Origin: Alteromonas sp. V450
GTDB taxonomy: Bacteria; Pseudomonadota; Gammaproteobacteria; Enterobacterales; Alteromonadaceae
Assembly: GCF_001885075.1 (NCBI RefSeq)
Contig: NZ_MODU01000004.1
Coordinates: forward strand, 1,798,001 to 1,862,000
Direction: 5' to 3'
Length of the DNA: 64,000 nt
The notes under the pieces were generated by a model that searched no databases, had not been told where the DNA came from, and saw nothing but the letters and a program-made list of their open reading frames with translations. This document shows positions 1-64,000 of the stretch, piece by piece. The translations under genes and the position numbers were made by a program. Each line of letters starts with the position of its first letter. Position 1 is the stretch's first letter.

Positions 1-173
1 GCTACCATTTCAGCTTGCGTGCGACTTATCGCGTCTTTATTGGCAAAAGACCCTGTAAATTGAAGCGCAGCGACACCGAGTAAACCTACCGCAAGAATAA
101 AAAGCGTGATAAGCACTTCAATCAGTCCCACGCCATGCTGCTTTGATAAGCAGTTTTCCTTAACTCGCCTCAT
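1..173 (-). CDS. pilV: PilV-like type IV prepilin (partial, C-terminus off the window)
   Basis: Only the first 57 codons are visible; the gene runs off the left edge. A short basic leader is followed by a class III prepilin peptidase site: cleavage is expected after G14, giving a mature start VGLIEV with Glu at +5. A long hydrophobic helix follows (LITLFILAVGLLGVAALQ). This is the N-terminus of a minor pilin of the PilV type, inserted in the inner membrane and assembled into the type IV pilus. Pilus genes next to ispH are typical of marine and pseudomonad gammaproteobacteria. PilV rather than another minor pilin is inferred from the GLIEVLI...GLLG pattern. Confidence 0.75.
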   Translation of the reverse strand, partial: MRRVKENCLSKQHGVGLIEVLITLFILAVGLLGVAALQFTGSFANKDAISRTQAEMV

Positions 174-517
174 CTTAAATTTCTCTGCCTTTTTACTTTT
201 TGTAAATAACACGTGCTTTTACCGAGCTTCGCAACAACGCTTTAGAGTCCATCCTTTATATTAAAATATTCGCGGAGAATGGAGGGTATTCATTGTTATA
301 AAAACGTATAATTTTAAAAGGGTGTATAATTAGACAGTGTAGCGGCAGGGTGCGCACCTACGTTCCTTGCATGCGCCACAAAGTAAAGTTCAACACAACT
401 TCCTTTTATACGTATTATTATGTATCCGTAAGCCTTTGAATTTAAGTAGACAAAAGCATAAAAAAACACCGCATTATTATGCGGTGTCTTTAACATATCA
501 GCAAACTATTTTTAAAG
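174..517. other. Intergenic region between pilV and ispH
   Basis: 344 bases. It holds the ispH terminator on the right and an A/T-rich stretch that probably carries the pilV promoter on the minus strand. No convincing gene was seen. A 60-codon minus-strand frame at 314-496 has no Shine-Dalgarno sequence and overlaps the terminator. Confidence 0.5.
461..490 (-). terminator. Rho-independent terminator of ispH
   Basis: An 8-bp perfect stem (ACACCGCA at 466-473 with TGCGGTGT at 480-487) has a 6-nt loop and is followed on the minus strand by a run of six T. It lies 30 bases past the ispH stop and closes the ribF-ileS-lspA-fkpB-ispH block. Confidence 0.85.
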
Positions 518-1462
518 CTAGACCACTTGCTTAACTCTTAATTCTTTGGGTACAGCAAACTCCACATTCTCTTCGCGTCCAGCACGCTCAGAAGCTGAAA
601 CCGCGCCCCATGCTTTGAGCTTGTTTACCACACCTTGCACTAACACTTCCGGAGCAGATGCGCCTGCAGTAACGCCAATATGCTCTATACCTTCTAGCCA
701 TTCCTTTTGAATGCAATTAGCATCAGCTATCAAATACGCTTTTGCGCCAATTTTTTCAGCCAATTCGCGAAGACGATTCGAGTTTGAGCTATTCTGTGCA
801 CCAACAACCAGTAATACCTGACAATCTTGGGCTAGGTCGCGCACCGCGTCTTGACGGTTCTGCGTGGCATAGCAGATGTCGTCTTTTCTAGGCCCATTGA
901 TTTTGGGGAACTTAGCGCGAAGTGCATCAATGACATCGGCGGTATCATCAACAGACAGCGTAGTTTGGCTACAGTAATACAGGTTGGTCGGATCTTTAAC
1001 TTCAAGCGTTGCCACATCAGCTTCAGATTCAACTAAATAAATACCGCCATCTTCATTGCTGTACTGACCCATGGTGCCCTCTACTTCAGGGTGACCAGCA
1101 TGACCAATCAAGATACATTCAGTGCCCGTTTTACTAGCGCGGGTCACTTCCATATGCACTTTAGTGACTAAGGGGCACGTAGCGTCAAACACCTTAAGAC
1201 CACGACTTTCTGCTTCTTTTCTTACCGCTTGCGATACGCCATGGGCAGAAAAAATAACAATGCTGTCGTCTGGCACTTCGTGAAGTTCGTCGACAAACAA
1301 CGCACCACGTTCACGTAGCCCATCTACCACAAATTTATTGTGTACCACTTCGTGGCGTACATAAATGGGCGGCTCGAACATTTCAAGCGCGCGTTCAACG
1401 ATGGTGATAGCTCTATCAACGCCCGCACAGAAGCCACGAGGGTTAGCTAAATGAATTTGCAT
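518..1462 (-). CDS. ispH: 4-hydroxy-3-methylbut-2-enyl diphosphate reductase
   Basis: Last step of the MEP isoprenoid pathway: a cytosolic 4Fe-4S enzyme reduces HMBPP to IPP and DMAPP. At 314 aa it has the family length. The three cluster cysteines are in the expected places: C12 in GFCAGV, C96 in DATCPLV and C197 in [10 protein letters not shown]. Substrate-binding histidines are in RHEVVHN, SAHGVS and [10 protein letters not shown]. It starts 2 bases after fkpB stops, so the two are translationally linked. Its pathway partner ispG is also in this window, near 53 kb. Confidence 0.97.
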
Positions 1463-1464
1463 AA

Positions 1465-1932
1465 CTAGTTTCCACCTTGTGCTGACACGCTAGGTTTGAC
1501 ATCAATAATTTCAACGTCAAAGATAACCGTTTGTCCTGCTAGCGGGTGATTGAAGTCTACCGTAACAGAGTCTCCAGCAGCACTTCGAATAATCCCCGGA
1601 ATCTCTGAACCGTCAGGCTGAGCAAACGCTAAAATCATGCCTTCCTCAACTTGCAAGTCTGCACCAAAGCGGCTTCTATCCATATAGTGAATATTATTCG
1701 GATCAGACTGACCGAATGCATCTTCAGGACCTAGTTTAAATGACTTTTTGTCACCTTTTTTAAGCCCAAGCAGACACGCTTCAAAGTTCGGCGTAAGGCT
1801 ACCATCACCCATCACCATTTTGGCAGGTTTGTTGTTTACACGAGTACTGTCAGCGGCAGAGCCATCTTCTAGCTTTAAATCAAAGTGAAGAATAACTTCG
1901 TTGTCAGCACCAATTATCAATGAGTCTGTCAT
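1465..1932 (-). CDS. fkpB: FKBP-type peptidyl-prolyl isomerase, SlpA/FkpB family
   Basis: 155 aa. A small FKBP-fold prolyl isomerase with the insert-in-flap chaperone domain typical of SlpA. Visible blocks are the first strand ([10 protein letters not shown]), the [22 protein letters not shown] helix region broken only by normal family variation, PEDAFGQ at the start of the flap, and a final strand [11 protein letters not shown]. Cytoplasmic, with no signal peptide. It lies between lspA and ispH, as in E. coli and Pseudomonas. Its exact client proteins are not known. Confidence 0.93.
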
Positions 1933-1946
1933 AACCTTTCCGAATA

Positions 1947-2495
1947 CTACTTAATGGTTTCGCTACTGTCTGCGGCGCTTGTTTGCGCGTCTGCACCGTT
2001 GCCTTCGCTTTTTTTATCGCCATTTTTAAACATGTCGATAATCAGTAAAGCCGCGCCTATAAATATGGCGCTGTCGGCAATGTTAAACGCTGGCCAGTGG
2101 TAATTGTTTACGTAAAAATCTAAAAAGTCGATGACATAACCATGGACTAAACGGTCGTAAACATTGCCTAATGCACCGCCTAATATAAAAGCGAATGCTA
2201 CGGGCAGCATTTTTTGCGAACGGGGGGACTGCTTCAGCCACCACAATATAACTACACTTACTAAAACCGCTATAGCGGTGAAGAACCAGCGCTGCCAACC
2301 ACCCGCATCATCGAGAAAGCTGAACGCTGCACCGTAATTGTGTACGTAAGTAAAATTAAAAAACGGCAATACCTGTATCGACTGATACAAGGACATACTG
2401 TCGATAATTGTATACTTACTCCATTGATCGAGGATAAACGCAATTGCGCTTATCCACAAAAAACGCAAACCCGTCTCGCTAAAAAGCTTAAGCAT
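1947..2495 (-). CDS. lspA: Lipoprotein signal peptidase (signal peptidase II)
   Basis: Inner-membrane aspartyl protease that cleaves prolipoproteins before the lipidated Cys. Four hydrophobic helices are visible, with the catalytic motifs [15 protein letters not shown] and FNIADSAIF carrying the two Asp. I place the start at the ATG at 2495 (182 aa, MLKLFSETG...). The frame is open to 2522, but the longer starts lie inside ileS, and GGAGAAGAG precedes the 2495 ATG. The ATG overlaps the ileS end, so translation is probably coupled. Substrates encoded in this window include BamB and PilW. Confidence 0.94.
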
Positions 2496-5307
2496 AGTGG
2501 CGCTCTTCTCCATCACCATCAATGTTAGTCACACAGCGGCCGCAAAGCTCTTCGTGACCATCATGTGAGCCTACATCTTCACGGTGATGCCAGCAGCGAA
2601 CACACTTTTCACCGCTTGCTTTATCAACGCTCAACCATAAACCTTCAACGTCTGTTGCTTTCGCATCAGACGGTGCACTGTCAACTTTCGTTAGCGTAAC
2701 GCCGGACGTAATAAGCACAAAACGTAGCTCGTCTTCAAGCTTTGCAAGTACGTTGTACAACGACTCAGTAGCATAAAGCGAAATGCTCGCTTCTAGTGAG
2801 CCACCGAGCTCGCCATCTTTACGCGCCTGTTCCATCGCCTGGTTTGCCGCGTCTTTTACGCTAAGCACTTGATGCCATAGGGCATCATTAAACGTATCGC
2901 TTTGCGTGAAATTATTAAACCCTTCATACCAGGTTTCAGTAAATACAAACTCGCTGCGCTCACCTGGTAGCGTTTCCCAGATTTCTTGAGCAGTAAAGGT
3001 GGTGATTGGCGCCATCCAGCGAACCAATGCTTCAATGATATGATACATGGCCGTTTGACATGAACGACGGGCTAGTCCATCTGCTTTGGCTGTGTACTGG
3101 CGATCTTTAATCACGTCTAAATAGAATGAGCCCAGCTCAATTGAGCAGAAGTGCGTAAGCTTCTGTGACACTACCAACAAGTCGTAGTTGTCATACGCTT
3201 CGATAAGCTCTTCTTGAAGTGCCTTAGCACGAGCAACAATCCAGCGATCGAGCGCGACCATGTCGTCTTCTGCAACCGCATCTTCCACGGCAAAACCGTT
3301 CAGGTTCGCAAGTAAGAAGCGTGCAGTGTTACGTACGCGGCGATAGCCATCGGCAGCACGCTTTAAAATTTCATCCGATACCGCAATTTCACCACGATAA
3401 TCAGTAGATGCTACCCATAGACGAAGGATATCTGCGCCTAATTTGTTAGTCACTTCCTGAGGCGCCACAACGTTACCTACCGACTTCGACATTTTTCTGC
3501 CGTGGGCATCTACCGTAAAGCCGTGTGTTAGCACTTCTTTGTAAGGCGCGTGGCCGTGCATGGCAGTTGATGACATAAGCGAAGACATAAACCAACCGCG
3601 GTGTTGGTCTGAACCTTCAAGATATAAATCGGCAGAGGCCGGAATGTCATCGCGACGGTCTACAACGAAGTAGTGCGTTACCCCTGAGTCAAACCAAACG
3701 TCTAGCGTATCGGTCACTTTTTCATAGTTGTCTAATTCGCTACCAAGCAGGGCTGCATCGTCGAGATCCCACCACGCTTGAATGCCTTTAGCTTCAACTT
3801 CTTGTGCCACCTTTTCCATTAACGCCGCAGACTCTGGGTGGATTTCACCGGTAAGTTTGTGCACATACAAAGGAATAGGCACGCCCCACGTACGTTGACG
3901 TGAGATACACCAGTCTGGACGACTTTCAACCATTTTTTCAATGCGGTTTTGGCCCCAATCTGGGATCCACTTGGTTTGCTTAATTTGTTCAAGTGATTCA
4001 GCGCGAAGGCCTTTTTTATCCATGCTTACAAACCACTGAGGCGTAGCGCGGAAAATAATTGGCGTTTTGTGGCGCCAGCAATGCGGGTAACTGTGCTCGT
4101 ATTTTACGTTTAGGACAAGGTTACCCTTCTCTTTAACCGTTTCTATAATTTCATCGTTGGCTTTAAATACAAACTGACCTGCAAACAGCGGTGTATTTTC
4201 AAGGTACACGCCATTGTTACCTACCGGATTGTATACTTCGATATCGTATTGCTTGCCCACGTTAAAGTCGTCAACACCATGAGCTGGGGCTGTGTGTACA
4301 CAACCTGTACCAGAATCAGTTGTAACGTGGTCGCCTAGAATTAACGGAACTTCAAGGTCTAAGAATGGGTGTTTAACGTTAAGCTTATCAAGCGCAGCAC
4401 CAGTACAGGTTGCCACTTCGCGGAAATCCTCAACGCCGTAGCGGCTCATGCAGCTTTCAAGCAGGTCCTGCGCTACCACTAGCCATTCATTTGAAGGCTG
4501 AACTTCAACAATTGCATAGGTAAGCTCTGGGTGTAAGCTGATTGCACGGTTGGCCGGCAGTGTCCACGGAGTGGTGGTCCAAATTACAACGCCCGCTTTG
4601 TGTGTGGTTAAGTCGCTTTCAGACACGCCAAACGCTTCTGCGATAGCAGCCACATCAGCCACTGGGAACTTAACGTCGATTGCAGGTGATACTTTGTCTT
4701 TGTATTCAACTTCTGCTTCAGCAAGTGCTGAACCACAATCTGTACACCAGTGAACAGGTTTGAAACCCTTTTCTAAGTGACCAGAGTCTACAATTTTACT
4801 TAATGCACGAATGATGTCGGCTTCAGATTTGAAGTCCATTGTTTTGTATGGGTTATCCCAGTCACCAAACACACCTAAGCGTTTAAAGTCAGCCATTTGG
4901 CCGTCAATTTGCTTTTGTGCATATTCGCGACACTTTTGACGAAATTCAGCCGCCGTAACTTTCTTACCTGGCTTACCAACTTTCTTTTCTACCATCAATT
5001 CTATCGGCAAACCGTGACAGTCCCATCCAGGAACGTACGGAGAATCGAAGTCAGAAAGATTTTTCGACTTTACAATAATGTCTTTAAGAATTTTGTTAAC
5101 CGCGTGACCAATGTGAATATCGCCATTTGCATAAGGAGGGCCATCGTGAAGAATAAACGGCTTTTTGCCTTTTTTCGCTTCACGAATTTTGCTGTATACC
5201 CCTTTTTCCTGCCAGTCTTTAAGCATTTTCGGCTCGCGCTGAGCAAGGTTACCGCGCATCGGGAACGCAGTTTCTGGAAGGTTCAGTGTGGCTTTGTAAT
5301 CACTCAT
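2488..5307 (-). CDS. ileS: Isoleucyl-tRNA synthetase
   Basis: 939 aa, matching the bacterial enzyme (about 938). Class I catalytic domain with the HIGH-type motif in [12 protein letters not shown] near residue 60-70 and KMSKS near residue 605. The CP1 editing domain lies between them ([18 protein letters not shown]). The C-terminal zinc site has CVRCWHH and CGRCVTNI near residues 905-930. It charges tRNA-Ile in the cytosol and edits valine. It overlaps lspA by 8 bases. A 268-base gap to ribF upstream suggests its own promoter. Confidence 0.98.
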
Positions 5308-5575
5308 AAAATTGTATTATCCGGTTACCTTAATTTTCACCCAATGCACTAACACATTGTGAAGGCGATATTCATTTTGCGATGTTCAATTAAAACGCTG
5401 AATGTAAAAGGTTCAACGTAAAACTGTGTGTCGTTCTTACTAGCGCAAGGCTGACGTTATATGTTCTAGCACAGTAACTTACTTACGCGTTTCGCGAACA
5501 AGGATCCACGTTTTAAAAATCAAGCTCAATAAAACTAATACGCGTAGACACTTTTCGTGACTTTATCACGTTTAA

Positions 5576-6496
5576 CTATGCTAATAACAGACGCGCTTGT
5601 GCTGCATCTGCTTGAATTTGATCTTTCAACGCCTCAAAAGATTCAAATTTAATTTCATCTCTTATTTTTGCCATCGGAAACACCGTAATAGGCTTGCCAT
5701 ATAGGTCAGATGACAAATCAAAAATATGGACTTCCAGCTGGTTTCTTACCCCGTTAACAGTAGGGCGGGTGCCAATGTTCGCAACGCCATTGTAGTGTTT
5801 CCCATCAACGTCAACACGAACAGCGAACACGCCATGAATGGGCGTTTTTTGGCGTTTTAGCATGACATTCGCGGTGGGAAAACCAATGGTGCGACCTTTT
5901 TTCTCGCCGTGAACCACCCTACCGTGAATAGCAAACGGGCGCCCTAGCATTTCGGTAGACAAACCGAAGTCGCTGTCAGCCAACGCTTCTCGTACCGCCG
6001 TAGAGCTTATTCGATGGGCATGCATGGTAAAACTGTGGGTGCTTACTACATCGAAACCGTATTGGCGACCTGCCGCCTCGAGCATTTCGAAATCCCCTTT
6101 GCGGCCATTGCCAAAACGGAAATCATCGCCAACAACAAGAAATTTAACGCCTAGTTTGTCCACTAGTAAATCATGGACGAAGGTATCGGCACTTTGCTTA
6201 GCAAATTCTGCGTTAAATCGCACAGCAAGCAGTCTGTCGACACCTTGTTGGCGCAGCAGTTCGTACTTTTCGCGAAGAGGGCTTATACGCGCTGGCGCTT
6301 TATCAGGCATAAAGACTTCTTCAGGCTGCGGCTCGAACACCATAACGGTGGCAGGAAGTGATAGCGATTTCGCTTTTTCAAGCACGTTAGCCAACACAGC
6401 TTGATGACCACGGTGTACGCCGTCGAACTTGCCAATAGTGAGCACACACCCTTTATGGTGCGGTTTTACATTGTTTAGCCCGCGGATAAATTCCAC
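5576..6496 (-). CDS. ribF: Bifunctional riboflavin kinase / FAD synthetase
   Basis: 306 aa with two domains. The N-terminal FMN adenylyltransferase (about 1-180) has the nucleotide-binding motif GKFDGVHRGHQ and GDDFRFGNGRKGDF. The C-terminal riboflavin kinase (about 185-305) has GEKKGRTIGFPTANV and GVANIGTRPTVNG. It converts riboflavin to FMN and then FAD in the cytosol. It sits between murJ and ileS on the same strand, as in many gammaproteobacteria. Confidence 0.97.
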   Translation of the reverse strand: MEFIRGLNNVKPHHKGCVLTIGKFDGVHRGHQAVLANVLEKAKSLSLPATVMVFEPQPEEVFMPDKAPARISPLREKYELLRQQGVDRLLAVRFNAEFAKQSADTFVHDLLVDKLGVKFLVVGDDFRFGNGRKGDFEMLEAAGRQYGFDVVSTHSFTMHAHRISSTAVREALADSDFGLSTEMLGRPFAIHGRVVHGEKKGRTIGFPTANVMLKRQKTPIHGVFAVRVDVDGKHYNGVANIGTRPTVNGVRNQLEVHIFDLSSDLYGKPITVFPMAKIRDEIKFESFEALKDQIQADAAQARLLLA

Positions 6497-6616
6497 TGTT
6501 AGCCACTACCTTTTAACTGCTAGAAAATCAAAGCTCGCGATTATAGCCGACCGCGAGCACAATACCAAGCGCGGGACATTCTGAGTCACCGCCCTTTTTC
6601 ACATAACTATTGAATT

Positions 6617-8176
6617 CTAATCGCCGCCGCTTCTGAAGTGCCTAGGCCGCATACCCAGCATCACCATGGTGGTCATAAACAGTACAACCGATAGAGAAAT
6701 GGTTATTCCCACTTCTAACATTTGAGCGGAAAGAGACAAATCAAAGAAAGCTAAACCTTGGTCGCGATAGTAAATAAGCCCGCCCATGGCAGCACTTGCA
6801 ATAATCACACGTGTTATAAACAAAACCGATGTGCGGCTTAACGCAAACACGCCTTGGCGATGCAACGTAATGTAAAGCAAAGCCGCGTTAAGCGTAGCTG
6901 ACATACTAGTAGCAACAGCTAGCCCTATATAACCAAACGGAACCGCTAAAATAAGGTTGAATACCATGTTAGCGACCATACACCAAATACCGAATTTCAC
7001 TGGTGTTTTAGTGTCTTGACGGGAATAAAACCCTGGCGCGAGAATTTTTACCAGCATAAAGCTGAGTAAGCCAAACGAGTATGCAGTAAGGGAGTAAGAC
7101 GCCATAATGGCGGTTTCTGCGGTAAACGCGCCGCGCTGAAAAATAACCGTTAAAATGGGTCTTGCCATTACGCCAAGCCCTACGGCCGCGGGAATGCCTA
7201 ATAAACATACCATGCGAAACGCCCAATCGATATTCGCAGCAAACGCTTTAGGGTTGTTACTCACGTGATTTCGGGAAAGCGTAGGTAAAATGACAGTAGC
7301 GATGGCAATACCAAACAATCCTAAAGGGAACTCAAGCAGCCTGTCAGAATAGTACAACCAGCTTATTGAACCGGTAACTAAAAAGCTGGCGATGAAGGTA
7401 TCAAACAACAAATTGATTTGCCCTACTGATACACCGAACAAGGCTGGGATCATTAAGGTACGCACTTTAACTACGTTTTCGTCATGCCAGCCCCACTTTG
7501 GCTTTACCAAAAGCCCAGCCCTGAACAAAAACGGTAGTTGAAACAAGAACTGTACAATACCGCCGATAAACACCCCCCACGCTAGCGCGTATGCGGGTTG
7601 CTCTAGCGTAGGAGCTAAGTATATTGCGCATGCAATAATGCATACATTAAGTAAAACCGGAGTGAAAGCGGCAACCGCAAACTTATTGAGCGTATTGAGT
7701 ATCGCCCCTGCCAACCCAGTCAAAGAGATAAACGCTAAATAAGGAAAGGTAATTTTCAACATGGTCGACGCGAGCACAAACTTATCTCCCGCCTCATCTC
7801 CTTCGAGCCACGCCACAAACCACCCTGTGCCGAATAAAGCGGCCAAAACAGGAGATGCAATAACCCCTATAATCGATACCACAAAAACAATAGCGCCTAA
7901 CGTACCGCTGACTTTTGCTACAAACTCTCTAAGTTCCTTTCTATCGTCGTTCTCGTGGACTTCGGTTAATACCGGAATAAACGCTTGCGCAAATGCACCT
8001 TCAGCGAATAGACGACGAAGGAAATTAGGAATTTTGTTAGCAAAGAAAAATACGTCAGCAGCTGCCCCATCGCCCATGAGCTTGGCAACAACAACATCAC
8101 GTACCAGGCCCAATACTCGCGAGACCAAGGTCATAATACTGACGATAAGACCAGATTTTATTAACTTCCGTGACAC
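6617..8176 (-). CDS. murJ: Lipid II flippase, MVF/MOP family
   Basis: 519 aa integral membrane protein with about 14 hydrophobic helices. It moves lipid II across the inner membrane for peptidoglycan synthesis. Signature segments include the N-terminal SGLIVSIMTLVSRVLGLVRD and RRLFAEGAFAQAFIPVL. The start codon is GTG with GGAAG upstream. It is divergent from rpsT with 454 bases between them, an old conserved neighbourhood (murJ/rpsT/ribF/ileS). Confidence 0.96.
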   Translation of the reverse strand: MSRKLIKSGLIVSIMTLVSRVLGLVRDVVVAKLMGDGAAADVFFFANKIPNFLRRLFAEGAFAQAFIPVLTEVHENDDRKELREFVAKVSGTLGAIVFVVSIIGVIASPVLAALFGTGWFVAWLEGDEAGDKFVLASTMLKITFPYLAFISLTGLAGAILNTLNKFAVAAFTPVLLNVCIIACAIYLAPTLEQPAYALAWGVFIGGIVQFLFQLPFLFRAGLLVKPKWGWHDENVVKVRTLMIPALFGVSVGQINLLFDTFIASFLVTGSISWLYYSDRLLEFPLGLFGIAIATVILPTLSRNHVSNNPKAFAANIDWAFRMVCLLGIPAAVGLGVMARPILTVIFQRGAFTAETAIMASYSLTAYSFGLLSFMLVKILAPGFYSRQDTKTPVKFGIWCMVANMVFNLILAVPFGYIGLAVATSMSATLNAALLYITLHRQGVFALSRTSVLFITRVIIASAAMGGLIYYRDQGLAFFDLSLSAQMLEVGITISLSVVLFMTTMVMLGMRPRHFRSGGD

Positions 8177-8534
8177 GTCACACTTCCAATAAGAGGTAAA
8201 GAATAGGCAGATTAGCAGCAGCCAATTTAAGGATAATCAAAAACGTCTGCTAAACGTAAAGCGGCAACAACAATAGGTTGCGAGCGAGCCATAATAACGA
8301 AAGCCTATGGCAGGCGAAACGATTTATTCAAAATAGTTGTGCATCTTTAACAACTTTCTTGCTATAATCCGCGCCCGATATGGGGTGCTTTCGTTTATGC
8401 ATGTCTATCGCTTAAATGTTCTGAAAGAGTATCATAGTGACTCTCTTTCAAAAAAATGTCGCAGAGAAATGTCGCAAAGAATGTGCAACGTGTTGAGCAT
8501 ACTTTGTGTTCAATAGCTTGCGCGTTTTAATGCG

Positions 8535-8559
8535 AAACGATTTAAGTTTTAAATCGTTT
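8535..8559. promoter_or_regulatory. Perfect 11-bp inverted repeat overlapping the rpsT -35 box
   Basis: AAACGATTTAA at 8535-8545 and TTAAATCGTTT at 8549-8559 form a perfect palindrome with a 3-base centre. Its right arm shares two bases with the TTGACA -35 hexamer. It could be an operator for an unknown regulator or an RNA hairpin in a transcript from an upstream promoter. No regulator is assigned. Confidence 0.6.
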
Positions 8560-8586
8560 GACATTTGGGCGTTTGGTAGGCACAAT
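8558..8586 (+). promoter_or_regulatory. Sigma-70 promoter of rpsT
   Basis: A perfect -35 TTGACA (8558-8563), a 17-base spacer and a -10 CACAAT (8581-8586) lie about 45 bases before the rpsT start. The -10 is 4 of 6 to consensus, the spacing is ideal, and the bases downstream are C-rich. Confidence 0.65.
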
Positions 8587-8630
8587 CCGCACCCTCGTTT
8601 TTGACATGAATTTATTTTGGGAGTTACACC

Positions 8631-8894
8631 TTGGCTAACATTAAGTCTGCTAAGAAGCGTGCAATCCAAGCCGAAAAGCGTCGTCAGCACAACGCTAGCC
8701 GTCGTTCAATGACTCGTACAAGCATCAAGAAAGTTATCGCTGCAATTGCAAGCGGTGACAAAGAAGCGGCACAAGCTGCACTTACTGCTGCTACTCCAGT
8801 ACTTGACAGAATGGCTACTAAAGGCTTGATTCACAAGAACAAAGCTGCTCGTCATAAGAGCCGTCTAGCTGCACAAATCAAAGCACTAGGTTAA
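8631..8894 (+). CDS. rpsT: 30S ribosomal protein S20
   Basis: 87 aa, very basic ([17 protein letters not shown] at the N-terminus, [16 protein letters not shown] at the C-terminus), which is the S20 family from end to end. It binds 16S rRNA early in 30S assembly. The start codon is TTG with GGGAG upstream. E. coli rpsT also uses UUG, where the weak start takes part in autoregulation by S20. Single-gene transcript with its own promoter and terminator. Confidence 0.98.
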
Positions 8895-8913
8895 TCTTTA
8901 CGATTAGTAGTTA

Positions 8914-8941
8914 AAAAAGCGCCCTTCGGCGCTTTTTTTGT
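8914..8941 (+). terminator. Rho-independent terminator of rpsT
   Basis: AAAAAGCGCC / GGCGCTTTTT stem with a CTTC loop, followed by seven T, 20 bases after the stop codon. A textbook intrinsic terminator. Confidence 0.93.
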
Positions 8942-8953
8942 ATCTGCTTTCTT

Positions 8954-8993
8954 ATACCAGTGGGCAAAGTCAATTACCTACACGGACTGGTAT
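8954..8993. repeat. Intergenic hairpin element, ATACCAGT ... ACTGGTAT
   Basis: Eight-base perfect inverted ends (8954-8961 and 8986-8993) flank 24 bases between rpsT and the SDR gene. The same ATACCAGT core occurs in two other intergenic regions of this window (24961 and 46921), and ATACCAGTCCG at 46921 matches the complement of the right arm here. Probably one member of a small dispersed repeat family. Confidence 0.45.
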
Positions 8994-9000
8994 TCCTCAC

Positions 9001-9753
9001 TCAGCTCATTTTTCTTATTGAGCTTGCCGGTGCAATACGCATGATCCAGTGAAGGATGGCCCAAGGCCAGCTTGGCACAAAGGCATTCGCCTTCTCTTTA
9101 TTAATTGCGTTCACCATCGCGCGACAGCCCACATCGGTATCAACGATAAACGGTACTTTTTCCACTTTTTCGTTTATTTCGCTGCGAATAAAACCGGGGT
9201 GAATACAGGTGACGTTAATCGGCGTATTCATTACATCCATTCGAATGCCTTCGGTCATTGATGTAAGCCCTGCTTTTGTTGCCGCGTATACCGTCATGGC
9301 GCGCCTAAACCCGCGCACCGCGCTTATAGATGAAATCGTCACAAGATGACCACTATTTTGCGCCCTAAAGATAGCCATTGCCGCCTCGCATTGTGCTAGC
9401 GCCGACACAAAGTTTGTCACCGCCGTTTGCTTGTTAGCGTGGAAATACCCAGTTCCAATAGACGCGCCCTTGCCCATGCCTGCGTTTACAATGACTCTAT
9501 CAAGGGTCCCCATGTCAGCTTTGAATGCGTCGAATACTTCAAAAACCGCATCGTGATCATTGACATCCAGCGAGCGAATATACACATCAATGTTTGGGTT
9601 AATTGAAAATAGTTCGTCTTTCAATTTTTCTAAATTCTCAAAGCGTCTTGCGCATAGGGCTAGGTTACAACCCTGTTTGGCAAACTCAATCGCCATTCCC
9701 TTGCCTAGGCCTGAACTCGCGCCTGTGATCAGAATATTGCGTCTTGTTGTCAT
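9001..9753 (-). CDS. SDR-family NAD(P)-dependent oxidoreductase
   Basis: 250 aa classical short-chain dehydrogenase. Rossmann cofactor motif ITGASSGLGKGMAIEFAKQG at the N-terminus, NAG motif in VIVNAGMGKG near residue 90, catalytic Ser in TISSISAVRG, and the YxxxK pair in YAATKAG near residue 155. The substrate is not readable from sequence. Its ATG shares one base with the stop of the upstream kinase gene (TAATG), so the two are translationally coupled. Last gene of the accessory cluster. Confidence 0.93.
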   Translation of the reverse strand: MTTRRNILITGASSGLGKGMAIEFAKQGCNLALCARRFENLEKLKDELFSINPNIDVYIRSLDVNDHDAVFEVFDAFKADMGTLDRVIVNAGMGKGASIGTGYFHANKQTAVTNFVSALAQCEAAMAIFRAQNSGHLVTISSISAVRGFRRAMTVYAATKAGLTSMTEGIRMDVMNTPINVTCIHPGFIRSEINEKVEKVPFIVDTDVGCRAMVNAINKEKANAFVPSWPWAILHWIMRIAPASSIRKMS

Positions 9754-10883
9754 TATCGTTTTCCTGATGCTTTGATGGCCTTATTACAACGCCACATTAA
9801 GTAATGAATAAAGATCCAAAAGTTTTTGAATGCTGGGTTATTGGTTTGCTTGTGGTGATAGCGATAGTAGATTTGCTGGGCAATACCGGCTAAACGGAAA
9901 AGCCCGTACACCTCGTAAAAGGTAAAATCATCTACATCTATTTCCATCTCTTTGCAGTAGTACGCAACCACCTGCTTGCGAGTTAGCATGCCGGGTAAGT
10001 GAGTAGGCTGGCGACGCGTTGATTGGGCCAAAAAGTCATCATCAGCTTGTACCCAATACGCCAAGGTATTGCCTAAGTCCATAAGCGGGTCGCCCAAAGT
10101 AGCGAGTTCCCAGTCCAACACACCAATAATTTGCGTATAGTTATCTGGCTTTAACACCACGTTGTCGAATCGGAAGTCATTGTGAGTAATACAAATGCGT
10201 TCATTGGCGGGCATGTGGTTTTCTAGCCAGCGCATGATTTTTTTACCCGAGGGGACATTCCAGGTTTTCGCTTTACTATAACGCTCGCTCCACCCGCTTA
10301 TTTGACGTTCTATGTAGCCAGCACCTTTACCTAGGTGCTCAAGCCCGGCTTTTTTATAGTCCACTTTATGAAGCTCAATTAAGCTATCAAGTACATTAGT
10401 GCATAGCTGTTTGGTTTGCTGTTCTGTCGTCTCTAGACCTCTGGGTAAGTTTTTTCGGGGGATTACACCAGTAAATTTTTCCATTACGTAAAACTCTGTG
10501 CCTATAACGCTCTCGTCTTCACAAAGTCCCAGCATCTCTGGCACATAGCGATAAACAGGCTTTAACGCATGCTGTAACCGGTATTCCCGCGCCATATCGT
10601 GCGCCCCCTTAGCTTTAGTACCTGCCGGTGCCCGACGCAAAATTAGCGACGTTTGTTCGCTCTGGTTTTGGTCGCTGCTTTGATAGTCCAAGCAGTACGT
10701 CCAATTAGACGCTCCTCCAGAATACTGGGTGACGCTAGGCAAATTATCGCTGCTTCGTATAGCGCTCGATAATGATGGACTCGCGGCACTACTATTCTCC
10801 TGAAGCCAATTGTGCACAGCGCTGACGTCTAACTCTTCGCCTGCACGCACGCTATCGGCTTTATCTACGACCTGTTGTTGCAT
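9753..10883 (-). CDS. APH-fold phosphotransferase (ACAD10/11-kinase-like)
   Basis: 376 aa kinase of the aminoglycoside-phosphotransferase / choline-kinase superfamily. The ATP-binding N-lobe has GGASNWTYCL. The catalytic loop is ITHNDFRFDNVVL with the Asp base and Asn, and the metal-binding Asp is in GVLDWELATLGDPLMDLG. This subgroup resembles the kinase domains fused to or beside acyl-CoA dehydrogenases (ACAD10/11, LvaA of levulinate catabolism), which phosphorylate 4-hydroxyacyl-CoA. The two flanking SDR genes fit lipid or acyl-CoA chemistry, but the substrate is inferred. Antibiotic resistance is unlikely given this context. Confidence 0.85.
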   Translation of the reverse strand: MQQQVVDKADSVRAGEELDVSAVHNWLQENSSAASPSLSSAIRSSDNLPSVTQYSGGASNWTYCLDYQSSDQNQSEQTSLILRRAPAGTKAKGAHDMAREYRLQHALKPVYRYVPEMLGLCEDESVIGTEFYVMEKFTGVIPRKNLPRGLETTEQQTKQLCTNVLDSLIELHKVDYKKAGLEHLGKGAGYIERQISGWSERYSKAKTWNVPSGKKIMRWLENHMPANERICITHNDFRFDNVVLKPDNYTQIIGVLDWELATLGDPLMDLGNTLAYWVQADDDFLAQSTRRQPTHLPGMLTRKQVVAYYCKEMEIDVDDFTFYEVYGLFRLAGIAQQIYYRYHHKQTNNPAFKNFWIFIHYLMWRCNKAIKASGKR

Positions 10884-11066
10884 ATCTCATTCTTCTTTTA
10901 ATTCTGTTTCAAAGGGCCTATTCAAAAGGCTTACTCACAATCTTTGGCTAAAAAATACTTCTGTTTGTGCCTGCACACGTGCAGTTCGACAATAACTTTC
11001 AGATGGCTTGGCAACAAACACAGGTGAGCACGTTTCCGTTTTACCTAAGTTTGCTCTAATTTTGCT

Positions 11067-11897
11067 CTAACTTTGCTTTTCCATTGCACGCTTCATCATC
11101 TTCGTTTGATTGAGCATATTTTTGATATAACGCTGGGTTGGCAGCAGCTTCTTTAACAGAAAAGCGCGTTTACCCAGTTTATGGGTAAGAATTAGAAACT
11201 GCTTTTTGTCGACTTGCTGAAAGATGGACTCGGCCACGTCTTCTTTCGTCATATCTGCTTTGGCAAAAAACTTATTGAGCATCTTGTGCGACGCTGGGTT
11301 GCTGCTTCGCATCGACTCATCTAAATTCGTTTTAAAGAAGCTTGGACAAACTACACTAACGTCAATATTGTCAGGTGCTAATTCCAACTTCATGGTTTCA
11401 GAAAACGACACGACTGCAGCTTTAACCGCGTTATAACTTCCCATGTAAGGGATAGGCGTTAGCCCCGCTTGTGATGCAATATTAATGAAATAGCCACCGC
11501 CTTGCTCTCGCATTATAGGTAAGAGGGCACGACTGACTCTCACCATGCCTAACACATTAATATCAAACACCCACTGCCACTGCTCAATGCTCTCATCTAA
11601 AAGGCTGCCACCAGAAGCAACACCCGCATTGTTAAACACAGTGTCAACACCGCCCCAGCGATTTTCTAAGGTGTTCGCTAACGTTTGAACATCATTTTCA
11701 GAGGTTATATCGCAATGGATGTAAAACGCATTGGCACCTTGGGCGGATAGCGTATTTACTGTTTCATCGCCTCTTTCTTGGTTAATGTCGGCAATGCAAA
11801 TATCTACCCCCTCGTCTTTGCCTGCCCACTTTTCCGCCCACTTGAGGGCAATGGCCTGACCTAAGCCGGTAGCGCCACCGGTAATCAATACGCGCAT
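11067..11897 (-). CDS. SDR-family oxidoreductase
   Basis: 276 aa short-chain dehydrogenase. Cofactor motif ITGGATGLGQAIALKWAE, acidic residue after the second strand (CIADINQERGDE, pointing to NAD preference), NNAGVASGG, Ser in NIASQAG, and the YNAVKAA active-site motif. The C-terminal ~50 residues are basic and could touch a membrane or acyl carrier. 183 bases separate it from the kinase gene. Three near-identical 10-11-bp units (AGAGCAAA-type) surround its stop at 11049-11076. Substrate unknown. Confidence 0.92.
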   Translation of the reverse strand: MRVLITGGATGLGQAIALKWAEKWAGKDEGVDICIADINQERGDETVNTLSAQGANAFYIHCDITSENDVQTLANTLENRWGGVDTVFNNAGVASGGSLLDESIEQWQWVFDINVLGMVRVSRALLPIMREQGGGYFINIASQAGLTPIPYMGSYNAVKAAVVSFSETMKLELAPDNIDVSVVCPSFFKTNLDESMRSSNPASHKMLNKFFAKADMTKEDVAESIFQQVDKKQFLILTHKLGKRAFLLKKLLPTQRYIKNMLNQTKMMKRAMEKQS

Positions 11898-12019
11898 GAT
11901 GTGTTTCCTAACTGTTCTTGTTTCATTATTCTTGTATCGGCGTTTATGTTGAGTTGCGCTTTATTGTGCTAAGCGCTAATCAGTACTTCATTATTCTCTC
12001 GAATTGACCGCCTTATCAA

Positions 12020-12919
12020 TCAAACTGATCCCGTCTTATGCAGCGGCGCTGATGGCTGTTCGTTACGCATTTTTCGTTTTGCCCACAGGGCCAATAGTGC
12101 GGGCCCGATGTACATTGCTACGCCATATACACCAGGTGCAATCGCGTAATCAGGGGCACTTAAGAAGGTAATACATATCAGCATTGCAAGCGCCGCGTTT
12201 TGCACGCCTATTTCAATGGCCAGCGTGAGCGAGTCTCTAAATGCTAGGTTTGAAAGCATAGCAAGCCCTAGCCCTAACAATACCGATGATAAATTTAACG
12301 TTAAGCAAACCAAAAACGCGCTTTCAAAAGACGCGGCTAAATTATTTCTTTCTGAAACCAGCACGCCCACAATCATTAGCAACATGAAGTACATAGAAAA
12401 CTTCCGAAAAAAGCTTTCAGTTTTAGTAGCAAACCTGCTGTTAACGCGACGAATGGTCATGCCTAAAATGACCGGTACAATTGATATACCAACTAACCCT
12501 ATCACTGTTTGGATAATAGAAAAATCTGGCGCGTTTTCTTTTACAAAGTAATCAAGAGCAAATTGAATGATAAAGGGCGTTGAGAAAACGCAAGCGATGG
12601 TAGAAATAGCGGTTAAGCTTACTGAAAGGGCCAGATTTGCTTTTGCAATGTGGCTGATTAAATTACTGGTCGTGCCGCCTGGGCACGCCGCTAAAACCAT
12701 GACGCCAACCGCAATATAATCGGGTAGACCAAAAACAAAGCATAGTCCTAGCGCTAACAGAGGCAGCAATATAATTTGCCCTATAAAACCCGTTACTACG
12801 GCTTTAGGTGCTTTAAGTAGTCGGGCAAAGTCTGCAAGTGTTAGCGTTAGCCCCATACCAAACATAACAAATGCCAACGCTAGAGGTAACAACACCTCGG
12901 TAAGTACAGATGCCTGCAT
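12020..12919 (-). CDS. BASS-family (bile acid:Na+ symporter-like) transporter
   Basis: About 299 aa with nine or ten hydrophobic helices. SBF/BASS family features are visible: AACPGGTTSNLISHIAKANLA, the glycine/threonine-rich broken helix at the sodium site, and GVQNAALAMLI near the C-terminus. It would import an organic anion with sodium across the inner membrane. I choose the ATG at 12919 because AAGGGG lies 8 bases upstream. A GTG at 12925 is the alternative. First gene of the leftward cluster, divergent from the LysR gene, so it may carry the cluster's substrate. Confidence 0.88.
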   Translation of the reverse strand: MQASVLTEVLLPLALAFVMFGMGLTLTLADFARLLKAPKAVVTGFIGQIILLPLLALGLCFVFGLPDYIAVGVMVLAACPGGTTSNLISHIAKANLALSVSLTAISTIACVFSTPFIIQFALDYFVKENAPDFSIIQTVIGLVGISIVPVILGMTIRRVNSRFATKTESFFRKFSMYFMLLMIVGVLVSERNNLAASFESAFLVCLTLNLSSVLLGLGLAMLSNLAFRDSLTLAIEIGVQNAALAMLICITFLSAPDYAIAPGVYGVAMYIGPALLALWAKRKMRNEQPSAPLHKTGSV

Positions 12920-13002
12920 GCACACGCCCCTTACAAAAGAAACCTTTTATTAACATTTAAGCCAGTGTACCCTGTTTAATAATAAATAAAAATGATGCCT
13001 TA

Positions 13003-13018
13003 TTATGGAAACCCATAA
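13003..13018. promoter_or_regulatory. Candidate LysR-type operator
   Basis: Inverted repeat TTATGG-AAAC-CCATAA sits between the BASS transporter and the LysR gene, 5 bases before the regulator's start codon. Dyads of this kind in divergent spacers are typical LTTR binding sites, and the position fits autorepression. No consensus for this regulator is known. Confidence 0.45.
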
Positions 13019-13023
13019 ATAAT

Positions 13024-13929
13024 ATGCATGGAAAACTAGACCTAAATTTGTTTGTTGTGCTGCGCGCGGTCTACGATCACGGCAGCATCACGAAAGCCGC
13101 CAACGCACTGCATATTACTCAGCCTGCGGTGAGTCACGCCTTAGGTCGTCTGCGAGACAAATTTGATGATCCGCTGTTTATTCGTCATGGACGACAAGTT
13201 GTGCCTACTCCATTTTGCCAAGGTATTATTGCATCGGTTGTGAAATCAATCGAAACCCTTGAAAGCACGTTAAAAGGTAAAGTGGGCTTTGATATAAGTG
13301 ATAAACCCCGTCAAGTGAACCTTGGCTTGAGAGATATTTTAGAATCTATATTTTTTCCTGTGCTTATTCCCGAGCTTGTTAAAGATACGCCCAATATCAC
13401 GGTGAATAGCAGACAGGTTACCTGGCCAGAGCTTGCTCCCGCATTAGCCGCTAAAGAGCTTGATATTGTGATTGACGCGTTAGTCCCCACCAGCCGTGAC
13501 ATTCGTTCACAGTTTATCTGCGAAGAATCGTTTGTCGTGGTATGCTCGCCTAACAATCGCTACGTAAATAACCCGAGTATCAAGAGCTACTCAGTTGCAC
13601 AGCATGCGCTTGTATCCTTGAAAGACTCTAAATTAGATACGGTAGATCTAGCCCTTGCTCAGCACAATTTGCATCGCAACATCGCGTTGCAGTGCGAACA
13701 CTACTTTGCCGCCGTTAACGTAGTGAGCCAATGCGATCTTTTGCTGACCATGCCAAAGCGATTCGCCCAACAATTCAGTAATAAATTCGATATACACATT
13801 CTGCCCCTTCCATTTGACGTCTCCCCACTTCCCGTACACATGTACTGGCACAAACACGCCGACGAAGACTTAGTGAATGTATGGATGCGAGATAAGCTTT
13901 TAGAAGTGGCGAATACGTTGGGGTTATAG
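13024..13929 (+). CDS. LysR-family transcriptional regulator
   Basis: 301 aa. The N-terminal winged helix-turn-helix has LNLFVVLRAVYDHGSITKAA and LHITQPAVSHALGRLR, then DPLFIRHGRQVVPT at the end of the DNA-binding domain. Residues ~90-301 are the two-lobed LTTR effector domain. It is transcribed away from the BASS-SDR-kinase-SDR genes, the usual arrangement of an LTTR with its target operon. The effector is unknown and is probably a substrate or intermediate of that cluster. Confidence 0.92.
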   Translation: MHGKLDLNLFVVLRAVYDHGSITKAANALHITQPAVSHALGRLRDKFDDPLFIRHGRQVVPTPFCQGIIASVVKSIETLESTLKGKVGFDISDKPRQVNLGLRDILESIFFPVLIPELVKDTPNITVNSRQVTWPELAPALAAKELDIVIDALVPTSRDIRSQFICEESFVVVCSPNNRYVNNPSIKSYSVAQHALVSLKDSKLDTVDLALAQHNLHRNIALQCEHYFAAVNVVSQCDLLLTMPKRFAQQFSNKFDIHILPLPFDVSPLPVHMYWHKHADEDLVNVWMRDKLLEVANTLGL

Positions 13930-13944
13930 CGCGTATTTGTGTCG

Positions 13945-14000
13945 CTGTAACACAATGGTCAAGCAAGCGTCACGGTAGTGTCAATTAGCAAACCTATAGT
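13945..14000 (+). promoter_or_regulatory. PhoB-dependent promoter of plcP (four half-sites plus -10)
   Basis: Four 7-mers start exactly 11 bases apart: CTGTAAC (13945), TGGTCAA (13956), GCGTCAC (13967) and GTGTCAA (13978). The last three keep the GTCA core of the Pho box CTGTCAT. The -10 box TATAGT (13995-14000) begins 11 bases after the last GTCA, the same spacing and the same hexamer as in the E. coli phoA promoter. No good -35 box is present, as expected for PhoB-activated promoters. Confidence 0.8.
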
Positions 14001-14032
14001 GACGGTCCAAGGCATCGCTTTGGGAAACCGCT

Positions 14033-14830
14033 ATGAAAAAGACACACTATCGAACACTTTGGCTTTCTGATATCCATTTAGGAAATCGCGACTGCAAAGC
14101 TGAATACTTACTTTCCTTTCTTAATAGCATCACTGTAGATACCCTCTATTTGGTGGGTGATATTGTTGATATGTGGCAAATGACCAAGCAATTTCGCTGG
14201 CCACAGGCGCACAATCAAGTTATGCACAAATTCATGCAAATGAGCCAGGAAGGCACCCGTGTGGTGTACCTGCCTGGCAACCACGATGAGCCAATTCAGT
14301 CTTATTCTGGTATGGCCTTCGGTGATATAGAAATAGAGCGAGAGTTGGTACACACCACCGCACAAGGAAAGCGTTATTTAGTTTTACATGGCGATCAATT
14401 CGATGGCGATGTGACTATGGGGAAATTCCATGCGTGGATTGGCGATAAAGGTTACGACCTATTGCTTTTTCTAAACAGAGAGTTCAATCGCCTACGCGCC
14501 TGGCGCAAGCGCGAATACTGGTCACTTGCGGGCTATATTAAAAAGCATATTAAGGGTGCGAATGAAGCCATTGCTCGTTATCGAGAGGCATGCTGCAGGC
14601 GCGCCGATGAAATGGGACTTGATGGTGTAGTGTGTGGCCATATTCATCACCCTGAAAGCAGCTTTGAAAACGGCATTCACTATATTAACGATGGTGACTG
14701 GATAGAGAACTGCAGTGCATTGAGTGAAGATATAAACGGTAACCTTTCACTAATCCATTACCTCGATTCACTAGAGTCTGCTAGCGTAACGTCTATTACG
14801 ACCAAAACCTCTCGCTCTAAAGCAGCATAA
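14033..14830 (+). CDS. plcP: PlcP-like metallophosphoesterase (phospholipase C, lipid remodelling)
   Basis: 265 aa calcineurin-like phosphoesterase. Metal motifs are in order: LSDIHLG (residues 10-16), LVGDIVDMW, LPGNHDE, LHGDQFD and GHIHHPE, then GDWIENCSAL. Family tools often label this group UDP-2,3-diacylglucosamine diphosphatase (LpxH). However, WPQAHNQVMHK, YWSLAGYIKKHIK and INDGDWIENC match my recollection of PlcP of Sinorhizobium and marine bacteria, which strips headgroups from phospholipids to give diacylglycerol under phosphate starvation. The four-half-site Pho promoter directly upstream supports PlcP over LpxH. No signal peptide, so it acts at the cytosolic face of the membrane. 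Confidence 0.8.
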   Translation: MKKTHYRTLWLSDIHLGNRDCKAEYLLSFLNSITVDTLYLVGDIVDMWQMTKQFRWPQAHNQVMHKFMQMSQEGTRVVYLPGNHDEPIQSYSGMAFGDIEIERELVHTTAQGKRYLVLHGDQFDGDVTMGKFHAWIGDKGYDLLLFLNREFNRLRAWRKREYWSLAGYIKKHIKGANEAIARYREACCRRADEMGLDGVVCGHIHHPESSFENGIHYINDGDWIENCSALSEDINGNLSLIHYLDSLESASVTSITTKTSRSKAA

Positions 14831-14845
14831 TATCATCCCACAAAA

Positions 14846-14864
14846 AGGGGCTGTAACAGCCCCT
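14846..14864. terminator. Hairpin after plcP, possible terminator
   Basis: AGGGGCTGT / ACAGCCCCT is a perfect 9-bp inverted repeat 15 bases after the plcP stop. The T-run lies on the minus-strand side (TTTTTG), so as a plus-strand terminator it lacks a U-tract. It may slow or partly stop transcription between plcP and olsF, which has its own promoter. Confidence 0.45.
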
Positions 14865-14979
14865 GGCCTCATCTATTCGGCAACAGACAAGTTTTATTTC
14901 AATCCCATCTGTAAAGACGATGACCCATCGAACCTGCTGCACATTGAAGTCAACAGACCTTATTTACAATATTTTAACA

Positions 14980-15035
14980 CTGTCAAATAACTGCCATGAA
15001 ACTGTGTGAAAAACGTCACATTGCCCTGCTATTGT
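14980..15035 (+). promoter_or_regulatory. PhoB-dependent promoter of olsF (four half-sites plus -10)
   Basis: Four 7-mers start exactly 11 bases apart: CTGTCAA (14980), CTGCCAT (14991), CTGTGTG (15002) and ACGTCAC (15013), with A/T-rich 4-base linkers ATAA, GAAA and AAAA. The first two together match the 18-base Pho box at 15 positions. The -10 box TATTGT (15030-15035) starts 11 bases after the last GTCA, the same geometry as at plcP. Transcription would start near 15042. Confidence 0.82.
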
Positions 15036-15064
15036 TCGCCAAAACCGGAAGAGAAACAGGTTCT

Positions 15065-16783
15065 ATGTTTACTGTAAACGACGTATTGAACAAGCATTAT
15101 CCTCAAGTAGCGAACAACCCCATTCTATTTAAGTCGCTGTCTTTCGTTTTAAGGCACCTACTCCATGAACGTGAAATTACCGAATTTGGTGAAACCTATC
15201 CGCACTATGAGGACATCGATTTCGTAGAGCAAGTACTGGAATATTTTAATATCAGCTATTCCACACGCGATGTAGAAAAAGAACGTATTCCAAGTGAAGG
15301 AAGAGTGGTGATTATTGCGAACCACCCTATTGGCTCACTCGATGCTCTTGCGCTTATAAAATTGGTTAGTGAAGTACGTCACGACTTAAAAGTGGTTGCC
15401 AATGAAATGCTTATGGCCATTGAACCGCTTCACGATATGCTGCTACCTGTAAACAACATGCAGGGAGGCACGCCGAAACAGCATTTGTCGGCAATTCAAA
15501 AACACCTTAACAGCGATGGCGCCATATTGATTTTCCCCGCTGGTGAAGTCTCTCGATTGCGCCCACAAGGTGTTCGCGACACACGTTGGCACACCGGTTT
15601 TTTACGCATTGCAAGGCAGGCAAAATCGCCAATTTTGCCTGTCTATATTGATGCTAAAAATAGCCCGCTTTTTTACGGTGTGTCCATGGTGTACAAGCCA
15701 TTAGCCACCGCGCTGCTCGTTAAAGAGATGTTCAAACAGCGCAAAAAGCATTTACCTATGCGCATTGGTGAACTTATCCCATTTGAGGCATACCAACAAA
15801 CCAATATACCGCTAAAAGAACAGGTAAAGCTGTTTAAGCGCCACTTGTATCGCATTGGCAGTAACAAGAAAGGCGTATTTGAAACACAGGCTTCCATTGC
15901 CATGCCAGAAGACAGAAAAGAACTGGCCCGCGCTATGCGAGACTGCGAACATTTAGGTGAAACTGGCGACGGAAAGTCTATTTACCTCTACCAACACAAA
16001 AGCTGCTCACCGATAATGCGAGAGATTGGCCGCCTGCGTGAAGTGGCGTTTCGCGCTGTGGGCGAAGGCACTAATAAACGCAGAGACATCGACCTGTACG
16101 ATCCCCACTATTATCACCTTGTACTTTGGGATGACAACGATTTAGAAATTGTGGGCGCCTACCGCTTTGGCGATGCTGAACTTCTGACAGCGCCAGACCA
16201 TCCTACCGGGCTCTACTCTGCCACGTTATTCAATTACGGCAAGAACAACGACAAACTCTTTAAAGAAGGCTTAGAGCTAGGACGAAGTTTTGTGCAGCCT
16301 CGCTACTGGGGGAAACGCAGCTTAGATTATTTGTGGTTTGGTATTGGGGCATTTTTAAGCCGCTACCCTAAGTATCGCTATCTTTTCGGTGCGGTGTCAC
16401 TCAGCAACGCCTATCCTGAACCCGCTAAAGATTTATTGGTACAATTCTATTCAACCTATTTTCCTGCCAAGTTTGGCGAAGCGACTTGTAAGCGTCCTTA
16501 TCAAATGACGAACGATGCCTTGCACCAGTTTACAGGGAACGATTACAAGGCTGAATTTACGCAGTTGAAGCATTTACTCGCTAACATGGGCGTAAACGTA
16601 CCAACATTGTACAAGCAATACTCTGAAGTGGCTAAAGACGGCGGGGTAGCGTTTTTAGGTTTTAATGTAGACCCAGATTTTAACGACTGTATTGATGGTT
16701 TAGTGGTGGTTGATATGCAAACGCTTACCGAGAAAAAGCGTAAGCGCTATTTAACCGACATTCAGCTTAAAGCCACAGCCTAA
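15065..16783 (+). CDS. olsF: OlsF-like bifunctional acyltransferase (PlsC domain + GNAT/OlsB domain)
   Basis: 572 aa fusion. Residues ~55-260 are a PlsC-type lysophospholipid acyltransferase with NHPIGSLDAL (an HX5D variant of the HX4D motif) and FPAGEVSR. Residues ~295-500 are a hemolysin-like GNAT N-acyltransferase as in OlsB (MREIGRLREVAFRAVGEG, IDLYDPHYYHLVLWD, YPKYRYLFGAVS). This order matches OlsF of Serratia, where one protein N-acylates ornithine and then O-acylates the lyso-lipid to make ornithine lipid. The amino acid used here is unproven. I reject the ATG at 14996 because it lies inside the Pho boxes. The ATG at 15065 follows the predicted transcription start. Confidence 0.82.
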   Translation: MFTVNDVLNKHYPQVANNPILFKSLSFVLRHLLHEREITEFGETYPHYEDIDFVEQVLEYFNISYSTRDVEKERIPSEGRVVIIANHPIGSLDALALIKLVSEVRHDLKVVANEMLMAIEPLHDMLLPVNNMQGGTPKQHLSAIQKHLNSDGAILIFPAGEVSRLRPQGVRDTRWHTGFLRIARQAKSPILPVYIDAKNSPLFYGVSMVYKPLATALLVKEMFKQRKKHLPMRIGELIPFEAYQQTNIPLKEQVKLFKRHLYRIGSNKKGVFETQASIAMPEDRKELARAMRDCEHLGETGDGKSIYLYQHKSCSPIMREIGRLREVAFRAVGEGTNKRRDIDLYDPHYYHLVLWDDNDLEIVGAYRFGDAELLTAPDHPTGLYSATLFNYGKNNDKLFKEGLELGRSFVQPRYWGKRSLDYLWFGIGAFLSRYPKYRYLFGAVSLSNAYPEPAKDLLVQFYSTYFPAKFGEATCKRPYQMTNDALHQFTGNDYKAEFTQLKHLLANMGVNVPTLYKQYSEVAKDGGVAFLGFNVDPDFNDCIDGLVVVDMQTLTEKKRKRYLTDIQLKATA

Positions 16784-16790
16784 GCAAGGG

Positions 16791-16818
16791 GGAGCGTCTG
16801 ATAAACGCTCCTTTCTTC
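16791..16818 (+). terminator. Terminator of olsF
   Basis: GGAGCGT (16791-16797) pairs with ACGCTCC (16805-16811), followed by TTTCTTC, 7 bases after the olsF stop. Short stem with a U-rich tail. Confidence 0.7.
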
Positions 16819-16889
16819 AACGCTAGTGCTTTCCACTCTTCTTTTTTCTAATCTTCATCTTTCCGAACAAATGGAAATATCAGAAGCTA

Positions 16890-18071
16890 TCATCGACCGC
16901 CAACACACTTGAGAATATCGGTATAGATATCTTCAAGGGTAAGCAAGTCAGACACATGAATGTGCTCGTTTATTTGATGAATGGTGGTATTTGGCACACC
17001 TACTTCAAGGACTTGTGTGTGCTCACTTGCAAAAAAACGCCCATCTGAAGTACCACCAGATGTGCTGATAACAGGGTAACGACCTGTGGCGCTTTTTATT
17101 GCCTTTTCTACACAAGCAATTAAGCAGTGCTCTGCATTGCTCTTGGGCTTGCTTAAGTAAGCTTCACAGGGTCTTGAAAAGCTCACTTGGGCTTCTGGAT
17201 CAACGCTATTGATAATACTGCGTAGCAATGCTGATAAACCTTTTTGGTCAAACTGCCACGAATATCTAACGTTAAACTCTACACGAACGGCACTAGGCAC
17301 AATGTTATCGGTGAAGCTTCCCGTGTCCATGTGTGTTATTTGTAGCGTAGTGCCAGGAAAATCCTCACTCCCCTTATCAAATGGGTGCTGTGTTAACGCG
17401 TTAATCACGTTACTGGCTTTATGAATAGCATTCACCGCTGTCTTTGGGTAGGCCACATGGCCTTGCTTTCCTGTGATATGAATAGTGCCTGAAAGTGAGC
17501 CCCTGCGGCCAATCTTAACCGTATCGCCGGTTGTTGCAGATGCAGAAGGTTCACCTACTAGGCACATATCAAGCTGGACATTTTTAGATGCCAAATATTC
17601 AGCTATCCATTTGGAGCCCCATTCAGCTTCACCTTCTTCATCACTGGTGATTAGCCACCACAAAGAAACCTTACTGTCATCTAGGGAATCAATGGTGCGC
17701 TCTGTTGCCGCGAGCATGGCGGCGATACCTGTTTTCATGTCAGCAGCACCACGCCCATATAGTTTATTTTGGCTAATTACAGGGCTAAAAGGCGGTGACT
17801 TCCACTTATCAAGGGGGCCTGGAGGCACAACGTCAGTGTGGCCGCAAAATGCAAAGTGATTTGTGCCCTGCCCCCACCTAGCGATAAGGTTACTCACACC
17901 ATTAACTGTGTGCTTTTCACAGGAAAAACCAAGCTTTTTGAGCTTGTACATTAAATAACTCTGGCAACCAGCGTCTTGTGGGGTAATCGACGCTCTTGCC
18001 ATTAGTACTTCAGCGAAATAAATGCTGCGAGCTGGCGTTACAGAAGGTAAGGGCTGAATTGACATGCGCAT
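16890..18071 (-). CDS. dapE: Succinyl-diaminopimelate desuccinylase
   Basis: Zinc-dependent M20 hydrolase of lysine and meso-DAP synthesis: it releases succinate from N-succinyl-LL-DAP in the cytosol. Landmarks are ASITPQDAGCQ, the metal ligands in FCGHTDVVPPG and YGRGAADMKTG, catalytic TSDEEGEAEWGSKW, LVGEPSA, and the last His in TTIHQINEHIHV. The frame is open to 18104. I favour the ATG at 18071 (393 aa), which has TAGAGA upstream and is nearer the usual ~375-380 aa. It stands alone here, convergent with olsF. Confidence 0.93.
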   Translation of the reverse strand: MRMSIQPLPSVTPARSIYFAEVLMARASITPQDAGCQSYLMYKLKKLGFSCEKHTVNGVSNLIARWGQGTNHFAFCGHTDVVPPGPLDKWKSPPFSPVISQNKLYGRGAADMKTGIAAMLAATERTIDSLDDSKVSLWWLITSDEEGEAEWGSKWIAEYLASKNVQLDMCLVGEPSASATTGDTVKIGRRGSLSGTIHITGKQGHVAYPKTAVNAIHKASNVINALTQHPFDKGSEDFPGTTLQITHMDTGSFTDNIVPSAVRVEFNVRYSWQFDQKGLSALLRSIINSVDPEAQVSFSRPCEAYLSKPKSNAEHCLIACVEKAIKSATGRYPVISTSGGTSDGRFFASEHTQVLEVGVPNTTIHQINEHIHVSDLLTLEDIYTDILKCVGGR

Positions 18072-18243
18072 AAAATCTCTATGGAACGTGGGACCATTAC
18101 ACAAATGTAAAGTGACACGTGAATAACAGATTTACGACAATGCTGTGACAGCGGACAAAGTAAGCTGAAGCTAAAAGTAATCAAGGGGGACAACAAAGAA
18201 GGCGCAATGGGTGAGTTTGCGACTAGGACCGGCTCGTTAAGAT

Positions 18244-18272
18244 TTGTCTAAATCAGCGCACGTTGTTATAAC
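18244..18272 (+). promoter_or_regulatory. Sigma-70 promoter for the small membrane-protein gene
   Basis: -35 TTGTCT (18244-18249), 17-base spacer, -10 TATAAC (18267-18272). Transcription would start about 20 bases before the GTG start codon at 18302. Confidence 0.6.
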
Positions 18273-18301
18273 TAGAACATAACTTAAAGAAAGGCATTAC
18301 T

Positions 18302-18472
18302 GTGTTAAAAATCATTGTTTTAATACCTCTTATTCTGTCACTACTCTGGTTTGGCTATTTACAAGCCAATAAATACACTCTGGAACAAGGCAAACAAGGG
18401 TTTCTGTATATATTCGTGTTGTCTGGTGTCATTGCTGCGTTTTACACGCTGATGCTGTTCTTAACGAACTAA
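18302..18472 (+). CDS. Small two-helix membrane protein, function unknown
   Basis: 56 codons starting with GTG. AAAGAAAGG lies 7 bases before the start, a promoter sits upstream and a hairpin terminator downstream, so this looks like a complete one-gene unit. The product has two hydrophobic segments (residues ~3-20, LKIIVLIPLILSLLWFGYL, and ~33-54) joined by a polar loop NKYTLEQGKQG. It should be an inner-membrane hairpin protein. I do not recognise a family. Small membrane proteins of this kind often regulate larger membrane partners, but nothing nearby names one. Confidence 0.75.
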   Translation: MLKIIVLIPLILSLLWFGYLQANKYTLEQGKQGFLYIFVLSGVIAAFYTLMLFLTN

Positions 18473-18502
18473 TACAATCGCTATACGGCACTCTGTAAAA
18501 CT

Positions 18503-18537
18503 AAAAAAGCCAGCATCTATGAGAGGCTGGCTTTTTA
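18503..18537. terminator. Bidirectional terminator between the small gene and ppiD
   Basis: AAAAAGCCAGC pairs with GCTGGCTTTTT around an 11-base loop. There are T-runs on both strands, so it can end the small gene rightward and ppiD leftward. Confidence 0.85.
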
Positions 18538-18586
18538 GTGTCTGCCAAGTCCCTGCTGGCGCAGTGACCGCTTTTTTTAAGCTGTG

Positions 18587-20479
18587 TTATAGCGTCTGTG
18601 AGATAGTCACTTCCGCATTTGCACGAAGCGCATCAACATATTGTTGATAAACACGCTGTCCCTGAACTTGAGCAAGACGCTCTTTTAGGCTTTGGCCGAG
18701 CGACTCTTCAAGCTCTGGTGCCGCGTTTACGCCCTCAAGCATAACAACAGCAACGTCGCCGTTTACCGTTGTTGCAACATCAACGTTATCTTCACCTTCT
18801 AGGGCAAGCGAGAATAGCGTATCAACCAATGCACGTGCAAGTGTACCGCCTGCTCGCGGAACAGCAGTTTCCGTTTGCCAAGACACTGATTTCTCGGCTA
18901 GTGCACTGTCAACGCTTTCTCCTGCACGTACTTTTTGTGCAATGTCGAACGCCCAGGCTTCTGCAGCTTCTCTCGCTTTCTCAGCTTTAACCGATACTTC
19001 AATGCCCTCGCGCACTTCATCTAGTGATTGCGTACGTTGAGGCTCATGCTCAATAACGCGAACAACCACAACATTCTCATCGTCAATTTCGATAATGTCA
19101 CTATTCACTCTCTCTTCAACTAACTCTGAAGAAAATGCAGCATCGAGGATAGCAGGTGAGCTTAAGTCCGACGGCGCTGTGTTTCTGCTGAATAGTACCG
19201 ATTCTTGTATCGGCAAATCCACAGCATTAGCGGCATCTTCCAATGTATCAGGCACTTCAAAAGCAATTTCTGCTAAGGTATTTTGTAACTCGAAATACTT
19301 CTCCATTGCGGCGTCGTAAAGAAGCGAATCTCGAATGTCACCGGCTACTTCATCAAAAGGCTTCACCTGCGCTTCTTTGATGTCGGTGAGTTTAATGATG
19401 TGAAAACCAAACTCGGTCTCTACAACATTAGATACATCACCAATATTCTCTAACGCAAACGCTGCTTCATCAAACGCAGGATCCATCATTTCTGGCGTAA
19501 TAAAATCTAAGTCACCGCCATTCTCAGCTGAAAAGGCGTCGTCCGAGTGCTGTTTAGCGAGCTCGGCAAAATCAGAACCATTATCCAACTCAGTTTTCAA
19601 TGCTTCAGCTTCGGCTCTAGCCGCGTCTTGGTCATCACCTGCTTCAACAAGTATATGAGATACGCGTCGCTCTTCCTCTTTTCCATAGCTGTTAATGTTA
19701 TTTTCATAATAGGTACGCACTGCGCTTTCATCTACAGACACACGGTCCTTCAATGCATTAACGTTAAGCTTGACATAGGCAACCTTAACTTTCTCGTCTG
19801 TGTCAAAAGCAGTAATGTTGGCGTTGTAATAGCTTTCGATATCTTGTTCTGTAATTTCAACACTATCAGCAAACTCTTGAGAATTAACAAGCACGTACTT
19901 CGCATCTCTCGTTTGACGCTGCAAAGCGTTCGCTTGCAGAACTTCGCCGTCTAACGCGAACGCCGAATTAGCAAGCGCGGCGGCAAGTTGATTTTGCGTC
20001 ATTTGAACACGAAGAAAGTCGCGGAAGTCAGCAACTTGGAAGCCGTTTTGGCGCAGAATTGCTTGAAAACGCTCGTTGTCGAATTGCCCACCAAATTGAA
20101 ATTCAGGCATCTGAACAATGGCTTCGCGAATTTGCTCGTCACTTACGCGTAAGCCCATAGACACTGCTTGTTGCTGGATAAGCTTTTCAGCAATGAGGCG
20201 GTCAAGGACATTTCTGCGAAATTCAGCTAGGTATTCTTCGCTTGAAAACAGTTGTCCAATTGACTCTCCGTATTGAGATTCCATTTGTGCACGTTGGTTT
20301 TGATATGCACGCTCTAGTTCTTGTGCCGAAATTTCTTCGCCGTTTACGGTAGCTACTGAAGTAGTACCTGATGATGTAAGGTAACTCCCTACCCCAGCGA
20401 ATACGAAACTCAAAACGATAAGCGCAATAATTGCCATCGCCCAAGGGCCTTGAGAACCTTCTCTGATTCTTTCTAGCAT
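18587..20479 (-). CDS. ppiD: Periplasmic folding chaperone with parvulin domain
   Basis: 630 aa. One N-terminal membrane anchor (residues ~13-33, WAMAIIALIVLSFVFAGVG), then a SurA_N-like chaperone region (~30-240) and a parvulin domain (~265-365: RRVSHILVEAGDD, NGGDLDFITPEMM, TEFGFHIIKLTDI), then a long C-terminal region. It is anchored in the inner membrane facing the periplasm and works at the Sec translocon exit. YfgM, its known partner in E. coli, is also in this window near 50.5 kb. It follows hupB as in most gammaproteobacteria. Confidence 0.96.
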   Translation of the reverse strand: MLERIREGSQGPWAMAIIALIVLSFVFAGVGSYLTSSGTTSVATVNGEEISAQELERAYQNQRAQMESQYGESIGQLFSSEEYLAEFRRNVLDRLIAEKLIQQQAVSMGLRVSDEQIREAIVQMPEFQFGGQFDNERFQAILRQNGFQVADFRDFLRVQMTQNQLAAALANSAFALDGEVLQANALQRQTRDAKYVLVNSQEFADSVEITEQDIESYYNANITAFDTDEKVKVAYVKLNVNALKDRVSVDESAVRTYYENNINSYGKEEERRVSHILVEAGDDQDAARAEAEALKTELDNGSDFAELAKQHSDDAFSAENGGDLDFITPEMMDPAFDEAAFALENIGDVSNVVETEFGFHIIKLTDIKEAQVKPFDEVAGDIRDSLLYDAAMEKYFELQNTLAEIAFEVPDTLEDAANAVDLPIQESVLFSRNTAPSDLSSPAILDAAFSSELVEERVNSDIIEIDDENVVVVRVIEHEPQRTQSLDEVREGIEVSVKAEKAREAAEAWAFDIAQKVRAGESVDSALAEKSVSWQTETAVPRAGGTLARALVDTLFSLALEGEDNVDVATTVNGDVAVVMLEGVNAAPELEESLGQSLKERLAQVQGQRVYQQYVDALRANAEVTISQTL

Positions 20480-20561
20480 GATTGTTCTTCAACTCCGTTG
20501 CTTACTACAGTTACCTCGGCCTTGCTATTTAGCAATAATACCCGAGGTAAAATAAGCGGTG

Positions 20562-20589
20562 ATTATAACCCAATGTCGCCGAATATAAA
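20562..20589 (-). promoter_or_regulatory. Candidate ppiD promoter
   Basis: On the minus strand a perfect -10 TATAAT (20562-20567) has a TTTATA -35 (20584-20589) with a 16-base spacer, about 80 bases before the ppiD start. Confidence 0.5.
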
Positions 20590-20741
20590 CGACCTAAACA
20601 GCAAATTCTGCCTTCTTTCTCTAATTGAGGAAGTCACATCATTTTTTAGGCTTTATGTATAAAGCTGGGTCGCATAAAACACACATTCATGGTAACGCTA
20701 GTTTAGATAGTCACCGAACGCGCAATTTTACTTTTATAAAT

Positions 20742-20776
20742 AAAAAAGGCGATGGACAAGCCATCGCCTTTTTCTG
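20742..20776 (-). terminator. Terminator of hupB
   Basis: AAAAAAGGCGATGG pairs with CCATCGCCTTTTT around a 4-base loop, with T-runs on both sides, 13 bases past the hupB stop. Confidence 0.92.
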
Positions 20777-20788
20777 TAATTTTTGAGC

Positions 20789-21061
20789 TTAGTTACAAGC
20801 GTCTTTCAGTGCTTTACCAGCTTTGAAAGATGGAACTTTCGCCGCTGAAATCTGAATAGTCTCACCAGTTTGTGGGTTACGTCCACTGCGAGCTGAACGT
20901 TCGCGAACTGAGAAAGTACCAAAACCTACTAGTGCTACCTGGTCGCCATCTTTAAGCGCAGCAGTTACTGAGTCAGTGAATGCGTCAAGAGCGCGGCCAG
21001 CAGCTGCTTTAGAAATGTCTGCACCAGCAGCGATTTGGTCGATAAGTTGAGACTTGTTCAC
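20789..21061 (-). CDS. hupB: DNA-binding protein HU-beta
   Basis: 90 aa HU-family nucleoid protein. It has [19 protein letters not shown] at the N-terminus, the hinge [17 protein letters not shown], and the DNA-arm signature [12 protein letters not shown]. It binds and bends DNA as a dimer. The start codon is GTG with GAAGGGG upstream. Downstream of lon and upstream of ppiD, the conserved order. The higher-confidence part is HU; beta rather than alpha rests on position next to lon. Confidence 0.96.
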
Positions 21062-21379
21062 AATTATGATCCCCTTCGATTGTTATTATACTGTTTGTCC
21101 AAAACGATTTTGCTTGAACGTTATAGCAAGCTTGGTTATTAACATCAAGCTTCAGTCACAAATAATTAACTTTTTTGTGAATCGCTGCAATCCCTTTTGT
21201 GGCAAGGCTTCAAGCGAATACCATTTAAAGGTAACACAACTTTTGCGAGTTGAAAGCCCTAATTTGCAAAAAATCAGATTTTATTTCGTTAATGCGTGTT
21301 TTTTGTTCAATTTCGGCTATTTTTTAGAAAAAAAAACGCCACATCCCTTTAAAATTAAGGAATGTGGCAGTGTTCAACG
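21062..21379. other. Intergenic region hupB / lon
   Basis: 318 bases. It holds the lon terminator on the right. A perfect TATAAT (minus strand, 21085-21090) about 25 bases before the hupB start is the likely hupB -10, although no good -35 was found at normal spacing. Confidence 0.5.
21328..21369 (-). terminator. Terminator of lon
   Basis: On the minus strand GCCACATTCCTT pairs with AAGGGATGTGGC (one G-U type mismatch), then a run of eight or more T. It lies just after the lon stop. Confidence 0.87.
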
Positions 21380-23731
21380 TTAGCCTTTTACGACTTCAAA
21401 ACTCTCTACAGGTTCCTGAAGTGCAATTTCAAGTACTTCATCAATCCATTTTACAGGATGAATGGCTAAATCTTTTTTAACGTTGTCTGGAATTTCTTCT
21501 AGATCTCGCTCGTTTTCCTTCGGTATAACGACGGTTTTTATACCGCCCCGGTGTGCAGCAAGTAGCTTTTCCTTTAAGCCACCGATGGCTAATACTTCAC
21601 CACGCAGTGTTATTTCACCCGTCATAGCGACATCACACTTGACCGGATTGCCAGTCAAAGAAGAAACCAACGCCGTACACATAGCGATGCCCGCACTTGG
21701 CCCGTCTTTAGGTGTTGCTCCCTCTGGTACGTGAACGTGAATATCCCGCTTCTCATAAAAGTCGTCGTTAATTCGCAGCTTCTCTGCTCGACTTCTCACG
21801 ACAGTCATGGCCGCTTTTATCGACTCTTGCATCACGTCGCCCAAAGAGCCGGTAGATGTCATTTTGCCCTTACCAGGTACAGCCGTTGTTTCGATGGTAA
21901 GTAAGTCTCCCCCGACTTGAGTCCAAGCAAGACCAGTAACTTGGCCAATTTGATTATCCTTATCTGCTTTTCCGTAATCAAAACGCTGTACGCCAAGGTA
22001 ATCTTTAAGATTTTCTTGAGAAACTACAACTTTACCTTTGCTTTTCTTAAGCAAAATATCTTTAACCGCTTTACGACAGACTTTCGACACTTCACGTTCT
22101 AAGCTACGAACGCCCGCTTCACGGGTATAGTATCGAATCATGCCGATAACGGCAGAATCGGTAATTTCTAACTCTTTTGCTTTAAGCCCATTGCGCTCCA
22201 TTTGCTTACCAATTAAATGGTTTTTCGCAATGTTGAGCTTTTCATCTTCTGTGTATCCCGATAGACGGATAACTTCCATACGGTCAAGTAATGGACCTGG
22301 TATATTCATGCTGTTAGAGGTAGCGACAAACATAACGTCTGACAGGTCATAGTCTACTTCGAGGTAGTGATCACTAAAGCTGTTATTTTGCTCGGGATCC
22401 AGCACCTCAAGAAGCGCTGACGCAGGGTCGCCACGCATATCTGATGACATCTTGTCGATTTCATCGAGTAAGAACAGCGGATTTTTAACTCCTACTTTCG
22501 CCATTTTTTGCACTAGCTTACCTGGCAATGAACCAATGTAAGTGCGGCGGTGACCACGAATTTCGGCTTCGTCTCGCACGCCACCTAGCGCCATACGCAC
22601 ATATTTGCGGCCTGTCGCTTTAGCGATAGACTGACCTAAAGAGGTTTTACCTACACCAGGAGGGCCTACAAGACATAAAATTGGACCTTTTAGCTTTTTC
22701 ACACGCTGTTGAACAGCTAAATACTCAAGAATACGCTCTTTTACTTTCTCAAGACCGTAATGGTCTTCGTTAAGCACACCTTCGGCGCGAGACAAGTCTT
22801 TTTTAACCGGTGAGCGCTTATTCCAAGGTACGCTTGTAAGCCAGTCAATGTAGCTTCGAAGTACCGTAGCTTCGGCCGACATAGGCGACATCATTTTAAG
22901 CTTTTGGAGTTCTGCTTTTGCTTTGTCTTCAGCCTCTTTAGGCATTTTGGCGTCTGCAATTTTTTTAGACAGTGCCTCAAACTCATCAGGCGCATCGTCG
23001 AGCTCTCCAAGTTCTTTTTGGATAGCCTTCATCTGCTCATTGAGATAATATTCTCGCTGACTTTTTTCCATCTGCTTTTTAACGCGAGTACGAATTTTCT
23101 TTTCGACCTGCAGCAAATCGATTTCACCTTCCATCAATGCCATCAGATATTCAAGACGTTCATTGATCCCTTGCATTTCAAGGACCTTTTGCTTTTCCGA
23201 TAGCTTCAACGGCATATGTGCCGCCATGGTATCAGCCAAACGAGCGGCGTCTTCAATACCGTTTAAGGAAGTCAGCACTTCAGGCGGTATTTTTTTATTT
23301 AACTTCACATAACCTTCAAACTGAGAGACAGCAGAGCGAATGAGTACTTCTTGCTCATTTTCATCAATGCCTTCGTCTTCAAGTTTGGTTACGCTCGCTT
23401 CAAAAAAGGGCTCTGATTGCTTGTAATTTTCTATTTCGCCGCGAACGCTTCCCTCTACCAATACTTTTACGGTACCGTCGGGGAGTTTTAAAAGCTGTAA
23501 AATAGTAGCAATAGTACCAACAGAATAGATATCGTCTGCTTCAGGCTCATCTACACCAGCGTCTTTTTGCGCTACCAGAAAAATTTGTTTGTCATTATCC
23601 ATTGCAGCTTCAAGGCAACGGATTGATTTTTCACGCCCAACAAATAGGGGTATGACCATATGCGGGTATACAACTACATCCCGCAAGGCAAGCACAGGAA
23701 TTTCAATGCGATTTTCACGCTCAACTGTCAT
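21380..23731 (-). CDS. lon: ATP-dependent Lon protease
   Basis: 783 aa LonA. An N-terminal substrate-binding domain (~1-300, [20 protein letters not shown]) is followed by a AAA+ module with Walker [10 protein letters not shown] (~355) and Walker [11 protein letters not shown], then a serine-lysine protease domain with catalytic Ser in DGPSAGIAM (~675) and Lys about 40 residues on. It degrades misfolded and regulatory proteins in the cytosol. I use the ATG at 23731; the frame opens 4 codons earlier at a TTG. A heat-shock-type promoter lies upstream. Confidence 0.98.
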
Positions 23732-23764
23732 ACTTGTTCTCAATTAGTTTTCAATGTCGTTTTT

Positions 23765-23792
23765 ATATGGGGATGTAAGCGCAAAGTTCAAT
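23765..23792 (-). promoter_or_regulatory. Heat-shock (sigma-32) type promoter of lon
   Basis: On the minus strand TTGAA (23787-23791), a 14-base spacer and CCCCATAT (23765-23772) match the sigma-32 consensus CTTGAA-N13-15-CCCCATNT almost perfectly. Located 34 bases before the lon start, consistent with heat induction of lon. Confidence 0.78.
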
Positions 23793-23991
23793 CGAAACTT
23801 ATTAAAGTGCGTTAATTCCTTAACCTTACCTTCCCTACGCTACCTATAACCATTATCGATTTTTAGCCTTATGGCAACACTTAAGTCAAAAATCTGATAG
23901 AAAGACTAGGATCCTTTGTACAAGTGAATAAAATTCAAACACATCAATAGTAAAAGCAATGCGAAAATGCAGTAGAAAGCTTCTTGATTGA

Positions 23992-24900
23992 CTAATGCGA
24001 CACTAACCAACGTACAATATTTAAAAGTAGCTGTTGGTTGTCTTTAGCGGAGGCGGAATTCATTCCCATGGCCCACTCCCCATCATCGCTTTTAACAACT
24101 TGTGCCGTAAACATACCTGCTTCACCAAATACAGCTACTTTCCCCTTTCCAACTTCCATTATCGCACCCTGATAAAGTCCGTTTGCACTGAGTGAAGGCG
24201 TATCATCGTCGATAGACCATGATTTTGATGGCATCCAATTTATTGATGGCTGTGTAAATTGAAGCACTGGCTGCGCTTGCGGCGGTATTGTAAAGCCTTG
24301 GCCTAAAAACCCCTGAATAACGTCTACTACATTCTCTCCATCTGCTGGTGTAACTGCAGTTGGCAAAATACTCTGTGACTGGCGGTTAAAGAATTGCTCT
24401 TGCTTACCTACGATTTCAACATAGCCATTGATAAATCCAAATCCGAATACTTCAGCTAAGTCTGCCATGGCCGCTGGCCACGGCATATGATCAGCAATAA
24501 GAAATAATGCGCCGCCGTTATTTACCCAGTGATAAACAGACTCCACTTCTTCTCTTGAAAAAGCAGGAAAATTGGGCAAGTCCCAATTCTGACGATTCTT
24601 TTCATTTACCGCATTGGCAACAACTAAAATATCAACGGCGTCCAGCGATACACGTGAAAAACGCTTGTTAAAGTCAATAACCGTTAAACCATCTGCTTCA
24701 AGTACTTTCGCAAACGGCTTGTAGCGACCTTCAACGGTATGAAAATTGTAATGCGCGCTATCAACGGCAACAACGGGGGAAGACTCAAGCTCGCAAAAAT
24801 AACAAACGACGCGTTTAGGAATAAAGTCTGGGTCGACAAGCTGTTGCGCAACAGAGAGAAAGGGAATAGAAAATAAAAATAGGCTAGCTAATTTAATCAT
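23992..24900 (-). CDS. Secreted GATase-like (DUF4350-type) protein
   Basis: 302 aa. The signal peptide is residues 1-18 (LASLFLFSIPFLSVAQ, cleavage near AQQ). The body looks like a ThuA/GATase1-like alpha/beta fold: DILVVANAVNEKNR, then HWVNNGGALFLIADHMPWP at the nucleophile-elbow region, and GKGKVAVFGEAGMFTAQ with QQLLLNIVRWL at the C-terminus. No obvious Cys-His-Glu triad, so probably a binding or structural fold. It lies between clpX and lon, where most relatives have nothing. AAGGA is 8 bases before the ATG. Function unknown. Confidence 0.72.
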   Translation of the reverse strand: MIKLASLFLFSIPFLSVAQQLVDPDFIPKRVVCYFCELESSPVVAVDSAHYNFHTVEGRYKPFAKVLEADGLTVIDFNKRFSRVSLDAVDILVVANAVNEKNRQNWDLPNFPAFSREEVESVYHWVNNGGALFLIADHMPWPAAMADLAEVFGFGFINGYVEIVGKQEQFFNRQSQSILPTAVTPADGENVVDVIQGFLGQGFTIPPQAQPVLQFTQPSINWMPSKSWSIDDDTPSLSANGLYQGAIMEVGKGKVAVFGEAGMFTAQVVKSDDGEWAMGMNSASAKDNQQLLLNIVRWLVSH

Positions 24901-24921
24901 GGTTACGTTCCTTCGTTTTTA

Positions 24922-25071
24922 TTATTCAGACTCGCAGTAGTAAAACACAAATCCTTCGTAATACCAGTCTTCATTGATATTTACCCACACAGCGAAACTA
25001 CTATCAATCGATTGACGATCACGCTTAGCCCACTTCAACGAACAGCCTTTATGAAGCGGAAAAAAGTACAA
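24922..25071 (-). CDS. Small ORF or gene remnant upstream of the GATase-like gene
   Basis: An open frame of 49 codons ends 21 bases before the GATase-like gene. The translation looks protein-like: SLKWAKRDRQSIDSSFAV then WVNINEDWYYEGFVFYYC. No ATG start exists. A TTG at 25038 has AAAGG 7 bases upstream (38 aa), and a TTG at 25071 would give 49 aa. It may be a real small cytosolic protein in an operon with the next gene, or the tail of a lost gene that arrived with it. No family recognised. Confidence 0.4.
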   Translation of the reverse strand: MYFFPLHKGCSLKWAKRDRQSIDSSFAVWVNINEDWYYEGFVFYYCESE

Positions 25072-25146
25072 TAGTATTTAGTGTGGGCAATTGAGAACGG
25101 GGGAACTTACTTCACTGCACTAACGAAATAACGGATTAATCGATAC

Positions 25147-25170
25147 AAAAAAGGCCCCTCAGGGCCTTTT
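25147..25170 (-). terminator. Terminator of clpX
   Basis: AAGGCCC-CTCA-GGGCCTT hairpin with a run of six T on the minus strand, about 10 bases past the clpX stop. Confidence 0.9.
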
Positions 25171-25179
25171 CAACATCTT

Positions 25180-26454
25180 TTACTCGGATACCGCTTTTTT
25201 CTCGTTACTGTCGTAAATCAAGATGGGTTTTGATTCACCGCGAATAACGGTCTCATCGATTACAACCTTGCTGACATCTTCCATTGAGGGTAGGTCATAC
25301 ATAGTATCAAGCAGAACCGCTTCAACGATTGAACGCAAACCACGCGCACCTGTTTTACGGTCCATTGCTTTTTTAGCAATCGCGTTAAGTGCATCGTCTC
25401 GGAACTCAAGCTCTACATCTTCCATAGAGAACAGCGCACCGTATTGTTTGGTAATTGCGTTCTTAGGCTCGCGTAGAATTTGAATAAGCGCTTCTTCATT
25501 CAATTCTTCCAGGCTTGTCACTACCGGTAGACGGCCAATGAACTCTGGTATCAAACCATATTTCACTAGGTCTTCAGGCTCAACTTGCTTGAACAGCTCG
25601 CTAATTTGCTTACTGTTGTCCTTCGACTTGACCGTGGCACCGAATCCGATACCCGTATCTTTTTGTGCGCGTTGCTCGATAACTTTATCAAGACCAGCAA
25701 ACGCACCACCACAAATAAAGAGTATCTTAGACGTATCAACCTGCAGGAACTCTTGTTGTGGATGTTTGCGTCCACCTTGCGGTGGAACAGACGCAACGGT
25801 ACCTTCGATTAACTTAAGGAGTGCCTGCTGGACACCCTCACCCGACACATCTCGCGTAATCGACGGATTGTCTGACTTACGCGAAATTTTATCGATTTCG
25901 TCTATGTAAACAATTCCACGCTGCGCTTTCTCAACGTCGTAATCACATTTTTGAAGAAGTTTTTGAATAATATTCTCAACATCTTCACCCACATAGCCTG
26001 CTTCAGTTAACGTGGTTGCGTCGGCCATGGTAAACGGAACATCGAGTAGCCGTGCAAGCGTCTCAGCAAGCAGTGTTTTACCGCTTCCCGTCGGCCCTAT
26101 TAACAAAATATTACTTTTGCCAAGCTCTACGCCTTCGTGAACGTCGCCATTACGCAAGCGCTTGTAGTGATTATAAACTGCAACAGATAATACCTTCTTC
26201 GCATGCTCTTGCCCTATGACGTAATCATCTAGGTGTTCATGTATTTCACTTGGCTTTGGTAAAGCGTCCTGCTTTTGCTTTGGCGCGATTTCCTTAATTT
26301 CTTCGCGAATGATATCGTTACATAACTCAACACACTCGTCGCAAATGAATACCGACGGGCCTGCTATCAATTTTCTTACTTCGTGTTGGCTTTTGCCACA
26401 AAACGAACAGTACAGTAGCTTGTTATCACCGTCACCGCTTTGCTTATCACTCAT
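25180..26454 (-). CDS. clpX: ATP-dependent Clp protease ATP-binding subunit ClpX
   Basis: 424 aa unfoldase. The N-terminal zinc-binding domain has CSFCGKS (C16, C19) and CDECVELC (~38-42). The AAA+ domain has Walker [15 protein letters not shown], Walker [10 protein letters not shown], the pore loop region GYVGEDVEN, and the IGF loop for docking to ClpP (IGFGATV). It unfolds tagged proteins and feeds them to ClpP. 74 bases after clpP, same strand, probably co-transcribed. Confidence 0.98.
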
Positions 26455-26528
26455 TACTTATGCCTCTGCCTTACCCGAGCCGAAAACCAATTCGTGTATC
26501 ACACTGGCCCGGGTTCTTTATAACTATA

Positions 26529-27158
26529 CTACTTAGTTGTGGCTACGTCAGATCGATTTGTTAAAACTTGGTCAACTAAACCGTATTCTTTCGCTTCAGT
26601 TGCGCTCAAGAAGTTATCTCGATCAGTGTCACGCGCTACTTTTTCATAGTCTTGGCCGGTGTGGTCAGCCATTAAACGATTGAGTTTTTCTTTAATAGAG
26701 AGAATTTCTTTGGCATGGATTTCGAAGTCTGAAGCCTGACCTTGGAAACCGCCTAACGGCTGATGAATCATCACCCTTGAATTAGGCAACGCGAAGCGCT
26801 TTCCTTTCGCACCCGCTGATAATAGAAACGCTCCCATGCTGGCAGCCTGCCCCATACACACTGTGCTTACGTCAGGCTTGATAAATTTCATCGTATCATA
26901 AATCGCCATACCGGCAGTGACAGAACCACCTGGAGAGTTAATATAGAGGAAAATATCTTTTTCTGGATTCTCGGCCTCTAAGAACAACATTTGAGCAACG
27001 ATAAGGTTGGCCATGTGGTCTTCAACTTGACCGACTAAGAAAATTACATTTTCTTTCAGTAGGCGAGAATAGATGTCGTAGGAGCGCTCACCTTTTGAGG
27101 TTTGCTCTACAACCATAGGAACAAGTGCATTCATTGGGTCAAACGGGGTATTAGTCAT
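26529..27158 (-). CDS. clpP: ATP-dependent Clp protease proteolytic subunit
   Basis: 209 aa serine protease forming a 14-mer barrel. The catalytic Ser is in [14 protein letters not shown] (~112), His in [10 protein letters not shown] (~137) and the Asp in [18 protein letters not shown]. The N-terminus includes a short propeptide (before [20 protein letters not shown]). It pairs with the ClpX encoded next to it. A hairpin separates it from tig, so it may also have its own promoter. Confidence 0.98.
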
Positions 27159-27187
27159 AGCTACCTTGATTATCTAGCGTTAAAAAC

Positions 27188-27215
27188 AAAAATGCTCGGA
27201 AGGTTCCGAGCATTT
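27188..27215 (-). terminator. Terminator or attenuator between tig and clpP
   Basis: AAATGCTCGG pairs with CCGAGCATTT around a 6-base loop, followed by TTTGTTTTT on the minus strand. It lies about 40 bases after the tig stop. Confidence 0.85.
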
Positions 27216-27256
27216 AAGCAGTTGCTGACAAGTAATGTCAATCAGACAGTAAAAAA

Positions 27257-28561
27257 TTACGCCTGTTTGTTCATAACCTCGTCAAAAGCTTTTGTTACTT
27301 CTGTAACTTTTGCTTGCTCAAGAACCCACTCTATGGCTTGTTCTTCAAGTGCAACATTTTGCATTTGCTGCATAAGCTCTTTGTTATTGTTGTAATAGTC
27401 AATAACTTCTTGTGGATCTTCATACGCTGAAGCAGCTGTTTCGATCATTTCATTAACTTTGGCTTCGTCAGCTTTCAATTCGTTCTGCTTGATCACTTCG
27501 CCAAGAAGAAGACCTATCGATACACGGCGTTTTGCATTGTCAGTAAATAGTTCTGCCGGTAGGTCTGGGATATTTTGACCGCCGCCTTGCTGGCTAAAGC
27601 GCTGCTTCGCCTGTTCACGAAGAGCGTTTACTTCTTGATCGATAAGCGCTTGAGGAATATCAATCTCGTTTGCATCGATTAGCTTAGCAATGACGTCTTC
27701 TTTAACCTGTGCTTTAAGCGTTTGGTTAAGTTCGCGCTGCATGTTCTTACGAACTTCAGCTTTAAGCGCGTCTACACCGCCTTCTTCAACGCCGAACAGT
27801 TTAGCAAACTCTTCGTCAACTTTTGGAAGATTTAGGCCTTCTACTTTCTTAACGGTAGTTTGGAAAACAGCATCTTTACCTTTCAGGTTCTCAGCGTGGT
27901 AGTCCTCTGGGAATGTCACTTCGATAGTCACTTCCTCACCCGCTTTCGCGCCAACAAGTGGCTTTTCGAACCCAGGAATCATGCGTTCTTTGCCAAGTTC
28001 AAGTGCGAAATCTTCAGCTTTACCGCCTTCAAACTCTTCACCGTCGATAGAACCAACGAAATCGATGATAACTTTGTCGTCTTTCTTCGCTTTACGCTTA
28101 ACTTCTTTCCAAGTTGCGTGCTGCTTCTGAAGTGTTTCCATCATGTTATCTAGATCTTCGTCAGTAATTTCTACTACTGGCTTTTCGATTTCGATATCGC
28201 TAACACCTTTCACTTCTACTTCTGGGTAAACTTCGAAAGATGCTGTGAATTCTAGGTCCTGACCGTCTTCGTCTTTAGTCAGTTCAAACTTCGGCATACC
28301 AGCCGGCTGAATTTTCTCTTGGATTACCGCTTGATAGAAGTTTTGTTGCATGACATCGCCAGCAACTTCTTGGCGAACAGCTTGGCCGAAACGCTTTTTA
28401 ATTACGCTTACAGGAACTTTACCTGGGCGGAAGCCGTTAATACGTTGCGTTTTCGCTAATTGCTGTAGACGTGACTTAACTGCTGAATCGACCGTATCAG
28501 ATGGAACGGTGATAGTAAGACGGCGTTCTAAACCCTGGGTCGTCTCGACTGAAACTTGCAT
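27257..28561 (-). CDS. tig: Trigger factor
   Basis: 434 aa ribosome-associated chaperone. The N-terminal ribosome-binding domain carries the signature GFRPGKVP (residues ~44-51). The central FKBP-like PPIase domain (~150-245) has [19 protein letters not shown]. The C-terminal chaperone arms complete the protein. It meets nascent chains at the exit tunnel. First gene of the tig-clpP-clpX block. Confidence 0.98.
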
Positions 28562-28901
28562 TATGTTACCTCAACTATACGCCTTTAAAGGCGCTTTGTT
28601 CTCAATCCCCTCTCCCGTCATGCAGTGCTTGCATATCACGCCGGGGTAGAGGTCGTTATTCGACGTTCACTTATTCAAAATCAAAGCACGCTGTTGTGCT
28701 ATTGGGTGACCTGAACAAACGTCCTGGTTAAAAAAAGACGCCGTAGTATACAGCCGCACTATTCAAGAGTCGAGAGGCAAAAACAAGTTTGTAGGGTCCA
28801 TTTGTACGCATTTTAGGCAAACAGTTTAACAGAAAACTAAGATAAGCGGCGCTTCTCCAGCCTTATCATGTAGCAAATGTGATGTGCAATATGAAGAATA
28901 A
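28562..28901. other. Intergenic region tig / tRNA operon
   Basis: 340 bases. It contains the tig promoter region (a TATACT box on the minus strand near 28746, -35 unclear). The tRNA operon probably ends near 28840-28866, where GATAAG and CTTATC could form a weak hairpin without a strong T-run. No gene seen. Confidence 0.45.
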
Positions 28902-28978
28902 TGGTCGGTGAGACAGGATTTGAACCTGCGACCCCTTGTACCCAAAACAAGTGCGCTACCAAGCTGCGCCACTCACCG
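28902..28978 (-). tRNA. tRNA-Pro (anticodon TGG)
   Basis: 77 bases including encoded CCA. Acceptor CGGTGAG / CTCACCG with A as discriminator, anticodon loop TTTGGGT giving TGG, T-loop GTTCAAAT. Identical over its length to the tRNA-Pro at 29334-29410. Last gene of the operon, the position of proM in the E. coli argX-hisR-leuT-proM unit. Confidence 0.95.
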
Positions 28979-29022
28979 ACAAAGATGTATCAGAACCAGG
29001 CTTAATAAAAGCCTTGAAAATA

Positions 29023-29062
29023 TGGTGCGGAAGGAGAGACTTGAACTCTCACGGCGTGAAGC
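29023..29062 (-). pseudogene. 3' remnant of a tRNA-Leu gene
   Basis: About 40 bases match the 3' end of a tRNA-Leu: part of the variable arm (CTTCACGCCGTG), the T-arm GAGAG-TTCAAGT-CTCTC, the 3' acceptor strand CTTCCGC, A and CCA. The whole 5' half, including D-arm and anticodon, is missing; the preceding bases belong to the spacer after tRNA-His. It sits exactly where leuT stands in argX-hisR-leuT-proM. Confidence 0.85.
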
Positions 29063-29067
29063 AAAAG

Positions 29068-29144
29068 TGGGGTGGACGATGGGACTTGAACCCACGACAA
29101 CCGGAATCACAATCCGGGGCTCTACCAACTGAGCTACGCCCACC
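29068..29144 (-). tRNA. tRNA-His (anticodon GTG)
   Basis: 77 bases including the extra G at -1 and the encoded CCA. Acceptor GTGGGCG / CGTCCAC (one G-U), the G-1 pairs with a C discriminator, anticodon loop TTGTGAT, T-loop GTTCAAGT. All tRNA-His features are present. Confidence 0.95.
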
Positions 29145-29233
29145 ACTGAGGTGTATGCATAGTTTACATGTGAATTGTAAAACATGTAAACTCGAAAATT
29201 CTGCCATCCTTGTCAGGACCTACCTGACCCGCA

Positions 29234-29310
<77 letters not shown>

Positions 29311-29333
29311 TCGACGAATCTTCACTGCAAAAG

Positions 29334-29410
29334 TGGTCGGTGAGACAGGATTTGAACCTGCGACCCCTTGTACCCAAAACAAGTGCGCTACCAAGCTGCG
29401 CCACTCACCG
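29334..29410 (-). tRNA. tRNA-Pro (anticodon TGG), promoter-proximal copy
   Basis: 77 bases including CCA, identical to the copy at 28902-28978. First gene of the operon. The pattern Pro-Arg-His-(Leu fragment)-Pro suggests that a tandem Arg-His-Leu-Pro array once existed and lost material by recombination. Confidence 0.95.
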
Positions 29411-29954
29411 ACAGATGTAGCGGCTTTCGAGATGTTTTGTCTCTGTGCCGTTACGGGGTGCGAATATTACTGACATGACCCCACCTCGTCAAACACTTTT
29501 TTAAATAAATTTTCCAACCGCTCATAAAGCGCACATTATCGCGTTTTTTTGAGCAATGCGGCGATTAAACCAACAATATCATTCTGTTTTAGCTCTATTA
29601 AAGTAGATTGATAAAGAGAATACACAGAACGACAAAACCAAATCTTTTTTACGTTGAGCATAGAGCGTATTGAATTTAGCCGCACACCTTTACAGTGAAC
29701 TGTTTGAAATTTCGGCATGGGCGCACTTATGACGTGCAGCACTCTCACAACGTTGAGCGACAAGTTTTTCATGAATCACAAATAAACGCTGAGCTATGAG
29801 GTTGGCTAAATGCGTTTTCATCTCATTGAGAGTAATAAGCATGCTCCCTACTAAAAGTTGTTGATTGTTAAATTACACTAGTCGCTGATGTCGTTTTTAT
29901 GAAACAATACGACCACTTGTTGACCAACCAACCATATAAGAACTGAACAAGACT
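29411..29954. other. Intergenic region tRNA operon / folD
   Basis: 544 bases. The left end is the tRNA promoter. A 78-codon minus-strand frame (29536-29772) starts with ATG but has no Shine-Dalgarno sequence, rare codons and no recognisable motif, so I do not call it a gene. The right part should carry the folD promoter. Confidence 0.45.
29464..29492 (-). promoter_or_regulatory. Strong promoter of the tRNA operon
   Basis: On the minus strand -35 TTGACG (29487-29492), 17-base spacer, -10 TAATAT (29464-29469). An A/T-rich UP-like stretch lies upstream and a GC-rich discriminator (TCGCACCCC) downstream, the usual marks of a stringently controlled stable-RNA promoter. Confidence 0.88.
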
Positions 29955-30809
29955 ATGACCGCCCATCTTATTGACGGCAAATTAATTGCCAAACAAGTTC
30001 GCCAACACGTTACTTCTTACGTAGACTCACTCACACAAGCCAACAAGCGTAAGCCTGGCCTTGCTGTCGTTTTAGTAGGAAGCGATGCCGCTTCTCAAGT
30101 TTATGTTTCTAACAAACGAAAAGCATGCGAGGAAGTGGGCTTTTTGTCTCGCTCTTTTGATCTTCCGTCAGACACGACTGAAGAAACATTGCTCGAGCTA
30201 GTGGATCAATTAAACGATGACCCAGAAATAGATGGAATACTGGTCCAGCTTCCTTTACCCGCTGGTTTAAATGCGGAAAAAGTATTAGAGCGCATTCAGC
30301 CACATAAAGATGTAGATGGATTTCATCCATACAACATTGGTCGCCTTGCCCAACGGATCCCGGCTCTACGCCCCTGTACCCCAAAGGGTATTATGACCAT
30401 GATTGAGTCGACTAAGCGACCAGTGAAAGGGTTAGACGCAGTTATTGTCGGCGCATCCAACATTGTTGGACGCCCCATGAGCCTTGAACTACTTTTAGCA
30501 GGCTGCACCGTTACTACCTGTCATAAGTTTACGCAAGACCTGAAAAGCCATGTGCAACGTGCCGACTTACTGGTTGTCGCTGTAGGTAAACCGAACTTTA
30601 TCCCTGGCGACTGGGTAAAGCAGGGGGCAATTGTTATTGATGTGGGTATTAACCGCCTGAACGATGGTTCATTGGTGGGCGATGTTGATTTCGAAAAAGC
30701 GAAAGAGCGCGCTGGCTGGATAACACCGGTACCAGGCGGCGTGGGCCCCATGACCGTAGCAAGCTTGATAGAAAACACATTAGAAGCGTACGTAAAATAT
30801 CACTCTTAA
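29955..30809 (+). CDS. folD: Methylene-THF dehydrogenase / methenyl-THF cyclohydrolase
   Basis: 284 aa bifunctional folate enzyme of cytosolic one-carbon metabolism, using NADP. The catalytic Lys is in [14 protein letters not shown]. Further signatures are [25 protein letters not shown], the Rossmann motif [13 protein letters not shown], and [14 protein letters not shown] at the C-terminus. Single gene with its own terminator, next to the tRNA operon. Confidence 0.98.
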
Positions 30810-30832
30810 AGCGCAAATGTTCAATATAGTCG

Positions 30833-30864
30833 CAAAGGCAGAAATTAAATTTCTGCCTTTTTGC
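30833..30864 (+). terminator. Terminator of folD
   Basis: AAAGGCAGAAATT / AATTTCTGCCTTT hairpin with T-run, 25 bases past the folD stop. Confidence 0.92.
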
Positions 30865-30915
30865 TTTATACTCCCAATCTTTTTGCACACAGACTTGAAC
30901 TGACCAACACCGTTT

Positions 30916-31494
30916 ATGACAGAACCAACCTCTCCGTTGTGCGAACAGCACGTTATTGATGCAACGCTTAAGTGGGTCGATGATATTGTGATAAAACACA
31001 ACTTCTGCCCCTTTGCACGCTATGTCAGAACCCCCAACCAGATTCGGTGCGTGGCGGTTACAGGTGACGCAGGACATATCTTGCAATCGCTTTACGATGA
31101 GTTACGGCATTTAGAAGAGCACAACTCAACCGCCACAACGCTCATTGTTCTGACGCACTCAACTGCCGTTGATTTCAGCGAGTATCTCGATGTATTAGCT
31201 ATTAGTGATAGAATGCTACACGACTGGGGGTTCAGTGGCACGTACCAACTTGCTAGTTTTCATCCTGAGTATGTGTTCGATGGAAGCAACGTAGACGATG
31301 CTGAAAACTATACCAATCGTTCACCTTACCCACTTTTGCATTTAATTCGCGAGGCAGATATTACGCGCTATATGAAGAAAGAAGAAGATGCTGAAAAAAT
31401 ATTCAGTCATAATATTGAAAAAGCACAAGCACTAGGCTGCCCTTATTTTGAGGGTGTGTTAAACGCGATTAAAAAAGATAAGCCCGCTCGATAA
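30916..31494 (+). CDS. DUF1415 family protein
   Basis: 192 aa cytosolic protein of the DUF1415 family, seen in many gammaproteobacteria and of unknown function. Conserved blocks are WVDDIVIKHNFCPFAR (Cys and Arg near residues 30-35), ASFHPEYVFDG and NRSPYPLLHLIREADI. The conserved Cys, His and Arg suggest a small enzyme, but the reaction is not known. Single gene between folD and trmO. Confidence 0.85.
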   Translation: MTEPTSPLCEQHVIDATLKWVDDIVIKHNFCPFARYVRTPNQIRCVAVTGDAGHILQSLYDELRHLEEHNSTATTLIVLTHSTAVDFSEYLDVLAISDRMLHDWGFSGTYQLASFHPEYVFDGSNVDDAENYTNRSPYPLLHLIREADITRYMKKEEDAEKIFSHNIEKAQALGCPYFEGVLNAIKKDKPAR

Positions 31495-31690
31495 AGCTCG
31501 TGAAAAATCCCTTTTCAACAATGTAAAAGTTTTAGCACTGAATAAAGACCAGACACGAGACCAAAGCAGGCCCAAAGTATTGGATTACTCCAGGGAAACC
31601 AAGTTGACACGCTCCCGTAATAAGCAGGATGTTTACTTGGCTCAAGCTTTCACTCGAAGCGCTATATTATTCTTTAATTGTGAGAGTATT

Positions 31691-31735
31691 ATGACAACAA
31701 TATACGTTCCTGTTTATTTAAAGGCGAAAACGTGA
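31691..31735 (+). CDS. Possible 14-residue leader peptide before trmO
   Basis: ATG at 31691 with GAGAG 5 bases upstream opens a frame MTTIYVPVYLKAKT whose TGA stop overlaps the GTG start of trmO (GTGA). The overlap would couple translation of trmO to the leader. Short and unproven; it could be chance. Confidence 0.3.
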   Translation: MTTIYVPVYLKAKT

Positions 31736-32451
31736 ATACGCCCCAATTATTTTCACTTGAAGCTATTGCAAGCATCGCTACGCCTTTCAAGCAAAAATTT
31801 GCTATTCCACGGCAGCCCAACTTAGCTAACGCACAAGGTGTGATCACGTTTAAAGAAGGCTTTAATGACATTAATATGCTAAAAGGAATAGAAAATTACA
31901 GCCACCTTTGGCTGCTCTTTATCTTTCACCAGAATATTGAACGCGGTTGGAAAAATACGGTAAAGGCCCCTCGCCTAGGTGGCAATTCAACTATGGGCGT
32001 ATTGGCAAGTCGTAGTACCCACCGCCCTAACGGGATCGGCATGTCTGTGGTGAAAAACAAAGGCGTGGTTAGCAGTAATGGGCAGACAAAATTAGTGGTT
32101 GAAGGGGTAGATTTAGTCAACGGCACACCACTTATCGATATTAAACCCTATATCGCCTACGCAGACAGTGTACCAAGCGCTAGCGACAACCTAGATAGTA
32201 TAAAGCCCATTCCCAATCGCGATGTTTTATTCTCAGAAACAATTCAGCAGACGCTTGCTGAAATAGAGAAAAAGCACCGCGATTTTTCTGCCTTGGTAAC
32301 TGCTGTGTTGTCACAAGACCCTCGCCCCGCTTATAAACAAAAGCTCGATAACGATGACAAGACATACCGTGTGACGTTATACGACATAGATGTAGGTTTT
32401 CAAATAACGGATGCCGTTGTTAAAGTAACTGACCTCGTTCATTTAGGATAA
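31732..32451 (+). CDS. trmO: tRNA m6t6A37 methyltransferase TrmO (TsaA family)
   Basis: 239 aa. It N6-methylates the t6A at position 37 of certain threonine tRNAs, using S-adenosylmethionine. The N-terminal UPF0066 beta-barrel has the signature RSTHRPNGIGMS (residues ~98-109), plus FKQKFAIPRQPN and LLFIFHQN. The C-terminal domain has DPRPAYK, the usual end-of-domain motif. The start codon is GTG with AAAGG upstream. Confidence 0.93.
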   Translation: MNTPQLFSLEAIASIATPFKQKFAIPRQPNLANAQGVITFKEGFNDINMLKGIENYSHLWLLFIFHQNIERGWKNTVKAPRLGGNSTMGVLASRSTHRPNGIGMSVVKNKGVVSSNGQTKLVVEGVDLVNGTPLIDIKPYIAYADSVPSASDNLDSIKPIPNRDVLFSETIQQTLAEIEKKHRDFSALVTAVLSQDPRPAYKQKLDNDDKTYRVTLYDIDVGFQITDAVVKVTDLVHLG

Positions 32452-32633
32452 ATACACTATTCATTAAACAGTAAGTAGCGTAATGGCTCACAGTTATTTA
32501 GAATACCGCAAAACGTGTGGCGCTTTACAGTTAGTAACGGCAATTCGCAACATTACTGCTTAGCAAATAGTTCGTTACAGAGAGTCATCACACCACCGTC
32601 AAAAATATATTTATAACAGGAAACCTGCTTTAC

Positions 32634-34352
32634 ATGCGCACTAGTCAATATTTGCTTGCCACGCAGAAAGAAACACCTGCAGATGCAGAGGTTATCAGCC
32701 ACCAGCTTATGCTAAGAGCTGGTATGATCAGAAAGCTTGCCTCGGGTCTATACACCTGGTTGCCCTCAGGTCTTCGTGTACTTAATAAAGTAGCCAATAT
32801 TGTTCGTGAAGAAATGAACAAAGCAGGCGCGATTGAAGTGCTGATGCCCGTTGTTCAGCCTGCGGATCTGTGGGAAGAATCCGGACGTTGGGAAGAATAT
32901 GGCCCAGAGTTACTTCGTATAAAAGACCGTCACCAGCGTGATTTCGTACTAGGCCCAACACACGAAGAAGTAATTACAGCGCTTGTGCGTAATGAAATTA
33001 GCAGCTACAAGCAGCTTCCACTTAACCTGTACCAAATTCAAACTAAATTCCGCGACGAAGTACGTCCTCGTTTCGGCATTATGCGCGGTCGTGAATTTAC
33101 GATGAAAGATGCGTATAGCTTTCACTTAGACGATAGCTGTTTAGAAGAAACGTATCAAAAAATGTATGACGCTTATTGCGCTATATTCACGCGTTTAGGC
33201 TTAGACTTCAGAGCGGTAATTGCCGATTCAGGTTCTATTGGTGGTAATCATTCTCACGAGTTCCACGTACTTGCTGCATCAGGTGAAGATGACATTGCTT
33301 TCTCGAGTGAGAGTGATTATGCGGCCAACGTTGAAATGGCTGAGGCAGTAGCGCCTAAACGGGCTATTGCGTCAGGCGCAGCAGTTGAGACCAAAGATGC
33401 CAAAGGCAAAGATTTCAACGCGATTTTAAATAGCGTGGACGCTGATGCGACGAACGCTGTTAAAGTGATCGTGGTAAAAGCAGCTAATGAAACAGACAGT
33501 AAGGGTGAAGAGATCGCTTCTGACAGCTGGGTCGCGCTTGTACTTCGCGCCGATCATGAGCTTAATGATGTCAAAGCCGAGAAACTGAATGGCGTTGCAA
33601 GCCCTCTGGTAGAAGCCTCGTTTGAGCAGGCAAAAGAAGTGCTTGGCGTTTCACCGTTATTTGCAGATGCAACCAGCCTATCTATACCTGCATTTGTTGA
33701 CGCCAGTGCAGCGGCCCTTGCTGATTTTACCACCGGCGCTGGGGTTGGCGGTAAAGTAAACGTAAATTCAAACTGGCCTGAAGATACCAGCGGTGTTGAT
33801 ATTCGCAACGTTGTCGCCGGCGATGCGTCACCGGATGGGAAAGGCACTCTTGATATTAAGCGCGGCATTGAGGTGGGACATATTTTCCAGCTGGGTAGCA
33901 AGTACTCAGAAGCCATGAACTGTGGTGTATTAAGCGAGTCAGGTAAACACCAAACCCTTACAATGGGTTGTTACGGCATTGGTGTGTCTAGAATTGTTGC
34001 GGCAGCTATTGAGCAAAACCATGATAAGTTCGGCATAAAATGGCCCGATCCAATTGCACCATTCAAAATTGCGCTTATTCCGATGAACATGCATAAATCT
34101 CATCGAATTAAAGAAGCCGCAGAGAACTTGTATCAAGAACTCGTTGCACTCGGCGTAGAAGTATTGTTTGATGATAGGAAAGAGCGTCCAGGTGTAATGT
34201 TTAATGATATGGAGTTAATTGGTATACCTCATAGCATTGTCATTGGCGAAAGAAACCTAGATAATCAACAAGTTGAATATAAAAATAGACGTACTGGCGA
34301 GAAGCAGTTGTTAGATTTGAATGCAGCAAAGGATTTTGTTGCCGCACTTTAG
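32634..34352 (+). CDS. proS: Prolyl-tRNA synthetase
   Basis: 572 aa bacterial-type ProRS. The class II core has motif 1 ([19 protein letters not shown]), motif 2 ([21 protein letters not shown] split by normal variation) and motif 3 ([19 protein letters not shown]). The INS editing domain lies at ~225-385 and the anticodon-binding domain at the C-terminus. It charges tRNA-Pro in the cytosol. Two tRNA-Pro genes lie 3.5 kb away. Confidence 0.98.
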
Positions 34353-34388
34353 TAACGGCTCTTGCCCTTAAAAATTACAAGAGGACGT

Positions 34389-35231
34389 ATGCGGTTAACA
34401 TTTTATGGAGTACGAGGGTCAATACCAACCCCGGGAGCGGAGTATATTCGCTATGGTGGCAACACTGCATGCGTTCATATCGAGTTGAAGGACGGTACTG
34501 ATATCGTCCTCGACTCAGGCACGGGCATACGACTTCTTGGTGAACAACTGAGCAAAAAGTCTCAACCTATCCACCTTCTTTTAAGCCACAATCATTGGGA
34601 CCATATTCAAGGCTTTCCATTCTTTGTTCCGATATATCAAGAAAATCGTGATATCAATATTTACCCCGGACAAACAACACTTACAGAGCCAGATCAAATA
34701 CTGCGACAAATGGAAGGCTCATTATTTCCAGTCCCTCGTGACGCGCTCAAAGCCAATATCCGTTTAATCGATATACCAGACGATAAAGATACCTTTACTG
34801 TCGGTGGCGCAACCGTTACAAGACTGCCGATGAACCACCCTGGCAAAGGCAGCGCTTACCTCATTAATGCAGACGGTGCCAAAATTGCCTACATTACAGA
34901 TAACGAGCTTTACCCTCCCTACAAAAAAGAAACCGACTTTCACGATTTTGTTAACTTTGCAGACTCGGTGGACCTTCTTATCCATGATGCGCAATACATG
35001 CAATCGGATATGCCAGCAAAAAACGGATGGGGTCACTCTATTGCTGAAGAGGCGGTAAAACTAGGCATGGCATGCAAAGCTAAAAAATTAGCGCTTTACA
35101 GTCATGATCCAGAACGTACCGATGACGATATAGATATGGTCGTCGAGCATTGTAATCAATTTGTCACCGCGGCAGAGTCTAATCTACACGTGTTTGCCTC
35201 ATCTGAAGGCCAAACTCTGGAGTTTAGTTAA
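34389..35231 (+). CDS. MBL-fold metal-dependent hydrolase
   Basis: 280 aa metallo-beta-lactamase-fold protein. The N-terminus (MRLTFYGVRGSIPTPG) and HNHWDHIQGFPFF, the HxHxDH zinc motif at ~75-80, place it with the phosphodiesterase-like (PDE / RNase Z-like) MBL proteins. Further ligands are in MNHPGKGSAY and HDAQYM. The substrate is unknown, possibly a cyclic nucleotide or phosphodiester. The frame opens at a TTG (34362), but the ATG at 34389 has AGAGGA 3 bases upstream. Ten codons separate the two starts. Confidence 0.87.
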   Translation: MRLTFYGVRGSIPTPGAEYIRYGGNTACVHIELKDGTDIVLDSGTGIRLLGEQLSKKSQPIHLLLSHNHWDHIQGFPFFVPIYQENRDINIYPGQTTLTEPDQILRQMEGSLFPVPRDALKANIRLIDIPDDKDTFTVGGATVTRLPMNHPGKGSAYLINADGAKIAYITDNELYPPYKKETDFHDFVNFADSVDLLIHDAQYMQSDMPAKNGWGHSIAEEAVKLGMACKAKKLALYSHDPERTDDDIDMVVEHCNQFVTAAESNLHVFASSEGQTLEFS

Positions 35232-35259
35232 GTCCCCCAAAATTAATGGAGAACTAAAG

Positions 35260-36276
35260 GTGTTAGTGTTTAAACCCTTTATATATTGGGCAGCTTTTGC
35301 TGCTTGCGCGACTGTGTGTGCTCAAGAAATTCCCCCTGAAACGCCACCTACTCCTCAAACTGTTGAAAATAAGCAACAGGAAGAACAGTCTTCAGATAAA
35401 GAGGCTATGGGTGAAGAGGAAGAAGAAGGCATTGAAGTTATCGACATCATCAAACGCGATACAACAACAGAGAGTGCGCTTGATGACCGCTTAGAGGGAG
35501 ACAAAGAGGCCCTCGACAATGTGTTTGCCATAACACAGCACAGACAAAACTACTTACTGCCTATCACTTACGTTTCCAACCCCAACACCTTTGGGAATGA
35601 GGAACTTACAGAAGAGAACGTAGATAACAAAGAAGCCAAATTCCAAGTAAGTGCTAAACTGCCTTTGTACTTAGAAGACACTGGTTTTGACGGTATCTAT
35701 TTTGGGTTTACGCTTACTTCTTTTTGGCAACTTTATAATAGTGAAGCCTCAAAACCGTTTCGTGAAACAAATTATGAACCTGAGATTTTTTGGCAAGAAA
35801 CAGCTGACTACTCGGTGTTAGGCTATAAGTTTAATACATTTCAATTTGGCTTTAATCACATGTCAAATGGGCAGAGCGGATTGCGCTCTAGAAGTTGGAA
35901 CCGGCTTTTTGCCTCTATCGTATTTAGCGACAATGACGATATCTACTACTTAAAAACCTGGTATCGCATTCCTGAAGACGAAAAAGAGGATCCGCTTGAT
36001 CCTACAGGCGATGATAACCCAGATATACAAGATTATTACGGCCGCATGGAATTTGGATATGGGCGAAAGATTGGCGCGTTTAAAATGTTGGCGCTGTTAA
36101 GAAACAACCTCGATTTTAATGAGAACCGAGGCAGTATACAGCTCGATCTCACCTACCCTATTTCTGACAGGTATGAGCTATTGCTTCAGTACTTCAATGG
36201 TTACGGCGATTCGTTGATCGACTACAACCGTTCACAAGAACGGATTGGAATTGGCTTTCAGCTGTTGTTTTTATAA
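35260..36276 (+). CDS. pldA: Outer membrane phospholipase A
   Basis: 338 aa. The signal peptide is residues ~1-21 (IYWAAFAACATVCAQ). An acidic low-complexity stretch rich in E, Q and T follows (~22-65), then a 12-strand OMPLA barrel. Catalytic His and Ser are in GFNHMSNGQSG and the Asn in RSRSWNRLF. It hydrolyses phospholipids that reach the outer leaflet of the outer membrane, after calcium-dependent dimerisation. The start is GTG at 35260 with GGAG 8 bases upstream, 28 bases after the MBL gene. The acidic N-terminal linker is longer than in E. coli PldA. Confidence 0.92.
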   Translation: MLVFKPFIYWAAFAACATVCAQEIPPETPPTPQTVENKQQEEQSSDKEAMGEEEEEGIEVIDIIKRDTTTESALDDRLEGDKEALDNVFAITQHRQNYLLPITYVSNPNTFGNEELTEENVDNKEAKFQVSAKLPLYLEDTGFDGIYFGFTLTSFWQLYNSEASKPFRETNYEPEIFWQETADYSVLGYKFNTFQFGFNHMSNGQSGLRSRSWNRLFASIVFSDNDDIYYLKTWYRIPEDEKEDPLDPTGDDNPDIQDYYGRMEFGYGRKIGAFKMLALLRNNLDFNENRGSIQLDLTYPISDRYELLLQYFNGYGDSLIDYNRSQERIGIGFQLLFL

Positions 36277-36310
36277 GCCCAGTTTATATCGATTCGAGAG
36301 CCACATAGCG

Positions 36311-36345
36311 TGGGCGCTACCACATGTTAGCGCCCATTTTTTTAT
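36311..36345 (+). terminator. Terminator of pldA
   Basis: TGGGCGCTA pairs with TAGCGCCCA, followed by seven T. 34 bases past the pldA stop. Confidence 0.93.
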
Positions 36346-36348
36346 TCA

Positions 36349-37251
36349 TCATTCAATAACGCCGGCAGCGCGATAAAGCTGAATATGCACGTCCACCAGC
36401 GCAGCAATATCTCTTTGATAGCCTCCACCAATTACCGCAGCAATTGGAACGCCAAGACGCTCGGCTAAAGCAAAAACTCGCTTGTCTCTTTCATATACAC
36501 CGTGGGTAGATATATGCAAGTGCCCTAGGTCGTCGTTCTTATGCACATCAACACCCGCATCATAAATAATAGCGTCGGGCTGAAACTGTCTTAAGGCTAA
36601 TGTCAGCGCCTCTTCAAGCGTAGTTAAATACTCATCATCTTCTGTCCCCTTAGCAAGCCCGATATCAATGTCTGAGTTCTGCTTTCTGTATGGAAAGTTT
36701 TTTTCTCCATGGATTGATAAGGTAAAGATATCGCGATCGCTTTCGGCAAGCTTAGCGGTACCATCCCCCTGATGTACGTCTAAATCGACAATGAGCACAT
36801 TTTCGATAGATGGGGTTTGCTGCATGGTTTTGGCCGCCAAGTACAAGTCATTGAACAAGCAAAAACCCGAGCCAAAATCAGCAAACGCGTGATGATACCC
36901 GCCCGTTAAATTCAATGCTTTTCCATGCTCTAAGGCTAGGTTGGCTGTTAAACAGGTTCCTGCAACGGCAGTACGGGTACGCTCAATCAGCTGCTGCGAC
37001 CAGGGAAAGCCTATGCGGCGCATGGCTTTCTTATCTAATGCGCCAGCACTTAGTGCATCAACATAGTCCGGATCGTAATAGGCAGTGAGAAAAGAAAGAT
37101 CAACCGGTGATGGAGTAACAAAACGCGATGCTTCCACACCACGATTTAACAATTCATCACGAATACCTACATACTTCTCAATGGGAAATCGGTGTCGCTC
37201 GGGAAGATCTAACTGGCTATAAATAGGGTGGAATACGAGTGGTGTTGTCAT
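36349..37251 (-). CDS. Histone-deacetylase-family deacetylase
   Basis: 300 aa class II-type arginase/deacetylase fold. The active-site pair is in LTGGYHHAFADFG and the zinc ligands in IVDLDVHQGDGTA and YDAGVDVHKNDDLGHL. The bacterial members probably act on acetylated polyamines or small amides, or on acetoin-linked proteins; the substrate is unknown. The frame opens at 37353, but the extra 34 codons look non-coding. The ATG at 37251 (MTTPLVFHPIYS) matches family N-termini. Confidence 0.9.
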   Translation of the reverse strand: MTTPLVFHPIYSQLDLPERHRFPIEKYVGIRDELLNRGVEASRFVTPSPVDLSFLTAYYDPDYVDALSAGALDKKAMRRIGFPWSQQLIERTRTAVAGTCLTANLALEHGKALNLTGGYHHAFADFGSGFCLFNDLYLAAKTMQQTPSIENVLIVDLDVHQGDGTAKLAESDRDIFTLSIHGEKNFPYRKQNSDIDIGLAKGTEDDEYLTTLEEALTLALRQFQPDAIIYDAGVDVHKNDDLGHLHISTHGVYERDKRVFALAERLGVPIAAVIGGGYQRDIAALVDVHIQLYRAAGVIE

Positions 37252-37360
37252 TATTGTCAGTACTAGTTTATGGGCGCATGAATCTGTAAAAGAAACAACT
37301 AAAGAGGCGTAACCATAGTTTGTGCACGCCCCTTTTAGTACTAATACTGACAAAGGCCAC

Positions 37361-38983
37361 TTAGCGGGTCAAACTGTTCACCACCTTTTCAACGTTTTCT
37401 GACATACTTTTCATAGAGCGTGACATATCGTCACGTTGTGCAAGTTGATGATACTTTTCAGATGATGTCACCACGTTGCTAATTATTGTTTCCACTTGGT
37501 GGAGCACAGCCTCTTGTTCATCTGCCGCCTCGTTGAGCGCCACAACTACGCTGGCCGTTTCTTGGATATCCCTTACCACGTTATTGAGTGTTTCAAGCGC
37601 TGTTGCAGCTTCAGCCGCGTTGGTATCGGATAACTGCTTGCCGGAAGACATTGCCGCAACTGCGCCTTTCGCTTCTGCCTCAAAGCTGCTTAAGATATCG
37701 TTAATTTCTTTTGTCGACTGTTGTGTTTTAGCCGCAAGAGCCCGAACTTCATCGGCTACTACCGCAAAACCACGTCCATGCTCGCCTGCCCTAGCGGCTT
37801 CAATTGCGGCATTTAAAGCTAACAAGTTTGTTTGGTCAGCTATTTCGTTGATTACATTTACCACCTTTAGAATATTGGTACTGCGGCTTTGCAGTTCTGA
37901 TACGATATTACTTGATTCTGTTACCGTTTTAGCTAGCTGTTTAAAACCTGCGTTGGCGCTTTCAAACGTGGCATAACAACTCGCCACGTTTTTTTCAGAA
38001 TTATTTGTGGCTACGGCAACCTGATCAGTGATAGCCACTAAATTCTGGACAATCTCCTTTAGTTTATCTGTGCTGCTATCAAGTGAGCGTGACGCATCAC
38101 GCTGTCCATCAGCGCCCTCCATAATGGATTGGCTGACGTTGCCGAGGGTGCCAAATGCTTTTTCCATTTCTCGTTCTGCCTGTTGAAGCTGCGCAACCGA
38201 ATCTTTCAATTTTAGTTGCAGCGCACGGGCAGAATCTGCCAGCATACCCAACTCATGTTCACTGGAATAAGTTAAGTCATAGTCGTAATGGCTGTTAGCT
38301 AAGTTGGATATACACGCTGCAACCTGTTTAGTTGGCTTAATGACCTGCGAGCGCAAACGAGCAATAACATACACGACTGAAAGTACAGACAATGCAATGG
38401 CTGCCAGAATAATTATCCAGAGCATAGTCCGCGTATTGCTTTTAAGATCAGCTATTGCACTTGCTGAATCTGCGGCAATTTCCTCTGCTATACCTGTAAG
38501 AAGCTTGGCAGGCTCTCTATCAATACCGCGCACAAAGCTATCGCCGATTTTTGGGTCAAATCCAGAGTTTACAAATGCGTTGTACCCTTCGCGGTATCTT
38601 TCTGCCATAACAGCATGCGCTTTTTGAAATTTCCTAATATCAGCCTTCACGCTTTCACTCACCACATTACTTGATAGCATCAGGTCAAACTGGCGGGTGA
38701 TGTCGGCTTCCCGCTGTTGAAATCGCTCCCAGTATTTTTCTCTGTCTTCTTCTTTGTGACCACGCAGCAGTACATTTTTCCACTCTTGAACCTGGGTTTT
38801 GAATGTACTTAGCGTGGTATTAACATCCCGTTCAGACTGAACAAGGGTGTGCTCTAACTCATCGAACGAATTAAGTAACGAGAAAGACTTTAGAATTGAG
38901 GCACCGTTTAATAGTACAAGAATTAAAAAGCTGGCGAGAACAGGCGTCATCACCAAACGGCTGATGCTTGTGTAATTGAACAC
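37361..38983 (-). CDS. Methyl-accepting chemotaxis protein
   Basis: 540 aa receptor. TM1 ~11-33, a periplasmic helical sensor of about 155 residues, TM2 ~188-210, HAMP ~212-265 ([20 protein letters not shown]), then the cytoplasmic signalling hairpin with its tip in [20 protein letters not shown] and [14 protein letters not shown]. The sensor is a four-helix-bundle type with no recognised ligand motif. Gln/Glu pairs near 290-310 and 500 are possible methylation sites. It stands alone with no chemotaxis genes nearby. Confidence 0.95.
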
Positions 38984-39076
38984 GGCTTAACCTTTAGTAT
39001 AAATTTAAAGAAGGACGTCGCCATTAAATGATATTTTTATGACGGTATGGTTACAAATTTGGTATGAATTTTTATA

Positions 39077-39095
39077 ACTGTATACAGTGTATAAT
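39077..39095 (+). promoter_or_regulatory. Palindrome ACTGTATACAGT beside an orphan -10 box
   Basis: A perfect 12-base palindrome (39077-39088) is followed after one base by TATAAT (39090-39095). This is an operator-like layout, but no -35 and no gene lies just downstream on the plus strand. Too short for a LexA box. Confidence 0.35.
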
Positions 39096-39566
39096 ACGTA
39101 TGAATTTTTCTACGCAACAAGCATCTTAGAGACGAATATGCTTAAAAGCTATACGAATTTCTAATTTTTCCGATTGTGTAGAGCTTAATTGACATTGTAG
39201 TAAATTAGATCGATTTAGCATAGGTAATTAAAGACACACTGAAACTGTATCTACAGCGCTTTTTCCTATTGGAGAATTTTTTTCAGAATTAATATCACGA
39301 CTTCGGTAAAATTGTAATTCTGTTCTAGTTCTTGGCATAACACATTGTTCTTTAATCAAAAAGCAAAAGGAATCAGTAGCGATAAGCCATATATGACGAA
39401 GTATCTTAACGTTGATCTTTTTAGATATGACACAATAGTTTTTGAGAGTTGAATAAGAGCCGTTTTTAAAAAACGTTCTTAAATTTGTTCACACCTTTAC
39501 GTCAAAATAATTTACACACCACATCAACATACCTATTTTCTCATTTACAAACAATAATTTATAAGT

Positions 39567-39582
39567 TGGCACTAAACTTGTT
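39567..39582 (+). promoter_or_regulatory. Sigma-54-type promoter of the PEP-CTERM gene
   Basis: TGGCAC (39567-39572), 5 bases, TTGTT (39578-39582). The -24 element is perfect and the -12 has TTGTT in place of TTGCT, with correct GG-N10-GN spacing. PEP-CTERM genes are known to be RpoN-dependent in Zoogloea through PrsK/PrsR. Transcription would start about 70 bases before the ATG. Confidence 0.55.
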
Positions 39583-39661
39583 AAACAACCGTGATTCAGC
39601 TTAATCAGCATTGCTGGTTATACTTCATCTCCACAACTTTTTACAGGGACCGAAAAATTAA

Positions 39662-40420
39662 ATGAAAAAACTACTAATAGGCTTCTTAATTAGTGTTGCT
39701 GCTTGTTATTGTAACGCTTCTATCATTAAGTTATCTGAAACAGATTTCAATTCTGGTTCTGGATTGATCACGTTTTCTGAGTTCACTTTAGGCACAATAA
39801 ATCCGTTTTACACTCCCAGCGATTACGGTGGTGCAGTCACTGCTCCTAATGTGTCGTTTGATGGCTGGTTTACTGGACAAGGTTTGAGCACAACCCCTGG
39901 TGTTGACTGTCCAGGTGCTGTTGCATCAGCTTGTATCGTAGGTTCACCATCAGGGCCTTTATCTTTGGATACTTCATCTCCTGATACTCGAATTGTCAAT
40001 GATGGAGCAAATCCTACATCTCCAGTCTTGAGTGGAACCCCATCTTTTAATGGTGGAATTGCTGTACTATTCAGTACTGATCAGGTCGGTGTTGGTTTTG
40101 AAGGTGGATTTTTCGATTCAGTTGGCTCGACTGCGATAACAGCCTTCGACCGTTCTGGAAATTTAATAGGTTCTGTATCGAATACCGTAACAGGTATTGA
40201 ATTTTTGGGGCTGGCAGTCTCTGATGGCACGGCAACCATTGCTGGTGTTTTTCTTGACTTAGTAGGGGCAGAACCTGCTGGCTTTGCTATCGACAACATT
40301 CGCTTTGGACAAGCTAAAGACATTGATGTTGTCACTGACGTTCCAGAGCCCACAGTACTAGCGCTTCTTGCAATGGGCTTGATGGGTATGGCAGCACGCC
40401 GCAAGCGAAACCTTGGCTAG
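39662..40420 (+). CDS. PEP-CTERM sorting-domain protein
   Basis: 252 aa secreted protein. Signal peptide ~1-19 (LLIGFLISVAACYCNAS). The C-terminal sorting signal is VPEPTVLALLAMGLMGMAA followed by RRKR: the PEP motif, a hydrophobic helix and a basic tail. The body is Ser/Thr/Gly/Asp-rich with GFAIDNIRFG, a common end of PEP-CTERM ectodomains. It should be processed by exosortase and placed in extracellular polysaccharide or biofilm matrix. No exosortase or eps gene lies in this window. Gene body composition is less Lys/Arg-rich than its neighbours, as usual for the family. Confidence 0.88.
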   Translation: MKKLLIGFLISVAACYCNASIIKLSETDFNSGSGLITFSEFTLGTINPFYTPSDYGGAVTAPNVSFDGWFTGQGLSTTPGVDCPGAVASACIVGSPSGPLSLDTSSPDTRIVNDGANPTSPVLSGTPSFNGGIAVLFSTDQVGVGFEGGFFDSVGSTAITAFDRSGNLIGSVSNTVTGIEFLGLAVSDGTATIAGVFLDLVGAEPAGFAIDNIRFGQAKDIDVVTDVPEPTVLALLAMGLMGMAARRKRNLG

Positions 40421-40438
40421 TAGCTATTTGGTTAAGAT

Positions 40439-40471
40439 ATTAGAAGACGGCTCACCGAGTCATCTTCTAAT
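40439..40471 (+). terminator. Hairpin after the PEP-CTERM gene
   Basis: ATTAGAAGA pairs with TCTTCTAAT around an inner CGG-CTCA-CCG stem, 19 bases past the stop. There is no T-run, so termination is uncertain. Confidence 0.45.
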
Positions 40472-40732
40472 GTACTATTACAACACCAAAGCTAGCTCTT
40501 TGGTACTATAGGGGACTGTAATTGGCGTATTAGAGTATTAAACAATCGATCTACGCCTTAAACAAAGATTTCTCTTCCAAACTCGCCTAGTCAACTATTT
40601 TAAAAAGATTAGTAAAATATCAGATTATTCATCAACAATGCCACCGCCCAAGACCTGAAGACATTAAGAATGTAAACATAGACTTAGATTTGTAAAACTA
40701 CTTGGCCTAGGCTTAGGACGGAGATGTACTCA

Positions 40733-40804
40733 ATGTTCCCAACAGCAAAAATTATTCTTAACGTTGAAGCACTGCGAGAAGCCTTATCAACTAAGCTCTT
40801 GTAA
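40733..40804 (+). CDS. Possible 23-codon ORF
   Basis: ATG with GGAG 10 bases upstream, product MFPTAKIILNVEALREALST plus KLL, followed within 10-40 bases by a hairpin with T-run. The layout (SD, frame, terminator) is suggestive, but the product is tiny and unrecognised. It could be the start of a decayed gene. Confidence 0.2.
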   Translation: MFPTAKIILNVEALREALSTKLL

Positions 40805-40863
40805 GTATTTGGAAGAAAGCTGACCAAAATAGCCAGCTTTTTTAAATACTTCAAATTATCCCA

Positions 40864-42441
40864 CTATTCCCACTCTATCGTAGCAGGCGGCTTTCCAGAA
40901 ATATCGTAAACCACGCGGCTAATGCCGTCGATTTCGTTGATAATGCGATTCGACACTTTACCTAGGAAGTCGTAAGGCAAATGTGCCCAGTGAGCCGTCA
41001 TAAAGTCGATGGTTTCAACTGCACGAAGACTTACAACCCAGTCGTATTTACGCGCATCACCCATTACGCCTACTGAGCGCACTGGAAGGAATACGGTAAA
41101 CGCTTGGCTTACTTTTTGGTATAGGTCAGCTGCATATAACTCTTCAATGAAGATAGCGTCAGCACGACGCAGTAAGTCGCAATATTCTTTCTTAATTTCA
41201 CCAAGTACACGAACACCTAGACCAGGACCAGGGAATGGGTGACGGTAAAGCATGTCGTACGGTAAACCTAGCTCAAGGCCGATTTTGCGTACTTCGTCTT
41301 TAAAGAGTTCACGCAGTGGTTCAACAAGACCTAGCTCCATATCTTCTGGAAGACCACCCACGTTATGGTGCGATTTGATTACGTGCGCTTTACCCGTTGC
41401 AGAACCCGCTGACTCAATAACGTCTGGGTAAATAGTACCTTGCGCTAACCACTTCGCGTTTTCACGCTTACCCGCTTCTTCGTCAAATACACGAACGAAC
41501 TCATTACCAATAGCTTTACGTTTAAGCTCAGGATCTTCAATGCCTTTTAAGCGATCAAGGAAACGCTCTTCAGCGTCTACACGGATAATGTTTAGGCCAA
41601 AGTGGTCACCAAACATTTCCATAACCTGATCAGCTTCATTTAAACGAAGCAGGCCATTGTCCACAAACACACAGGTAAGTTTGTCGCCGATTGCGCGGTG
41701 AAGCAGCATTGCTGTTACTGAAGAATCTACGCCGCCTGAAAGGCCAAGGATGACTTCTTCATCACCCACTTTCTCTTTTATGCGCTCAATGGCATCGTCA
41801 ATAATAGCGCCAGCTGTCCACAGCTTTTCACACTTACAGATGTCCATCACAAAGTGAGTTAATAAACGCATGCCTTGGCGAGTATGCGTCACTTCAGGGT
41901 GGAACTGCACGCCGTAAAATTGCTTTTCTGCGTTATACATTGCAGCGTGTGGGCATGAAGCAGTTTGCGCGATGGTTTCAAAACCTTCAGGAATAGCAGC
42001 CACTTTATCGCCGTGGCTCATCCATACGTCAAGCAGCGCCGCGCCGTTATCACCTATGGCATCTTCAATTTTATCTAGCAGCGGGCTTGGCTTAATCACT
42101 TCTACTTGCGCATAACCAAACTCACGCTTGTCAGAACCCAGTACACCGCCACCTAGCTGTTGTGCCATGGTTTGCATGCCATAGCACACGCCTAGTACTG
42201 GCACGCCAGCTTCAAATACGTACTCGGGCGCGCGTGGCGAGCCTTCTTCGGTTACTGACTCTGGGCCGCCCGACAGAATAATCCCTTGTGGATTAAATTC
42301 GCGAATTTGCTCTTCGGTCACATCCCAAGCCCAAAGCTCACAGTAAACGCCAATTTCGCGAACACGACGTGCTATCAACTGCGTGTATTGCGAGCCAAAA
42401 TCCAAAATAAGTATGCGTTGGTCGTGGATATTTGTGGTCAT
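40864..42441 (-). CDS. guaA: GMP synthase (glutamine-hydrolysing)
   Basis: 525 aa. The N-terminal class I glutamine amidotransferase has the Cys nucleophile in [11 protein letters not shown] and the His in [10 protein letters not shown]. The ATP-pyrophosphatase domain has the P-loop [14 protein letters not shown]. The C-terminal dimerisation domain ends in [10 protein letters not shown], the invariant tail. It converts XMP to GMP. 70 bases downstream of guaB, the classic guaBA operon. Confidence 0.98.
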
Positions 42442-42511
42442 GTTTTATTTTTACCCGTTAAATAAAAGAACAAAGGCTGGTGTAGTACCAGCCTCGCAGT
42501 CGTCGGTCGCC

Positions 42512-43981
42512 TTAACCTAAACGGTAGTTTGGCGCTTCTTTGGTAATGCTTACATCGTGAACGTGACTCTCACCCATGCCGGCTGAGGTTACGCGCACAA
42601 ATTGTGCCTTGGTATTGAGCTCTTCAATGGTAGCACAGCCAGTTAAGCCCATGGCTGAGCGCAAGCCGCCCATTTGCTGGTGGATAATATTAGCAATTGG
42701 CCCTTTGTACGCCACGCGACCTTCAATACCTTCTGGTACGAGTTTTTCTGCGCTATCAGAGTCTTGGAAATAGCGGTCTGACGAACCATGGCTTTGATCC
42801 ATCGCGCCTAGCGAGCCCATGCCGCGATATGACTTGTAATAACGACCTTGGAAAAGTTCAACTTCCCCTGGCGCTTCTTCGGTACCCGCTAGCATGCTGC
42901 CAACCATGACGCAGCTTGCGCCAGCAGCCAATGCCTTGGCGATGTCACCAGAGAAACGAATACCGCCGTCAGCAATAACAGGTATGTCTGTATCTTTTAA
43001 TGCTTCTACGGCATCTGATACCGCAGTAATTTGCGGTACACCGCAACCGGTTACGATACGGGTAGTACAAATTGAACCAGGACCAATACCCACTTTAACA
43101 GCATCTACGCCGGCATCGGCAAGTGCTTTCGCGCCGTCGCCCGTGGCTACGTTGCCCGCAATAATTTGAACATCAGGATAGTCAGCACGTACTTTTTTCA
43201 CGCGGTCGATAACGCCTTGTGAGTGACCGTGAGAGGTATCGATAAGTAAAACGTCAACGCCCGCATCTACAAGTAATGCGATACGTTCGTCAGTACCAGG
43301 ACCAACGCTTACCGCAGCGCCAACGCGAAGGCGGCCAAGCGAATCTTTACATGCGTTTGGTTTGTTTTCTGCTTTTTGGAAGTCTTTAACGGTGATAAGG
43401 CCTGTAAGCTTGAACGCATCGTCAACAACAAGAATTTTCTCAATGCGGTGTTCGTGCATAAGGTCTAACACCACATCAGAGCTTGCACCTTCTTTTACGG
43501 TAACCAGATCATCCTTACCGGTCATCACGTTGCTAATAGGCAGGTTTAAGCGCTTTTCAAAGCGCAGATCGCGGCCTGTCACAATACCAATTAGGTTATT
43601 ATCTTTGTCAGTCACCGGGAAACCTGAGTAACCTAAACGCTTAGAAAGCGCGATAACTTCACCAATGGTCGCATTCTCTTCAACCGTTACCGGGTCGGAT
43701 ACCACACCACTTTCGTATTTTTTAACTTCACGTACGTGTTTAGCTTGCTCCTCGGGCTTCATGTTTTTATGAATGAAACCAATACCACCCTCTTGCGCTA
43801 GCGCGATAGCTAGACGGGCTTCAGAAACCGTGTCCATAGCAGCAGACACCATTGGAATATTTAGCGTTACGCCGCGTGTAAGACGCGTTTGTAAGTTTGC
43901 AGTATGAGGAAGGACGGTCGAGTGGCCGGGAACCAGCAACACATCGTCGAACGTCAGGGCTTCTTGGATGATACGTAGCAT
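42512..43981 (-). CDS. guaB: Inosine-5'-monophosphate dehydrogenase
   Basis: 489 aa. The (beta/alpha)8 barrel starts at [19 protein letters not shown], two CBS domains sit at ~92-205, and the catalytic Cys is in [13 protein letters not shown] (~305). The flap region has [10 protein letters not shown]. It oxidises IMP to XMP with NAD, the rate-limiting step to GMP. The frame stays open another 115 codons to 44326, but that stretch is the promoter and antisense xseA. The ATG at 43981 gives the exact family length and has AGGTG upstream. Confidence 0.98.
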
Positions 43982-44020
43982 GCAACAACACCTATTCAGT
44001 TGAGGGTTAATTGCGGCGCA

Positions 44021-44049
44021 ATTGTAGTGTTTTTTAGTTTTCAGGTAAA
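44021..44049 (-). promoter_or_regulatory. Promoter of guaBA
   Basis: On the minus strand TTTACC (44044-44049), 17-base spacer, TACAAT (44021-44026), then a GC-rich discriminator TGCGCCGC. About 40 bases before guaB, overlapping the divergent xseA control region. The GC-rich discriminator fits stringent control of GMP synthesis. Confidence 0.72.
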
Positions 44050-44081
44050 CTCTAAATGTATTAAACCCAGTGATTTTTTTT

Positions 44082-45434
44082 ATGTTTACAAATTCGCCAT
44101 CTACGTCTCGACAAATTTTAACAGTTACCAAGCTAAATCGCTTAGCCAGAACCGTATTGGAAGGCGAGATTGGCCTTATTTGGCTATCGGCTGAAATATC
44201 CAACTTTGTGGCAGCCGCATCAGGGCATTGGTATTTCACACTGAAAGACAACAAAGCCCAAGTCCGCGCGGCCATGTTCAAGGGGTCAAACCGCAATGTT
44301 CGCATTCGCCCTAAAGAAGGCGACAAAATTTTAGTGCGAGCGTCGGTTGGCCTTTACGAAGCACGCGGCGACTATCAACTGGTTGTCGAACACATGGAAA
44401 GCGATGGCGAAGGTGCGCTTAAGCAAGCGTTCGAAGCGCTGAAGTTCAAACTTAATAATGAGGGCTTGTTCGACGCCGCAAACAAACGCCCGTTACCTGA
44501 GCGCATTAACCGCATTGGCGTAATAACCTCATCAAGCGGTGCAGCACTTCACGACGTATTGAGCGTACTAAAGCGCAGGAGTCCACAAACTGAAATCATC
44601 GTGTATCCATCAATGGTTCAGGGTGATACCGCACCTTTACAGCTTATTAATGCATTAAGAACGGCTAACATGCGCGCCGAAGTCGACGTTCTATTAATCA
44701 CAAGAGGCGGTGGTTCACTAGAAGATTTATGGTGTTTTAACGATGAAGGGTTGGCGAGAGAAGTCGCTGCAAGTGCGCTGCCTATAGTAAGCGCTGTAGG
44801 CCATGAAGTCGATTTTACAATAAGCGATTTCGTCGCTGATGTTCGCGCCCCTACCCCATCTGCAGCTGCAGAAATCTTAAGTCAGGATTCGACAGCGCTT
44901 TATCAAACCTTGGGGCAGCAAAAACAGCGCTTAGCACGGGCAATACATCAGTATATTCAAACCAGCAAGCAGCAGCTCACTTTAAAGAAACAACGTTTAA
45001 ATGCATTACATCCACAAAGCCGTATTCAGTCGCAATGGCAAACCTTAGACAGACTGCAGCTTCGTTTAACGCATAAAATTCAAAGTGATTTAGCAAAAGC
45101 AGAAAAGCAACTGCATACACTCGAATACAGATTAAATCAAAAGTCGCCATCTGCAAACGTGACTCGGGCGAAAGACAGGCTGAACTATGCTAGCACCAAG
45201 CTTTTATCCAGTGTAAATACACTGATAAGAAGTAAAAAAAATGAACTTGGTAACAAGGTTAGCCTCTTACAATCGGTAAGCCCGCTTTCTACGTTAGCTC
45301 GAGGTTACAGCATCACATTTACCAACGATAAAGCCATTAATAGTGTTGATAAACTGAACGTGGGTGATGAGATAAAATCTCGAGTGACTGACGGTGAGAT
45401 TACCAGTACTGTGACATCCATTCAGCGCCAATAG
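44082..45434 (+). CDS. xseA: Exodeoxyribonuclease VII large subunit
   Basis: 450 aa. The N-terminal OB-fold (~15-110: [40 protein letters not shown]) binds single-stranded DNA. The catalytic domain (~120-320) has [36 protein letters not shown] and [22 protein letters not shown] long coiled-coil C-terminus follows. With XseB it degrades ssDNA from both ends. Divergent from guaB. The ATG at 44082 is preferred over a GTG at 44070, though neither has a clear Shine-Dalgarno sequence. Confidence 0.95.
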
Positions 45435-45478
45435 GTAGCCATCTGCATTATGCCCGTTAAATCACAGAGTACATCTAT

Positions 45479-45529
45479 TTACCATGTTAAGGGTATTTGC
45501 CATGTTAAGGGTATTTACCATGTTAAGGG
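45479..45529 (+). repeat. 18-bp tandem repeat, about 2.8 copies
   Basis: The unit TTACCATGTTAAGGGTAT is repeated at 45479, 45497 (one change, TTGCC) and 45515 (third copy ends in GGGG). The unit length is a multiple of three, so the frame is kept, and it encodes YHVKGI / CHVKGI / YHVKGW if translated. Each unit also contains ATG TTA AGG in another frame. Confidence 0.85.
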
Positions 45530-45566
45530 GTGGGCTCGCGCATTTACTGATAGCGTTTTTGACAAG

Positions 45567-46628
45567 ATGTCAAAGCCAATCTCTTGTCTGTTCTTTTATG
45601 CGTTAGTGAGTTTTGCTAATCAGGTTGAGGCGTCTGCTGTTCATCAAGGTGTATCCGTTTTCTCAACCTACCCTAGCGAGCGTTTGCTGAATTCATGTAG
45701 TGCACAACAAGCCCTCCCTCAACAAGAGCAAGCACTAAAAAACACTGCAGAAATATGCATGGAAGATGCTATTTCTCCCGACAGTTTCATCAAAGAATTG
45801 AGCAACTCTGGTCAGTTTTATGACCTTATACCTAACGGTGAGGGAACTGATTATGAGCTACTAATTGCTAACGTCGGTGTGTCGCCAAATAAGTATCAGC
45901 GACATGCAAAGCAGTTCGCAGAGTTTACGCTGCAATGGCGTGGCATTGAAATTGACTCGTCAACGTTTGATATCGACGCACTAATTAACGATAGCGAACA
46001 AAGAGGAAATCAAAACACTAAAAATGAAGCATTTCTGTTGGTTTCTCGTTGGCTTGAGCATGTAAACCAAGCAAGAATATTTACTAGCCAGTTTTTGTTT
46101 GACGCGCTTGAAGCAAGTAATTATGACCTAGGGCTACAGGTTCCTGAAACCATTGGTGATTTCACCAAATTGGACACACAACTTTTTGCCGACCCATTTA
46201 GCGGCGTAATCACGCGCTACACACATTCAGAATTTGAAGACGCACTTATTGATGTAATTGTTTATCCTTTTATAGCGCCACTTTCCTTGAAAGAAGCCGA
46301 ACTACTGCCGAATCAGTTAAAGAGCGATTTACAAAAGGCATCTGCTAATGCAGCGTTACAAAACTTAACCTTGTCGCAAGTTAGCCCCGCCTCACCGTAC
46401 ACTGTTAACAACAAGATTTCCGGATGGCGGTTGGGACTTAGCGCAGCGTCAGAAACTTCGCCAACCATTTTCGCGACAACTTATGTATTTAAACAACAAG
46501 ATAAAATTGTAAAAATATCGACAACTTTTCCTCCTGATTTTTCAGACACCATCGTCAATGAACTTATCGTTAACGTTGAAGTGCCGCAGGAGTCTGCAAT
46601 GATGAAAAAAATCCGTGAGTTACTCTAG
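45567..46628 (+). CDS. Secreted protein of unknown function
   Basis: 353 aa from the ATG at 45567, which starts a good signal peptide (SKPISCLFFYALVSFANQVEA, cleavage near EAS). The frame is open from 45450 but would then place the signal peptide 40 residues inside and translate the 18-bp repeat. The body is mixed alpha/beta with no motif I recognise. Two Cys (CSAQQ, AEICMED) could form a disulfide. Helical middle (ARIFTSQFLFDALEAS) and beta-rich C-terminus (WRLGLSAASETSPTIFAT). Downstream of xseA, same strand. Probably periplasmic. Confidence 0.65.
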   Translation: MSKPISCLFFYALVSFANQVEASAVHQGVSVFSTYPSERLLNSCSAQQALPQQEQALKNTAEICMEDAISPDSFIKELSNSGQFYDLIPNGEGTDYELLIANVGVSPNKYQRHAKQFAEFTLQWRGIEIDSSTFDIDALINDSEQRGNQNTKNEAFLLVSRWLEHVNQARIFTSQFLFDALEASNYDLGLQVPETIGDFTKLDTQLFADPFSGVITRYTHSEFEDALIDVIVYPFIAPLSLKEAELLPNQLKSDLQKASANAALQNLTLSQVSPASPYTVNNKISGWRLGLSAASETSPTIFATTYVFKQQDKIVKISTTFPPDFSDTIVNELIVNVEVPQESAMMKKIRELL

Positions 46629-46638
46629 GCCGTCAGCA

Positions 46639-46830
46639 CTAGACTTCCTTCAGAGAACGTCGTCTAACCAGCGGTGTTCTCAACCGCGTTTTTTCCTGTG
46701 GCTCACAGTTTAGAATATAAACCTTTTGCTGTTCTCTCGGTTTGTATTTATCAAACCAATTGTACATCTGATTTTTTTGCAGTTCTGACGTGGTATCAAA
46801 TAATTTTTCGACTGACACTTTGTCTCCCAT
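46639..46830 (-). CDS. Small basic ORF, uncertain
   Basis: 63 codons, product with coding-like composition (KLFDTTSELQKNQMYNWFDK, then a basic tail TPLVRRRSLKEV). ATG start, but the nearest AGGA is about 17 bases upstream, so translation is doubtful. No family recognised. It lies in the 543-base gap between the secreted-protein gene and der. Two overlapping frames on the other strand and in another minus frame look weaker. Confidence 0.3.
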   Translation of the reverse strand: MGDKVSVEKLFDTTSELQKNQMYNWFDKYKPREQQKVYILNCEPQEKTRLRTPLVRRRSLKEV

Positions 46831-47123
46831 ACGTTGGAGGTAACTTTCCTAACAGTGAAATAAGCAAGATCAGTTCCATCACACCGACCTGAATAAAAAA
46901 TAATCACTAGGCGAGACTTAATACCAGTCCGCATAGGGCATTCCCCACTCAGCGACATTTAAAACCGCCCCTCGAAAAGGCATGCATTCAACATTGCTTG
47001 TCATAGTGGCGGTAGAGCGTCACCTTGACTGAGCGAAGATAGTGGGAGAAAGAAAAATATTCTCGTGAAATGAAATTATGACTGATACGGTAACTTAACG
47101 CGTTGTATTTGAATAAAGAAACA

Positions 47124-47160
47124 AGAGACGCCACCTCCCAAATTGAAAGCTAGCATCTCT
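47124..47160 (-). terminator. Terminator of der
   Basis: On the minus strand AGAGATGC pairs with GCGTCTCT (one G-U) around a 21-base loop, followed by TGTTTCTTTATT, 11 bases past the der stop. Confidence 0.55.
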
Positions 47161-47171
47161 ATTTTACCGCT

Positions 47172-48617
47172 TTATTTTTTGTCCTTGTAAAAGGACATCA
47201 TCCGGCGCCTCTTTCGCTGCTGTGCAAGGGTTAAATTGTTTTTCTTACCCTCAAATGGATTGTTTCCTTCCCTAAATTCAATCTTGATTGGAGTGCCCAT
47301 AATTTCAAGCGCTTTTCTAAAGTAGTTCATCAAGAAACGTTTGTAAGAGCTTGGCAAATCATCTACTTGATTACCGTGAATAACAATAACTGGCGGATTG
47401 TATCCTCCCGCGTGTGCGTACTTCATTTTAACGCGACGTCCGCGCACCAACGGTGGTTGGTGGTCATCCTGCGCCATTTCCATTATCTGGGTAAGTAACG
47501 CTGTGTTAACTCGTTTGGTCGCACTTAAATACGCTTCTTGCACAGATTCAAATAGGTTACCCACACCCGAACCATGGAGTGCCGAAATAAAGTGAATTCG
47601 TGCAAAGTCTATAAAGCCTAATCGACGGTCTAGTTCGCGTTTTATGTCGTCTTTAACGTCAGTACTTAACCCATCCCATTTATTCACCGCCACCACAAGC
47701 GAACGGCCTGAATTAAGCACAAAACCTAACAAGCTCAAATCTTGATCAGTTATACCTTCTCTTGCATCAATGACGAGCAACACAACGTTTGCCTCTTCAA
47801 TGGCCTGAAGGGTTTTCACAATAGAGAATTTTTCGACTGCTTCGCTTATTTTTTTACGCTTTCTTACACCCGCGGTGTCAATAAGAATATATTCTCGTTC
47901 ATCCCTTTCCATTGGAATATAAACGCTGTCACGAGTCGTCCCTGGCATATCAAACACAACTACACGCTCTTCACCAAGAATGCGGTTAGTTAGCGTAGAC
48001 TTACCAACGTTAGGTTTACCCACAATGGCCAGCTTTATTGGTAAATTCTGTAATCGTTGACGCTGCGTTTCAGCGTCTTCTTCTTCTTCAGAAGCTTCAT
48101 CGACAATTTCCATGTCAGGAAAGTCTGACTCCAGAGGCTTAAGTGCGTCTTGCAATAGCTGACTGACGCCTCGCCCATGAGCAGCCGCAATCTGCTTAAT
48201 CTCACCAAGGCCTAGCGAGTAAAATTCAGCACTCTCGCTGTCGCCGTCGATACCGTCGACTTTATTGGCGACAACAAATACCTTTTTATTGATGCGCCTT
48301 AGGTGATCGGCGATCCCCTGGTCGGCAGGCAACATGCCAGCTCTAGCATCAACTAGAAATAGAACAACATCAGCCTCTTCAATTGCAAGCAAAGACTGTT
48401 GTGCCATTTCGGCATCAATGCCTTCTTCATCACCAGTGATACCACCTGTATCTACAACAATAAACTGACGACTATCAAATTTTGCCTGGCCATATTTGCG
48501 ATCTCGCGTTAGGCCCGGGTAATCGGCAACTAGGGCGTCTCGCGTATTGGTAAGACGATTAAACAAGGTTGATTTTCCAACATTTGGACGACCAACCAAA
48601 GCAACAACGGGTAACAT
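47172..48617 (-). CDS. der: Ribosome biogenesis GTPase Der (EngA)
   Basis: 481 aa with two tandem G domains and a KH-like domain. G1 motifs are [14 protein letters not shown] (residue ~8) and [15 protein letters not shown] (~195); G3 motifs are DTGG and DTAGV; G4 motifs are NKVD and NKWD. It acts in 50S subunit maturation. An acidic linker ([14 protein letters not shown]) joins the G domains. Last gene of the conserved ndk-to-der block, separated from bamB by 308 bases. Confidence 0.97.
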
Positions 48618-48925
48618 TTATCAGATCCTAAAGGTCATGAAGCTAAAAAGCAGCAAGCTGGCTTAAACTGACTTACGGCATTACAAAGCGAGTAACAACG
48701 CCAAAATCACATTCGATTTGAATAGCAGCTTTTGTGAATGGTTTTATTATATCTCGTCAGCGGTTTAATACCAACCAACGGAAACACACGTGAACGTTAA
48801 CGATGACATCAAGCAAAGCGGTGGGTTACAGGAGCATTTGCATCTTTGAACATAAACAACGGCAACACAGCGTTTGGACTGCATTGCCGTTATCGTAAAT
48901 TTAGTTAGCTGTAGCCGTGCACAAG
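48618..48925. other. Intergenic region der / bamB
   Basis: 308 bases. The bamB terminator is at the right and the der promoter should lie at the left (A/T-rich near 48740). No gene seen. Confidence 0.45.
48858..48891 (-). terminator. Terminator of bamB
   Basis: AACGGCAA (48858-48865) pairs with TTGCCGTT (48884-48891) around an 18-base loop, followed on the minus strand by GTTTATG. Stem is good, T-run is weak. Confidence 0.6.
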
Positions 48926-50185
48926 TTAGTTAGGCGCACGAACAGACGCAATCACACCATTACGGGTAACCGCAATAACCGCGTCATCAACTTTTAACGG
49001 AGCTGCAAAGATAGCATCGTCCTCATCGTCACCGCCGATGTCTATTCTAGCCACAATTTGGCCTGTCTCTTGCTCTATCCAATGCATAAAGCCCCAGTTG
49101 TCTCCCACAACTATATAATCGCCAACGGGGGTTGCTGACGTAAGCGAGCGCTGCTTCAACGCACCTTGAGACCACAATTCAACACCGTTTCTTCTGTCTA
49201 GCGCATAAACATTCGACTTGTTGTCAACGACAAAAATGTTATTACCATCGACCGAAAGGTTTCGGTATGAAGCGTATTCACGTTTCCACACTACACGCCC
49301 AGTTCTGAGCTCAACCGCAGCTAATGTGCCGTTGTACGACACCGTATAAATAGTGCCGCCGAATAATACAGGCGTTGTATCTATATCAACAATACGCTCA
49401 AGTTCTGTTGCACCCGATGGCGTCGCTACGACGGTCTCCCATGCAAGTACGCCAGTTTCGATTAGATTAACTTGAACTTTACCCGTTGCCGTACCAACTA
49501 TTACCCCACCGTTAGAAGCGATTGGGCCTGAAATACCGCGCAACGTTAGCGGAGGAGTATCACCCTCGTGACGCCACAACTGCTCACCCGTGCGAGTACT
49601 AAATCCAAATAAACTGCTCGCGCCAGTATTAACAACCAAAATACCAGCATCGACCGCCGGAGCAGCTAAGATTTCTCCAGGAACGGTGGCATCCCAAAGA
49701 AGTTCGCCAGTATCGATATCAAGCGCGGCAACATAGCCGTTTTCGGTCCCGATAAAAACGCGTTTTTCAGCGACAGAAATACCACCGATTCGCGCTGTTT
49801 CACCTTTGCGCCAGAGTTTAGTCACCGGACTGAGCATGCCTTCGTTCTTAAAGGTCGCGAAGTCTTTTTCCCACAGTACATTGCCTGTTGAAGGTTCCAT
49901 AGCAACTACCACTCCATGCCTATCAGCCGCAAACAACTTGCCGTAGGCATAAACCGGACGAAGACGAGAAAAATAATGGTCAACACCATCACCGATGTCA
50001 CGTTCCCAATTGATATCTAGTGAAAACTTTTCATCGATTGGTTTTAATCTTCGTATTTCTAATTCTTCTTCATCTGCAAACCAGTCTGTGACGGTAGAGC
50101 AGCCAGAAAGCGTTAACGAGACGGCAAATGCCATACCCAGTGTGCGAGCGAAACGACCTTTACGGCCACACGTATCGTGAAACAA
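48926..50185 (-). CDS. bamB: Outer membrane assembly lipoprotein BamB
   Basis: 419 aa. Lipoprotein signal with lipobox LSGC (Cys29), so it is processed by LspA and held at the inner face of the outer membrane. The body is an eight-bladed beta-propeller with PQQ-type repeats (VVAMEPSTGNVLWEKDF, VAALDIDTGELLWDATV, GFSTRTGEQLWRHEG, VYALDRRNGVELWSQG). It is part of the BAM complex that inserts outer-membrane proteins such as PldA. The start codon is TTG with AGAGG 8 bases upstream. Follows yfgM, as in E. coli. Confidence 0.95.
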   Translation of the reverse strand: MFHDTCGRKGRFARTLGMAFAVSLTLSGCSTVTDWFADEEELEIRRLKPIDEKFSLDINWERDIGDGVDHYFSRLRPVYAYGKLFAADRHGVVVAMEPSTGNVLWEKDFATFKNEGMLSPVTKLWRKGETARIGGISVAEKRVFIGTENGYVAALDIDTGELLWDATVPGEILAAPAVDAGILVVNTGASSLFGFSTRTGEQLWRHEGDTPPLTLRGISGPIASNGGVIVGTATGKVQVNLIETGVLAWETVVATPSGATELERIVDIDTTPVLFGGTIYTVSYNGTLAAVELRTGRVVWKREYASYRNLSVDGNNIFVVDNKSNVYALDRRNGVELWSQGALKQRSLTSATPVGDYIVVGDNWGFMHWIEQETGQIVARIDIGGDDEDDAIFAAPLKVDDAVIAVTRNGVIASVRAPN

Positions 50186-50228
50186 ATTGCGTACCTCTTT
50201 ATTCTTTGTACTGCCTTTAGGCTTGCGA

Positions 50229-50846
50229 TTACTGCGCTGCGACAGAAAGGTTGTCTAACTTCATTTCCAAAAGCGGATTGTTAGCATTTTTTTCTAGTGC
50301 ATTTGAATAGGCTGAACGTGCGTCGTCAAATTTCTCCTGCTTTACATATACATCGCCTTTAAGCTCTGAAACCTCGGCAGAAAATGCGTCGTTAGCCACA
50401 TTGCCAAGGGTAGACAACGCAGCATCAAGCTGGTTCATTTCAATTTGTACACGCGCTAATCGCAGCGAGGCCAACGATTTTAATTCGTCGTTGTCAGCAA
50501 AAGTAACAACACTGTTTAAGTGTGATGCCGCAGCGTCTAAATCGCCAGCGTCTACTGATTGCTTTGCGGCAAGTAAACGCGCAATGCTGGCATAACCGCT
50601 ATCTTGGTTCTCTTCTATAAATGCAGTAATTTTTGCGTCACTGCCTTCGTTACCAAACGTTTCGACTGCACTCTGATAGGCGACTGATGCAGCCTCTTTG
50701 CTTTGCATCTGTGTTTCAGAATAATACCGCCAGCCCCAAAGGCCTCCTAGACCTAGCGCAGCGCCGACGATAATGGCAGTGCCATGCTCTTTCCAAAAGC
50801 GCTTAATCGCTTCTACTTGTTGTTCTTCTGTTGCGAACTGTTCCAT
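50229..50846 (-). CDS. yfgM: YfgM-type TPR protein, Sec translocon / PpiD partner
   Basis: 205 aa. Cytosolic N-tail (MEQFATEEQQVEAIKRFWKE), one membrane helix (~21-40, TAIIVGAALGLGGLWGW), then a periplasmic TPR-like domain (repeats of the form SLASLRLARVQIEMNQLDAA). In E. coli it joins PpiD at SecYEG and helps periplasmic protein transit. PpiD is encoded at 18.6-20.5 kb. It lies between hisS (12-base gap) and bamB. Confidence 0.92.
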   Translation of the reverse strand: MEQFATEEQQVEAIKRFWKEHGTAIIVGAALGLGGLWGWRYYSETQMQSKEAASVAYQSAVETFGNEGSDAKITAFIEENQDSGYASIARLLAAKQSVDAGDLDAAASHLNSVVTFADNDELKSLASLRLARVQIEMNQLDAALSTLGNVANDAFSAEVSELKGDVYVKQEKFDDARSAYSNALEKNANNPLLEMKLDNLSVAAQ

Positions 50847-50858
50847 GGTGTCCTCTTT

Positions 50859-52142
50859 TTATTTTGCGCCCAGCATCTCTGCAACCTTATCAGATAAGGC
50901 ATCAAAGCTGACTGTAACCTGTTCTTGACCATCGCGCAGTGGTTTAACACCGACTTCGCGAGACTGCATTTCGTCATTACCTAAAAGCAACGCCAAACTA
51001 GCACCTGTTTTGTCAGCACGCTTAAGTTGTTTCTTAAAATTGCCGCCGCCACAGTGCATCATAATACGTGCTTTTGGAAGGGAATTACGAAGATGCTCTG
51101 CTACTTCAATAGCATAAGACTGCGACTCATCACCCATCGCTGTTACGTAAACATCTGCAAAGCTAGTATCCTGACCTTCTTCTGTCAGCGTCGTGAGCAA
51201 CAGTACCAAACGTTCTATGCCCATAGCAAAGCCAACCGCCGGCGTTGCTTTGCCACCAAGTTGCTCTACTAAGCCGTCGTAACGACCACCAGCACATACC
51301 GTACCTTGTGCACCTAAACTTTCCGTAACCCACTCAAAAACCGTACGGTTATAATAATCAAGCCCACGAACTAAGCGAGGGTTTATCTCAAATGGTATAC
51401 CCGCTTGCGTTAAACGTGCGCATAGGGTTTCAAAATGGACTTTAGACTCTTCGTCAAGATGATCGATTAGCGCTGGCGCATCGGCAATCGCCGCCTGTAC
51501 ATCAGGGTTCTTTGAATCAAGTACGCGAAGAGGGTTTGTTTCGAGTCGACGTAAAGAATCTTCATCAAGCTGGTGTGCACGTTCTTTAAGGAATGCTACA
51601 AGCATATCGCGATAAGCCGCACGTGCTTCATTCGAACCTAATGTATTAATTTGCAGCTTTACATGCTGTTCAATACCAAACGCTTTCCAAAAACGAGCAC
51701 TAAGAAGAATGACTTCCAGATCAATGTCAGGTCCGTCCATACCGTATGTTTCTACACCAAACTGGTGGAACTGGCGATAACGTCCTTTTTGCGGACGTTC
51801 ATGGCGGAACATTGGTCCCATGTACCAAAGGCGCTGCTGCTGGTTATATAATAAACCATGCTCGTTGCCTGCACGCACGCAGCTTGCTGTACCTTCAGGA
51901 CGAAGCGTCAAGCTGTCGCCATTTCTATCTTCGAAGGTATACATCTCTTTTTCTACGATATCGGTCACTTCACCGATAGAGCGCTTAAATAAGTCGGTGC
52001 TTTCAACGATGGGGGTACGTATTTCTTGGTAACCGTAACTCGCCACTGTTTGACGAAGTACAGATTCTACCTTCTGCCATGTACCGGAAATCTCCGGTAG
52101 GCAGTCATTCATGCCTCGAATTGCCTGAATAGTCTTAGCCAC
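50859..52142 (-). CDS. hisS: Histidyl-tRNA synthetase
   Basis: 427 aa class II enzyme. Motif 1 in [20 protein letters not shown], motif 2 in [20 protein letters not shown], the HisA signature [14 protein letters not shown] and motif 3 [13 protein letters not shown]. The C-terminal anticodon-binding domain completes it. It charges tRNA-His, whose gene is at 29.1 kb. 82 bases downstream of ispG with its own promoter in between. Confidence 0.98.
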
Positions 52143-52170
52143 GTGAAATTCTCATACTGCTAAATAGTGA

Positions 52171-52194
52171 AAAGCCCCGCATTATAGGGGCTTT
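52171..52194 (-). terminator. Hairpin between ispG and hisS
   Basis: AAAGCCCC pairs perfectly with GGGGCTTT around TATAATGC, followed by TCACTATTT. It may end part of the ispG transcripts. Its loop contains the hisS -10 box. Confidence 0.6.
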
Positions 52195-52209
52195 GGGAAT
52201 AAACAACAA
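52181..52209 (-). promoter_or_regulatory. Promoter of hisS, with -10 box in the hairpin loop
   Basis: On the minus strand TTGTTG (52204-52209), 17-base spacer, TATAAT (52181-52186), then a GC-rich discriminator GCGGGGC. The -10 is perfect and spacing ideal. Transcription would start about 32 bases before the hisS ATG. Confidence 0.75.
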
Positions 52210-52224
52210 TGAACAAAAATATTC

Positions 52225-53343
52225 TTAGTCTTTCACTGACACCTGAATTTTGTTTTGCTCACTCATGCGTGAAGCCTTGGCGCGAATTTTGGCTTCCAGC
52301 TTATCGACGAGATCATCGTTTGGAAGGCGCTCTTTAACGCGTTTGCCGTCTTCGTACAGGCCGCTCATGTTGCGCGCACCAGTCAGGCCTAAATCAGACA
52401 CTTCTGCCTCACCTGGCCCATTAACCACGCAACCGATGATAGACACATCCATCGGGGTAAGAATATCTTCTAAACGCTGCTCTAGCGCATTCACCGTTCC
52501 GATAACGTCGAATTCCTGTCTTGAACAACTAGGGCAGGCTATAAAATTAATGCCTCGTGAACGAATACGCAGTGACTTTAAGATATCAAAGCCTACTTTG
52601 ATCTCCTCTACTGGATCGGCTGCCAACGAAACACGCAGCGTGTCGCCAATCCCTTCTGCCAAGAGCATACCAAGGCCTACGGCACTTTTCACCGCACCAG
52701 CGCGCTGTCCACCAGCTTCAGTAATGCCAAGATGAAGCGGTTGATCAATTTCTTTTGCAAGAAGTCGATATGCACCAACGGCAAGAAAAACATCCGACGC
52801 TTTGACGCTAACTTTAAACTGGTCAAAATTGAGTTTATCCAAAATATCGACATGTCGCATAGCCGATTCAACAAGCGCTTGCGGCGTTGGTTCACCATAC
52901 TTTTCTTGTAAGTCTTTTTCTAATGAGCCACCATTGACACCAATCCGGATAGGGATATTTTTATCTTTTGCGCAATCAACGACAGAACGAACTCGCTCCA
53001 TATTACCAATATTTCCAGGGTTAATGCGCAGACAATCCACACCGTATTCTGCCACCTTCAAGGCAATGCGGTAGTCAAAGTGAATGTCAGCCACTAACGG
53101 CACGCTCACCTGTTTTTTTATTTCTTTAAAAGCTTCTGCCGCTTCCATGGTAGGAACCGACACACGAACAATCTCACCGCCCACAGCAACGATGCGATTG
53201 ATTTGATCAACAGTCGCCGCCACGTCAGTTGTGCGGGTGTTTGTCATAGACTGAACAGCAATGGGGGCACCATCACCAATAGGAACGTTACCTACATTAA
53301 TACGCGTAGACTTTCTGCGTTTAATGGGACTTTCTGCAAACAT
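52225..53343 (-). CDS. ispG: 4-hydroxy-3-methylbut-2-en-1-yl diphosphate synthase
   Basis: 372 aa iron-sulfur enzyme of the MEP pathway, the step before IspH. N-terminal TIM barrel ([40 protein letters not shown]). C-terminal ferredoxin-like domain with cluster cysteines in [10 protein letters not shown] and [13 protein letters not shown]. It forms HMBPP from MEcPP in the cytosol. 8 bases after rodZ, same operon. Confidence 0.98.
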
Positions 53344-53351
53344 CTAAATAC

Positions 53352-54350
53352 CTATAAAGGAAGTGCAAAGCGAGCGGTTCTTCCATTTTGATAAGAAGAA
53401 ATATCGACTGGCTCGCCGTTAATTGTTATTCGCACATTATCCGGTGCACCGAGCGTAACTTCAACAGGCGGAACACCCTGAATTTCCATTATACGCCCTT
53501 TTTGCTTTACGCCGTAGGCTATTGGCTCTCCAGAAGCATCTTTGATGTTAACCCAGCAATCATCATCAAATGCAAACACCATTGAAATGGGTTGCGCACT
53601 TGCCTGTGCGCCTGTAACAAGGTTGGGGAGCTCTGCGTCCTCGCTTTGAACAGCTTCGACCAGCGTAGATAAATTATTACTTTCATCGACAGGGGTACTT
53701 GGCGCTGAGTTCACATCATCGCCAGCGCCGTCGTTTGAATCACTTATTTCTGATTCGGCTAGGCCTGCTAGTGGTTCTGAATCAGTGCTTTCATTTATCA
53801 CTAAGTCATTGGTAGACGAATTGTTATTCGAGGCGTTATCGTTTAAAGGAACAGGGGCGCTTGCGGCTTCTCGTTTAATCGTTTCTGCTAGGGAAACATC
53901 ATCAACCGTGTCATCGCTGGGTTGTTGGTACCACCAAACGACCACACCAGCAACAATAAGCAACAGGATGACATAGGTGACCATCATCCAACGGTCATCA
54001 TGTGTCTGTTTTGCGACACGTTTCGAAAAACTCTGTAGCTTTTCAGATGAAGGAACAGACGTTTGGTTATGAAACCGCTCAAACGCTTCAATGACTGCGT
54101 GCGAGTTCATACCCAGTTGTTTAGCGTAATTCCTTACGTAGCCCTTCGTAAAGGTAATAGATGTAGTCTCATCAATAATGTCGCATTCCAACGCATTGAT
54201 TTGTTGAGATTTTAAAAATAACTTACTCGCTATATCTTGTTGAGAAAGGCCAAGTTGCTCCCTGCGAGCTTTTAGCATTTCTCCTGGACTTGGCGTACTT
54301 TTTTCTTGTTGCGAATTCACTTCTTGGTTCGCGTTTTCTTCTGACACCAT
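53352..54350 (-). CDS. rodZ: Cell-shape protein RodZ
   Basis: 332 aa. Cytosolic N-terminal helix-turn-helix of the Cro/C1 type (LKARREQLGLSQQDIASKLF, ~27-95), basic juxtamembrane stretch, one membrane helix (~122-140, VTYVILLLIVAGVVVWWY), acidic Ser/Asn/Asp-rich periplasmic linker, and a C-terminal DUF4115 beta domain (FAFDDDCWVNIKDASGEP). It links MreB filaments to the cell-wall machinery. 6 bases after pilW and 8 before ispG. Confidence 0.94.
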   Translation of the reverse strand: MVSEENANQEVNSQQEKSTPSPGEMLKARREQLGLSQQDIASKLFLKSQQINALECDIIDETTSITFTKGYVRNYAKQLGMNSHAVIEAFERFHNQTSVPSSEKLQSFSKRVAKQTHDDRWMMVTYVILLLIVAGVVVWWYQQPSDDTVDDVSLAETIKREAASAPVPLNDNASNNNSSTNDLVINESTDSEPLAGLAESEISDSNDGAGDDVNSAPSTPVDESNNLSTLVEAVQSEDAELPNLVTGAQASAQPISMVFAFDDDCWVNIKDASGEPIAYGVKQKGRIMEIQGVPPVEVTLGAPDNVRITINGEPVDISSYQNGRTARFALPL

Positions 54351-54356
54351 TAAATT

Positions 54357-55460
54357 CTATTCCTCCTGCATTTCGGGTGGCACTAGCCAAATCTTTTGTC
54401 CAGCAATAATAGCGCCAGAACTTTGCAACTTGTTCCACTTTTGCAGTTTAGTCATACGGATGTTATGCAACAAAGAAATACGATATAAGTTTTCGCCTTC
54501 TTTTACTACATGGAATTTAGCGGACTGTGCAGAAACACCCGCAAGCGATGCCGCTTCGCTCGCTTTCATTGAGGTATTAATATCAGCATTTCGGTTTTCT
54601 AACGGCTTAGCAGCGTCAGCGTTACTAGACTTCTCTTTTGATAGCGTTGGCGAAGTAGACTTTAGAGTACGCACACTGCCAGTTGTTAGCGCGCTTCTTT
54701 GCTCTTTAAAGCGTAATGCTTGAGCACTGTCTGGAAACATTGAAAGCAACATCTCGCCGTAACTTTGGGCGGCTTCGTAATTGTACCGCCCCTTCGCGAT
54801 TTCATATGACAAAAACAAATAATCAGGAGACACGCGAGCAACCCTTTCGTATCGTTCTAAGGTTCTTTTAGCTTGATCCCATTGTTCTGAGTCACTGTAC
54901 AGTTCTGCCAACAAAAATAAGGTTTTTGGTCTTGCAGGCTGATGCTTTAACGCCTCGTTGAAGTAATTGATTGCTTCGTCTTGTTGCCCCTGACTTTGCG
55001 CACAAAGCGCCAGATTCTCATAGGTTTGCGCAGCGTTAGCGTAAAGACGATTTTCAATGGCTTGTAAAAAATATGTTTTTGCCTCTGAATATTGTCCTAA
55101 CTGACATTTAAAAGCACCATAGCTGTTAGTAATGTTACCGTTATCAGGGGCTATATCCATCGCGGTTTCATAAAATTCTTCAGCTCTGCCATTGTCACCA
55201 ACCAGCTGATAGTAATATGCCATTGCAAACTGCACATCGGCCGAACGCGGATTGAACTTCAAGGCTTTATCTAGATTTTGCTTTGCCTGCGTATAATTGT
55301 TGTTTTTAAGATAGGTAAGGCCAAGAGAGACTCGCGTTTTTGCGGCCTCTTCATAATCAAATCCAGAACCACCTGTTGAGCCACTGCTCACACATCCAGC
55401 CAGTAAAAGAGCGGTACTTAAAAGTCCAGCTCGTATCGATGTTCGCAAATCCAATAGCAT
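54357..55460 (-). CDS. pilW: PilW/PilF-type TPR lipoprotein with C-terminal LysM domain
   Basis: 367 aa. Lipobox LLAGC (Cys23). Six TPR-like repeats (~37-250; VSLGLTYLKNNNYTQAKQNL is the first) match the type IV pilus secretin pilotin PilF/PilW, an outer-membrane lipoprotein needed for PilQ assembly. A Ser/Lys-rich linker (~255-315) leads to a LysM domain (~318-362: FHVVKEGENLYRISLLHNI, LVPPEM). PilF in Pseudomonas lacks LysM, so the C-terminal part is an addition that may bind peptidoglycan. Standard place between rlmN and rodZ. Confidence 0.9.
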   Translation of the reverse strand: MLLDLRTSIRAGLLSTALLLAGCVSSGSTGGSGFDYEEAAKTRVSLGLTYLKNNNYTQAKQNLDKALKFNPRSADVQFAMAYYYQLVGDNGRAEEFYETAMDIAPDNGNITNSYGAFKCQLGQYSEAKTYFLQAIENRLYANAAQTYENLALCAQSQGQQDEAINYFNEALKHQPARPKTLFLLAELYSDSEQWDQAKRTLERYERVARVSPDYLFLSYEIAKGRYNYEAAQSYGEMLLSMFPDSAQALRFKEQRSALTTGSVRTLKSTSPTLSKEKSSNADAAKPLENRNADINTSMKASEAASLAGVSAQSAKFHVVKEGENLYRISLLHNIRMTKLQKWNKLQSSGAIIAGQKIWLVPPEMQEE

Positions 55461-55484
55461 TGTCTTACCCTAATATCTTAATGA

Positions 55485-56603
55485 TTATTGGGCCATTTTT
55501 ACCGAAATTGCTTCGCCCTTCACCTGTTTTTTTAACATTCTTTTGGTTCTGTCTACAACATCACCAACCAATTGGCCGCAAGCAGCGTCAATATCGTCAC
55601 CACGTGTTTTACGCACAACAGTGGTAAACCCATATTCCATAAGCACTTTTGCAAACCTATCGATGCGAGAGTTGCTCGAGCATGTGTAAGGAGAACCTGG
55701 GTATGGGTTAAAAGGTATTAAATTTATCTTACTTGGTGTGTCTTTCAATACCTTTGCCAGTTGGTGCGCCTGCTCAGTGCTGTCATTGATATTTGAAAGC
55801 ATGACGTATTCCACTGTTACGCGGCCTTGGTTCGCTTTAGACTTAGCCAAGTAACGGCGTACGCCTGCCAAGAATGCCTCGATATTGTATTTCTTATTGA
55901 TAGGCACGATTTCGTTGCGTAACTCATCGGTGGGGGCGTGTAGTGAAATAGCTAATGCCACATCTATTTGGTCGCCCAACATATCTAGCGCAGGTACTAC
56001 ACCAGATGTACTTAGGGTAACGCGGCGTTTGGACAGGCCGAAACCGAAGTCGTCCAACATAATATCCATTGCTGGTACAACGTTTTTAAGGTTAAGCAAT
56101 GGTTCACCCATGCCCATCATTACTACGTTGGTGATAGGGCGTTTGCTTGAGTCTTTTGAAAGACCAAGGAAAGTAGCTACACGCCATACCTGCCCAATAA
56201 TTTCACTCACGCTTAGGTTACGGTTGAACCCCTGTTGCGCGGTTGAACAGAAAGTACACTCTAGCGCGCAACCTACCTGTGATGACACGCAAAGCGTTGC
56301 ACGGTCAGTTTCTGGGATCCAAACAGATTCAACTTCCTGACCACCTTCAAGGGTAAGTGCAAACTTAATAGTGCCGTCGCTCGCTTCTTGAAAGTATGCA
56401 ATTTCAGGCGCTTTAATTTCGCAATTTTCAATGAGCATCGCGCGAAGGTTTTTATTGAGGTTACTCATTTCCTCGAAATCGCTGATACCGTGCTGGTAAA
56501 TCCATTTCATTACCTGATCGGCACGAAACGGCTTCTCGCCCATTTCTTTAAAGAAATTGCGCAAGCCTTCGCGATTTAAGTTTAATAAGTTAGTTTTTGC
56601 CAT
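55485..56603 (-). CDS. rlmN: 23S rRNA / tRNA adenine-C2 methyltransferase RlmN
   Basis: 372 aa radical-SAM enzyme that methylates A2503 of 23S rRNA and A37 of some tRNAs. Cluster motif CALECTFC (C112, C116, C119). The mechanism cysteines are in [10 protein letters not shown] (C105) and in DIDAACGQL near the C-terminus. GEPLLN and the SAM-binding glycines are also visible. 24 bases before pilW. No frameshift; usual length. Confidence 0.97.
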
Positions 56604-56794
56604 GAATAAGATGACCCTTTTACCTTCGAGGGATGCCCCCTCTTACTACTGAATACGGTGTAAAAATCAGCGATTCGACTATGTCTTGAGCGACATTTAA
56701 GAAAAAGAAAATCACTGATTAAAATTTGCGCGGATTTTACCACAAATGAGATTTGAGAAAAAGCCGATTTAACGCAGAGAAATGTTAAGCTTGG

Positions 56795-56861
56795 CAATGC
56801 GCGAGAAGCGAGGTTCAGTGCACCTAAATAAGCGCCGAGCAAAGCAGCATAAAGCGTGCTC
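56795..56861. repeat. 67-bp repeat, copy 1
   Basis: Identical to copy 2 (56895-56961) except for three bases, with the copies exactly 100 bases apart. It includes GCGCGAGAAGCG, the near-palindrome TCAGTGCACCTAAA and GCGCCGAGCAAAGCAGCAT. Sequence similarity stops sharply at both ends. It lacks the inverted ends that frame copy 2. Confidence 0.9.
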
Positions 56862-56867
56862 GTGACC

Positions 56868-56974
56868 TTTGTAAGTGACTGAGCGCGTTTTAGACAATGC
56901 GCGAGAAGCGTGGTTTAGTGCACCTAAATGAGCGCCGAGCAAAGCAGCATAAAGCGTGCTCAGACACTTACAAA
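56868..56974. mobile_element. MITE-like element with 17-bp inverted ends, containing repeat copy 2
   Basis: 107 bases bounded by TTTGTAAGTGACTGAGC (56868-56884) and its inverse (56958-56974) with one mismatch. The second copy of the 67-bp core (56895-56961) fills most of it. No coding frame. The size, inverted ends and duplicated core suggest a non-autonomous mobile or REP/BIME-like element. No target duplication is obvious. Confidence 0.55.
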
Positions 56975-57003
56975 CAAAAACGGGGCCCGAGGGCCCCGCT
57001 TTT
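56975..57003 (-). terminator. Terminator of ndk
   Basis: CGGGGCC-CGAG-GGCCCCG stem with TTTTTGTTTG on the minus strand, about 20 bases past the ndk stop. It directly abuts the MITE-like element. Confidence 0.92.
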
Positions 57004-57021
57004 CAAACAACCAGTCTTCGC

Positions 57022-57453
57022 TTAGCGAGTACGTGGGCAGATTTCTTCTTCAGAGAAGAAGTAAGCAATTTCACGTGCTGCTGATTCAGGTGCGTCAGAA
57101 CCGTGAACTGCGTTTTCGTCGATTGACGCAGCGTAGTCTGAACGTAGTGTACCTGCAGCTGCATCAGCTGGGTTAGTTGCGCCCATGATTTCACGGTTAG
57201 CTAGAACAGCATTTTCGCCTTCTAGTACTTGAACCATAACCGGACCAGACGTCATGAAGTCTACAAGTGCGCCGAAGAAAGGACGCTCTTTGTGTTCTGC
57301 ATAGAAGCCTTCTGCTTGCTCTTTGCTCATGTGGATCATCTTAGATGCCACGATGCGAAGACCTGCAGATTCGAAACGGTTGTAAATTGCACCGATTACG
57401 TTTTTAGCTACCGCATCAGGCTTGATAATCGAAAAAGTACGCTCAAGAGCCAT
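57022..57453 (-). CDS. ndk: Nucleoside diphosphate kinase
   Basis: 143 aa. The phospho-His is in [12 protein letters not shown] (H117), and the N-terminus [15 protein letters not shown] and [14 protein letters not shown] are family signatures. It transfers phosphate between nucleoside di- and triphosphates in the cytosol. Strong Shine-Dalgarno GGAGAGAG. First gene of the ndk-to-der block, though a strong terminator and the repeat element separate it from rlmN. Confidence 0.98.
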
Positions 57454-57503
57454 GTTCTCTCTCCAAACAAATAGTGTATGTATCTTTAAAATTTTGGCCG
57501 CGA

Positions 57504-57532
57504 ATTATAGGCAATAAATAGCAGCTTGACCA
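57504..57532 (-). promoter_or_regulatory. Promoter of ndk
   Basis: On the minus strand TGGTCA (57527-57532), 17-base spacer, TATAAT (57504-57509), about 50 bases before the ATG. Confidence 0.7.
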
Positions 57533-57710
57533 GAGCCTTTATCAAATCAGATATAAAGTACTGTTTTTATGCGTAAATGTAGAGAAAGGATAGCCTGTTA
57601 GCGATGACAATATGATGACAGCGTACAGAATATTTTGCGCGATACGTGGTTACCGGCAACTGTATCTGCGCCCTGCCTTTTCTATGAGACCCTAAAACGG
57701 CGTAAAGAAA

Positions 57711-57736
57711 CCAACGCTTAAAAAGTTAAGCGTTGG
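57711..57736 (-). terminator. Terminator overlapping the sufE stop codon
   Basis: CCAACGCTTAA pairs with TTAAGCGTTGG (perfect 11 bp, 4-base loop), then TTTCTTTACG on the minus strand. The first arm contains the last sufE codons and its TAA stop (57726-57728). Confidence 0.8.
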
Positions 57737-58136
57737 CTTTTGCTAATTCTTGAATTTTACCCACGATGGCGCGTAAGCCATTACCGCGAGTTGGCGTGAT
57801 ATGACGCTCTAGGTCTAATGCTTCAAAATAGCCGTCAATATCAAACGCCAAAATATCTGTTGGCGTCTTGTCATTATAAGCAGCAAGTACTAACGCAAGT
57901 AAGCCTTGAACGATAACTGCATCGCTGTCCACGTCAAAGTTGATTTTATTGCCGTCATAAGACTCCACCAACCAAACGCTGCTCTGACAACCTTTAACCA
58001 AACGCTCGGGGGTTTTAGCATCTTCAGGCAAGCCCGGAATAGATTTCCCTAAATCAATGATGTACTGATAACGCTGTTCCCAATCGTCGAAGAACGCTAG
58101 ATCATCAATAATTTCGTCACTGCTAGGTAGTTGCAT
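57726..58136 (-). CDS. sufE: SufE-type sulfur acceptor
   Basis: 136 aa. The acceptor Cys is C50 in RLVKGCQSSVWL. It takes persulfide from SufS and passes it to the SufBCD scaffold. The last gene of the suf operon here, after sufT, so all Suf proteins are encoded together. SufE rather than the paralogue CsdE is chosen from position in the operon. Confidence 0.93.
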   Translation of the reverse strand: MQLPSSDEIIDDLAFFDDWEQRYQYIIDLGKSIPGLPEDAKTPERLVKGCQSSVWLVESYDGNKINFDVDSDAVIVQGLLALVLAAYNDKTPTDILAFDIDGYFEALDLERHITPTRGNGLRAIVGKIQELAKANA

Positions 58137-58195
58137 TGCTATTTCCGCTTAATTTATTTGAAAAGTTGTGTGATTAAATTTCACTGCGTGGATGA

Positions 58196-58729
58196 CTAGA
58201 AGAACAGACCCGCTTCAAGCTGAGCTTCTTCGCTCATCATGTCTCGTGACCAAGCTGGGTCGAAAACCAACTCAACCTCCACGTTTTTAACATGAGGCAC
58301 CATAGCTACGCGATATTCCACATCACCAACTAAAACTGGCCCCATGCCACAGCCCGGTGCTGTAAGCGTCATATCGATATTTACGGCACCAGATGCTTGA
58401 TCAACATCCACTTTATAGATAAGGCCGAGCGATACAAGGTTAATGGGAATTTCAGGGTCATAAATAGTTTCTAACGCGTCCCACACTTGCTGCTCGCTAA
58501 TGTTGCCATCTTCTGGCGCGTCAAAGCTTAATGTCATCGCTTTACGGCCAATAGCACCTGCATCAGTACCGTCGATGCGGTACATGTTACCGCGCCACGT
58601 TACCGTATAGTTACCACCGAGCTCTTGGGTGATATTCACAAACTCGCCTTCAGGGATCACGGTTGGATTACCCGCGGGAACTAAGCGCGCTTTACAGTCA
58701 CGCTCGGTGGTCACCATTTTTTGCTTCAT
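58196..58729 (-). CDS. sufT: SufT, MIP18/DUF59-family Fe-S assembly protein
   Basis: 177 aa. An N-terminal region of ~75 residues is followed by the DUF59 domain (~85-170: QQVWDALETIYDPEIPINLV, IDMTLTAPGCGMGPVLVGDV). The Cys in TAPGCGMGP is the conserved cluster-linked residue. SufT helps maturation of Fe-S proteins. 50 bases after sufA and 59 before sufE. Confidence 0.92.
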   Translation of the reverse strand: MKQKMVTTERDCKARLVPAGNPTVIPEGEFVNITQELGGNYTVTWRGNMYRIDGTDAGAIGRKAMTLSFDAPEDGNISEQQVWDALETIYDPEIPINLVSLGLIYKVDVDQASGAVNIDMTLTAPGCGMGPVLVGDVEYRVAMVPHVKNVEVELVFDPAWSRDMMSEEAQLEAGLFF

Positions 58730-58779
58730 AAACTACTTATTACTCTTTGTTCTTCCACTGATGAACTTTAACGTGGCAC

Positions 58780-59136
58780 TTAGCCTACGTTAAAGCTTTC
58801 ACCGCATCCGCACTCATCAACCACGTTTGGATTGTTGTATTTAATGACGCCGTTCACACCTTCTGTAACGTAATCAATCTCTGTATTACGCAGTAGGTCG
58901 GTGGCATCTGCAGCCACAGCTACGTTAAGTACTGGCGAAATTTCAACAATTTCGTCATCGGCTTGCGCACTATCTGCGAAATCTAGCACGTAAGCGTAAC
59001 CTGTACAGCCGCTGACTTTTGTCGATAAACGAATTAACTGACCAGGCTTGTCTTTAAGCTTACTTTCGAAATGCTTAACGGCACTGTCAGTTAGCGAAAT
59101 GAGTTTTGTACTAGGTACGAAAGTTTCAACACTCAT
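58780..59136 (-). CDS. sufA: A-type Fe-S carrier (SufA/IscA/ErpA family)
   Basis: 118 aa. The three cluster cysteines are in STKVSGCTGYAYVL (C44) and DECGCGESFNVG (the C-x-C pair near 109-111). A-type proteins carry assembled clusters to target enzymes. SufA is chosen from its place between sufS and sufT. It starts 9 bases after sufS. Confidence 0.93.
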   Translation of the reverse strand: MSVETFVPSTKLISLTDSAVKHFESKLKDKPGQLIRLSTKVSGCTGYAYVLDFADSAQADDEIVEISPVLNVAVAADATDLLRNTEIDYVTEGVNGVIKYNNPNVVDECGCGESFNVG

Positions 59137-59145
59137 AATGCCTCC

Positions 59146-60363
59146 TTAGGCCAACATCATTTTTGCTTTTTTAAGCGCAGCAAATAGGCTGTCTACTTCT
59201 TCAAGCGTATTGTAAATTGAGAACGACGCACGGGCAGTACCCGGAATACCAAAACGCTTCATTAGCGGCTGTGCACAGTTATCACCGGTACGGATTGCAA
59301 CACCTTGTCTATCCAGAATAAAGCCTACGTCCGCTGGGTGCGCGCCTTCAAGTAGAAAGCTCAGCACGCCTACCTTATTAGGTGCAGTACCGATGATACG
59401 CATGCCGTCAAGCGCTTCGGCTTGCTCGGTAGCGTAAGCAAGTAGCTTCTGCTCGTGCTCGTGTAATGCTTGTACATCAAGGGCACTAAACCAATCTACT
59501 GCAGCGCCCATACCAATGGCACCTGCAATGTTTGGCGTACCGGCTTCTAAACGATTTGGCAATGCACCCCATGTGGCTTCATGGTAGGTCACGTCTTTGA
59601 TCATCTCGCCGCCTACCTGCCAAACAGGCCAGGTTTCTAGCACCTCTTTTTTGCCCCACAGACAGCCAATGCCAGTTGGGCCGAATAGCTTGTGGCCTGA
59701 AAATGCGTAAAAATCACAGCCAATGTCTTGAACGTCAACACCGCCGTGAGCAATACCTTGTGCGCCATCAACCAGCACCCATGCGCCAACCGCTTTCGCT
59801 TTTTCAGTAAGCAGTTTAATTGGGTTAACCGTTCCTAGTGCATTTGATACATGAGGAAACGCCACTAGCTTAGTGTTTTCAGACAGCAGTCTATCGAAAG
59901 CGTCTACGTCTAACTCGCCACTGTCGAAAATAGGTACAACATTCAGTGTTGCACCAGAGCGGCGACACGCTTGCTGCCAGGTCACCAAGTTAGCGTGGTG
60001 CTCTAGTTCAGTCACCATCACTTCGTCACCTTCACTAAGAAGTTGACCAAGACCATTGGCGACTATATTGATGGCTTCCGTGGTGCCCGACGTCCAGATA
60101 ACTTCTTCACGCGCTTTCGCGTTAATGAACTTTGCAACGCTGGTACGTGCATTTTCGTAACGGCGCGTGGCTTCATCCGATAAATGGTGCGCACCGCGGT
60201 GCACGTTTGCATTCGTCCCCGTATAAAAATCTACTAAGGCGTCGATAACGGCCTGAGGTTTTTGCGTTGTTGCCGCGTTATCTAGGTATACCAGCGGCTT
60301 GCCGTCTACCGTTTTAGATAAAATAGGAAACTGGGCACGAAGTGCTGCAACGTCTAAGCTCAT
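59146..60363 (-). CDS. sufS: Cysteine desulfurase SufS
   Basis: 405 aa PLP enzyme. The catalytic Lys is in FSGHKLFGPTGIGCLWG and the active-site Cys in RTGDNCAQPLMKRFG; the N-terminal LDNAATTQKP is typical of class II desulfurases. It releases sulfur from cysteine as a persulfide for SufE. The ATG at 60363 overlaps the sufD stop (ATGA) and has GGAGGTGAA just before it, so I reject the longer frame to 60411. Confidence 0.97.
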   Translation of the reverse strand: MSLDVAALRAQFPILSKTVDGKPLVYLDNAATTQKPQAVIDALVDFYTGTNANVHRGAHHLSDEATRRYENARTSVAKFINAKAREEVIWTSGTTEAINIVANGLGQLLSEGDEVMVTELEHHANLVTWQQACRRSGATLNVVPIFDSGELDVDAFDRLLSENTKLVAFPHVSNALGTVNPIKLLTEKAKAVGAWVLVDGAQGIAHGGVDVQDIGCDFYAFSGHKLFGPTGIGCLWGKKEVLETWPVWQVGGEMIKDVTYHEATWGALPNRLEAGTPNIAGAIGMGAAVDWFSALDVQALHEHEQKLLAYATEQAEALDGMRIIGTAPNKVGVLSFLLEGAHPADVGFILDRQGVAIRTGDNCAQPLMKRFGIPGTARASFSIYNTLEEVDSLFAALKKAKMMLA

Positions 60364-61616
60364 TTCACCTCCATTTGGGCGAAACGCTCGCTCAAGATAG
60401 GCGCAAGCCACTCACGTACTGCTACGTTTGGCACATCGTTGATAAGCTCTTGAATGAAGCCAAAGTTGAGCATTACCAGTGCTTTACTGCGAGAAACGCC
60501 GCGGGTAAGCATGTAATACAAGGCTTCTTCTTCAATTTCAGCAACCGTTGCACCGTGCGCACATTTTACGTCGTCAGCATAAATTTCAAGCTCTGGCTTG
60601 GTGTTGATAACGCCGCGGCGAGATAGCAACAAGTTTCGGTTATTTAGTTCAGCCAATGTCTTTTGCGCATCACGATGAATATGAATGCGACCATTGAACA
60701 CGGCACGTGCTTTATCGCCTACAATCCCACGCGCGTTTTCTTCTGTTGTGCCATTAGGCATGGCGTGCTCAATGGTGGAGTGAAGGTCAAATAACTCGCC
60801 TTCTGCCAGAAGGTAAATGGCGTTCATTTTCGCATCGGCAAATTCGCCGGCGTGATGAATATCTACATCTAAACGCGAAAGCTCGCTTCCATAGCCCACC
60901 ATGGTGCTGTTAAGCGTGGTGCGGTTATGCAGTTTGAAGTGGCTACCGCCTAATTGCTTGGCTTTGCCAGTAAACATGGCAAAACGATAGTGCTCTAGAT
61001 GCGCATCGTCAGCCAAGTCATATTCAGCAAACGCAGTGGTTAAACTTTCTGTATCGCCAAAACCTTGTTCGATAACAGTAGCACTTGCGCCTTCAGCAAC
61101 CTTCACCACCACACGCGTATGGGCATCAACGTTCTGCGAGGCCATATTCACAATGCGAATTGGCGTGTCAATCTTCGCACCCGCTTCAACATTAATAAAT
61201 ACACCGTGTTGGCACAGCGCGTCGTTAACTAGGCCAAACATATGACGAGTTGGTTTAACTTGACCATACACACTGCTAATAGCTTGCTGGGTAGCCGCAT
61301 CATCACTGTTTAGTGACGTAATACTCATACCGGCTGGCACATCTAGCGTGTTAACCTGCGTAACCAATACACCGTCTACAAATACAAGGTCGATAGCATC
61401 TAGGTTATCGATAGCGGGTACCGGTAAACTGTCTGCTTGAACCGCTTGTTTTGCATCACGCTTTTCTACAGGCGTTAACGGTGTAAAGCGCCAGCTTTCG
61501 TTTCTACGGGCTGGCCAACCATCAGCTTTTAACTTTTCTAAGGCCTGCTGACGCACGGGCGCTAAGTAATCGGAGATTTGCGCCGCATCAATGACCTGTT
61601 CTAGCCATTGACTCAT
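60360..61616 (-). CDS. sufD: Fe-S cluster assembly protein SufD
   Basis: 418 aa scaffold subunit that pairs with SufB on two SufC. The right-handed parallel beta-helix core has LHNRTTLNSTMVGYGSELSR split by family variation, and GRIHIHRDAQKTLAELNNRN. The His of DVKCAHGATVAEI near the C-terminus is the conserved SufD ligand. It overlaps sufS by 4 bases and sufC by 4, so translation of the three is coupled. Confidence 0.95.
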   Translation of the reverse strand: MSQWLEQVIDAAQISDYLAPVRQQALEKLKADGWPARRNESWRFTPLTPVEKRDAKQAVQADSLPVPAIDNLDAIDLVFVDGVLVTQVNTLDVPAGMSITSLNSDDAATQQAISSVYGQVKPTRHMFGLVNDALCQHGVFINVEAGAKIDTPIRIVNMASQNVDAHTRVVVKVAEGASATVIEQGFGDTESLTTAFAEYDLADDAHLEHYRFAMFTGKAKQLGGSHFKLHNRTTLNSTMVGYGSELSRLDVDIHHAGEFADAKMNAIYLLAEGELFDLHSTIEHAMPNGTTEENARGIVGDKARAVFNGRIHIHRDAQKTLAELNNRNLLLSRRGVINTKPELEIYADDVKCAHGATVAEIEEEALYYMLTRGVSRSKALVMLNFGFIQELINDVPNVAVREWLAPILSERFAQMEVK

Positions 61617-62374
61617 GCTTCAGCCTCCTCGTACGCTTTACCTAGGAATGCGTATCCGCTCTTCTCTACTTCTAGCGCTAGTGACGCGTCACCGCTTTTC
61701 ACAATTTTGCCGTCGGCAAGAATGTGTACAAAGTCAGGCTTGATGTAGTCTAGAAGACGCTGGTAGTGGGTAACAACGATGAAGCTGCGCTCGCCATCGC
61801 GCTGACTGTTAACGCCGTCGGCAACAACCTGTAGCGCGTCAACGTCAAGGCCAGAATCTGATTCATCAAGAATACAAAGCGTTGGCTCAAGCAAAATCAT
61901 TTGCATGATCTCGTTACGCTTCTTCTCACCGCCAGAGAAACCTTCGTTCACACCGCGCTTCAAGAAATCCAATGGAAGCTGTACTTGCTTACACGCTTCT
62001 TTTGCTTTCTTTAAAAACTCAGCAGCAGTTAATGGCGCTTCGCCGCGCTGTTCGCGCATAGCGTTAACTGACTCTTTCATGAATTCCATATTGCTTACGC
62101 CAGGAATTTCAACTGGGTATTGGAACGCAAGGAAAAGGCCTTCGCGGGCACGTTCTTCTACTTCAAGCTCTAGTAGATCTTTACCGTTAAGCGTGGCTTC
62201 GCCTTCGCTTACTTCGTAACCATCACGACCAGATAGGACGTAGCCTAGTGTACTTTTACCGGCTCCGTTGGGGCCCATGATAGCGTGTACTTCACCAGGT
62301 TTAACTTCAAGGTTAAGACCCTTAATGATGTTCTTCTCTTCCACGCTGGCATGTAAATTCTTGATACTAAGCAT
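61613..62374 (-). CDS. sufC: Fe-S cluster assembly ATPase SufC
   Basis: 253 aa soluble ABC ATPase. Walker A GPNGAGKSTLGYVLSG, signature FSGGEKKRNEIMQM (SufC form of LSGGQ), Walker B LCILDESDSGLDVD, H-loop VVTHYQRLLDYI. ATP hydrolysis reshapes the SufBCD complex during cluster building. Overlaps sufD by 4 bases and follows sufB by 3. Confidence 0.98.
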   Translation of the reverse strand: MLSIKNLHASVEEKNIIKGLNLEVKPGEVHAIMGPNGAGKSTLGYVLSGRDGYEVSEGEATLNGKDLLELEVEERAREGLFLAFQYPVEIPGVSNMEFMKESVNAMREQRGEAPLTAAEFLKKAKEACKQVQLPLDFLKRGVNEGFSGGEKKRNEIMQMILLEPTLCILDESDSGLDVDALQVVADGVNSQRDGERSFIVVTHYQRLLDYIKPDFVHILADGKIVKSGDASLALEVEKSGYAFLGKAYEEAEA

Positions 62375-62377
62375 TGA

Positions 62378-63814
62378 TTACCCCACTGAACCTTCAAGAC
62401 TAATTTCGAGCAGCTTGCCGGCTTCTACGGCAAATTCCATTGGCAGCTCTTTGAATACTTCTTTACAGAAACCGTTAACAATCATAGAAACGGCCTTTTC
62501 TGTGTCTAAACCACGCTGCTGACACAGGAATAATTGTTCGTCGCTCACCTTCGATGTTGTTGCTTCGTGCTCAACAATGGCTGAAGGGTTACGGCTTTCG
62601 ATATACGGGAATGTGTGCGCGCCACATTTGTCACCGATAAGTAGCGAGTCACACTCGGTGAAATTACGTGCTCCGTCTGCGCGAGGGCCCATTTGGACTA
62701 GTCCGCGATAGGCGTTATTACTGTTACCCGCTGAGATACCTTTAGAGATGATGGTCGACTTGGTATTTTTACCCACGTGGATCATCTTAGTACCGGTATC
62801 AGCCTGCTGGCGACCGCGCGTTAGCGCTACTGAGTAGAATTCACCTACACTGTTGTCACCTTTAAGTACACAGCTTGGGTACTTCCACGTAACCGCTGAG
62901 CCCGTCTCAACCTGCGTCCACGAGATTTTCGCATTAGTATGCGCTACACCGCGTTTTGTCACGAAGTTGTAGATACCGCCTTTACCGTTCTCGTCACCCG
63001 GATACCAGTTCTGTACCGTTGAGTATTTAATCTGCGCGTCGTCCATTGCCACTAGCTCAACCACTGCCGCATGCAGCTGGTTTTCATCACGCTGTGGTGC
63101 GGTACAACCTTCAAGGTAGCTTACATAGCTGCCTTCATCGGCGACGATTAAGGTACGCTCGAACTGACCGGTGTTCATTTCGTTAATACGAAAATAAGTA
63201 GAAAGCTCCATTGGGCAACGTGTGCCTTTTGGAATATAAACAAATGAACCATCAGTAAACACGGCGCTGTTAAGCGCAGCAAAATAGTTATCTGTGCGCG
63301 GCACTACCGAACCGATGTATTTCTTTACAAGGTCTGGGTACTTCTGTACTGCCTCAGAAATTGGGCAAAAGATCACGCCCGCTTCTTCAAGCTTATCACG
63401 GAACGTAGTTACAACCGATACCGAGTCGAATACCGCATCTACCGCAACGCCTGCCAGCATTTCCTGCTCGTGTAGAGGTATGCCCAGCTTTTCATAGGTG
63501 CGAAGTAGCTCAGGGTCAACTTCATCTAGCGACTTAGGCTTATCTTTCATACTCTTTGGTGCTGAGTAATAAGAAATGGCCTGATAATCGATTTTCGGAT
63601 AGTCGACATGCGCCCAATCTGGCTCTTCCATTTCCAGCCATGCATGATAAGACTTCAAACGCCATTCAAGCATCCATTCAGGCTCGTTTTTCATTGCTGA
63701 TATGCGGCGGATAACCGACTCGTCCAGGCCGCTTTCAAACGTTTCCGATTCGATTTCTGAATAGAAACCCGCATCGTACTTTCTTTCTAACGCCTGTTCG
63801 ATCTGTTCACTCAT
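62378..63814 (-). CDS. sufB: Fe-S cluster assembly protein SufB
   Basis: 478 aa scaffold. N-terminal helical domain ([20 protein letters not shown]), beta-helix core with conserved residues in [36 protein letters not shown] and [16 protein letters not shown], and C-terminal [15 protein letters not shown]. The assembly Cys near residue 405 is in [15 protein letters not shown]. First gene of the operon sufBCDS-sufA-sufT-sufE. The 186 bases upstream show no clear IscR box or regulator gene. Confidence 0.97.
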
Positions 63815-64000
63815 GTTGGGATCTCACTTGTTTGCCTGCATTTGCTGCCACTAACCTTTCTACTTAACTGGCAAATAAATCACCCCACGGTCTTGGTAAT
63901 TTATATAGACTTTCAACTTCAACAACTTAATTTACTTGGGTAATTCCCCAACAGCATTGTCGAAACTGCCAGTTACATTGCGGACAGCCTAAAATTTTGG

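Follow-up and report, generated by a model that had tools for sequence, protein, structure and literature searches.

What ties a phospholipase gene to the aminolipid synthase gene beside it is the question raised by a locus of Alteromonas sp. V450, analysed here within a stretch of 64,000 nucleotides (the window). Heterotrophs of this genus, like their relatives, are common in the sea. The original prediction described a phospholipase C gene, plcP, next to an ornithine-lipid synthase gene, olsF, each under its own Pho promoter, and read the pair as a replacement cycle. Established remodelling systems of the PlcP-Agt and PlcP-BtaAB kinds (SAR11, Phaeobacter MED193, P. aeruginosa and S. meliloti) likewise have a plcP with a Pho box beside, or in the same genome as, genes for phosphorus-free lipids; in Alteromonas, however, the neighbour is olsF, whose product does not use the diacylglycerol from PlcP, and neither Agt nor BtaA was matched with the queries used.

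The plcP neighbours given in section 13 of PMC4796936 comprise btaAB and a glycosyltransferase gene, plus two types lacking an operon partner, and olsF is not described there. According to the portion of PMC5082522 at hand, PlcP, OlsA and OlsB of P. putida BIRD-1 are Pho-dependent, all being absent in a phoBR mutant; in that strain OlsA and OlsB are separate (PPUBIRD1_0974 and PPUBIRD1_0975) and plcP lies apart (PPUBIRD1_1390), whereas in Alteromonas a fused OlsF adjoins plcP. The V. cholerae OlsF, VC0489, is PhoB-dependent and makes ornithine lipid in low phosphate (PMC12186959, accessible text); Alteromonas olsF is predicted to share this control by PhoB, and differs in its plcP partner, which the accessible text does not mention for VC0489. 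No published plcP-olsF cassette or Pho-controlled dapE was found in the literature searched, which consisted mostly of titles and the beginnings of abstracts.

Identity of plcP and olsF

Both open reading frames were confirmed in the window, side by side and in the same direction. plcP (14033..14830, plus strand) encodes 265 residues and was assigned to the PlcP-type metallophosphoesterases (phospholipase C) from homology and profile scores. Its product shares 40% identity over 89% (E 6e-55) with a homologue from S. meliloti, whose gene lies near an AHL synthase gene and a LuxR-type gene and is presumably SMc00171, the experimentally studied PlcP, and 44% identity with a P. aeruginosa homologue, whose gene is followed by one for a glycosyltransferase. 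When five PlcP-type proteins were aligned with one LpxH, it was found to contain the calcineurin-type metal motifs together with the end motif GDW(V/I)E.C(T/S)A, which in our own reading appears to be common to PlcP and not LpxH. The protein is probably a PlcP-type phospholipase C rather than LpxH, with phospholipase activity predicted.

The second gene, olsF (15065..16783, plus strand), encodes a predicted bifunctional ornithine lipid synthase of 572 residues. The product scores 881.8 bits against the NCBIfam OlsF equivalog NF052615 (cut-off 620) and combines, in a single chain, an N-terminal O-acyltransferase domain (PF19576) and a C-terminal N-acyltransferase domain (PF13444), in agreement with the fused architecture originally proposed; the N-terminal part is additionally hit by PF01553 (50 bits). 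The head group may be ornithine, lysine or another amino acid. The frame is open from 14996, which had been taken as the start. Homologue alignments begin at the methionine codon at 15065, and since the codon at 14996 shares bases with the Pho box that spans 14980-14997, the start was reassigned to 15065. A GC-rich stem-loop between the two genes (14846..14864) is terminator-like on the minus strand only.

Predicted Pho-box arrays

Tandem arrays were scored as matches to four CTGTCAT half-sites (maximum 28), and first-order Markov resamples were used for comparison. The array before plcP (13945..13984, plus strand) has half-sites at 13945, 13956, 13967 and 13978, in exact 11-base register, and scores 18/28, a value expected at about 0.8 places per 64 kb on both strands; as a single site it is weak (12/18). 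Upstream of olsF, half-sites at 14980, 14991, 15002 and 15013 (14980..15019, plus strand) score 20/28, and the box at 14980-14997 matches the two-site consensus at 16/18, the best such match of the window, equalled in none of 10 Markov resamples. The top score on four half-sites anywhere in the window, 22/28, belongs to an array on the minus strand (18112..18151) before a third gene, dapE2. Both this gene and its array had been overlooked in the original prediction.

Comparable arrays were found in relatives. Scores of at least 18 were reached by 74% of 84 plcP upstream regions (in which, as in the lipase counts, four genomes were counted twice, L087-L090 being the genomes of L147-L150), against 0.3% of resampled sequences, and the plcP arrays are alike in position, in most cases 80-120 bases upstream of the start. 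The same threshold was passed by 61% of 59 olsF regions and by 96% of 24 dapE2 regions, the latter against 0.8% of resampled sequences, and by none of the control regions upstream of ppiD (0/14), lysR (0/11), bass (0/11) and lipase (0/34) genes. With a stricter two-site measure (at least 11 of 14), 39% of plcP, 34% of olsF and 92% of dapE2 regions passed, as did 0.5-1.5% of the resampled sets (plcP, olsF, dapE2, lipase and bass); by this measure the controls are not clean, with 21% of lipase and 9% of bass regions passing.

Two relatives, L165 and L179, have plcP abutting olsF; in both, the region before olsF scores no better than background, and the array before plcP is retained. The olsF regions of six other relatives, with plcP-olsF gaps of 80-338 bases, also score low (14-15), so loss of the olsF box is not limited to abutting pairs; the gap value for L177, a partial olsF match, is meaningless. 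Weak arrays (14-16/28) precede four olsF genes unlinked to plcP and one olsF in a genome without plcP.

The genome encodes PhoB itself (367 bits against a cut-off of 296), and no clear Pho box was seen upstream of phoB. A Pho-like site near dgkA (19/28) lies past the end of that gene, inside an opposite-strand reading frame, and was taken as chance; the WS/DGAT locus has no site above 16/28. Altogether, plcP, olsF and dapE2 are predicted PhoB targets: the arrays are present in the DNA, and we infer that PhoB binds them. The proposal of one Pho promoter per gene thereby gains tandem arrays before plcP and olsF that are conserved in many relatives.

Linkage across relatives

The plcP-olsF pair is a conserved cassette in the genus and in many relatives. 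Of 59 genus genomes searched, 50 have plcP (one of them split), and in 46 of these olsF is adjacent and co-directional, which bears out the reading of the pair as a module. All 50 have olsF, and six of the 59 have neither gene; these co-occurrence figures are raw genome counts that ignore phylogeny. Loci in named records were sought with six peptide patterns taken from the protein of the window, and the best 80 matches were kept, a procedure that favours close relatives; olsF lies directly downstream of plcP in 60 of the 79 plcP loci from named records. The conserved adjacency argues that plcP and olsF are functionally linked.

A third gene with a Pho-box array

Convergent with olsF, dapE2 (16890..~18071, minus strand) encodes a second, divergent deacylase of the DapE family (M20), at 398.7 bits against TIGR01246 (cut-off 361.8) and with 41% identity to another DapE encoded elsewhere in the genome. 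Its frame is open to 18104, and the position of the Pho box points to the ATG at 18071 or 18065 as the likely start. The gene occurs in 28 of the 59 genus genomes, every one of them among the 46 with an adjacent plcP-olsF pair. Since the other 18 paired genomes lack it, it is not essential. The G040 copy was matched in two pieces that form a single frame with a small in-frame insertion, and a degraded dapE2 was counted in G047 only.

DapE2 has its family, its catalytic residues and its near-carboxylate residues in common with DapE (succinyl-diaminopimelate desuccinylase): the metal and catalytic residues are intact in all 24 copies examined, apart from E134 (23/24), and the near-carboxylate contacts are retained. 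What sets it apart from DapE, besides the Pho-box array, is the far end of the pocket, where all 24 copies have Asp 244 and Pro 290, and also Cys 291, with residue numbers transferred by motif and not from the H. influenzae sequence. In the docking study of DapE, as far as its available text goes, Ser181, the NH of Asn244 and Ser290 contact the far carboxylate of succinyl-DAP (PMC5919655), Asn244 doing so through its backbone. This set is not kept in DapE2, in which position 181 is Ala in 8/24 copies; the other DapE of the genome has Gly 244 and Asn 290, and the solved DapEs compared have Thr and Ser there.

We tentatively suggest that DapE2 frees ornithine or lysine for OlsF. The fuller proposal is rather doubtful: dapE2 would be a hitherto unrecognised Pho-regulon enzyme that converts an N-acyl precursor into ornithine or lysine for OlsF, with Asp244 turning the far-carboxylate site into one for a terminal ammonium, and the locus would be a three-part one for aminolipid remodelling that supplies its own head groups. 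For ornithine supply under Pho control there is a precedent in the arginine/ornithine antiporter gene arcD, which appears in the Pho-dependent list of P. putida BIRD-1 in the consulted part of PMC5082522.

Fate of the diacylglycerol and alternative explanations

OlsF joins fatty acyl groups to an amino acid and does not consume diacylglycerol. The replacement cycle of the original prediction is therefore chemically wrong, and the coupling of PlcP and OlsF would be regulatory; PlcP, OlsF, the Pho boxes, the linkage and the lack of an Agt match all stand. In the accessible text of PMC9938194, aminolipid formation in a roseobacter is called independent of the PlcP pathway. As OlsF spares diacylglycerol, the PlcP product needs another sink, for which the genome encodes two candidates, DgkA and a WS/DGAT. 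A class-3 lipase was also considered: its gene directly follows plcP in four relatives with unlinked olsF (tblastn; L147-L150, the genomes of L065-L068), and the window's genome encodes a 50% homologue. This candidate was set aside as a hint only, the lipase genes having no four-site array.

A hidden glycolipid branch, in which an unrecognised glycosyltransferase would glycosylate the diacylglycerol and ornithine lipid would be merely a side product, is unlikely. It would supply the required sink, and glycosyltransferase or btaAB genes often neighbour plcP (PMC4796936, part seen); the Agt search, moreover, covered one query and one glycosyltransferase family. Yet this P. aeruginosa Agt query matched 0/59 genus genomes at E <= 1e-10, extending beyond the window the earlier observation that no glycosyltransferase is visible, and it recovered Agt in two control genomes at 49-54% identity. 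No BtaA match was obtained in the window's genome with a model that matched just 1/14 control genomes, and olsF accompanies plcP throughout the genus. It is far more improbable that the metallophosphoesterase serves lipid A synthesis as a UDP-diacylglucosamine hydrolase of the LpxH/LpxH2 type and that its place next to olsF is fortuitous. The superfamily is shared, a sequence search for solved relatives yielded LpxH chains alone at E <= 0.01 (E 0.0003-0.003), and 24/32 matching plasmid records are labelled UDP-2,3-diacylglucosamine diphosphatase (a plasmid DNA search found no match). However, the product of 14033..14830 reaches 46 bits on the LpxH profiles, far under the TIGR01854 and PRK05340 cut-offs of 190 and 134, and the true LpxH is encoded by another gene of the same genome (312 and 311 bits). 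Together with the 40-44% identity to the S. meliloti and P. aeruginosa homologues and the conservation of both the Pho array and the olsF linkage, these scores led us to reject LpxH and to retain PlcP, as first predicted.

For dapE2, there is an appreciable chance, short of even, that the gene is a mere spare DapE of lysine/diaminopimelate synthesis that came under a Pho box by chance. The DapE equivalog cut-offs are passed and the conserved metal and catalytic positions fit such a role, but the genome already has another DapE, the far-end changes are invariant, and within the genus dapE2 is confined to genomes with the adjacent pair.

Proposed mechanism and implications

The locus is very probably a PhoB-controlled membrane-remodelling locus in which PlcP and OlsF are coupled by regulation and linkage, with dapE2 as an auxiliary gene. 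On exhaustion of phosphate, PlcP would split phospholipids, releasing diacylglycerol and a phosphorylated head group, and phosphate would be recovered from the latter. OlsF would acylate ornithine twice, and the resulting phosphorus-free ornithine lipid would fill the membrane. The two reactions would be tied by shared regulation and conserved linkage, with no shared metabolite, and the diacylglycerol would pass to rephosphorylation by DgkA, storage through WS/DGAT or lipolysis. Where dapE2 is present, in roughly half of the genus, its product may act as an auxiliary deacylase that provides OlsF with a freed diamino acid, either ornithine or lysine.

On the ecological side, the abundance of olsF in Tara metagenomes is uncorrelated with the N* index (nitrogen relative to phosphate) in the available part of PMC6298996, which counts against the phosphate-poor sea-water ecology suggested in the original prediction.

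The conserved cassette predicts an amino-acid lipid, not a glycolipid, as the phosphorus-free substitute in Alteromonas and relatives, which would alter the reading of lipid surveys and of plcP marker-gene counts. It also poses the question of where the diacylglycerol from PlcP goes when there is no glycosyltransferase. The dapE2 link, if true, would build a step dedicated to head-group supply into the phosphate response.

Identity of the plcP and olsF products

The metallophosphoesterase gene (14033–14830, + strand; 265 residues), originally predicted to encode a PlcP-like phospholipase, was assigned as PlcP-type by sequence comparison. Its product shared 44% identity with a P. aeruginosa homologue whose gene precedes a glycosyltransferase gene. 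Identity was 40% to an S. meliloti protein whose gene neighbours AHL synthase and LuxR-type genes, on a record labelled as a 3.7-Mb plasmid; we take this gene to be SMc00171, the studied PlcP. Alignment revealed a C-terminal GDW.E.C.A stretch common to the three proteins and absent from LpxH. The alternative that the enzyme is LpxH was rejected, as it reached only 46 bits in profile searches with the LpxH models (cut-offs 134 and 190), and LpxH proper is a separate gene elsewhere in the genome, at 311–312 bits. On these comparisons, the window protein is classed as PlcP, not LpxH. Among the plasmid records matching it, 24 of 32 labelled the gene UDP-2,3-diacylglucosamine diphosphatase, and such labels may conceal lipid-remodelling genes. 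Separately, plcP was seemingly split across two frames, with olsF kept, in the genus genome G002 (L071:6441–7219) and a Colwellia (L187:6001–6793).

The fused acyltransferase gene (15065–16783, + strand; 572 residues) bore out its designation as OlsF-like, with 881.8 bits on the NCBIfam OlsF equivalog model (cut-off 620) and PF19576 and PF13444 in one protein; PF19576-type O-acyltransferase is the type assigned to OlsF in PMC11631085. Its start was moved from the predicted 14996, which overlaps the Pho box, to 15065, where homologue alignments begin. A second OlsF-like protein, 31–33% identical to OlsF, was found in three of the 59 genus genomes (G037, G051 and G054), and the two such genes inspected (L073:5650–7248 and L074:5416–7035) lacked a Pho array.

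Pho boxes

The three best separate places in 64 kb for four half-sites at 11-base spacing were 18112 (− strand; 22/28), upstream of dapE2, a DapE-family gene convergent with olsF; 14980 (20/28), upstream of olsF; and 13945 (18/28), upstream of plcP, the last tied only by shifted versions of the other two. Chance would yield about 0.8 places scoring at least 18 in 64 kb. The olsF box was also the top two-site consensus match of the window (16/18), equalled in none of ten resamples. In relatives, scores of at least 18 were reached by 74% of 84 plcP, 61% of 59 olsF and 96% of 24 dapE2 upstream regions, by 0.1–0.8% of resampled regions, and by none of the control regions (ppiD, 0/14; lysR, 0/11; BASS transporter, 0/11; lipase, 0/34), with four genomes contributing two entries each to the plcP and lipase sets. 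The two-site measure (at least 11/14) was less clean, passing 39%, 34% and 92% of the plcP, olsF and dapE2 regions and some control regions too (lipase, 21%; BASS, 9%). A separate Pho-box-like array for plcP and for olsF, as predicted, was kept in many relatives.

Two relatives have abutting plcP and olsF (gaps of −1 and 3 bases), and in them the array of olsF was at background while that of plcP was kept; low olsF scores also occurred in six relatives with longer gaps. Arrays of just 14–16/28 were seen at five olsF genes, four of them not linked to plcP and the fifth from a plcP-less genome, and another genome without a plcP match (L069, olsF at 5705) had a strong array (21/28) at −230. PhoB is encoded in the genome (367 bits), and no clear Pho box was seen at phoB itself. 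By half-site count, the best two-half-site match of the window (13/14) lay at 57604–57621 (− strand), about 150 bases upstream of a 143-residue ORF (57022–57453, − strand).

Conservation of the gene pair

The adjacent, co-directional arrangement noted in the window recurred in 46 of 59 genus genomes. plcP was present in 50, counting the split copy, all of which had olsF; three had olsF without plcP (in G057, olsF begins at a contig edge), and six had neither. Among 79 named plcP loci (Alteromonas, Paraglaciecola, Aliiglaciecola, Bowmanella, Lacimicrobium, Neptunicella, a Colwellia and others), taken from the best 80 matches to six peptide patterns of the window protein, a search that favours close relatives, 60 had a same-strand olsF directly downstream (L177 and L188 as partial matches). 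The other 19 included four with a class-3 lipase gene (L147–L150), two with an Agt homologue (L190 and L194), and two with less than 2 kb of downstream sequence (L180 and L181). Alteromonas portus and A. marina were the nearest named relatives among the matches listed (PlcP, 98%).

In four Alteromonas genomes (L065:5636–7340, L066, L067 and L068; the genomes of L147–L150), plcP was unlinked from olsF and followed by a class-3 lipase gene, a possible diacylglycerol sink; in L065 and L068, the two loci whose ORFs were read, it lay within an apparent lhr-pdeM-exonuclease-ligase cluster.

Fate of diacylglycerol

No diacylglycerol glycosyltransferase was visible in the window, and none of the 59 genus genomes gave a match to a P. 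aeruginosa Agt query at 1e-10; the same query found Agt at 49–54% identity in control genomes, at the two loci with Agt beside plcP. BtaA (PF11899) had no match in the window's genome. Since ornithine lipids consist of an amino acid and two fatty acyl groups (PMC12493201), the diacylglycerol released by PlcP is not an OlsF substrate, and the proposed "replacement cycle" is therefore better termed a co-regulated exchange. DgkA and a WS/DGAT, both encoded in the genome, are possible diacylglycerol sinks. Against the suggested fit to phosphate-poor sea water, which is at most a conjecture, olsF abundance in Tara metagenomes is described in PMC6298996 as uncorrelated with the nitrogen-to-phosphate index N*.

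A DapE paralogue at the locus

The product of dapE2 (16890 to about 18071, − strand) belongs to the DapE family of deacylases (398.7 bits; cut-off 361.8) and shares 41% identity with a DapE encoded elsewhere in the genome. We regard the latter as the ordinary DapE, given the ArsC-like ORF in front of its gene. dapE2 was found in 28 of 59 genus genomes, all within the 46 with adjacent plcP-olsF, and was convergent beside olsF in 27, the 28th (G044) being a fragment on another contig. The G047 copy was degraded (three stops), five others had one stop in the matched stretch, and G055, outside the 28, apparently kept just a 39-residue remnant (L124).

In an alignment of 24 copies, every catalytic and near-carboxylate position was kept throughout except E134 (23/24), but position 244 was Asp, 290 Pro and 291 Cys in all, with numbering transferred by motif. 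Docking in PMC5919655 placed the far carboxylate of succinyl-DAP in contact with Asn244 NH, Ser181 and Ser290; the genome's other DapE itself has Gly at 244 and Asn at 290. From the alignment, a negative residue at this site suggests that DapE2 may act on a substrate lacking this carboxylate, for example N-acyl-ornithine or N-acyl-lysine. For Pho-controlled ornithine traffic, P. putida offers a precedent, its arcD being listed as phoBR-dependent (PMC5082522).

PlcP remodelling (PMC4796936), PhoB-controlled OlsF (PMC12186959) and Pho control of PlcP together with ornithine-lipid genes (PMC5082522) have been reported separately. Neither the conserved plcP-olsF cassette nor a Pho-box dapE paralogue was described among the open-licence papers listed in the literature searches, so both may be new elements.
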